This document shows, piece by piece, positions 1-36,770 of a stretch of DNA of 36,770 nt. Source of the stretch: Bacteroidota bacterium (GTDB taxonomy: Bacteria; Bacteroidota; Bacteroidia; J057; JAJTIE01). The translations under genes and the position numbers were made by a program. The notes under the pieces were generated by a model, which was given only the letters and a program-made list of their open reading frames with translations, was not told the origin of the DNA and did not search any database. Location: positions 1 to 36,770 of the forward strand of contig JAHBTG010000022.1 in the NCBI GenBank assembly GCA_019638695.1, read 5' to 3'. The stretch's first letter is position 1, and each line of letters starts with the position of its first letter.

Positions 1-1
1 T

Positions 2-271
2 ACGGGCGGCCGAGAGGGTTTGCAGATCACCTCCCCGGCAGAAGGCGCCGAATACCTGATGGAGCGGTCCAAACCCCGAAAACTGGCGCTGGAGGTGCAG
101 GGTCCGGCAGATGCCCAGAAGTTCTACTGGTTTGTCAATGGCCGTTATTTGGGGAGCGTGCCGCCGGGTAAGCCGTTGTTCTGGGCACCTGCTGCGGGAG
201 CGGTGACGCTGGAAGTGCAGGACGACAGGGGGCGCAAGGCACAGGTGCGTTGTGAGGTAAAGTGGTTCTGA
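2..271 (+). CDS. pbpC: Penicillin-binding protein 1C, C-terminal fragment (5' end outside window)
   Basis: The reading frame is open from the window edge and ends at TGA 269-271, so only about 89 C-terminal residues are visible. The residues fit the BiPBP_C domain that closes penicillin-binding protein 1C: an opening ITSPAEGAEY segment, a central FYWFVNGRYLG segment, then APAAGAVTLEVQDDRGR and a short basic end. PBP1C is a periplasmic, inner-membrane-anchored glycosyltransferase/transpeptidase of peptidoglycan synthesis. Its catalytic domains would lie to the left of this window, so the assignment depends on this terminal domain alone. A stand-alone protein is unlikely, because the only internal start is a TTG at 20 and the homologous sequence continues upstream of it. 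Confidence 0.72.
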   Translation, partial: TGGREGLQITSPAEGAEYLMERSKPRKLALEVQGPADAQKFYWFVNGRYLGSVPPGKPLFWAPAAGAVTLEVQDDRGRKAQVRCEVKWF

Positions 272-447
272 TCTCTCTCTATCTTGTGAAGAGCCCACAG
301 GGCAGAGTTCCTTCACTGCGCTTTGGATGACACGAAGGGGGGATGCCAGAGATACCGGAATAAATTCGGCATGACGGGGGTGTTTAGTGGCCCTGCAGGT
401 GAGCCCCTTCCCCGTGGGGGAGATTGCCCGTAAGCTTTAAAATAGAA
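272..447. repeat. Intergenic stretch resembling a degenerate dispersed repeat
   Basis: There is no credible gene between the PBP stop and the tRNA terminator. The stretch holds short palindromic words: CCCC-GT-GGGG at about 402-411 and GAAT-AA-ATTC near 358-367. It also has TTCACTGCGCTTTGGATGAC, which looks like the imperfect repeats often scattered between genes in Bacteroidota. Only one copy is visible in this window, so its repeat nature is an inference. Confidence 0.3.
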
Positions 448-475
448 AGCGGGGCGGCAAAATCTGCGCCCCGCT
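448..475 (-). terminator. Rho-independent terminator after tRNA-Arg
   Basis: AGCGGGGCG (448-456) pairs perfectly with CGCCCCGCT (467-475) around a 10-nt loop. It lies 5 nt beyond the 3' end of the minus-strand tRNA, and on that strand it is followed by a T-rich stretch (TTCTATTTT). Confidence 0.75.
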
Positions 476-480
476 GGGAG

Positions 481-554
481 TACACCCGTAGGGATTCGAA
501 CCCCAAACCTTCTGATCCGTAGTCAGATGCTCTATCCAGTTGAGCTACGGGTGC
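481..554 (-). tRNA. tRNA-Arg, anticodon ACG
   Basis: The minus strand folds into a complete cloverleaf. The acceptor stem is GCACCCG (554-548) with CGGGTGT, including one G-U pair at the first position, and the discriminator base is A at 481. The D arm is GCTC/GAGC. The anticodon stem TCTGA/TCAGA encloses the loop CTACGGA, giving anticodon ACG (518-520). The T loop is TTCGAAT. ACG becomes ICG after TadA editing, and a tadA gene is present at 25568-26026. No CCA is encoded. Confidence 0.97.
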
Positions 555-617
555 GAATAGGGCTGCAAATATAGCGAGCTTGCCCGGATTCACAAGCATT
601 GCCCTTAAAAAATCGGG

Positions 618-2096
618 TCAATCCGGTACAAATTCCAGCGCCCCCAGGTCGGGCTGTGCATCGCGTGGGGTATCGCGAAGGTCCTGTGGCGGGGAGAGCG
701 TGGCATTGGCCTTGCCAATGGCCGGACTGATGCTTTGCAGGCGGTAGTCCCGGTTAAAGATGTCCCGGAAGAACGGGTCCTGGTTAAAGAAATTGGTGGT
801 GTTCCCGGTGTCAAATACCTGAGCTTTGAGCAAGGTATGGAAGAAGCCGAGCACAGGGCTTGCGCCTCCGTAGTTGCGGAAGTCTGTGGCAAATTCATTC
901 TCCTGGCTGCCCCAGATGATGCAGTTCTGGAATACGGCTTCTGTGGGATAGTCAAATGCCTGGTTGGCCCCGTTCTCATTCTGGAAGGCCAGGTAATTGG
1001 ATATGGCCACTGCGGGTTGGTTGCCGGAGTTACTCACCTGATTGAAGTCTGCAAAGGTGCAGTTGGTAAACTGGTAGCTGCCCCCAAAGTACAGTCCTAC
1101 CACGCTCTGCCCTGCATTGTAGGCCAATACATTGCTAGCCAGAATATTAGGTGCGCCGCCGGGCACGGCAGGGGCTGCTCCCAGGCCCAGGATGGCAAAG
1201 TTGCTGAAGTTGCGCAGTTCCACGCGGTCCAGCGTGAGCTTGGGCTCGGGGGGTGCCAGCGATATGCTGTCTACCTGCACACCTATGCTGGCATTGCGAA
1301 TGAGTGCGTGCCGTATGACCGATCCCTGGCTGAACTGGGTGAAGTGGAGGCCTCCCCATTGGCCGGCTTCTTCCTGCCAGGGCATGCCAAAAGTGCTGCC
1401 CAGGCGGAAACTGCTGAATAATACGGGGTTGGCAGCGGTGCCTTCTACCAGCAGGCGCCCGAGCACCTGCACCTGGCTTTCAAAGTCGAAACGGTTATTT
1501 TGTCGTGCCGTGAAATACAGGCGGGCTCCTGCCGGTATGGTAAGTGTGCAGCCTTCGTCCACCCGCAAAATGCCGTCTACCACCACCGGTTTATCGGTGG
1601 GCAGCAGGGTGTTGCAATCCATTATACTGTCTCTGATGAGGTATGCATGGAGTATGTGTGCATGGAGCACCACCTCATCCACGCGTCCTTCGGTCTCCAC
1701 CCGCAGTACGTCCGTTACATCTGTGTTCTGGTTCACCGTTTTGCGGATGGAAAAAAACAGGTACAGGCTGTCTCCGCTGGCCAGTTCCAGGTCCTGGTGC
1801 GCCTGTGCCTGCACGCCGTCCGCAATCAGCCGGAAGTCGGAGCCTTCTCCCCCGCCTATGCTTAAGGAGCGTATGCGCAGGGCATGTCCGCTGCGGTTGT
1901 AGAGGTATAGCCTGCGGCTGGGGCTGAGCTGCCCGGTAAACAGGGTATCGAACCTGACGCTGTCTGCAGAGAACCCGATGTTTCCGGATTCTTTGAAGGT
2001 GAGCGGCTTCTGGCATCCGCCGGCCGCGAGCAGCAGCAGAAACAACCCTCCCCAGACAAGGGGATATTTCTGAAGAAAAAGGGGGCGCTGCCGCAT
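618..2096 (-). CDS. Secreted lipoprotein with predicted right-handed beta-helix
   Basis: About 492 residues. The chosen ATG (2094-2096) gives MRQRP, a hydrophobic stretch and the lipobox LAAGGC, so the mature protein should begin at Cys28 and be lipid-anchored. An upstream in-frame start at 2144 would put extra polar residues before the signal peptide, and a TATATTTG promoter element sits 4 nt before the chosen ATG. The body has Asn/Gly-rich rungs (for example FQNCIIWGS) typical of parallel beta-helix proteins. It ends with the Bacteroidota closing motif RDAQPDLGALEF. I see no catalytic motif. The role is unknown: surface or periplasmic binding, or carbohydrate handling, are possible. A strong terminator separates it from the histone-like gene upstream. 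Confidence 0.8.
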   Translation of the reverse strand: MRQRPLFLQKYPLVWGGLFLLLLAAGGCQKPLTFKESGNIGFSADSVRFDTLFTGQLSPSRRLYLYNRSGHALRIRSLSIGGGEGSDFRLIADGVQAQAHQDLELASGDSLYLFFSIRKTVNQNTDVTDVLRVETEGRVDEVVLHAHILHAYLIRDSIMDCNTLLPTDKPVVVDGILRVDEGCTLTIPAGARLYFTARQNNRFDFESQVQVLGRLLVEGTAANPVLFSSFRLGSTFGMPWQEEAGQWGGLHFTQFSQGSVIRHALIRNASIGVQVDSISLAPPEPKLTLDRVELRNFSNFAILGLGAAPAVPGGAPNILASNVLAYNAGQSVVGLYFGGSYQFTNCTFADFNQVSNSGNQPAVAISNYLAFQNENGANQAFDYPTEAVFQNCIIWGSQENEFATDFRNYGGASPVLGFFHTLLKAQVFDTGNTTNFFNQDPFFRDIFNRDYRLQSISPAIGKANATLSPPQDLRDTPRDAQPDLGALEFVPD

Positions 2097-2100
2097 CTGG

Positions 2101-2108
2101 CAAATATA
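2101..2108 (-). promoter_or_regulatory. -7 promoter element TATATTTG of the beta-helix lipoprotein
   Basis: An exact match to the Bacteroidota -7 consensus TAnnTTTG on the minus strand. Its last G lies 4 nt before the ATG, so the transcript may be leaderless. No clear -33 TTG is seen at the usual distance. Confidence 0.6.
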
Positions 2109-2152
2109 ACGCCCGGCATGGCCGCTACTGTATCCCCGGGACATAAAAAGAA

Positions 2153-2183
2153 AAAAGGAGCTATTTATGCAATAGCTCCTTTT
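2153..2183 (-). terminator. Intrinsic terminator after the histone-like gene
   Basis: A perfect 13-bp stem, AAAAGGAGCTATT (2153-2165) and AATAGCTCCTTTT (2171-2183), with loop TATGC. The stem is A/T-flanked on both sides, so it can act in both directions. It ends the minus-strand transcript of the gene at 2228-2410. Confidence 0.85.
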
Positions 2184-2227
2184 GAGGGTAGGTTCAGATG
2201 TTGAAACAACAGACTTTGTCCGAAAGA

Positions 2228-2410
2228 CTAGGCAGCGCTGTTTTTAGCTTCTTGTACCTCTTTGCGAATTTCCTGCATACGATTGCGCAGATCCATGAGA
2301 CCTTTGCGTACACGGGTGCCGGCGGCTTTGTTGCCTTTGTCGAAGAACTTTTGGAAGTCGCTCTCCATTTCCAGCAGGGAATCTTTCAGTTCGTTGAAGG
2401 GATTTTTCAT
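2228..2410 (-). CDS. Histone H1-like DNA-binding protein
   Basis: 60 residues starting at ATG 2408-2410 (MKNPFNELKDSL). An upstream in-frame Met at 2446 is rejected because it adds residues unlike the family. The protein is one long charged helix pair, with the basic segment GNKAAGTRVRKGLMDLRNRMQEIRKEVQEA cut here into its two readable halves, GNKAAGTRVRKGLMDL and RNRMQEIRKEVQEA. This matches the short Hc1/histone H1-like proteins that are very common in Bacteroidota, which are thought to bind DNA or RNA in the nucleoid. Length is normal for the family. It is monocistronic, with a hairpin terminator right after it. Confidence 0.8.
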   Translation of the reverse strand: MKNPFNELKDSLLEMESDFQKFFDKGNKAAGTRVRKGLMDLRNRMQEIRKEVQEAKNSAA

Positions 2411-2492
2411 AATGATGAAACTAGTTGCGGTGTTACAATGCTGCAATTAAATGTGAAAAATGTATCTGTGGCAAGTATTTGCCAAATTTTTG

Positions 2493-3737
2493 TTAACCAA
2501 GTTGAGGTACTTTATCCACATAGGCACCTGTCTGGAGGTTGTGCCGGATGGCGCTGAATGCTTCCAGCGTGCGGTTGACGTCATCCAGGGTGTGGCTGGC
2601 GGTGGGAATGATGCGCAGGATGATCACTCCTTTTTCCACTACCGGGTAAGTAACGGCAGAAGCAAATATGTCGTGATTTTCGCGCAGATCCTGCACAATG
2701 TGCATGGCTTCGGTATCTGTGCCCTGCATGTATACGGGGGTTACGGGGGTATTGAGCTCGCCCAGGTGGAAGCCGCGTTCGCGGAGGCCGTTCTGGATGG
2801 CGTGCGTGATGCTCCACAGCTTCTCCCGCAGTTCCGGCATGCTGCGCAGCATATCCAGGCGCTTGAGTGCTCCGTGTGCCAGCGGCAGCGGCATGCTCTT
2901 GGCGTAGATCTGGCTGCGCAGGTTATAGCGCAGGTAGCTGATCACTTTTTTCTCGCCGGCCAGGAAGCCGCCGATCATGGCCATACTTTTGGCAAAGGTG
3001 TCAAACAGTACGTCTATCTGGTCCTGTACGCCGTAATGTTCCCCGGTGCCTTGTCCTTTTTTACCCATGACGCCGAATCCGTGGGCGTCGTCTACGAACA
3101 GGCGGAAGCGGTATTTGCTTTTGAGCGCGGCAATCTGGTCCAGGCGGCCGGTGTCGCCCTTCATGCCAAATACCCCTTCTGTGATGACCAGGATACCCCC
3201 GCCGGTTTCTTCCACGATCCGTTGGGCCTTTTCCAGGCGGTCTTCCAGTTGCTGGATGTTGTTGTGGGCAAATACAAAGCGTTTGGCCAGGCTCAGCATC
3301 ATGCCGTCTATGATACAGGCGTGGCATAGCTGGTCATAGATAATGACATCCTTGCGGTCTGTGAGCGCCTGTATGGCAGACATGCAGCCCATGTACCCAA
3401 AGTTGAGGAGATAAGCGTCTTCCTTACCCACAAACGCTGCCAGCTCGCGGTCCAGCTGCTCGTGCAGGTTGGTATTACCGGTGAGCATGCGGGCGCCCAT
3501 GGGGGCTGCAAAACCATACTTGGCCGCACCTTCCGCATCTGCTTTGCGGATCTCCGGGTGATTGGCCAGCCCCAGGTAGTCGTTCAGGCTCCAGTTGAGC
3601 AGCTGTTTGCCCCGGTAACTCATATGAGGGCCTATCTCGCCTTCCAGTTTGGGGAAGGTAAGATAGCCGTGACCCACAGCAGCATACTGACCCAGGTCGG
3701 TCTGCATCCGTCGATCTATCTTGTCAAAAATATCCAT
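2493..3737 (-). CDS. Alpha-oxoamine synthase, probably serine palmitoyltransferase-like
   Basis: 414 residues from ATG 3735-3737 (MDIFDKIDRRM). It is a PLP-dependent fold-type I aminotransferase-like enzyme that joins an acyl-CoA or acyl-ACP to an amino acid with loss of CO2. Visible motifs are the cofactor-stacking His139 in QLCHACI, the PLP aspartate in DDAHGFG (216-222) and the Schiff-base Lys250 in TFAKSMAMIGG. The family includes 8-amino-7-oxononanoate synthase, KBL, serine palmitoyltransferase and the cysteate-using enzyme of sulfonolipid synthesis. The long N-terminal extension with GYLTFPKLEGEIGPHM and the absence of bio genes nearby favour serine palmitoyltransferase or its sulfonolipid counterpart. 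Substrate cannot be decided from sequence alone. A TATATTTG element lies 24 nt upstream. Confidence 0.8.
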   Translation of the reverse strand: MDIFDKIDRRMQTDLGQYAAVGHGYLTFPKLEGEIGPHMSYRGKQLLNWSLNDYLGLANHPEIRKADAEGAAKYGFAAPMGARMLTGNTNLHEQLDRELAAFVGKEDAYLLNFGYMGCMSAIQALTDRKDVIIYDQLCHACIIDGMMLSLAKRFVFAHNNIQQLEDRLEKAQRIVEETGGGILVITEGVFGMKGDTGRLDQIAALKSKYRFRLFVDDAHGFGVMGKKGQGTGEHYGVQDQIDVLFDTFAKSMAMIGGFLAGEKKVISYLRYNLRSQIYAKSMPLPLAHGALKRLDMLRSMPELREKLWSITHAIQNGLRERGFHLGELNTPVTPVYMQGTDTEAMHIVQDLRENHDIFASAVTYPVVEKGVIILRIIPTASHTLDDVNRTLEAFSAIRHNLQTGAYVDKVPQLG

Positions 3738-3761
3738 TGTTAATGTTGACTTAAAGGTGAG

Positions 3762-3769
3762 CAAATATA
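3762..3769 (-). promoter_or_regulatory. -7 promoter element TATATTTG of the oxoamine synthase gene
   Basis: An exact TAnnTTTG match on the minus strand, leaving a 24-nt gap to the ATG at 3737. No convincing -33 element at 19 bp. Confidence 0.55.
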
Positions 3770-3857
3770 CGCCAAAAGCGAACAGGCTATTGCCCGGCCG
3801 TTTTTTTCGGACAAATTATTCTGAGGGAGGGTTATCATAAAGCGCGGGGGAAAGCGT

Positions 3858-3865
3858 TTACTTTG
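3858..3865 (+). promoter_or_regulatory. -7-like element TTACTTTG of porQ
   Basis: TTACTTTG matches TAnnTTTG with one mismatch, and the 7-mer TACTTTG is nested in it. The final G lies exactly 4 nt before the ATG of porQ. Confidence 0.45.
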
Positions 3866-3869
3866 CAGC

Positions 3870-4952
3870 ATGTGGTGTCGCCTACTTTTGGCTGCAGGCC
3901 TGGCCTGGCCGGTAAATCTCCTTGCCCAAATTGGCGGGGCACAGGTGTTTGATTACCTGCGGCTGCCTGTGAGCCCACGGCAGGCCGCCCTGGGGGGCAC
4001 TGCCGTGGCGTTGCCATCCACAGATGCCGCCCTGGCCCAGCGCAATCCTGCACAGCTCTCCAAACATATGCACCAGCGGGTATATTTCAGCTGGGTAGAC
4101 CACCTGGCCGGCATTAATTATGGCACAGCGGGCTATGCGCAGCATATCGAGGGATTTGGTACTGTGCATGCCGCTTATCAATTTGTCAACTACGGCACCT
4201 TTACAGAGGCGGATGAGTTTGGCAATCGCCTGGGCACCTTCAGGGCATCTGACAATGCGCTTACCCTGGGGGTAGGCCGCGAGGTGGCCGAGAACCTCCG
4301 TGTGGGCGCCAATCTTAAGGTACTGAACGCCAATATTTACCGGCAGAGCGCCTGGGGGCTGGCTGCAGACCTGGGGATCTATTATTATTATGAGAAATGG
4401 GACCTGCACATTGCAGCCGTGGCGCAAAACCTGGGGGTACAGCTCTCTGCCTATTCCGGCGCCGGGCAAAAGCACCCGCTGCCTTTTGACCTGCAGCTTG
4501 GCCTTGCCAAGAGACTGCCGCACACCCCGTTGCGTTTCAGCGTCACCGGCATACAACTGCACCGGGGCAAACTGGCCTACCTGGACCTTACCCGAGAACG
4601 GCAGGTGGACCTCCAGGGCAATGTGGTGGAAGAAAAGATCACCACGGTGGAACAGGTCTTCCGGCACACAGTGTTTGGGCTGGAGTTCTTGCTCAACAAG
4701 AACCTGCACCTGCGTGCGGGTTACAACCACCTCCGCCGCCGGGAACTGCGCAGCCCGGAGAATAACGGCATTAACCTGAACGGCTTTTCCATGGGGCTGG
4801 GTTTGCGTATCAACCGCTTTTACCTGGACTATGCCTATGCCAATTACCATGTGGTGGGCGGCACCCACCAGTTCCAGTTCAGCACCTTCCTGCCCACCTT
4901 CAAGAAAGGGTGGCAGTATGACCCCAATGATTACGAATACGATTACAACTAA
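3870..4952 (+). CDS. porQ: Type IX secretion system protein PorQ
   Basis: 360 residues. A signal peptide (about 1-20, ending LLAQ) is followed by the PorQ hallmark GAQVFDYLRLPVSPRQAALGG and then alternating aromatic/Gly beta strands of an outer-membrane barrel of the PorV/PorQ (FadL-like) type. PorQ belongs to the T9SS attachment machinery, with PorU, PorV and PorZ, which processes cargo C-terminal domains and anchors them at the surface. Two candidate cargo proteins are in this window (9695-11011 and 31364-34162). Length is close to other PorQ proteins. It is divergent from the oxoamine synthase gene. The downstream lipoprotein begins 86 nt later and has its own promoter-like element. Confidence 0.88.
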   Translation: MWCRLLLAAGLAWPVNLLAQIGGAQVFDYLRLPVSPRQAALGGTAVALPSTDAALAQRNPAQLSKHMHQRVYFSWVDHLAGINYGTAGYAQHIEGFGTVHAAYQFVNYGTFTEADEFGNRLGTFRASDNALTLGVGREVAENLRVGANLKVLNANIYRQSAWGLAADLGIYYYYEKWDLHIAAVAQNLGVQLSAYSGAGQKHPLPFDLQLGLAKRLPHTPLRFSVTGIQLHRGKLAYLDLTRERQVDLQGNVVEEKITTVEQVFRHTVFGLEFLLNKNLHLRAGYNHLRRRELRSPENNGINLNGFSMGLGLRINRFYLDYAYANYHVVGGTHQFQFSTFLPTFKKGWQYDPNDYEYDYN

Positions 4953-5026
4953 TGGCGCTGCTTAACCGCTGGTCAGGTTTTTTGCACATATCATCCCTGG
5001 CTAAAAACAGGGCAGGGGGTTACCGC

Positions 5027-5034
5027 TATCTTTG
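5027..5034 (+). promoter_or_regulatory. -7 promoter element TATCTTTG of the DUF4249-like gene
   Basis: An exact TAnnTTTG match with its G 4 nt before the ATG at 5039. It decides the start: the in-frame ATG at 4952, which overlaps the porQ stop, would put this element inside the coding region. Confidence 0.6.
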
Positions 5035-5038
5035 CTGC

Positions 5039-6067
5039 ATGCGCATGTATCTATATGTATGGCTGGGAATATTGACAGGTTGGGGCCTGTTGTCTTCCTG
5101 CAGCAATGAGCTGGATGTAACTGCCGAGCCCAAGGATATTTATGTGGTCTATGGTGTGCTGGACCCTGACAAACCTGTGCAGGAGATCCGCATTCAGAAA
5201 GCTTTTCTTACTGAAGGCAATGCTATTGAATATGGCGCCACCCATGACAATAGCCTGAAGAATGCCACCGTGACGCTCACCTGCGACGGTTGCACACCGC
5301 TGACCCTCCAGGCGCTGGACACTGTGAAAAACGAGGGTGAGTTCTACCGCGAGCATACCCTGTATGTTACCCGTCCCGAAGACCGGCTGATACCCGGTAA
5401 CCGCTACACCTTGCGGGTGAGCCTGCCGGGCAGCCCGGAGAGTGTCCTCACAGCCGTCACACATGTACCGGCCCGTCCCCGCATTTTTCAGCCCGATAGC
5501 CTGCAGCCCGGCCTGGAAGGAGACCGGGAGCAGCATGTTACTGCGTCCTTTAACGGACGCAACTTTACCATTCGTTTTTCCCCCAGGTCTCTGTTTTCTA
5601 ACGGTACTATCGGTGTGGCCTATGAGCTGCGCATCTTTTTGGACTATGCCAGCAACGGGGTGTCTCAGCCCCAGTTGCGCTACGGCCCCGGCACCCCTTT
5701 CGGGCTGCGCAATGGCCAGGGTGAGATTGTGCTGGGCCAGGCTTTCCAGTCCTACCTGACAGATATCCTGCGGGCGCGCCATTTGCCTTCGGATGACCTC
5801 ACATTCGATGATGACAGATTTACAAAAAGCTGCCGCATAGAGATTACAGCCCTGGACCAGGAGCTGTATAACTACATGCGTGTTAATTCCCCGGCGTTCG
5901 TAGACTTCAATACCATTAGTCCGGAGTATACCAATATCCAGGGCGGTTATGGCGTGCTGGGAGGCATTTGCCGGGCTTCCCGCTTCGTCAAATTGCCGGA
6001 GTGCACCAAGTACCTGGCCCGCCTGAACGATACGCCTATGCCTACTGCGGAGTGCCCTGCCCGCTAA
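5039..6067 (+). CDS. DUF4249-like lipoprotein
   Basis: About 342 residues. The start is ATG 5039, with a second Met two codons later. The signal peptide MRMYLYVWLGILTGWGLL ends in the lipobox LLSSC. The mature part follows the DUF4249 layout: an early beta strand DIYVVYGVLDP, NATVTL, a YTLRVSLPGS strand and TAVTHVPA, then a less conserved C-terminal half with FDDDRFTKSCRIEI and a closing FVKLPEC. Members are Bacteroidota surface or periplasmic lipoproteins often found near TonB-dependent receptors. None is adjacent here. Its biochemical role is unknown. The family match is by eye and moderate. Confidence 0.62.
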   Translation: MRMYLYVWLGILTGWGLLSSCSNELDVTAEPKDIYVVYGVLDPDKPVQEIRIQKAFLTEGNAIEYGATHDNSLKNATVTLTCDGCTPLTLQALDTVKNEGEFYREHTLYVTRPEDRLIPGNRYTLRVSLPGSPESVLTAVTHVPARPRIFQPDSLQPGLEGDREQHVTASFNGRNFTIRFSPRSLFSNGTIGVAYELRIFLDYASNGVSQPQLRYGPGTPFGLRNGQGEIVLGQAFQSYLTDILRARHLPSDDLTFDDDRFTKSCRIEITALDQELYNYMRVNSPAFVDFNTISPEYTNIQGGYGVLGGICRASRFVKLPECTKYLARLNDTPMPTAECPAR

Positions 6068-6154
6068 TCTGGGGAGCCTTTGCAAAGTGCCTGTCGTTAG
6101 CGGCTGCACTGTCATCCATCCAGGTGCTGTAAGAAGGCCAGATCCGTCAAATAC

Positions 6155-6240
6155 CTGTCATTAGGGCAAGATTCCTGCCAGTTTTCTGCCATTTCTGCGT
6201 ATTAGCCTGCCATTTCTGCCTGTGGCATTATACTTGTGCA
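6155..6240 (+). promoter_or_regulatory. dnaK upstream region: phased CTGNCA repeats and a possible promoter
   Basis: CTG(T/C)CA half-sites start at 6155, 6175, 6186 and 6207, giving spacings of 20, 11 and 21 bp, close to whole helical turns. A 13-nt direct repeat CTGCCATTTCTGC is at 6186-6198 and 6207-6219. Just downstream, TGGCATTATACTTGTGCA (6223-6240) reads either as a degenerate sigma-54 -24/-12 site (TGGCA then TTG, but lacking the -12 GC) or as a -7 element TATACTTG (6229-6236) with one mismatch. The promoter type is undecided. The repeats are directly visible. Confidence 0.55.
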
Positions 6241-6286
6241 GGAGGTGCAGAAACCTGAATCAATCACTTTTATCAAAACACATACA

Positions 6287-8194
6287 ATGGGAAAGATTAT
6301 AGGCATAGACCTGGGTACCACGAATAGCTGTGTAGCTGTTATGGAAGGGAATGAGCCCGTGGTTATTGTGAATGCAGAAGGCAAACGCACGACTCCCAGC
6401 GTTATTGCCTTTATGGAAGATGGCGAGCGCAAAGTGGGCGAACAAGCCAAGCGCCAGGCCATAGTGCTTCCGGAACATACCATTGCCTCTATTAAACGCT
6501 TCATGGGTAAAACCTGGGACGAAGCCAAGGATGAGGCCGGTAAAGTACCTTACAAGGTGGTAAAAGGGGAGAACAATACCTTGCGTGTGCAGATAGGCGA
6601 CCGCTTCTACAGCCCGCAGGAGATCTCTGCCATGGTATTGCAGCGCATGAAAAAATCCGCCGAAGATTACCTGGGTACCGAAGTCAAAGAGGCGGTAATT
6701 ACCGTGCCGGCCTATTTCAACGATGCCCAGCGCAAGGCAACCAAGGAAGCCGGTGAGATTGCCGGGCTGGAGGTGAAGCGTATTGTGAACGAACCCACTG
6801 CGGCTGCCCTGGCCTATGGCCTGGACAAGCAGAGCAAGAACGTCAAGGTGGCCGTATTTGACCTCGGTGGCGGTACCTTCGATATCTCCATCCTCGAGCT
6901 GGGAGACGGCGTGTTCGAGGTCTTGTCCACCAATGGCGATACCCACCTGGGGGGAGATGACTTTGACCAGGTGATCATTGACTGGCTGGCCACAGACTTT
7001 GAGAAACAGGAAGGCGTGGATCTGCGCAAAGACCCGCGCGCCCTCCAGCGCCTCAAGGAAGCTGCGGAGAACGCCAAGAAAGAGCTCTCCAGTTCCAACA
7101 GCGTAGACATCTCATTGCCCTACATCGTGCTGGACCCGGTGAGCCCCAAGAACCTGGACATGACCCTGAGCAAGGCCAAGTTTGAGCAACTGGCAGACAA
7201 GCTCTTTGCCCGCTGCATGGAGCCCTGCCGCAAGGCCCTGGCTGATGCCAAGCTCAGCGCCGGCGATATCAACGAGGTGATCCTCGTAGGGGGCTCTACC
7301 CGCATCCCCAAGGTGCAGGAGATGGTAGAGCAGTTCTTTGGCAAGAAGCCCAACCGCAGTGTTAACCCCGATGAGGTGGTTGCCTTGGGTGCTGCCGTGC
7401 AGGGCGGTGTGCTGAGCGGTGATGTGCAGGGCGTCCTCTTGCTGGACGTCACTCCGCTGAGCCTGGGTATTGAAACCATGGGCGGTGTCATGACCAAGCT
7501 CATCGAAGCCAATACCACCATCCCCACCAAGAAAGCACAGGTATTTTCCACTGCCAGTGATAACCAGGGCAGTGTGGAGATCCACGTGCTGCAGGGAGAG
7601 CGGGCCATGGCAGGCGATAACCGCACGCTGGGCCGCTTTCACCTGGATGGCATACCCCCGGCGCCCCGCGGTATTCCCCAGATCGAGGTGGCTTTTGATA
7701 TAGATGCCAACGGTATCCTGAGCGTCACTGCCAAGGATATGAAGACCAACAAGAGCCAGAATATCCGCATAGAAGCCAGCAGCGGCCTCAGCCAGGAGGA
7801 GATCGATAGCATGCGCCGGGATGCCGAGAAGCATGCCGGTGAGGATTCCAAGCGCAAGGAGCAGATTGACAAGCTCAATGATGCCGACAGCCTCATCTTC
7901 ACCACAGAGAAGCAGCTGAAAGAGCATGGAGATAAACTGAGCGAAGGCAACAAAGGAAAGCTGCAGGCTGCCCTGGCAGAGCTCAAGGATGCCCATACGC
8001 AAAAAGACATGCCGCGTGTGGATGCCGCTATGGCTGCACTCAACGAGGTATGGCAGGCTGCCGCTACCGAGATGTATGCACAGGGTGGAGAGCCCGGTGC
8101 GGCCGATCCCGGAAATCCCGGTGGCGGAACCGCCGGCGGTGGAGACCCTGAAGTGGCGGATGTGGAGTATGAAGAGGTGAAGGACAATAAGTAA
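6287..8194 (+). CDS. dnaK: Chaperone DnaK (Hsp70)
   Basis: 635 residues from ATG 6287 ([19 protein letters not shown]), the standard length. Upstream in-frame codons are not part of the family. The nucleotide-binding domain shows phosphate loop 1 [30 protein letters not shown], phosphate loop 2 [12 protein letters not shown] and the adenosine motif [10 protein letters not shown]. The substrate-binding domain follows ([32 protein letters not shown]), then the helical lid and a Gly/Pro-rich tail ending EYEEVKDNK. It is a cytoplasmic ATP-driven folding chaperone working with DnaJ and GrpE, neither of which is adjacent. It is monocistronic, with a strong terminator, and lies behind an unusual repeat-rich upstream region. 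Confidence 0.98.
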
Positions 8195-8224
8195 GCATTC
8201 GTATACTTGGGATAATATTCAGGG

Positions 8225-8250
8225 AAAAGGCCGCTAAATGCGGCCTTTTT
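8225..8250 (+). terminator. Intrinsic terminator of dnaK
   Basis: AAAAGGCCGC (8225-8234), loop TAAAT, GCGGCCTTTT (8240-8249) and a T run, 30 nt after the dnaK stop. Confidence 0.88.
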
Positions 8251-8265
8251 CGTTGATTTGGGTAC

Positions 8266-9552
8266 ATGAAACAAGGGCTGTCCTCACTCGTGCGCCAGGC
8301 GTGGTTTAGGCCTGTCATGCTTCTGCTGGGGGTTGTCCTGCTGGTTGCTTTCCAGGGCAAGAATATCCTGTGGTTTGGTCCTTATGGAGGCGGGCCCGTG
8401 TTTCTGCTGCTGTCCCTGGGGTTGGGCTGGGCGCTGTACCGTTGGTGGCCGCAGGAGGCGCCTGTTTCAACCCGTGCGGGCATACATCCCCTGTTGTGGG
8501 GAGTATTGGGGTTGGGATTGCTCGCCTGTGCGGTCAAGACCCATCTCATTGCACAGGCATTTCCGCTGGACCCTTATTCCGGGGATATCATCCCCACACT
8601 CAAGATCTATACCGGTCGTTTCTTGCAGGGCGACCGGGTATACAGCCCCATTGCCATTGGCAAGCATGTGTACGAGGCCGGTTACCCGCCGCTCATGTGG
8701 CTCCCTTTTGTCCCGGCTGAGTGGCTGGGGCTGGATTACCGGTTGATGGCCCTGCTGGTATTTGCCCTGGGGCTGGGGGTGGTACAATACCGGGTAATCT
8801 GGCGCAGCCAGTTGCCACTCAGGTTACAACTGACGCTCACGTTCGTTCCGTGGGTGCTCTATTATATTTTTCTGGAGGTAGCCACGGCGGATGTAGGCTA
8901 TAGTATAGAACCTATGAGCTATGGGTTTCATCTCCTGTTCTTTGCCTTTTGCTGGCATCGCAAACCCGGCGTGAAGGCGGCTGTGGTCATCCTGCTCTTG
9001 CTCAGCCGTTATATGCTGGTACTGTGGGTGCCGCTGTATGCCCTTATCGTCGTGCGATACTGGGGCTGGCGTCACGCCGCACAGGTACTGGGCTGGGCAC
9101 TGGCGCTGGGCTTACTTTTCCTGGCCCTCTTTATGTGGCATGACCCTGCCGTGCTGCTGCGCAGCCAGCAGTCCTATGTGCAGTCTGCACTGGATGAGTG
9201 GGCTCCCGACCGCATATGGGATGCTTCGGGCCTGCCCTATCATATAGGGCGCGGGCGCGGCCTGGCGGTATATGCTTATCGCTGGGGGGGGGGAGACCTG
9301 TTACAGCGGGTGGAACTGATGCGCATGTTACAACTTGGCCTGCTCCTGGCGGTGATAGTGAGCTTTGGTATCATGGCGCTACGTGTGCCCCGGCAACGGT
9401 TACATGCGTTACTGGTGGCCTCGGCAGTCGTGTATCTGGCGGTCTTCCTGGACTTTCTGCAAGTGCCTTACGGGTATTTGCATGGCAATCTTACCTGGTG
9501 GGGACTTGCGGCCTACTTGGTCGTATTAAGCCGGAAACGGCCTAATGCGTAG
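8266..9552 (+). CDS. GT-C type membrane glycosyltransferase (DUF2029/GT87-like)
   Basis: 428 residues with about ten hydrophobic helices, so an inner-membrane protein. The first periplasmic loop holds [20 protein letters not shown] followed by GDRVYSP and [13 protein letters not shown]. This pattern, an acidic residue, a 'G.xvYsp' turn and 'YPPl', is shared by polyprenyl-phosphate-sugar-dependent GT-C enzymes of the DUF2029/GT87 group, which transfer mannose or similar sugars to lipids or glycans. The exact substrate cannot be read. It starts 16 nt after the dnaK terminator and has no clear promoter of its own. A G10 homopolymer at 9284-9293 sits inside the frame (WGGGD, residues about 339-343) and could cause slippage. 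Confidence 0.65.
9284..9293 (+). repeat. G10 homopolymer tract inside the glycosyltransferase gene
   Basis: Ten consecutive G residues in frame, encoding three glycines after Trp. It is the longest G or C run I found in the window. Others are G8 at 11377-11384 (ligA) and G8 at 14368-14375 (intergenic). Slippage of one base would remove about the last 85 residues. Confidence 0.9.
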
Positions 9553-9616
9553 AGGTAGTACCCAGGTATTTTGTGTACTGCTGCATTAGAGTAAATCATT
9601 TATTGAGAAACTGGCA

Positions 9617-9646
9617 CACTTATTGGTTACTGTTTATAAATAAGTG
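9617..9646. promoter_or_regulatory. Inverted repeat upstream of the LRR gene
   Basis: CACTTATT (9617-9624) and AATAAGTG (9639-9646) form a perfect 8-bp inverted repeat with a 14-nt spacer, in a markedly AT-rich 140-bp stretch. It could be an operator. A TATTTTG promoter-like word follows at about 9657-9663. Confidence 0.35.
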
Positions 9647-9694
9647 CATAATGTGCTATTTTGCAAATGTTGTTATCAATAAATTTTATCTAAT

Positions 9695-11011
9695 ATGAAA
9701 AAAATGTATTTTGTTTTATCCTTGCTATCGTTCTGTATCCCCTTTGCAACACGTGGACAGTACGTTGAAATTCCGGATGATAACTTCCGGGCCTGGCTGC
9801 AAACCAACCTTGAAGTATGTATGGGCACGGGTCCCGATGCCGGTAAATTGGACACTACCTGTACCACATTACTGGGGGCTACCCAGATAAGCATAACAGG
9901 CCAGGATATTGCAGACCTCTCCGGGATACGGTTCTTTAAGAACCTGCGGAATCTCTATTGCCAGAACAACCAACTGACTGCCCTCCCGGAGTTACCTGCG
10001 ACACTTCGCCAGCTTACTTGCCAGCAGAACCAGCTCACCAGCATATCGGAACTTCCACCCCGGCTTCGGTTATTTCAATGCTATAATAACAGCATTACCA
10101 GCCTGCCTTCCCTGCCCGATTCTATCTTTGATTTGCGCATTAATAACAACTCGCTGACCAGCTTGGTCAATCTGCCCGACAGTCTTACCCACTTTGAGGC
10201 ACAGAGCAACTCACTTTCCTCCCTTCCTGCCATCCCCGATCTGGTGGGGTATATAAACGTAGAAAATAACGCATTGACCAGCCTTTCTGCATTGCCTGCC
10301 ACGCTCAATACTCTGCAATGTAGCGGAAATGAGCTGGCCAGCTTGCCCGCTTTGCCATCTAGTCTTACTTATTTGTCTGCTTCACTAAACCAGTTGGTTA
10401 GCCTGCCTGTTTTACCAGAAGGCCTGACACACTTGTTAGTGGGATATAATGATATAACCGACCTTCCGGCAACCCTGCCTTCGGGCCTGGAATTATTAGA
10501 GGTGACTGATAACCAACTGACCAACCTACCTGCTTTGCCCAGTAGTTTACATACATTGTTATGCGCGAGCAATTCAGGGCTGCTCTGTTTACCTCTGTTG
10601 CCCGATGCACTTATCCAGATAAATACCAGTAACACAGGAATTACCTGCTTGCCCAATGCTCCTGTTAGCATGAGTAATGTTACCGGCGTAAGTGTAGTAT
10701 GTGATGGTGGCAACAATACAAATGGCTGCCTGGTGGCTCGTGGAATAGCCCGGTACCAAGTGGGAACATTAACCCTGTATCCCAACCCTGTATCGGAAAA
10801 TTCATTTACTGTGAGTACAAACCTGGTTCCGGGTCAAAACTATACGCTGAGTATTTGCAATGCCCAGGGCCAGGTGGTGTACCAGGAGGCTTTCATTTCA
10901 ACCACGGCAATGCATACCTGTGCCGGGTTGGCAAACCTGTCTGCGGGCTTGTATCATGTGCAGTTGGTAACCGGCCAGGAAGCCTGGGCCGGACGGCTGG
11001 TTAAGAACTGA
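9695..11011 (+). CDS. T9SS-exported leucine-rich repeat protein
   Basis: 438 residues. A signal peptide (MKKMYFVLSLLSFCIPFATRGQ) and a short N-terminal module (VEIPDDNFRAWLQTNLE, common in Bacteroidota LRR proteins) precede about 12 LRR units of roughly 20 residues at 90-320. The repeat reads LPALPxxLxxLxxxxNxLxS, the short LPX subtype known from YopM and IpaH effectors. The last 75 residues are a T9SS type A sorting domain starting at LTLYPNPVSENSFTV and ending LSAGLYHVQLVTGQEAWAGRLVKN. So the protein should be exported by T9SS and released or anchored at the surface, probably for binding. Base use is more AT-rich than the neighbours (many TTA, ATA and AAT codons), which hints at transfer or relaxed codon selection. 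Confidence 0.9.
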   Translation: MKKMYFVLSLLSFCIPFATRGQYVEIPDDNFRAWLQTNLEVCMGTGPDAGKLDTTCTTLLGATQISITGQDIADLSGIRFFKNLRNLYCQNNQLTALPELPATLRQLTCQQNQLTSISELPPRLRLFQCYNNSITSLPSLPDSIFDLRINNNSLTSLVNLPDSLTHFEAQSNSLSSLPAIPDLVGYINVENNALTSLSALPATLNTLQCSGNELASLPALPSSLTYLSASLNQLVSLPVLPEGLTHLLVGYNDITDLPATLPSGLELLEVTDNQLTNLPALPSSLHTLLCASNSGLLCLPLLPDALIQINTSNTGITCLPNAPVSMSNVTGVSVVCDGGNNTNGCLVARGIARYQVGTLTLYPNPVSENSFTVSTNLVPGQNYTLSICNAQGQVVYQEAFISTTAMHTCAGLANLSAGLYHVQLVTGQEAWAGRLVKN

Positions 11012-11025
11012 TTACCTGTACATTG

Positions 11026-11066
11026 CAAATCAAAAAAGCACCCTGCATGGGTGCTTTTTTGATTTG
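11026..11066. terminator. Strong bidirectional hairpin terminator after the LRR gene
   Basis: A perfect 18-bp stem, CAAATCAAAAAAGCACCC (11026-11043) and its complement (11049-11066), with loop TGCAT and internal A6/T6 tracts. Confidence 0.92.
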
Positions 11067-11169
11067 AGACAAATGGCAGGATGCACTAACTTTAGGGCTG
11101 GCAGCCATATCTTGGTACAACCCAAGCAGATATCATATAAACGCATCTGCAAGCAATCTTTGATACTGA

Positions 11170-13200
<2,031 letters not shown>

Positions 13201-13218
13201 TATCAAGCGGATTTCTGC

Positions 13219-13226
13219 TAACTTTG
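13219..13226 (+). promoter_or_regulatory. -7 promoter element TAACTTTG
   Basis: An exact TAnnTTTG match 19 nt after the ligA stop and 42 nt before the next ATG. It separates ligA from the following two-gene unit. Confidence 0.5.
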
Positions 13227-13268
13227 TATCACTTCCTTTACCTCGCAAAGTATACTGAATCCCGTACT

Positions 13269-13592
13269 ATGGCTATAGAATTTGAAAAGCGCGTCACTAA
13301 AGATGAGTTGACAAACAAGTGTATCCTTCTGACCGATGACTCCGGCAAGGATTATACCGGGGATATTGTCAAAGGACAGACCATTGATTTTGAGAGTGGA
13401 GACAAGCTCTTTCATGCCGAGGTGCATGAGTTCTTCATCGGAAGCAGCTTTCGTAAAGGCCTGATGACCCCCGTGGCGGCAGACGGCACCAATAACTTCT
13501 TCTTTGAGAAAAGCCTGACGCAGGGTAAGCGCCTGCGCGTGAAGTTTGATGGAAGCAGGCTGAGCCTGGAGCCTTTCCTCGTCACTAAATAA
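13269..13592 (+). CDS. Conserved-looking small protein of unknown function
   Basis: 107 residues from ATG 13269 ([14 protein letters not shown]). I do not recognise a family. It is soluble, with no signal peptide or membrane segment and an alternating beta-rich composition ([26 protein letters not shown], seen as two strands around the GD turn). Aromatic and charged residues are spread evenly, as in a small beta-barrel or sandwich. The stop is only 11 nt before the CoA-transferase subunit A gene, so the two are probably co-transcribed from the TAACTTTG element at 13219. Any functional link to CoA transfer is inference. Confidence 0.7.
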
Positions 13593-13603
13593 ACCGCTGC
13601 CGT

Positions 13604-14302
13604 ATGTGGGACAAAACCGTGAGCGGCGCAGATGCCGCCGTGCAGGATATCTTTGACGGAGCTGTGCTTATGCTGGGAGGCTTTGGCCTATGCGGCATTC
13701 CGGAGAACTGTATTGCTGCCCTGTTGCGCAAGGGCGTCAGGGATCTCACCTGTATCAGCAACAATGCCGGTGTGGATGACTTTGGCATAGGGCTTATGCT
13801 ACAGACCCGCCAGGTGCGCAAGATGATAGCCAGTTATGTGGGAGAGAACGCCGAGTTTGAGCGCCAGTTATTGACCGGGGAGCTGGAAGTGGATCTTATT
13901 CCGCAGGGTACCCTGGCAGAGCGTATCCGGGCCGGAGGGGCAGGTATTCCCGCTTTCTTTACCCCTGCCGGTTATGGCACGGAAGTGGCCGCGGGCAAGG
14001 AGACCCGCCAGTTTGGCGATAAGATGTACGTCATGGAACTGGGCCTCACTGCAGATTTTGCTATTGTGAAAGCCTGGAAGGGCGATACTGCCGGTAATCT
14101 TATCTATCGCCATACTTCCCGCAACTTTAACCCCATGATGGCTGCTGCCGGCAAGATCACCATTGCAGAGGTAGAGGAACTGGTGCCTGCCGGTCAGCTG
14201 GACCCTAACCAGATCCATACGCCCGGCGTCTATGTGCAGCGTATCTTCCAGGGCACTGCCTATGAGAAGCGCATAGAGCAGCGGACTGTGCAGAAAGCCT
14301 GA
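13604..14302 (+). CDS. scoA: 3-oxoacid (succinyl-CoA) CoA-transferase subunit A
   Basis: 232 residues. Family I CoA-transferase alpha subunit: the glycine-rich [10 protein letters not shown] (about 26-35), [12 protein letters not shown] and [13 protein letters not shown] match ScoA/AtoD. The enzyme moves CoA between succinyl-CoA and acetoacetate in ketone-body or short-chain acid use, and acts in the cytoplasm. The catalytic Glu lies in subunit B, which normally is encoded next to A. Here the next element is a terminator and then the convergent sodA, so the B gene must be elsewhere. Length is normal for subunit A and nothing looks truncated. Confidence 0.92.
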
Positions 14303-14333
14303 TTGGGCTGGGAACAGCGCAGATATCTAAAAG

Positions 14334-14357
14334 AAAACCCGGCCTAGGCCGGGTTTT
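14334..14357. terminator. Bidirectional terminator between scoA and sodA
   Basis: A perfect 24-nt palindrome centred on CCTAGG, with A4 and T4 arms and extra T residues on the plus side. It serves both convergent genes. A G8 run follows at 14368-14375. Confidence 0.9.
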
Positions 14358-14383
14358 TTGTTGTTAAGGGGGGGGAGACGGGC

Positions 14384-15004
14384 CTACTTTAACAGGCTGC
14401 CTACATATTGCCAGTTGACGACATTCCAGAAGGCGGAAATATAGTCGGGGCGGCGGTTCTGGTGCTTCAGGTAATAGGCGTGTTCCCACACATCCAGTCC
14501 CAGGATGGGGGTGCCGCGGTCTGCTATGGTGGGCAGGTTCATCAGGGGGTTCTCCTGGTTGGCGGTTTTGGTCACCTTGAGCTTACCGTCTGCCGTGCGG
14601 ATGACCCATGCCCAGCCGGAGCCGAATACCGTAGCGGCGGCATCGGAGAACTGCTCCTTGAGCTTGTCCAGGCTGCCAAAGCTGGCGTCTATGGCGCTTT
14701 TGACATGGTCGGGGATCTGCTTTTGCGCATCGTTGGGGGTCATCCATTTCCAGAACTCCGTGTGGTTCCAGGCGCCTCCGCCGTTGTTGCGCACTGCGGG
14801 CAGCAAGTCGGCAGACAGCTTGTCCATACCGGCAAAAAGCTGCTCCAGCTTCAGGCTATCTTCGTTCTTGCCTTGTACGGCAGCGTTAAACTTGTCTACA
14901 TAGGCTTTGTGGTGCTTGCTATAGTGCAGTTCCATAGTGGCTGCATCGATATGTGGCTCCAGTGCATTAAATGCATAGCCAAGTTCGGGTTGGGTATAGC
15001 TCAT
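14384..15004 (-). CDS. sodA: Superoxide dismutase, Mn type
   Basis: 206 residues from ATG 15002-15004. Metal ligands are His27 (LHYSKHH), His81 (GGGAWNHTEFW), Asp171 and His175 (LDVWEHAYY). Gln150 in TANQENPL, combined with Gly at position 77, is the MnSOD pattern, whereas FeSOD carries the active-site Gln in the N-terminal half. There is no signal peptide, so it is cytoplasmic. It removes superoxide. It lies downstream of a SiaC-family gene on the same strand (87-nt gap) and ends at a shared palindromic terminator. Cambialistic use of Fe cannot be excluded. Confidence 0.96.
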   Translation of the reverse strand: MSYTQPELGYAFNALEPHIDAATMELHYSKHHKAYVDKFNAAVQGKNEDSLKLEQLFAGMDKLSADLLPAVRNNGGGAWNHTEFWKWMTPNDAQKQIPDHVKSAIDASFGSLDKLKEQFSDAAATVFGSGWAWVIRTADGKLKVTKTANQENPLMNLPTIADRGTPILGLDVWEHAYYLKHQNRRPDYISAFWNVVNWQYVGSLLK

Positions 15005-15091
15005 ATTTGAGTATTAAAATGGAAATATGCTGGTAGATTAATAGATGAAGGCATCTCTTTAGTTCCCCGGTAGTGGGTTTTGCGTGTATTA

Positions 15092-15469
15092 TCAGGCTTC
15101 TTCAATGATCTCAAAGGGCACCTTGATGAGCCTGGAGTAGTCCTCACCGGCTTCCTGCATGTCATCATCATCCTGCTCGTAGTGCCATAGTACCGTAACT
15201 ATCTTCTTGTCCTGGTGTAACTTTTCCAGGCGGCGGAAAAGGTCCAGGATACATTTGGAACTACTGGTATTGAAGTACTCCAGGCGCATCTCCAGCTTCA
15301 GCTCCTTATCCATCTGGGGTGCTTCGTTTTCTACCCACGCATACACGCGCTTGTAGAAACCGGCAGAATCTTCAGGGATGCTGCGTCCCTGGATGACGTA
15401 GATGTCTTTGCTGGGATCCAGTACTACCTTGGGTGTCTTATCGGTAGGCTCAATGATCAGGTGTTTCAT
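15092..15469 (-). CDS. SiaC-family regulatory phosphoprotein (DUF1987), canonical copy
   Basis: 125 residues. Matches the SiaC/DUF1987 family along its length: PTDKTPKVVLDP, IQGRSIPEDSAGFYKRVYAW, the hallmark LEYFNTSSSKCILDLF (Thr68 lies where Pseudomonas SiaC is phosphorylated, as I recall) and the acidic WHYEQDDDDMQEAGEDY. In Pseudomonas the SiaABCD pathway uses SiaC phosphorylation, by kinase SiaB and phosphatase SiaA, to control a diguanylate cyclase. I see no siaA, siaB or siaD nearby, so its partner is unknown. It is soluble and cytoplasmic. A divergent SiaC paralogue is at 34947-35351. Confidence 0.88.
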   Translation of the reverse strand: MKHLIIEPTDKTPKVVLDPSKDIYVIQGRSIPEDSAGFYKRVYAWVENEAPQMDKELKLEMRLEYFNTSSSKCILDLFRRLEKLHQDKKIVTVLWHYEQDDDDMQEAGEDYSRLIKVPFEIIEEA

Positions 15470-15550
15470 AGGGTTAGTCTTTAAGATGCGTATGATGCGC
15501 CAAAATACTGAATTTTAGAAATGTGCCATGTGCCTTGCGGATTAATTTAC

Positions 15551-15650
15551 ATAATGCCCGGAGGCGGCTGGCCCCCGGGCCAATGGTTCCGCCGTGTATT
15601 TTACATAAAATGGCAGTTATCTGCCTGATTTTAGGCGCCATGATAGGCAG
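15551..15650. other. Intergenic region with several strong stem-loops
   Basis: This 293-bp gap between divergent genes holds nested hairpins. Outer arms GGCGG (15563-15567) and CCGCC (15589-15593) enclose TGGCCC (15569-15574) and GGGCCA (15577-15582). A second hairpin is GGCAG-TTAT-CTGCC (15612-15625), whose CTGCC arm can instead pair with GGCAG at 15646-15650. No protein gene fits here. It could be an operator region, a small RNA or structured leader, or a decayed repeat. Confidence 0.35.
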
Positions 15651-15704
15651 TAGTGCGTATTAATTAGCTGATTGTAAACGAATTGCCCTGTTTGTAATTC
15701 TCTC

Positions 15705-15734
15705 TTGCATACACAGTTCTAATACCTATATTTG
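15705..15734 (+). promoter_or_regulatory. Complete Bacteroidota-type promoter of the DUF2795 gene
   Basis: TTG at 15705-15707, exactly 19 nt of spacer, then TATATTTG at 15727-15734. This is the textbook -33/-7 arrangement and the best promoter in the window. The 5' leader would be about 20 nt. Confidence 0.82.
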
Positions 15735-15761
15735 CCCAAAATTTACCGAAGGGTATAAACT

Positions 15762-15983
15762 ATGTACTGGACACTTGAACTTGCCTCTCATCTGGAAGAT
15801 GCTCCCTGGCCCGCTACCCGCGACGAGCTGATCGATTATGCCATTCGTACGGGAGCGCCTATGGAAGTGGTGGAGAACCTGCAGGACTTGCCTGAGGATG
15901 ATACACCTTATGAGAACATTGAAGAGATCTGGCCAGATTATCCTACCAAGGAAGACTTCCTCTTTAACGAGGACGAATACTAG
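15762..15983 (+). CDS. DUF2795 family protein
   Basis: 73 residues. MYWTLELASHLEDAPWPATRDELIDYAIRTG continues into an acidic tail (cut here: IEEIWPDYPTKEDFLFNEDEY is its end). The family is nearly invariant in Bacteroidota and its function is unknown. It is small, acidic and soluble. It has its own consensus promoter. No operon partner: the next gene is convergent. Confidence 0.88.
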   Translation: MYWTLELASHLEDAPWPATRDELIDYAIRTGAPMEVVENLQDLPEDDTPYENIEEIWPDYPTKEDFLFNEDEY

Positions 15984-16109
15984 GCCGTTTTATAAGAAGG
16001 CCGGTGCAGCCGTAATCCCCTGTTTGCCGGCGCAAACAACATTCTCGTCAGGCTGCTCTTTCATACCGTATCCTCTCTTTAGATGTCTTGCTGCGATGTT
16101 TCCGCAGGC

Positions 16110-17564
16110 TTAATCTACCCTTAACGTATTCAGGGGATTATCCTGGCGGGGGCTTGTCACATTGTAGTTGGGCGCAAAATTCTGGTTGGTGCGGATGATG
16201 TTCTGCCGCCAGTTGTCATTGGAAATCTCGCCGTTCAGGTTGCTGTGGATCATGCGGTAATTATTACCGCTCAGGTCCATATCTGCAAAGACGAACATCA
16301 CCCCCCGCTGATTCCTCAGGCTGTTGTAGTTCCAGATCTCGTGGGCATACTGCCCGGCTTCCACGGCCACATATTGCACGTCGTCAGGCGGACCGTGCTC
16401 CAGGAGTATACGGCCCCTGTCGGTGGTCCAGCCCGGTTTTTTCCCTGCCCTGTAATGCTGGTTGGCATATGTCAGGCGCTTAAGGTAGTTGATAGCTTCG
16501 GTCTGGGGGTCGGTATTGTTTTGGAGCGCCCGTTTTTGCCAGAAGCTCACGAAGTAGTTCTTCTTCTGGGCAAAGGTCTTCAGAGAGCGGGTAAATTCTA
16601 CCTCCAGCTTATTGGAGATGGGGGCTAGTTGGGGCAGCAGTTCGTCCAGTTCCGCGGCAGAGTAGCCGTAGAGCTGGTTATAAGCATCTTCGGCCTGTGC
16701 GCTTTCCTGGGCCAGCAGGGGCCGCTGCACCACAAAGTGTTTGAATTGCCGGATGTGTTCGGAGCCGTCATGTGTTCGAATGACCACATGCAGGGTGTAA
16801 TTACCCTCTTTGAGAGCGGCCAGCGGTATACTGCCGGATATGGGGTGGTGCCGGGAAGGCGCCACTGATTTGATCCTCCGGTGATAATCGGGCAGGGGAG
16901 TAGGGCTCCCTTCTTTGCTGATAAAGTAATCTACGAAGTAGTATTTACCCAGGACGCTCTCGGTATTATATACTTCGGTGAGGAACCGCAGGGTGTCTTC
17001 CGGGCTCAGCAGCCCTCCGTTGGCCAGGGGATACCAGTGTAGTCCGTATTTGGCAAAAGGACTTTTGCTGTCTTGGGGAGCCGTCTCCAGGCTGTGGATC
17101 AGTGTGATATCTGCCATGGAGAGCAAGCTGTCAGACGGCTGGCGGATATAGAAGAAAGACCGCTGGACCAGCCACTCTGCCCGCGTCTTCCAGTGGTCTT
17201 GTGCCCGCAGGACGATCCCGTAGTTACCGGCCACCAGGGGCTTGCGTATTTGCAGCCGCAAAAGACCGGGTATTTCCAGCGTGTCTTTGACTCCCTCGCT
17301 ATACACCACTTGTTTCTCGTGGAACAGGTGTCCGCTATCAGGCAGGGAGATCACGGTCATGTCCAGTTCCACCGCACACTGCCATCCTTTTGCGCCCTGC
17401 TTGCGTTGCAACCCGGCGGTTTCTATTCCTATGTATATCTCCACATAGGGCACAGGTGCTTCGTCCTGGCTCAGCATCCTGCTCACCTCCAGATTAAGGC
17501 GTTGCGCCGGCAGGAACTGTGGCAGCAGCAGAACCGTCAGCAGGGTGTATACCAGGAGTTTCAT
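16110..17564 (-). CDS. GWxTD domain-containing secreted protein
   Basis: 484 residues from ATG 17562-17564, with a clear signal peptide (MKLLVYTLLTVLLLPQFLPAQ). The N-terminal two thirds are beta-rich. The C-terminal third contains the defining motif GWTTDRGRI near residue 376, followed by HGPPDD, EIWNYNSL and GVMFVFADM, the usual GWxTD layout. Such proteins occur in Bacteroidota and some Acidobacteria, and their role is not established. It probably resides in the periplasm or is exported. A TATCTTTG element lies 5 nt before the ATG. It is divergent from the WbqC-like gene with only 58 bp between the two start codons. Confidence 0.85.
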   Translation of the reverse strand: MKLLVYTLLTVLLLPQFLPAQRLNLEVSRMLSQDEAPVPYVEIYIGIETAGLQRKQGAKGWQCAVELDMTVISLPDSGHLFHEKQVVYSEGVKDTLEIPGLLRLQIRKPLVAGNYGIVLRAQDHWKTRAEWLVQRSFFYIRQPSDSLLSMADITLIHSLETAPQDSKSPFAKYGLHWYPLANGGLLSPEDTLRFLTEVYNTESVLGKYYFVDYFISKEGSPTPLPDYHRRIKSVAPSRHHPISGSIPLAALKEGNYTLHVVIRTHDGSEHIRQFKHFVVQRPLLAQESAQAEDAYNQLYGYSAAELDELLPQLAPISNKLEVEFTRSLKTFAQKKNYFVSFWQKRALQNNTDPQTEAINYLKRLTYANQHYRAGKKPGWTTDRGRILLEHGPPDDVQYVAVEAGQYAHEIWNYNSLRNQRGVMFVFADMDLSGNNYRMIHSNLNGEISNDNWRQNIIRTNQNFAPNYNVTSPRQDNPLNTLRVD

Positions 17565-17569
17565 CTTGC

Positions 17570-17577
17570 CAAAGATA
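17570..17577 (-). promoter_or_regulatory. -7 promoter element TATCTTTG of the GWxTD gene
   Basis: An exact TAnnTTTG match on the minus strand, 5 nt before the start codon, suggesting a leaderless transcript. Confidence 0.6.
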
Positions 17578-17610
17578 ACGCCTGGCAGCGGTTTTTCGCC
17601 TGTAGCGGGC

Positions 17611-17618
17611 TACTTTTG
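17611..17618 (+). promoter_or_regulatory. -7 promoter element TACTTTTG of the WbqC-like gene
   Basis: An exact TAnnTTTG match 4 nt before ATG 17623. Its position sets the start of the WbqC-like protein. Confidence 0.62.
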
Positions 17619-17622
17619 TCCA

Positions 17623-18186
17623 ATGATAGTCCTGCCGGCAGCCTATATGCCCGATGCTTACTGGTTTGCCTGTGCCTTGCACCAGGGGGTGGCCTGCGTG
17701 GGGCTTTCTCATAAGTACCAGAAACAAACACCTCTTAGCCGCACTTGCATCAAAGGGGCCAATGGCGTGTTGCAACTGTGCGTACAGGTGACGCACGACA
17801 GCCGTCATCAGCCGGTTGCCCATGCTACCCTGTCCGTCCGGGAGCAATGGCATCGCCTGCACCAGCGCAGCCTGCAGAGCGCTTATGGCCGCACCGCATT
17901 CTACGAACATTATGGCCCTCCGCTCCTGGAACTGCTGGAGACCCCTCCCTTGCGTTTGGTGGATTATAACCTGTCCATCCTGCGTTTGCTGTGTAGCAGC
18001 CTGGGCATTCCCCTGCAGGTGGAGGAAGCCGCTGTGCCGCAACTGTCCTGGCCCCGGTTTGCCCTGAAATCCTATTATCAGCCTTTTGGCAGCTATGTGC
18101 CGGACCTTTCACTGGTGGATATGCTCATGAATGAGGGGCCTTCTGCCAGCGCTCTCCTGCGTCAGGCCAGCCCTTGTGGAGAATGA
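17623..18186 (+). CDS. WbqC-like family protein
   Basis: 187 residues from ATG 17623 (MIVLPAAYMPDAYWFACALH). The upstream in-frame Met at 17545 lies inside the divergent gene and is rejected. The N-terminal half fits the WbqC-like family: proline-tyrosine start, HKYQKQTPLSRTCIKGANGVLQLCVQV, and later FYEHYGPPLLELLE and PRFALKSYYQPF. Family members are linked to O-antigen or surface polysaccharide loci, and the chemistry is not settled. It is soluble. The gene stands alone: nuoH follows after 81 nt with its own -7 element. Confidence 0.85.
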   Translation: MIVLPAAYMPDAYWFACALHQGVACVGLSHKYQKQTPLSRTCIKGANGVLQLCVQVTHDSRHQPVAHATLSVREQWHRLHQRSLQSAYGRTAFYEHYGPPLLELLETPPLRLVDYNLSILRLLCSSLGIPLQVEEAAVPQLSWPRFALKSYYQPFGSYVPDLSLVDMLMNEGPSASALLRQASPCGE

Positions 18187-18232
18187 TTCTGCCACCCGTG
18201 CGAAATACATTATTCTGGGTTTGGAAAATGCC

Positions 18233-18240
18233 TATTTTTG
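18233..18240 (+). promoter_or_regulatory. -7 promoter element TATTTTTG of nuoH
   Basis: An exact TAnnTTTG match, 27 nt before the ATG. It indicates that nuoH is transcribed on its own and not as part of a nuo operon. Confidence 0.55.
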
Positions 18241-18267
18241 CCCTAACCGTTAAACCGAAGATCTTAC

Positions 18268-19341
18268 ATGAACGCATTGCTTCTTTCCTGGCTGCAGGCA
18301 GATGTAGCCACATTGTTGGTGGAAAAGCTCATTTTCGCGGGTATTGTGGTGTTTGTTATGCTCACCACGGCCGCCTACACCGTATATGCCGAACGCAAGG
18401 TGGCCGCTTTCATTCAGCAACGCCCCGGTCCTAACCGGGTAGGCCCGCTGGGACTGCTGCAACCGGCTGCCGATGCGGTGAAGCTGATCCTCAAGGAAGA
18501 TATTGTCCCCAGTGATAGCAGCAAGTTCCTGCATTTCCTGGCGCCTGTAATCACTGTCACTTTGGCAGTGCTGGGGCTTGCCATGATGCCTTTTGCCAAG
18601 GGGCTCATCCTATTTGATGCCAACATCGGCATTTTGTTTGTGCTGGGCGTGGCCTCCATTGCCGTATATGGCGTGACCCTTGCCGGCTGGGCCAGTAACA
18701 GCAAGTATGCCCTGCTGGGCGGGCTTCGCAGCTCTGCGCAGATGATCTCCTATGAACTTTCCATGGGGCTTTCCGTGATAAGTGTCATATTGCTTACCAA
18801 CCAGTTCTTTGCCGGTGATGAATTTCTGCGGATCACCTCCATTGTAGAGGCCCAGCGCGATGCCTGGTTCTTTTTGCTGAACCCTATCGGTTTCTTCATA
18901 TTTGTGATCACCGCTTTTGCAGAGACCAACCGCACTCCCTTTGACCTGGTGGAAGCTGAGCAGGAACTGGTCGGTGGTTTCCACACGGAATACAGCGGTA
19001 TGAAGTTTGGCGCATTTTTTGTGGGAGAATACCTGAGCGTAGTGGTCATGAGCGGCCTGATCACTACCCTGTTCTTTGGCGGCTATCTGGGTCCCTTTGA
19101 GGAAACACTGGGTGTAGCCGGATGGAGCCCGTTATGGATCACTCTGTGGGGGATTGCCTGGTTTGGCGCCAAGACCTTGTTCTGGGTGTTTATATTCCTG
19201 TGGGTGCGCTGGACACTGCCCCGCTTCAAATATAACCAGCTCATGAGCCTGGGATGGAAACGCACCTTACCCATTGCCCTGGTAAACCTTATGCTGATAG
19301 CCGCATTGCTCTCTTTTGGGGCCTATGACTGGCTGAAATAA
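18268..19341 (+). CDS. nuoH: NADH-quinone oxidoreductase subunit H
   Basis: 357 residues with about eight to nine membrane helices. Family motifs are YAERKVAAFIQQRPGPNRVGP, LLQPAADAVKLILKED, GWASNSKYALLGGLRSSAQMISYEL and FAETNRTPFDLVEAEQELVGGF. NuoH (ND1) forms much of the quinone-binding cavity where the membrane arm meets the hydrophilic arm of complex I. In most genomes it lies between nuoG and nuoI. Here its neighbours are a WbqC-like gene and clpC, and no other nuo gene is in the window. The frame is intact with every conserved loop present, so it is probably functional. Confidence 0.97.
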   Translation: MNALLLSWLQADVATLLVEKLIFAGIVVFVMLTTAAYTVYAERKVAAFIQQRPGPNRVGPLGLLQPAADAVKLILKEDIVPSDSSKFLHFLAPVITVTLAVLGLAMMPFAKGLILFDANIGILFVLGVASIAVYGVTLAGWASNSKYALLGGLRSSAQMISYELSMGLSVISVILLTNQFFAGDEFLRITSIVEAQRDAWFFLLNPIGFFIFVITAFAETNRTPFDLVEAEQELVGGFHTEYSGMKFGAFFVGEYLSVVVMSGLITTLFFGGYLGPFEETLGVAGWSPLWITLWGIAWFGAKTLFWVFIFLWVRWTLPRFKYNQLMSLGWKRTLPIALVNLMLIAALLSFGAYDWLK

Positions 19342-19401
19342 AAAAGTGGAATACTAAACGAATTTTCTGGCAAAAGCGTATTTGCCTTAAGTATCAAAAG
19401 C

Positions 19402-21957
19402 ATGGAAGCTAATTTTTCAAATAGAGTACGGGATGTCATATCCTATAGCCGGGAAGAAGCACTGCGGCTGGGACATGATTATATAGGCACCGAACACCTC
19501 CTGCTGGGGCTTATCCGCGAAGGCGAAGGATATGCCATCAAGCTGCTCATGAGCCTGGGGGTGGACATCCAGAAGCTGCGTAAGGCCATTGAAGATTCGG
19601 TGAAGATCACCAACAGCAATGTGCATATCGGGAATATCCCGCTGACCAAACAGGCGGAGAAAGTACTGAAACTGACCTACCTGGAGGCCCGCTATTTCAA
19701 GAGCGACCTTATCGGTACAGAGCATCTGCTCCTCAGCCTCTTGCGCGACGATGATAATATTGCCGCCCAGATCCTTTCCCGCTTTGGCGTAAGCTATGAG
19801 ATGGTGAAGCATGAGCTGGAAAACAGCGGCGAGGAGATTCGCATGTCCCTGCCTTCCGAACCCAGCGATCCTGCCGGTGCCGGTGACGCCGGGGGCAGCG
19901 GTGCCGAGCGTGGCAAGAAGAATGTGAAGAGCAAGACCCCGGTACTGGATAACTTTGGCCGGGATCTTACCCGCATGGCCGAAGACGGCAAACTGGATCC
20001 CATCATTGGCCGTGCCGAAGAGATAGAGCGTGTGGCGCAGGTATTGAGCCGCCGCAAGAAGAATAACCCGGTGCTGATCGGGGACCCCGGTGTGGGTAAA
20101 ACTGCCATTGCAGAAGGATTGGCACTGCGTATTGTGCAGCGTAAGGTGAGCCGTGTGCTGTTTAACAAGCGCGTCGTCAGCCTGGACATTGCCAGCCTGG
20201 TAGCCGGTACCAAGTACCGCGGTCAGTTTGAAGAGCGCATGAAGGCTGTCCTTTCCGAACTGGAAAAGAGCCCCGAGGTCATCCTGTTCATAGACGAGCT
20301 CCACACGATTGTGGGCGCCGGTGGTGCCAGCGGCAGCCTCGACGCCAGCAATATGTTCAAGCCCGCCCTGGCGCGCGGCGAGATCCAGTGCATAGGGGCC
20401 ACCACCCTGGACGAGTACCGCCAGTTCATTGAGAAGGACGGCGCCCTGGAACGCCGTTTCCAGAAGATCATGGTAGATCCCACCTCGCCCGAGGAGACTA
20501 TCGAGATCCTCCATAACATCAAGAACAAGTACGAAGACCACCACAACGTCAACTATACGGATGAGGCAATAGAAGCCTGTGTGAAGCTGAGTGAGCGGTA
20601 TATACCGGACAAGAACTTCCCGGATAAAGCCATAGATGTGCTGGATGAAGCCGGTAGCCGGGTGCATCTCAGCAATATCACGGTGCCGGATAGCGTCCTT
20701 AAGCTCGAAGCCAAGATAGAGGAGATTAAGGAGCAGAAGAATAAGGTGGTCAAAAGCCAGCGCTATGAAGAGGCCGCTCAGTTGCGAGACCAGGAGAAGC
20801 GATACCTGGAAGAACTGGAGACCGCTAAACTTGCCTGGGAAGAAGAAACCAAGAGCAAACGCTACACCGTTACGGAAGACAATGTGGCCGAAGTGGTTTC
20901 CATGATGACGGGTATCCCCGTACGCAAGGTTGCCCAGGGAGATATTGCCAAGCTTCAGGGCATGGCCCAGGAGCTCCGTAGCAAGATCATTGGCCAGGAT
21001 GAGGCGGTTGAGAAACTGGCCAAAGCCATCAAACGCAGCCGCACCGGCCTCAAAGATCCCAATAAACCCATCGGCTCCTTTATCTTCCTGGGAAGTACAG
21101 GTATAGGTAAAACGGAGCTGGCCAAGGCCCTGGCGCGTTACCTCTTTGATACCGAAGATGCGCTCATTCGTATAGATATGAGTGAGTATATGGAGAAATT
21201 CTCCGTGAGCCGTCTCATAGGAGCGCCTCCGGGTTATGTGGGATATGAAGAAGGCGGACAGCTTACGGAGAAAGTGCGCCGCAAGCCTTATAGCGTGGTG
21301 CTGCTGGATGAGATAGAAAAGGCCCATCCCGACATCTTCAATATCCTGCTGCAGGTGCTGGATGACGGCATTCTTACAGACGGATTGGGCCGCCGCATCG
21401 ATTTCAAGAATACCATCATTATCATGACTTCCAATGTGGGGGCCAAGGAACTGAAGGAGTTTGGAACCGGTGTGGGCTTCAGTACCACTGCCAAACTGGC
21501 GCAGACCTATGACCATATGAAGAGCACCCTGGAAGGTGCGCTACGTAAGGTCTTCCGTCCGGAGTTTCTCAATCGTGTAGATGATGTGATCATCTTCAAG
21601 GCACTGGAGCGGGAGCATATCCTCAAGATTGTGGATCTGCAACTCAGCAAGGTCTTTGGCCGCATGGAAGAACTGGGCTACTCCATCCAGGTGACGGATA
21701 AGGTCAAGGACTTCCTGGCAGAGCGGGGCTTTGACCAGCAATATGGTGCACGCCCGCTCAACCGCGCTATTCAGAAGCATATAGAAGATGCCATTGCCGA
21801 TGAATTGCTCAGTGCGGAGATGAATGAGAATGATACCATTACCATAGATATCGGCAAAGATGATGAGGTGGTGATCTCTCATGGAAAGTCTGGCAAGCCC
21901 AAGAAGAAAAAAGAACCGAAGGCTGCCGAAACTAAAGATGACGCCAAGGAAGACTAA
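19402..21957 (+). CDS. clpC: ATP-dependent Clp protease ATPase subunit ClpC
   Basis: 851 residues. Two Clp_N repeats (about 1-145, with [13 protein letters not shown] and [12 protein letters not shown]) precede AAA+ domain 1 (Walker [10 protein letters not shown] near 227, Walker [11 protein letters not shown]), a UvrB/C-like middle segment ([20 protein letters not shown]) and AAA+ domain 2 (Walker [20 protein letters not shown] near 564, sensor TSNVGA). The VGF tripeptide in GTGVGFS near residue 690 is the loop that docks on ClpP. It unfolds substrates for ClpP in the cytoplasm. The UvrB/C motif separates ClpC from ClpB and ClpA. No mcsA, mcsB or ctsR is adjacent. A hairpin terminator follows. 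A -7-like GTATTTG lies about 17 nt before the ATG. Confidence 0.97.
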
Positions 21958-21983
21958 GCAGTTTTCCTGCTTTCAGGGTAAGG

Positions 21984-22008
21984 AGCCCCACATGAGTGGG
22001 GCTTTTTT
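21984..22008 (+). terminator. Intrinsic terminator of clpC
   Basis: AGCCCCAC (21984-21991), loop ATGA, GTGGGGCT (21996-22003), then a T run. Confidence 0.9.
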
Positions 22009-22040
22009 ATGTCAATGAATTTGTCAAAATAGCATAAAAA

Positions 22041-22063
22041 AACCCTGCACATTGTGCAGGGTT
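22041..22063 (-). terminator. Intrinsic terminator of the small lipoprotein gene
   Basis: AACCCTGCACA (22041-22051) pairs with TGTGCAGGGTT (22053-22063). On the minus strand it is followed by a run of seven T. Confidence 0.88.
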
Positions 22064-22088
22064 GTCTTTTGAAAAAGAGAGGTCAGAA

Positions 22089-22304
22089 TTACTTCTTAAC
22101 TTCTTCTTTTTTCTGATCGGCAGCAGGAGTTTCGCCCTCAGCAGGAGCGGGAGTCTCCTCAGCGGGAGCAGCCTCGGGAGCAGTTTGCTCGTTTTTGGCA
22201 GCTTCCTCAGTTTTTTCGCCTTCTTTTTTCTCTTCAGCTTTCTTGTCGCAAGCTACGAAAGTGAACGCAGCCATAGCGAACAGGAGGAAAAACAATTTTT
22301 TCAT
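22089..22304 (-). CDS. Small Glu/Lys/Ala-rich lipoprotein
   Basis: 71 residues. The signal peptide MKKLFFLLFAMAAFTFVAC carries a lipobox with Cys19. The mature 53 residues are almost wholly Glu, Lys, Ala, Pro and Thr with no predicted fold, ending KKEEVKK. It looks like a disordered envelope lipoprotein, possibly a spacer or a peptidoglycan-associated tether. No family is recognised and such low-complexity tails are hard to match. It has its own promoter (-33 TTTG and TATATTTG) and terminator, so it is a complete single-gene unit and likely well expressed. Confidence 0.75.
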   Translation of the reverse strand: MKKLFFLLFAMAAFTFVACDKKAEEKKEGEKTEEAAKNEQTAPEAAPAEETPAPAEGETPAADQKKEEVKK

Positions 22305-22339
22305 TTTGTGAAAAATTAAATAGTTGTGAAATGATGCCC

Positions 22340-22369
22340 CAAATATACAGGCTTTTTTTCAAATGCAAA
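22340..22369 (-). promoter_or_regulatory. Promoter of the small lipoprotein gene
   Basis: On the minus strand, TTTG (22369-22366), an 18-nt spacer and TATATTTG (22347-22340), close to the Bacteroidota -33/-7 consensus. The leader is about 30 nt and A/T-rich. Confidence 0.72.
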
Positions 22370-22454
22370 CTTTTCTTAAAAAATATTTCGGGATCCTCAT
22401 TTGAGGTGTTCATAATTCCTGCGGGCATGTGCAAGATATTGGATCACCCCAACG

Positions 22455-22462
22455 CTATTTTG
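22455..22462 (+). promoter_or_regulatory. -7-like element before the coiled-coil membrane protein
   Basis: CTATTTTG: the 7-mer TATTTTG has one base fewer between TA and TTTG than consensus. Its G is exactly 4 nt before ATG 22467, as at several other genes here. Confidence 0.4.
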
Positions 22463-22466
22463 CACT

Positions 22467-23960
22467 ATGCGACACTACTTTCCGTTGATTTTTTGGCTGA
22501 TGTGCTGGGGATGGCTGTTTGCCCTGCAACCGCTGGCTGCTCAGGGTACAGAACCGCTGGACAGGTTTAAGGATACAGGATCCAAGCTCAAGACCTATGC
22601 GCTGGAGTATAAGGAGATGAGTGATGCAGATGCCGGCAATAAGGGGGCTTCTATTCTCAAGCTCCAGCTGGAAGATGTGGTGACGGCTATGGAAGGATAT
22701 CTTGCCGGTACGCTGGAACGCGATGAAATGGCCAAGACTGCCGCCAGCGCCCTGGCGGAAGCCCGCAAGTACAATACTCCAAAGGCTAAAGAAGTAGCAA
22801 GGCTCCTGACCGGCGTGCAGGCTATGGTCAATGACCTGCCGCCCAAACAGCCGCAGAACAATACGGTGGACACACCGGAAGGAACTGCCGGTGCAGATAC
22901 GGACGAAGGTGCTGCCTTGCAGGTGGATCCCCAGCTAAAACGGAACATTGAGGTCAAGGATGCCGGTACCGGCTTGCTGGAGCGTTATATGGTCTACTTG
23001 CTGTTCGGGCTTTATGTGCTGGCTATTCTCTTGCTGGGGTTTGTGCTGGCAGGCATCTACAAGAAAAGAGTGCGCCACTTGAAGCGCGCGCTTACCGATC
23101 TGGAAGCGCGCATGGAGTTGATGACTGAGCGTAAAGAGAATGGGGGGAATTATACAGACATTGTACAGAAAGACCTGATGAAACGTTGGGAACTCCTGGA
23201 GAACAATACCATTGAGTTCATTGCACGTGTGGAGGAGCAGCTCAAAGACCTGCAAAAAAGCCGTGCGTTAAGCAACAAACACCTGGAAGACCGTATGAGC
23301 CAGGTAGAAGCCCAGTTGAGCCGCCAGGACCAGGGAAGCTCCCCGGTTTCGGTGGCAGCCGAAGCGCCCGTCATAGCCCCTGAAACAAGCGCTCCTGCAG
23401 GTTCGGAGGGCGCTTCTATTTCTCCCCCCCGGCCCCCCGCCGCGTCAGGGCACCAGGCTGCCTGTGCCGCCATCAGCCGCCTGCTCAGGGAACTTCCGCT
23501 CATACCCGGTGTGGAGGAAATGGATACCCTGGCGGCTGACCTCTCTGCCGCTGCTCAGCGCCCGAATCTGAACCTCAATCTCAAACCTCTGGCCGAGGTG
23601 CTGCAGCTCTTGTGGTTGCGTGCACAATTTGAAAAAGTGAGCTGGGATGCTTACCAGCAACTGAAGCAACAAGCGGAATCCCTCAACCTTAGGCTCGAAG
23701 ACCAGATGGCCGGACGCATGAGCTTCTCAGAATTTTATGCCGACAATATTCCCGTCAGCCAGATCAGCCCGGACGGGGAGCCTATGTTCCCGGTTCATGA
23801 GATCTCCAATGAAGAGGTCGTGGTGCGTGCACAGACCAGTACCGCCTCCGCAGATGCCGTTAAAAATACCGTATTGCTCACCCTGTTTCCCACGGTAGTG
23901 CAGTTGCAGGAAGGTGCTAAAACGGTACTGGCCAGGGGATACTACGTAGTTTACGGGTAG
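22467..23960 (+). CDS. Membrane-anchored coiled-coil protein of unknown function
   Basis: 497 residues, no family recognised. Order of parts: signal peptide (1-25, ending PLAAQ), a helical extracytoplasmic part (27-120), an acidic linker, one membrane helix (about 175-197, VYLLFGLYVLAILLLGFVLAG), a charged coiled coil (200-285), a Pro/Ala/Ser linker encoded by C-rich DNA near 23424, and a C-terminal domain (330-497) ending in strands VVQLQEGAKTVLARGYYVVYG. With a cleaved signal the C-terminal part would be cytoplasmic. The layout suggests a scaffold or transmembrane sensor. It ends 6 nt before the convergent HExxH gene. Confidence 0.72.
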   Translation: MRHYFPLIFWLMCWGWLFALQPLAAQGTEPLDRFKDTGSKLKTYALEYKEMSDADAGNKGASILKLQLEDVVTAMEGYLAGTLERDEMAKTAASALAEARKYNTPKAKEVARLLTGVQAMVNDLPPKQPQNNTVDTPEGTAGADTDEGAALQVDPQLKRNIEVKDAGTGLLERYMVYLLFGLYVLAILLLGFVLAGIYKKRVRHLKRALTDLEARMELMTERKENGGNYTDIVQKDLMKRWELLENNTIEFIARVEEQLKDLQKSRALSNKHLEDRMSQVEAQLSRQDQGSSPVSVAAEAPVIAPETSAPAGSEGASISPPRPPAASGHQAACAAISRLLRELPLIPGVEEMDTLAADLSAAAQRPNLNLNLKPLAEVLQLLWLRAQFEKVSWDAYQQLKQQAESLNLRLEDQMAGRMSFSEFYADNIPVSQISPDGEPMFPVHEISNEEVVVRAQTSTASADAVKNTVLLTLFPTVVQLQEGAKTVLARGYYVVYG

Positions 23961-23966
23961 TGCCTG

Positions 23967-24641
23967 CTAGTTATAGTCGCGGTCATAGGATTGCCGGAGC
24001 GCTACAAGCTTTGCCTGTAGCCGGGCTTTTAGCCGTTCTGTTTTATGCAGCCTCCTGCCCGTAAGGCCGGTATTTTGTGTGGCCTGTAAGTGTGCCGAGA
24101 GCTGTTCTATCCGCCAGCTGCGGCATAACTGTGTTAGGGCCGATATTTTTTGAGCTTCGGATAAGGTGCTGTCCAATAGCAGATCTCCCACCGCCAGGTT
24201 TTGCATGGCGCCTGCCAACCGGTATTCCCATAAACAGGTGCCCTGGGCTCTCTGCCCTCTTCTGTTGCCTCCAATGGCTTGCGAGTGGGCATAATAAGCT
24301 TCCTTTTCATAAGAAATACGGGAGTACCCGGTTACTGACTGGAGCAGGTAGCTGCCATAGAAACCTGCCAGTGTATCCGTGCGGATCTGCTGCCGGTGTG
24401 TCATTTCATGGATGATCAACCCAAACCACTCTCTTGGGCTCAGGCTTTCCAGGCTGCCCGGGGTAAAGTACACCCTGTTGCCCAGCGTAATAGCATCTAC
24501 ACCGGCGGGCAGCCATCTTCCTGTGCCATACCAGCGGGTGTTTCGCATGGCAGGTACATCATAGCCAAACCCATGTGTCAATACCGCCAGCATCGGCAGG
24601 GTAAGAGTTCCGCCATGCGGCCGGGTGAGCATACCGTTCAT
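23967..24641 (-). CDS. Putative zinc metallopeptidase-like protein (HExxH, DUF4157-like)
   Basis: 224 residues from ATG 24639-24641 (MNGMLTRPHGG). A TTG three codons upstream and a Met three codons downstream are alternatives. The centre reads ITLGNRVYFTPGSLESLSPR, then LIIHEMTHRQQ, with HExxH at about residues 78-82, and SYEKEAYYA about 30 residues later supplies a likely third ligand. This order resembles DUF4157/eCIS-core-type metallopeptidase domains and the short HExxH proteins of Bacteroidota. There is no signal peptide. The C-terminal 90 residues are basic and helical. It is last in a tadA / transporter / this-gene operon, 48 nt after the transporter stop. Activity and substrate are unknown. 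Confidence 0.65.
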   Translation of the reverse strand: MNGMLTRPHGGTLTLPMLAVLTHGFGYDVPAMRNTRWYGTGRWLPAGVDAITLGNRVYFTPGSLESLSPREWFGLIIHEMTHRQQIRTDTLAGFYGSYLLQSVTGYSRISYEKEAYYAHSQAIGGNRRGQRAQGTCLWEYRLAGAMQNLAVGDLLLDSTLSEAQKISALTQLCRSWRIEQLSAHLQATQNTGLTGRRLHKTERLKARLQAKLVALRQSYDRDYN

Positions 24642-24689
24642 GTTCGTCAAGGCGGTAAGTTTTGGGAATATATGAAGAAGTATGGTATC

Positions 24690-25571
24690 TCAGGCTGGTT
24701 TGCCTGTTCTGTTCACTAGCCATACACCCAACAGGATGAGCAACAGGCTCCAGAGATAACTGGGTTTGAAGGCTTCTCCGTCTAGTAAGGCCCAGCCCAG
24801 GGCTACCGCTGGCATAAGGTAGGTGACACTGGCAGTGCCCACTGCGCTGGCCCGTTTGAGCGCATGAAAATAGAGCCATAGGGCCAGGCTGGTGCCCAGT
24901 GCACCCAGCAGAGCCACTGCCGCCAGGGAGTGCAGGACCTGTGGATGCTGCAGCCGAGCCTGGAAGTCTGTGCCCAGTAGTAGGGCTGCCAGCGCTGGTA
25001 ATACCGCAACGGAAAGCCCGAAACCCGTGATGAGTAAAGGAGAGACTGCTGCCAGCCGGTATTTTACAAAATTGGTATTGAAGCCATACAGGCCGGTGGC
25101 CAGGACGATGACCAGCGCATAGACCGGGCTGCCTCCCATCTCGCCCTGCAGTAGTATCAGCCAGCCCGCACCTGCAAGCCCCAGGCCCACGCCCAGCACC
25201 CGCAGCGAGTGCCAGCGCTGCCCGAACAGCAGTATACCCAGCAGCAGGGTGAAGAGGGGCGTCAGGCTATTGAGTATACCTGTGGTTCCGCTGGTTATGT
25301 GGGTCTGGGCCAAAGGAAAGAGTATGGCCGGTATGAGCGTGCCCATAGTGCTGCTTAACAGCAGGCGGTCTTTGGGAAGCTGTGCCCAGTGGCGCCGGAG
25401 GGCAGGTGCCGTAAATGGCAGGATGACTATACCGGCTACCAGGATGCGGAGAATACCCACTTGCAGGTAGGTGAAGGTTACCAGGGCTTTTTTCATGAGG
25501 ATAAAAGAGCTTCCCCATAACAGTGCGCATACCAGGATGATAACCAGTGCGCCGGTGCGGGTGATCTTCAT
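24690..25571 (-). CDS. EamA/DMT-superfamily transporter
   Basis: 293 residues with ten hydrophobic helices in two similar halves. The first half opens with the typical LVCALLWGSSFILMKKAL and includes LTPLFTLLLGILLFGQRW. The second includes SVTYLMPAVALGWALLDGEAF. These are the EamA (DMT) repeats of metabolite exporters for amino acids, nucleosides or other small molecules in the inner membrane. Substrate is not readable. The start ATG overlaps the tadA stop by 4 nt (ATGA), so the genes are translationally coupled. Confidence 0.9.
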   Translation of the reverse strand: MKITRTGALVIILVCALLWGSSFILMKKALVTFTYLQVGILRILVAGIVILPFTAPALRRHWAQLPKDRLLLSSTMGTLIPAILFPLAQTHITSGTTGILNSLTPLFTLLLGILLFGQRWHSLRVLGVGLGLAGAGWLILLQGEMGGSPVYALVIVLATGLYGFNTNFVKYRLAAVSPLLITGFGLSVAVLPALAALLLGTDFQARLQHPQVLHSLAAVALLGALGTSLALWLYFHALKRASAVGTASVTYLMPAVALGWALLDGEAFKPSYLWSLLLILLGVWLVNRTGKPA

Positions 25572-26026
25572 ATTCCCAGGCGCTTTTCGCGGAAGAAAGC
25601 CTTGAGCAGTTCTGCGCAGGCCTCGGCCAGCACACCCGGACTTACCTGTGTTTTGGGGTGCAGCGCTTCCGGCGCTTTGCGGGTAAACCCGTATTTCTCG
25701 TCACTGGCGCCATATACTAGGCGTCCCACCTGTGTCCACTTCATGGCGCCTGCGCACATGACACAGGGCTCCAGTGTCACATACAGCGTGCATTCGGGCA
25801 GATACTTGCCTCCGCCGCCCTGGCAGGCGGCTGTAATGGCCAGCATCTCGGCATGTGCGGTGGGGTCCTGCAGGGTTTCTACCTGGTTCCAGCCTTTGCC
25901 CAGGATACGGTGCTTCCACACGACAAGGGCGCCCACAGGTACCTCTCCCGCTTCATATGCCTGTTCTGCCAGGCGCAGGGCCTGCTGCATAAAGTGCAGG
26001 TCCAGTTCTGTGGTGGCCAGTTCCAT
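25568..26026 (-). CDS. tadA: tRNA-specific adenosine deaminase TadA
   Basis: 152 residues. Zinc deaminase motifs are DPTAHAEM (His58, catalytic Glu60) and LEPCVMCAGAM (Cys88, Cys91). FMQQALRLAEQAYEAGEVPV and VYGASDEKYG are typical of TadA. It converts A34 to inosine in tRNA-Arg(ACG), and that tRNA is encoded at 481-554. Guanine deaminase-like relatives share the fold, but the length and the EVPVGA and YGA.D.K.G motifs favour TadA. First gene of a three-gene minus-strand unit, with TATCTTTG 4 nt before the ATG. Confidence 0.92.
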   Translation of the reverse strand: MELATTELDLHFMQQALRLAEQAYEAGEVPVGALVVWKHRILGKGWNQVETLQDPTAHAEMLAITAACQGGGGKYLPECTLYVTLEPCVMCAGAMKWTQVGRLVYGASDEKYGFTRKAPEALHPKTQVSPGVLAEACAELLKAFFREKRLGI

Positions 26027-26030
26027 GCCG

Positions 26031-26038
26031 CAAAGATA
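26031..26038 (-). promoter_or_regulatory. -7 promoter element TATCTTTG of the tadA operon
   Basis: An exact TAnnTTTG match on the minus strand, 4 nt before the ATG. A TTTG word (26064-26061) lies 22 nt further upstream, slightly beyond the usual -33 distance. Confidence 0.6.
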
Positions 26039-26108
26039 GTGTATGAAGGTGGCTATGGGGCAAATGACGGGAGTTTGTCTGCCGGCGCTACCTTGCCCGT
26101 ATTTCGTT

Positions 26109-26116
26109 TATATTTG
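26109..26116 (+). promoter_or_regulatory. -7 promoter element TATATTTG of the channel-like gene
   Basis: An exact TAnnTTTG match with a 31-nt gap to ATG 26148. It is divergent from the tadA promoter 70 bp away. Confidence 0.55.
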
Positions 26117-26147
26117 AATACACTAACTGGCTTAGCCTACATACCTG

Positions 26148-27992
26148 ATGCGAATAGTCCAAAGCCTGCTGCTGGCAGGAATCCTGTGCCTGGCTGCCCA
26201 GTCCGGGCGTGCCGAGGTGAAGCTGCGGATGAAGGAAGGGTACAGGGTAGAAAGCCATCTCAACGGGCAGACAGTGTCTTTTACAGACTTCCTGGATGCG
26301 ATGGTGGCAGTGAAAAACCCCACCTTCTTTCGCAATATCAAGATAGTTTTTGATCTGTCTGAGGACAAAAAAGGGATGGATACCCGCTGGGCGAACGGCG
26401 GCCCCCGCCTCCACGTCAGGCATGATGTGTTCCTCTATGACTGTGAGTTTGACCGCGAGTTCTGGCTGGTAGCCCGGGATCTCACTTTTCATGGCCTCTT
26501 CAGCTTCTACAACTGCAAGAACCTGAAAGGGGTGTTCAAAGGTTGCGAGTTCAGAAACAGTGTGCGCTGCTTTGGCAATGAGTTTGAGTTTATGGACTTT
26601 GAGGACTGCCAGTTTCGTCATGGGTTCAAATGGGGCAGGGGGTTTATGATGGACCACCTGAAGTTTAGCCACTGCCAGTTTAGCGTGGACCCCGAGCTGC
26701 TTCCCAACAGCTATGGCCCGGATATGGAGGGCCGCACCTTGCTGGTGAATAACAAGCTGGAAGAGTTTGACCTGACGCTGGACCATTGTGTCTTTAAGGT
26801 GCCCGACAGCCTGGCTGCGCACAGCCAGTATTTTGCCACCATGAACCACACGCAGTTCAGCAATCTGCGCATTATGCACTGCGATTTTCATACCGGCGTC
26901 AATATTACCCAGAGCTCCATCAGCAATCTTTTCCAGTCCTATGGCTGCCATTACCGGCAGTCGGTAGTCATTGATGCGCTGAACCTGAACCCCGTTAATA
27001 CCAAGGTGGACTGGCTGAGCCTGGACAACTACCGGCTGGCTGTCTTTCACCATGACAGCGACAGCCTGGTGAGCGGCCTGCAGCCTCATTTGCTGAACGA
27101 CCCCCGCACGGTGAATACCCTCATCAGCTGCTATGCCAATCTCTACCAGGCATTTCGCACACAGGGCAACCGCCTGGCTGCCAATGCCTGCTATGTAGAA
27201 TGGAAGAACCTGGAGACGGTTTACCTGCGCAATCTTTCCTACACCAGCGTGGAGGGTTCTCCCTATTTCCTCTACCTCATGAACATCTTCCTGAGAGAGT
27301 TCTGCGACTATGGTACTAATCCCCTGAAGTCTTTACTGATATCGGCTTATGTGTTGCTGGCCTTTGCAGCAGTATATTTCCTGTATCCCTGGCAGATAGG
27401 AGAGCCGGACAGGGGGTTCTACCGGCAGATGCTGCTCTTTGCGCAGTACTTTACCCGCCCGGGCAGGCTGGCACAGATGCCTGCACCCGGCGGCACAGAC
27501 TGGGCGCTGGAAGGCAATGGCAGTGGCTGGCAGGCGGCCAATTCCGCTTCGCGGGATCTTGCCGCGGCCTCCCAGGGCACTATGGCAGATGCCTATAAGC
27601 AGTTTGTGCAGACCCAGCCCTCAAAGGCTATGCCTTTCTACTTCCGCCTGATTGGCAAATACCGGCTGAGGACCAACCTGTATACCCGCTTTCAGCAGAT
27701 GCTGCTGCGTACGATAGACTGGTTGCCCCGCCAGTGGCAACACTATAGCCCGTTTCGCCGCTTTATCTATGCCACTTTCTATGGCTTGCTTATTCTGACC
27801 CTGCTGCTTAGCTACCTGTTCGTGCGGGTGCTGGATGCCACTGCACTCAGCCTTAATGTATTCAGTACGCTGGGATTCGGGCAGATCCCTATCTACGGCG
27901 TACCCCGTTACCTTACGATATTGGAAGGGTTCATCGGCTGGTTCCTGCTGAGCATTTTCAGTGTATCGCTCATCAGCCAGGTGATTCAGTAA
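26148..27992 (+). CDS. Secreted beta-helix domain fused to a K+-channel-like pore
   Basis: 614 residues. The signal peptide (MRIVQSLLLAGILCLAAQSGRA) is followed by about 270 residues of short repeating 'DCxF / NCxF' strands (LYDCEFDREFW, FYNCKNLKGVFKGCEF, FEDCQFRHGF, LDHCVF), as in beta-helix or pentapeptide-like sheets. A helical stretch leads to membrane helix 1 (about 395-417), a basic 120-residue loop, helix 2 (542-565), a pore loop with STLGFGQIP (573-581) and helix 3 (590-612), where the protein ends. TLGFGQ resembles the K+ filter TVGYGD and the GFG form of hERG-type channels. With a cleaved signal the filter faces outward, as in real channels. Function (gated ion channel with an external sensor) is inferred. 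Confidence 0.72.
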   Translation: MRIVQSLLLAGILCLAAQSGRAEVKLRMKEGYRVESHLNGQTVSFTDFLDAMVAVKNPTFFRNIKIVFDLSEDKKGMDTRWANGGPRLHVRHDVFLYDCEFDREFWLVARDLTFHGLFSFYNCKNLKGVFKGCEFRNSVRCFGNEFEFMDFEDCQFRHGFKWGRGFMMDHLKFSHCQFSVDPELLPNSYGPDMEGRTLLVNNKLEEFDLTLDHCVFKVPDSLAAHSQYFATMNHTQFSNLRIMHCDFHTGVNITQSSISNLFQSYGCHYRQSVVIDALNLNPVNTKVDWLSLDNYRLAVFHHDSDSLVSGLQPHLLNDPRTVNTLISCYANLYQAFRTQGNRLAANACYVEWKNLETVYLRNLSYTSVEGSPYFLYLMNIFLREFCDYGTNPLKSLLISAYVLLAFAAVYFLYPWQIGEPDRGFYRQMLLFAQYFTRPGRLAQMPAPGGTDWALEGNGSGWQAANSASRDLAAASQGTMADAYKQFVQTQPSKAMPFYFRLIGKYRLRTNLYTRFQQMLLRTIDWLPRQWQHYSPFRRFIYATFYGLLILTLLLSYLFVRVLDATALSLNVFSTLGFGQIPIYGVPRYLTILEGFIGWFLLSIFSVSLISQVIQ

Positions 27993-27996
27993 TGCG

Positions 27997-29481
27997 TTAC
28001 CGCGTACTGGATTCCAGTGTTTTGATGCGTCCGTCCAGCCAGCCGGTGAAGTTGTAATAGCGGGTAGCTTTTTGTTCAAACTGCTCACTCTTGAGCAGCT
28101 CTATCTGGTCTCTCAGTTTGCGGAGCAGCTCTATCAGTTTGGGGCGTGTCTTGGCCTTGGGTAGCTGGCGGATAAAGTCCATAATAAGGCTTTCCAGCTT
28201 GTAGATACGCTTGCGCTTTTTGAGAAAGCGGTAGGTGCTTTTGATGCGATAATCCAGCGTATCCCATTCCTGGGCATCATACAGGATCAGCAGTTCCAGT
28301 ATCTGGGCAAACACATAGATATCATCCCGCACCTGCTTGGGATTTTTCTGAAGGATGGCCTTGATATAGTGCCGCGCGATGCCGCTGTCATGCAGGTCAA
28401 AGTGTATGATGGCAAAGTTGTAATAAAACACATCCTTGGCCAGCGGATCCACCTTGCCGTGTTCCAGCAGGTCTATAATGGTGGGGATCATATCCCGTGC
28501 TTTTTCCAGCTGCCGCTGGTCTTCGTAAATAATGAACTGGTAATTATACAGCAGCTGGTAATACTGGCTTCTGCGGGCCTGGGGAAGGTCTTCTATCAGC
28601 TGGCTGTTTTGTATCTTGGAGATAAGCTTTTGTGCAGATTCCAGGTGGCCGCGCCAGTACTTTACCCGCACCCAGGAGAGCATGGCCGTGAGGTAATCTT
28701 CCAGGTATACGGTCTTCAGGAACAGGTGCCGGTTAGAGATCAGATCCAGTTTGTAATACTCGGCCTCTGCCCGGTCCATTTCGTCATTATAGAAGAAGGT
28801 AAGCCCGCGGATCACATGATACAGGCACTGGGCACGCAGGGAATGGGGTTTTACCTCGTCATGTACCAGTTCATTATCCAGGGTGATCTTGTGACTTTCT
28901 TCCCGGCTGAAATAGTCCCGGCGAAAGCGCAGCAGCACCTCTTCCTCCAGCAGCATGTATTCATACAGGTTGCGCAGTTTATTGGCTACCTCCTGTTGTT
29001 CGTCATATACCTGCCGCAGAGCCGGTATCTGTTTATCCAGCTCATAGCTATTGACAATCAGCTTATGCTGCCAGCGCAGCAGCTCCAGCAGCATCTCCAG
29101 GCGTTCTACCTTTTGGGCCTGCTTTTTGGCCTGAATAATGATCTTATCTGCACGGTCATAGAACCCCCTTGCATACAGTGCTTCTACATCCTGTATCGCA
29201 TCTGTAAGCAGGGCGTTGATGGAGTTCTTGCGGTCGTATTGTTTGATGAGCGCGAGTACCCTTTCTTCCAGGTAGCGGGTAATCCGCAGGAATCCGGGGT
29301 AGTTGTCCCGGTACCCCAGGTCATCCCTGGCCTGGTCTGCATCTACAGGAAAGGGGGTGCGCATAAGGTACTGAAATAACTGGCCATTGACACTGTTGGG
29401 CTTGATGAAGCTGGAGATATAGCGCTTCTCACTTCCCGTTAGTGAATGGATAAGTTCATGTATTTCAGTTAGCGGCTTCAA
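27997..29481 (-). CDS. All-helical TPR-like protein of unknown function
   Basis: 494 residues starting at TTG 29481 (MKPLTEIHELIHSL). No in-frame ATG lies between the upstream TAA and the conserved-looking N-terminus, and the nearby ATG is out of frame. The protein is helical throughout, with repeating A/Y/L patterns like tetratricopeptide repeats (YARGFYDRADKIIIQAKKQAQ, FYYNFAIIHFDLHDSGIARHY as examples, each cut short). It has a basic C-terminus and no signal peptide or membrane span. It is probably a cytoplasmic scaffold. Large proteins of this look recur in Bacteroidota without a named role. It is convergent with the channel-like gene, 4 nt apart. Confidence 0.78.
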   Translation of the reverse strand: MKPLTEIHELIHSLTGSEKRYISSFIKPNSVNGQLFQYLMRTPFPVDADQARDDLGYRDNYPGFLRITRYLEERVLALIKQYDRKNSINALLTDAIQDVEALYARGFYDRADKIIIQAKKQAQKVERLEMLLELLRWQHKLIVNSYELDKQIPALRQVYDEQQEVANKLRNLYEYMLLEEEVLLRFRRDYFSREESHKITLDNELVHDEVKPHSLRAQCLYHVIRGLTFFYNDEMDRAEAEYYKLDLISNRHLFLKTVYLEDYLTAMLSWVRVKYWRGHLESAQKLISKIQNSQLIEDLPQARRSQYYQLLYNYQFIIYEDQRQLEKARDMIPTIIDLLEHGKVDPLAKDVFYYNFAIIHFDLHDSGIARHYIKAILQKNPKQVRDDIYVFAQILELLILYDAQEWDTLDYRIKSTYRFLKKRKRIYKLESLIMDFIRQLPKAKTRPKLIELLRKLRDQIELLKSEQFEQKATRYYNFTGWLDGRIKTLESSTR

Positions 29482-29499
29482 TCTTTGGATAGATTATAA

Positions 29500-29507
29500 C
29501 AAAATTA
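29500..29507 (-). promoter_or_regulatory. -7 promoter element TAATTTTG of the TPR-like gene
   Basis: An exact TAnnTTTG match on the minus strand, 18 nt before the TTG start. It supports the unusual start codon. Confidence 0.5.
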
Positions 29508-29553
29508 AATCTAGGCAAATAAAATAAATTCCATACCAAACCGTATTAATATT

Positions 29554-30006
29554 TTAGCGAAGGTGCGTATGGCGAATCTCTCCGCCGCTATGCGCCACAA
29601 TAGCCAGCACCAGCAGGTTGAGCAACAGGATGGCCAGCGTTATCCAGGTGAGCCGGCGGGGCCACCGGGAGCCCAGCCGTTGGCTACCCAGTCCCAGTCC
29701 CAGACCCAGATGGGTTACCAGTCCTGTGATGTACAGCGGGATGAAATCATGGGCCATTTGTTCATGAATCCCTGCATAGCGTTCATCCAGCGCAGGGCTC
29801 TGGGTGGCTGCCAGGTGCGCCAGGGCGGCTTCGCCAGTTTTCAGCACCGGCAGCAGGCAGGCAAAAGCGATGCAGGACAATACCCAGTATAGCCTGAAGG
29901 CTGTGCGGTTGCCGGAAAACTGGGTCCATAGCCCGATGCCCAGCGCAATCAGGAGTGCAGCCAGGGGAAAATGGTTGATGAGCAGGTGAAGGCTCACCCC
30001 GTTCAT
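29554..30006 (-). CDS. Four-helix membrane protein, DUF2231-like
   Basis: 150 residues with four membrane helices. The features HLLINHFPLAALLIALGIGL at the N-terminus, TGEAALAHLA and IHEQMAHDF in the middle and the closing HSGGEIRHTHLR match the small DUF2231-like inner-membrane family with conserved His residues, which might bind haem or a metal. Function is not established. The ATG overlaps the ricT stop (TGATG), so it is translationally coupled to ricT. Confidence 0.68.
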   Translation of the reverse strand: MNGVSLHLLINHFPLAALLIALGIGLWTQFSGNRTAFRLYWVLSCIAFACLLPVLKTGEAALAHLAATQSPALDERYAGIHEQMAHDFIPLYITGLVTHLGLGLGLGSQRLGSRWPRRLTWITLAILLLNLLVLAIVAHSGGEIRHTHLR

Positions 30007-31121
30007 CAGGCGCCGGGTTTGGAATGAGGGCGGGGGCCTCCGCTTCTTTTCTTTTTACCTACCCCGCGTTTGCGGTTGTGGCTGGCCATGCGGGTATGCA
30101 GGTCGCTTTGCCCCACCACGTCCACAAAGTCCGTAGCTTTTACTTTGGGAGTAGACTCCTCCTCCGGGGGCAGCAGGCTGGGGGGCTTGATGCCCCGCTT
30201 ATTGAGGCGGACCAGTTCCTGCACCCGCTCGGCGGGTACCATCGTCCAGTTGCTTTCTCCACCATAGCTGAACCACATATGGCCGCGGAAGATATCGGTC
30301 TTCTGCAGGTAGGCTTTGCCCAGTTCGGTCTGGATCTCCCGCACGGAGGGGATGCCCTTGAGTGCGTCTAGGTAGGCTTCCAGTTCAAAGTTAAGGCAGC
30401 ATTTGAGGCGCCCGCACAGGCCGGTGATCTTGGCCGGGTTCAGGGAAATATTCTGGTAGCGTGCTGCGCCGGTGGTTACGCTCTTGAACTCGGTAAGCCA
30501 GGTGGAACAGCAGAGTTCCCGCCCGCAGGCGCCAATACCTCCTACCATGCCCGCTTCCTGCCGCATGCCTATCTGCCGCATCTCCACCCGTATGCGGAAG
30601 CGTCCTGCCAGCAGTTTAATAAGTTCGCGAAAGTCTACCCGGTGCTCTGCCGTGTAGAAGAAGATGGCCTTGCCGCCGTCTGCCTGGTATTCGACATCGG
30701 TCATTTTCATGCGCAACCCCATCTCAGAGACCATTTCCCGGGTGCGGTAGAGTGTCTCCGGCTCTTTTTCCTGCAGTTTGTGATGCAGCGCCAGGTCTTC
30801 TTCGGTGGCTTTGCGCAGGATCTTACCTGCATGCTTTTCCTGCACCTTCTTTTTTTTCATTTGCAGCAGCGCCATCTCGCCCCCTATGCTCAGGGTGCCT
30901 ATATCATAGCCGCGGTCACATTCCACCACCACTTTGTCGCCTATAAACAACTCCAGGCCGTGAGTATTGCGGTAAAAGCCCTTGCGGGTTTTTTTGAAGT
31001 GTACTTCGTAGATATTCTGAGACTCCTGTGCGCCAGGAGGCAGCATATTATCCAGCCAGTCATATACGTTGAGTCTGCTACTGCAGGCAGTGCTGCAACT
31101 TCCTCCGTTTCCACATCCCAT
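30006..31121 (-). CDS. ricT: RicT/YaaT-type PSP1-domain protein
   Basis: 371 residues from ATG 31119-31121 (MGCGNGGSCSTACSS). A TTG start four codons upstream is less likely. The Cys-rich N-terminus is followed by the PSP1 domain (IYEVHFKKTRKGFYRNTHGL, VVVECDRGYDIGTL) and the RicT signature (MVGGIGACGRELCCSTWL and KITGLCGRLKCCLNFE) with its conserved Cys cluster. In Bacillus, RicT joins RicA and RicF in an Fe-S-containing complex that affects RNase Y. RicA and RicF are not visible here and RNase Y use in this organism is unknown. A basic Lys/Arg/Gly-rich tail (HNRKRGVGKKKRSGGPRP) could bind RNA. Confidence 0.88.
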   Translation of the reverse strand: MGCGNGGSCSTACSSRLNVYDWLDNMLPPGAQESQNIYEVHFKKTRKGFYRNTHGLELFIGDKVVVECDRGYDIGTLSIGGEMALLQMKKKKVQEKHAGKILRKATEEDLALHHKLQEKEPETLYRTREMVSEMGLRMKMTDVEYQADGGKAIFFYTAEHRVDFRELIKLLAGRFRIRVEMRQIGMRQEAGMVGGIGACGRELCCSTWLTEFKSVTTGAARYQNISLNPAKITGLCGRLKCCLNFELEAYLDALKGIPSVREIQTELGKAYLQKTDIFRGHMWFSYGGESNWTMVPAERVQELVRLNKRGIKPPSLLPPEEESTPKVKATDFVDVVGQSDLHTRMASHNRKRGVGKKKRSGGPRPHSKPGA

Positions 31122-31363
31122 ATATTTTGACAATCAATAAGATAGATTGGTACTACTGTGCGAAAATAAGGAATATCCCCCCTGTAATTCCATTTGTGCA
31201 AACATTCCTTGACAGACGGTTGTGCCGGGTATTGTGGGGTGCCTGGACAGGGGAGCTATGCTGCCGCTTCGTAACAATCATATAACAAAAGCAAATTTTC
31301 CGCTTAATGCGGGCTTAATAGCCGGGGAGGAACTTTGCTGGCAATACATAAGACGTATTGCAT

Positions 31364-34162
31364 ATGAAGAAGACCCTACTGTTTGCTTGCTCTCTGCTCA
31401 CCTTCAGAAGCCGAATGGCTCCGCTCAAAAGCCTGTCTTACCGCGGCCTTTTCACCGGTATGGCGGTCATCACTTTGCTGCTGCTGGCAACAGGTATGCT
31501 GCAGGCACAGCTCTACATTAGCCAGTTGAACGACCCTAATACGGGTTGGCAAACGGAGAGGTCCGTAACGCTTACCAACTCCGGGTCTGCCTCGCTTACT
31601 ATGAATGGCTGGGTGTTTGAGATCACCGCCAATCTGAGCGCCGGAGGCACCTGTACTGCATTCATTCCGCTGCCAAGTGGTACCCTGGGTGCCAGTCGGA
31701 CCATTACCATACACATTAATGACTGGGGTGGAGCCAATACCGACTTCAGCAATGCCGGTATCAATCACCATTATCGGGCCACCAATTGGTCTGGTAACTG
31801 CTTCACCAACTGGAATGGCCTGGGGCATACCCAGGGCGATGGCGCCAGGTTGCACTATGATTGTCCTAGCCCCACGGGTCGTGTGCTGGTTCAGAGTGAA
31901 ACCACCACCAATTTTGAGAACAAGACAGTTACCATAAGCAACAATTCCACCCCGCCTTCCTGCCTTTCCTGCACAGCTACCACGCCGGCCAGCACACTGT
32001 CCGGTGGGGGCTCTTTCTGTGCTGCTTCCGCTACACTGAGCCGCACAAGTGCCCCAAGCGGTACGACTACCTGGTATTGGCAGAGCAGTACCACCGGCAC
32101 TAGTACGGCAAATTCCGGCAGCACTTTCAATGCCACTGCCAGTGGTACCTATTACCTGCGCGCCTATAATAGTGCGGGTGGAGGTTGCTGGAGTACCGCT
32201 ACTGCCGGCGTGAGTGTTACTCTGAATAGTGTACCTGCTGCCACTTCCGTATCCGGCGGTGGCACCGTTTGCGGCACCAGTACCACCCTTACCGCCAGCG
32301 GCGGTAGCGGCGGCACGATCTACTTCCAGGGTACCACCAGCGGCGGCACCAGTACGGCCACACCCGGAGCCTCTCAGCTGGTTTCTGCCAACGGCACCTA
32401 CTATTTCCGCAGCCGCTCTGCAGCAGGCTGCTGGGGGCCGGAAGGCAGCGTAAGCGTAACCTTTAGCACCCCGCCTGCTGCCGATGCAGGGCCCGCAATG
32501 GCCATTACCTGCACGGACAGGTATACACTGAGTGGTAGCACCCTGGGTGCCGGACAAACCGGCCTGTGGACAGGCAGTGCTGTGACGGGTGGTGGCAGTG
32601 TGAGTTTTGATGATGCCGCATCTCCCACTGCAGAAGCTACGTTTACTGCCCCCGGCCTATACCAGCTCACCTGGACAGTGAGCGCCGGCGGGTGCACACC
32701 CAGTGCAGACCAGATCATAGTGGGTAGCCTGAAAGATGGGGATCCCGGCTACTGGACCGGGCTTGCCGCAACAGTAGGCGGCAATGGCGAGGACTGGAAT
32801 GATTGCCGCAACTGGGCAGACGGGGTGGTGCCTACATCCGGTACCGTGATCCTGACGGATGTGCGGCCCGCTTACCTGGGGGGTACAGCCGTAACTGCTT
32901 TGCCGCAGAATATCCCTGCAGTTACCTTGAATACGCTTGTGATGGATAACCCCCAGGCCGGTGGCGCTGCGCTGGCCAATGGCGCCCAGGTCACCCTGAC
33001 CGGTACGCTCAAGCTGGCGCGCGGCTGGATCGTGACCCCCACCAATGCCTGGATATATGTAGATAACGGCGCCGTTGCCGCCATTACCGATGCCGGCAAT
33101 GCTGCAGTTGCCTATAGCAACACCGCTTACGTGCGGGGAACGCTGCGCCGCCGGATAACCGGTGCGGATGCTTATGCGTTTCCTGTGGGAGATGCGCAGA
33201 GCCGCTTTGTAAACTATGTTCAGAACAGTGTGCCCGCAGGGGGCAGCTATACGGAAGTACGCTTCAATGCCGGGGTGATCCCTGCCGGCTTAGGCGCTTT
33301 CCTGCCCTATGAGGATCATAATGCCAGCTTTGCAGATGTCATGTCTGACGGCAGCTGGGAGGTCCTGAGCAACCAGGTGAGTACAGATTATAGCCTGGAA
33401 GCGTTTCCCGGCGCCGCTAATCTCAACTTCTGCGGGGGCGCACCCTGCATGGCCTACACACTGGCTAAAAAGAGCGGGGGTACCTGGTCCAACGGCAGCA
33501 GCAGCCCTGCGTTGTTCCAGGGCGCTACGCCTACCACCTTCAAGGGCTTGTCTGCCCAGAACAGTGTGCGGCGTAACGGCTATACTACTTTCTCCGAGAT
33601 CGTGATAGTGGGTAGCCCTGCCTTGCCCATGCCTATTGAGCAGCTGCAACTGAATGGTGACTGGCAGGGCGCAGTGCCTCTGCTTACCTGGGTAAGCGTG
33701 CAGGAGCAGGCCACCGAAACCTGTGTGCTGGAGCGCAGTGCCAATGGCCGGGACTTTACGGAGATCCACCGTATGGCCGCACAAGGTTATCATCCGGACG
33801 CCTACCGTTACCGGGCAGAAGACCATGCCCCGCTTTCGGAGGCTTATTACCGGGTTTATATACAGGACCTGAGTGGCGCTCGCCACTATAGCAACACAGT
33901 ACTGCTGGTCCGCGGACAGGAGCCGGAAGCCTATACGCTGCGTGCTTATCCCAATCCTGCGAGCAATACCCTGGCGGTTACCTTACCCGCGCATGTTAGT
34001 AGGGTCACGCTGTATAATACGCTGGGACAGGCTGTGCATGATAAGGTTACCCAGGGCGAGACGCATAGCGTGCTGGATATACAGCACCTGGCCGGCGGGG
34101 CCTATACACTGGTGGTGCAGGACGGCACGCAGCGCCATACGCTGCGCGTGATCAAGCAATAG
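31364..34162 (+). CDS. Large secreted protein with Ig-like repeats and a T9SS sorting domain
   Basis: 932 residues from ATG 31364 (MKKTLLFACSLLTF). An internal ATG at 31415 (MAPLKSLSYRGLF) gives a more ordinary signal peptide ending LQAQ, so the start is uncertain. Order: an N-terminal beta domain of unknown type (GWVFEITANLSAGGTC, about 50-190), two Ig-like SprB-type repeats rich in Gly/Ser/Thr (FCAASATLSRTS and VCGTSTTLTASGG), a PKD-like unit, a GNGEDWNDCRNWADGVVPTS module common in Bacteroidota surface proteins, a beta-rich region, and a T9SS type A domain (LRAYPNPASNTLAVTLP). It should pass T9SS with help of PorQ and act as an adhesin-like surface or released protein. Its stop overlaps dapF by 11 nt. 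Confidence 0.85.
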   Translation: MKKTLLFACSLLTFRSRMAPLKSLSYRGLFTGMAVITLLLLATGMLQAQLYISQLNDPNTGWQTERSVTLTNSGSASLTMNGWVFEITANLSAGGTCTAFIPLPSGTLGASRTITIHINDWGGANTDFSNAGINHHYRATNWSGNCFTNWNGLGHTQGDGARLHYDCPSPTGRVLVQSETTTNFENKTVTISNNSTPPSCLSCTATTPASTLSGGGSFCAASATLSRTSAPSGTTTWYWQSSTTGTSTANSGSTFNATASGTYYLRAYNSAGGGCWSTATAGVSVTLNSVPAATSVSGGGTVCGTSTTLTASGGSGGTIYFQGTTSGGTSTATPGASQLVSANGTYYFRSRSAAGCWGPEGSVSVTFSTPPAADAGPAMAITCTDRYTLSGSTLGAGQTGLWTGSAVTGGGSVSFDDAASPTAEATFTAPGLYQLTWTVSAGGCTPSADQIIVGSLKDGDPGYWTGLAATVGGNGEDWNDCRNWADGVVPTSGTVILTDVRPAYLGGTAVTALPQNIPAVTLNTLVMDNPQAGGAALANGAQVTLTGTLKLARGWIVTPTNAWIYVDNGAVAAITDAGNAAVAYSNTAYVRGTLRRRITGADAYAFPVGDAQSRFVNYVQNSVPAGGSYTEVRFNAGVIPAGLGAFLPYEDHNASFADVMSDGSWEVLSNQVSTDYSLEAFPGAANLNFCGGAPCMAYTLAKKSGGTWSNGSSSPALFQGATPTTFKGLSAQNSVRRNGYTTFSEIVIVGSPALPMPIEQLQLNGDWQGAVPLLTWVSVQEQATETCVLERSANGRDFTEIHRMAAQGYHPDAYRYRAEDHAPLSEAYYRVYIQDLSGARHYSNTVLLVRGQEPEAYTLRAYPNPASNTLAVTLPAHVSRVTLYNTLGQAVHDKVTQGETHSVLDIQHLAGGAYTLVVQDGTQRHTLRVIKQ

Positions 34163-34922
34163 GGTAGCGGCCCGAAAAGACAGCCACGGCAGGTCCGCAT
34201 AACCAGGGCCTGCCTTCGTCTTCAAACCGCACAGAGAGCATGCCTCCGGGGGTCTTTACGGTTACACTGTTCAGCTCCGGGTATCGTAACCGGTGGGCCG
34301 CCGCCGCCGCAGTTACGCCTGTGCCGCAGCTATAGGTCTCATCCTCCACACCCCGCTCATAAGTGCGCATGGCGAGCTTGCCCGGGGCCAGCGCCTGCAC
34401 AAAGTTCACATTCGTGCCTCCTTGTGCCGCATACTGGGGACTGTAGCGAATGCGGGCACCTTCGGTGCGGATATCTGCCGCTTCCGGCGGTGCTACCCAT
34501 ACGATATGGTGCGGGCTGCCGGTATGGAGGTACTCCTCTGTAGCGCTGTATACCCGGTGATCATACGGCAGGATCATTTCCAGTTCCACCACATCTGGCT
34601 TAAGATGTGCACGGTGCGGGCCGTCTACCGCCAGGAAGGCGGTCTCAGATGTGCAGATGCGCAGGAACTCTGCAAAGCGCACCACGCAACGTCCGCCGTT
34701 GCCGCACATGGTGCTGGGCCGGCCGTCGGAGTTGTAATACAGCATCTCAAAGGCATAGTCGGCATGGTGCTGCACCAGGATGACCCCGTCTGCCCCTATA
34801 CCGAAACGGCGATGGCACATGCGCTCGAACAATGCATGATCCTGCGGGGAAAGGATGCGCTCCCGGTTGTCGATCATGACAAAATCATTACCCGTAGCCT
34901 GGTACTTGTGAAAGTCAATCAT
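34152..34922 (-). CDS. dapF: Diaminopimelate epimerase DapF
   Basis: 256 residues from ATG 34920-34922 (MIDFHKYQATGNDFVMID). The two catalytic cysteines are Cys73 in NSDGRPSTMCGNGGRC and Cys199 in YERGVEDETYSCGTGVTAA. It converts LL- to meso-diaminopimelate for lysine and peptidoglycan cross-links, in the cytoplasm. It is slightly shorter than the E. coli enzyme but has all motifs. It lies 24 nt after a SiaC-like gene on the same strand, and its 3' end overlaps the convergent T9SS protein gene by 11 nt. Confidence 0.96.
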   Translation of the reverse strand: MIDFHKYQATGNDFVMIDNRERILSPQDHALFERMCHRRFGIGADGVILVQHHADYAFEMLYYNSDGRPSTMCGNGGRCVVRFAEFLRICTSETAFLAVDGPHRAHLKPDVVELEMILPYDHRVYSATEEYLHTGSPHHIVWVAPPEAADIRTEGARIRYSPQYAAQGGTNVNFVQALAPGKLAMRTYERGVEDETYSCGTGVTAAAAAHRLRYPELNSVTVKTPGGMLSVRFEDEGRPWLCGPAVAVFSGRYPIA

Positions 34923-34946
34923 AGTTGAAACACACAGGTCTGTTTA

Positions 34947-35351
34947 CTAGATCAACTGCTTGTTCAGGCAAATGAGGGTGACAGATACCCCGCCCAAGCG
35001 TTCGATATCCCGGCCGCCCATTTCAGTATCTTCATCATGCAGCTCATATACCCATACCACATCCAGGCGCGGAAAGAAGCCGGCTTCTATCTTTTGCTTG
35101 AGCTTGCTTACCAGTATGAACAGTTGCTTGTTGGCGCTGGTATTCATGTAATTGATGGCTACCAGCAGCTTAAGAGGCTCTTTGGGGAAAAGAGGCGTAT
35201 AGTCATCCACCCATTTGAGGATGGGTTCAAAGAAATCTATAGAGTTACTGGGAAAGCAGGAACCTGTGAACGCCAGGACATGGGTGCGCACGTCATAGAG
35301 GACCTCCGGCGTATTATCGGTATGGGTAACGAAAATGGGTTCGGGTTTCAC
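34947..35351 (-). CDS. SiaC-family protein (DUF1987), divergent copy
   Basis: 134 residues starting at GTG 35349-35351 (MKPEPIFVTHTDNTPEVLYD). Alignable by eye with the copy at 15092-15469: TDNTPEVLYDV, FFEPILKWVDDYTP, YMNTSANKQLFILVSKL and WVYELHDEDTEMGGRDIERLGG. The phospho-site region keeps Asn-Thr-Ser and the later Lys (Thr71) but SSS has become SAN, and the GRS.PE segment is altered. So it may have another partner or a different regulation. The GTG start is backed by TAATTTTA 4 nt upstream. It sits between an amidase gene and dapF, so it could be co-transcribed with either. Confidence 0.78.
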   Translation of the reverse strand: MKPEPIFVTHTDNTPEVLYDVRTHVLAFTGSCFPSNSIDFFEPILKWVDDYTPLFPKEPLKLLVAINYMNTSANKQLFILVSKLKQKIEAGFFPRLDVVWVYELHDEDTEMGGRDIERLGGVSVTLICLNKQLI

Positions 35352-35355
35352 ACCC

Positions 35356-35363
35356 TAAAATTA
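35356..35363 (-). promoter_or_regulatory. -7-like element TAATTTTA of the divergent SiaC gene
   Basis: Minus-strand TAATTTTA differs from TAnnTTTG only in the last base and lies 4 nt before the GTG start. Confidence 0.45.
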
Positions 35364-35389
35364 GCAAAACCCGGTTGCCTGCGCAAACC

Positions 35390-36178
35390 CTATAGGCCGT
35401 GGTATTTGCGGATGGATTGGTACAGCGAGTTGGCCATGTGCTCCTGCCCCTCGTTGCTGGAGAGATATACCTCTTCTTTGGGATGCGAGATGAAACCGAC
35501 CTCTACCAGTACGCTGGGCATGGAAGTGCGCCACAATACCAGGAAACCGGCTTGCTTAACGCCCCGGTTGAAACGCTGGGTGGCGGCCACCAGCTTTTCC
35601 TGCACTATCTGCGCAAACTCCAGGCTCTGGCGCTGGTGAGAGTGCGCCGTCAGCCGAAACATGATATACGCCTCGGGAGATTTGGGGTCAAAACCGTCAT
35701 ACTTCTCCTGGTGGTTCTCTTCCAGCAGGATGGCGCTGTTTTCTTTCATGATCACATCCAGCTGGGCGTCGTTCATGTGCATGCCCACTGCGTAGGTTTC
35801 TGCCCCGTGGGCGGTCACGTTAGTGTTGCTGTTGCAGTGGATGCTGATAAAGAGGTCGGCATGATGCTTGTTGGCCAGGTCTGCACGGTCATAGAGGCCC
35901 ACAAACCGGTCGTCTTCCCGCGTGCGCATCACCTTGATGCCGGGGGTGTTCTTGACGATCAGGTCGTGCAGTTTATTGGACACATTGAGCACCACGGTCT
36001 TTTCATAGGACTTTTTGCTGTGGCCGACGGCGCCGGGGTCTTTGCCCCCGTGGCCGGGGTCCAGTACGATCAGTTTGAGCGGACGCTGGGGTTTATGCGC
36101 CGGTGTGGTGCTGAAAGAGGTGGTCAGGACAAAACCGGATGCCAGGACTACAGGCAATATCCATCGTGTAGCTTTCAT
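35390..36178 (-). CDS. N-acetylmuramoyl-L-alanine amidase (Amidase_3 family)
   Basis: 262 residues from ATG 36176-36178. The signal peptide MKATRWILPVVLASGFVLTT leads to a mature amidase. Zinc ligands are His43 (LDPGHGGKDPGAVG), Glu59 (SYEKTVVLNVS) and His114 (FISIHCNSN), with catalytic Glu226 in SVLVEVGFISHPKEE. The inserted segment (ETYAVGMHMNDAQLDVIM) is typical of Bacteroidota AmiC-type enzymes. It cuts the amide bond between peptide and sugar in peptidoglycan during division and daughter-cell separation. It is divergent from the lptD-like gene, another envelope gene. Confidence 0.95.
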   Translation of the reverse strand: MKATRWILPVVLASGFVLTTSFSTTPAHKPQRPLKLIVLDPGHGGKDPGAVGHSKKSYEKTVVLNVSNKLHDLIVKNTPGIKVMRTREDDRFVGLYDRADLANKHHADLFISIHCNSNTNVTAHGAETYAVGMHMNDAQLDVIMKENSAILLEENHQEKYDGFDPKSPEAYIMFRLTAHSHQRQSLEFAQIVQEKLVAATQRFNRGVKQAGFLVLWRTSMPSVLVEVGFISHPKEEVYLSSNEGQEHMANSLYQSIRKYHGL

Positions 36179-36269
36179 AATGGTATTACTTTTGCGGTTC
36201 TTGAATTGCAGATATTCACCTGTACAAAAATCGCGCCTTTTGCCTAGAGCCGCCACTGCATTGCTGCAC

Positions 36270-36770
36270 ATGTTCCTGTTCTCCTGCCTGTTGCCGGCGT
36301 GGATAACCTGGGGCGGGGGAACCGTGGGGTATGCGCAGGGGACGGTACCGGCACAGCCCGATTCTGCCGGGGTGTTGGTAGATTTTACGCAAAGCGTGGT
36401 GGATAGTTTGCGCAAAAAGGCCCGGTTTGAATCGCCTGTGGCTTATGAGGCGCAGGACAGTGTGATCTTTGAACTGAAACAGGAAACCTTGCTGCTCTAC
36501 ACCCAGGGCAAGATCCAGTACCAGCGGATGAACCTCACTGCAGACCGCATCCGCATGGATATGCAGGCGCATACCATGGAAGCCCGGGGGGTGGCAGACA
36601 GCTTGGGACAGTTAAGCGGCACGCCTGCTTTTGAAGACAATGGGCAGAGCTATACGGCAGAGCAGATCCGGTATAATTATGACACGGGTAAGGGCCGGGT
36701 CATCTATGCCCGCACCCAGATGCAGGAGCAGCAGGTCATAGGGCCGGTCTCCCGCCGCAATCCGGACAAT
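36270..36770 (+). CDS. lptD: LptD-like outer-membrane LPS-assembly protein, 5' part (runs off the window)
   Basis: 167 codons from ATG 36270 to the window end, no stop seen. A hydrophobic signal-like start (MFLFSCLLPAWITWGGGTVGYAQ) is followed by the OstA/LptD N-terminal beta-jellyroll pattern: RFESPVAYEAQDSVIFELK, LLLYTQGKIQYQRMNLTADR, TMEARGVADSLGQLSGTPAF and AEQIRYNYDTGKGRVIYART. LptD with LptE inserts LPS into the outer leaflet. An in-frame TTG at 36240 would add ten residues with an Arg and give a fuller signal peptide, so the start is open. The barrel part is beyond the window. Confidence 0.82.
   Translation, partial: MFLFSCLLPAWITWGGGTVGYAQGTVPAQPDSAGVLVDFTQSVVDSLRKKARFESPVAYEAQDSVIFELKQETLLLYTQGKIQYQRMNLTADRIRMDMQAHTMEARGVADSLGQLSGTPAFEDNGQSYTAEQIRYNYDTGKGRVIYARTQMQEQQVIGPVSRRNPDN

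Follow-up and report, generated by a model that had tools for sequence, protein, structure and literature searches.

A Bacteroidota gene for a putative K+-type channel subunit with a signal peptide and a predicted periplasmic beta-helix

The stretch of DNA analysed here (the window: 36,770 nucleotides, positions 1 to 36,770 of contig JAHBTG010000022.1 from the Bacteroidota bacterium assembly GCA_019638695.1) carries a gene whose product is probably an inner-membrane K+-type channel subunit, presumably tetrameric, with a large N-terminal beta-helix in the periplasm and with the topology and gating set out below. The computed part of this description comprises a signal peptide, a beta-helix, a helical hairpin, a pore module and the homology of both C-terminal halves to signal-free pentapeptide K+-type channels (Table 1). 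The reading frame starts at the first in-frame ATG past an upstream stop and closes with TAA, and it is not a chance open reading frame, since 22 intact relatives were gathered from Bacteroidota and Ignavibacteria, giving a family of 23 members with the window protein.

Table 1. Features of the channel gene, in window coordinates.
Feature	Position	Strand	Evidence
Gene for a 614-residue protein, predicted secreted-beta-helix K+-type channel	26148..27992	+	Open reading frame; full-length relatives at 31-41% identity
Signal peptide, residues 1-22	26148..26213	+	Sequence; cleavage after GRA, called by eye
Beta-helix, predicted extracytoplasmic, residues 36-310	26253..27077	+	AlphaFold2, Foldseek, VIA-align
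Helical hairpin, residues 319-366	27102..27245	+	AlphaFold2 model; same element matched in signal-free channels
DYGTNP motif, residues 387-392 (family YGxxP element preceding TM1)	27306..27323	+	Conservation, alignment
TM1, residues 393-416	27324..27395	+	Hydropathy 2.06; hhalign P=3.3e-10 against TM1 of signal-free channels
Loop of about 120 residues, 417-535, predicted cytoplasmic, part of the insert	27396..27752	+	Charge count; not in signal-free relatives
TM2, residues 536-560, extra helix, predicted outer pore helix	27753..27827	+	Hydropathy 2.1; no signal-free counterpart
Pore helix and selectivity filter, residues 561-582	27828..27893	+	Kept in 23/23 members; hhalign P=2.3e-10
TLGFG, residues 574-578	27867-27881	+	Within the predicted filter
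TM3, predicted inner pore helix, residues 590-614	27915..27989	+	C-terminal end (SQVIQ); most conserved region

A sequence-only reading of this DNA had proposed a signal peptide followed by about 270 residues of Cys/Phe-repeat beta-helix, and each element of that proposal was recovered. The signal peptide and its cleavage site read MRIVQSLLLAGILCLAAQSGRA/EV, and the hydropathy of the N-terminal 12-mer is 2.5 in the window protein and at least 2.24 in all 23 members, as against at most 1.18 in nine signal-free relatives. In the full-length AlphaFold2 monomer model, beta-helix strands run through about residues 42-310 with pLDDT mostly 70-95, and CxF repeats occur within this domain at residues 99, 133, 154, 176, 214 and 245 (six in residues 86-285 against 1.0 expected by shuffling, p about 1.5e-4). 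Comparison of the model by VIA-align matched beta-helices at Z about 13-15, among them surface adhesins and polysaccharide-active proteins; its list, from which K+ channels are absent, is filled by beta-helices and has no bearing on the pore. Foldseek with the full model returned HalA as the best match (E 2e-3, probability 0.95, but with low TM-scores of 0.15/0.24 and with the model pore unresolved) and the pentapeptide protein QnrB1 as the next. The window protein has no Pfam pentapeptide match, and Pentapeptide_3 was matched weakly in 5 of 12 members, with L003 alone above the cut-off (28.2 versus 27 bits).

Full-length relatives share about 40% identity with the window protein in Ignavibacteria and 31% in a Flavobacteriales metagenome-assembled genome. 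A search of 59 further genomes around that of the window found additional relatives in five, one of which has a broken copy only, and across the phylum a minority of genomes has a relative. Every one of the 23 members has a signal-peptide-like hydrophobic N-terminus, TM1, a G-[F/Y]-G motif and TM3, and the filter is kept throughout as [ST][LF]G[FY]G; conservation of GFG among homologues had been named earlier as a check, and no member lacks the motif. The distance from the filter to the C-terminus is likewise constant, being exactly 36 residues in 21 members and 37 in the other two, and Y388, G389 and T390 of the DYGTNP motif are conserved across the family. Mean weighted residue frequency over the 23 members rises from 0.26 in the loop, 0.31 in TM2 and 0.34 in the beta-helix to 0.68 in the pore helix and filter and 0.84 in TM3. 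Furthermore, pN/pS among five Ignavibacteria relatives was 0.01-0.05 in the pore versus 0.10-0.28 elsewhere, indicating strong purifying selection. Some genomes hold two or three channel paralogues (L024, L036 and L039 in G337; L025 and L037 in G329). A broken family copy with stops was also seen (L005, L111-L113; G003:C43:7699-8455), and G009, of the same genus, has an intact one.

Three hydrophobic helices lie at about residues 395, 544 and 595 of the window protein, and the T-x-G-[YF]-G signature is present between two membrane helices as TLGFG. Thus, the three membrane helices with a pore-loop motif between the last two, and the end of the protein right after the last helix with no RCK domain, stand as originally described, TM3 being the C-terminus; that description captured helices and filter and left out the hairpin, the long TM1-TM2 loop and the conserved family. 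A profile search against ion-channel families, also suggested at that stage, gave a divided result: the window protein alone scored 14.9 bits against Pfam PF07885 (Ion_trans_2), under the gathering score of 22.5, whereas three relatives exceeded that cut-off (L020, 36.4; L002, 26.1; L003, 26.0). NaK variants were the nearest channels in the PDB both for the family profile (E about 2, which is not significant by itself) and for L003 alone (E 0.08), and the signal-free channel L035 matched TREK, NaK and KcsA at E 7e-5 to 3e-3. The link of the window family to K+ channels is firmer because signal-free channels of this kind, mostly with pentapeptide repeats and drawn from Bacteroidota genomes and plasmids, act as intermediates. 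Alignment by hhalign of the 23-member family with nine signal-free proteins gave P 1.4e-11 for the hairpin and TM1, P 2.3e-10 for the pore loop and last helix, and 2e-16 for both combined, and the YGxxP element of the family was aligned with the YGExP of the signal-free channels. As to the structural models, pLDDT is mostly below 50 over the pore in the full-length monomer model, a second AlphaFold2 model (residues 311-614) left the pore unresolved, a re-entrant loop was seen in neither, and Foldseek with the C-terminal model found no channel match. Homology supports a K+-channel-type pore in the window protein, for which K+ selectivity and tetrameric assembly would be expected. The two-helix channels NaK and KcsA share with it a pore helix, a T-x-G-[YF]-G filter and an inner helix but, unlike the window protein, have neither an extracytoplasmic domain nor a third helix.

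The orientation of the pore may be approached through the same intermediates. Signal-free pentapeptide-repeat K+ channel family proteins of archaea and bacteria (L091, L093, L094 and L096 among others) resemble the window family in their hairpin, YGxxP-TM1 element, TLGYG pore and C-terminus right past the inner helix, and differ from it in having an N-terminus without signal peptide and no insert. In the window family, an insert bearing the extra TM2 parts the hairpin-TM1 block from the pore block; the distance from TM1 to the filter is about 130-140 residues, with a strong extra helix, in the long secreted members, as opposed to 19-45 residues and no convincing extra helix in the signal-free relatives. 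A single branch, with 100/100 support, parts the secreted from the signal-free group in a tree for which no root was inferred. A signal-free start inside followed by two helices places the filter outside, as does a signal-peptide start outside followed by three; helix parity thus fits the start side in both groups. On this sequence evidence, the TM1 of the window family, whose homologue in the signal-free group is the outer pore helix, would run the opposite way, and TM2 would replace it as outer helix. The earlier placement of the beta-helix in the periplasm with the filter facing outward is thus supported by homology, the signal peptide and helix parity. The count of charges flanking TM1 by the positive-inside rule was not decisive. 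In the short members L004, L006 and L028, the stretch from TM1 to the filter is shortened and TM2 is weak or short, so their topology is less sure and may differ.

A rival to this orientation is a pore inverted as in GluR0-type receptors, with the beta-helix outside, the P-loop entering from the cytoplasm after TM1, TM3 exiting to the periplasm and TM2 not a membrane helix at all. In favour of such an arrangement are the homology of TM1 with the outer pore helix that signal-free channels have and the weak TM2 of the three short members; we nevertheless regard it as unlikely, given the marked hydrophobicity of TM2 in the window protein and in most of the family, and given that the loop before it (residues 415-537) is net positive, with 15 K+R versus 7 D+E, as an inside location predicts. 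It is also quite improbable that the protein is a membrane-anchored adhesin, or another envelope protein, with a channel-like part that has ceased to conduct: its beta-helix does resemble those of surface adhesins and polysaccharide-active proteins, but constraint within the protein is strongest in the filter and inner helix, needless for a mere anchor.

HalA (PDB 9nyi) is the channel of the Hailong anti-phage system, said to have been described by Tan et al. in Nature in 2025 (doi 10.1038/s41586-025-09058-z). It is reportedly a DNA-gated anti-phage channel that is shut by binding of oligodeoxyadenylate, its partner is the nucleotidyltransferase HalB, and its sensor domain is presumably on the cytoplasmic side. 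HalA has, in the order predicted for the window protein, a beta-helix, helices and a K+-type pore with no C-terminal regulatory domain, it heads the Foldseek matches of the window model (with the low TM-scores given above), L003 matches the HalA model weakly over the beta-helix, and a HalA-like protein belongs to the group with which the C-terminal parts of the window protein share homology. That the window protein is itself the Hailong effector is very improbable all the same. It matched neither the NCBIfam HalA model (NF051894, cut-off 250 bits) nor any other NCBIfam model, and L003, the best among the relatives, reached 24.7 of 250 bits; the HalA model found nothing above its cut-off over 198 genomes of the phylum, the matches listed being short and in the pentapeptide part. 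HalB had no match in the window's genome and none over the cut-off in 11 related genomes, PADLOC gave no match for the window protein, the neighbours of its gene are an EamA transporter, a deaminase and PSP1, and the signal peptide takes the domain away from cytoplasmic nucleotides. The HalA-like protein, L092, is encoded on a Priestia megaterium plasmid (NZ_CP065336.1; L092:1450-3053), where the gene for this pentapeptide K+-type channel overlaps a following nucleotidyltransferase gene. The channel matched the HalA model at E 3e-10 and the nucleotidyltransferase the HalB model at E 9e-12, both below the curated cut-offs; the pair is perhaps a divergent Hailong system, and L092 is treated here as HalA-like rather than as a proven HalA. 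Its group has a homologous hairpin, TM1 and pore; L092 itself has two pore helices and no signal peptide, in contrast to the window protein with its signal peptide and additional helix.

Under the preferred reading, that of an outward-facing sensor on a non-inverted K+-type pore, the signal peptide would export the beta-helix and hairpin, TM1 would cross from outside to inside, the 417-535 loop would be cytoplasmic and TM2 would return outward as the outer pore helix. The TLGFG loop would then face the periplasm, and TM3, as inner helix, would end at a cytoplasmic gate. As no cytoplasmic domain follows TM3, the loop would be the sole sizeable predicted cytoplasmic part. By analogy with HalA, the outer beta-helix probably binds a ligand, for which glycans, peptidoglycan fragments, ions and partner proteins are candidates; the signal would be relayed through the hairpin and TM1 to open or shut the pore, and ligand gating by the beta-helix is plausible on that ground. 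Were the outer beta-helix to set the state of the pore, K+ flux would report on the envelope or surroundings, and the window protein may accordingly be a channel that reads cell-envelope signals.

Sensors of known prokaryotic K+ channels are mostly cytoplasmic. We tentatively propose, as a possibility somewhat short of an even chance, that these proteins form a family of K+ channels in which a periplasmic beta-helix gates a non-inverted pore from the outside; the family would descend from HalA-like channels with cytoplasmic sensors, or have a common ancestor with them, and would have gained a signal peptide together with a membrane helix that compensates for it. If true, a flip in topology would have been offset by one added helix, an outward sensor without pore inversion would represent a second design, besides GluR0-type receptors, for a channel sensing the envelope or surroundings, and HalA would belong to a wider family with roles outside phage defence. 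A periplasmic sensor on a K+-type pore had initially been called unusual, which needs qualifying, as GluR0-type receptors already join a large extracytoplasmic sensor to a K+-type pore (PMC2950845) and a beta-helix on such a pore is known from HalA. What is unusual is the combination of a beta-helix predicted to face outward and a pore that is not inverted, an arrangement that would differ from the HalA-like plan by the signal peptide and one extra helix. GluR0-type channels, moreover, lack a beta-helix, and their glutamate-binding domain is interrupted by the pore helices, whereas the extracytoplasmic domain of the window protein is a beta-helix, with no Pfam match to a periplasmic glutamate-binding (solute-binding) domain. 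Apart from mentions of Hailong, literature searches turned up no paper about a K+ channel with pentapeptide repeats or a beta-helix.

A defence island or operon partner was rejected, the neighbouring genes being unrelated and different between the window and Ignavibacteria. A plasmid search with the window protein returned no match, and a match of L004 to the Stx2f model (14.1 of 715 bits) was taken as chance. Among the other genes of the window, two long reading frames, 28000-29481 (-) and 22416-23957 (+), have no Pfam match at E 0.001, and a third, 31364-33997 (+), contains an Ig_7 (CHU_C-associated) domain and is probably a secreted Bacteroidota surface protein.
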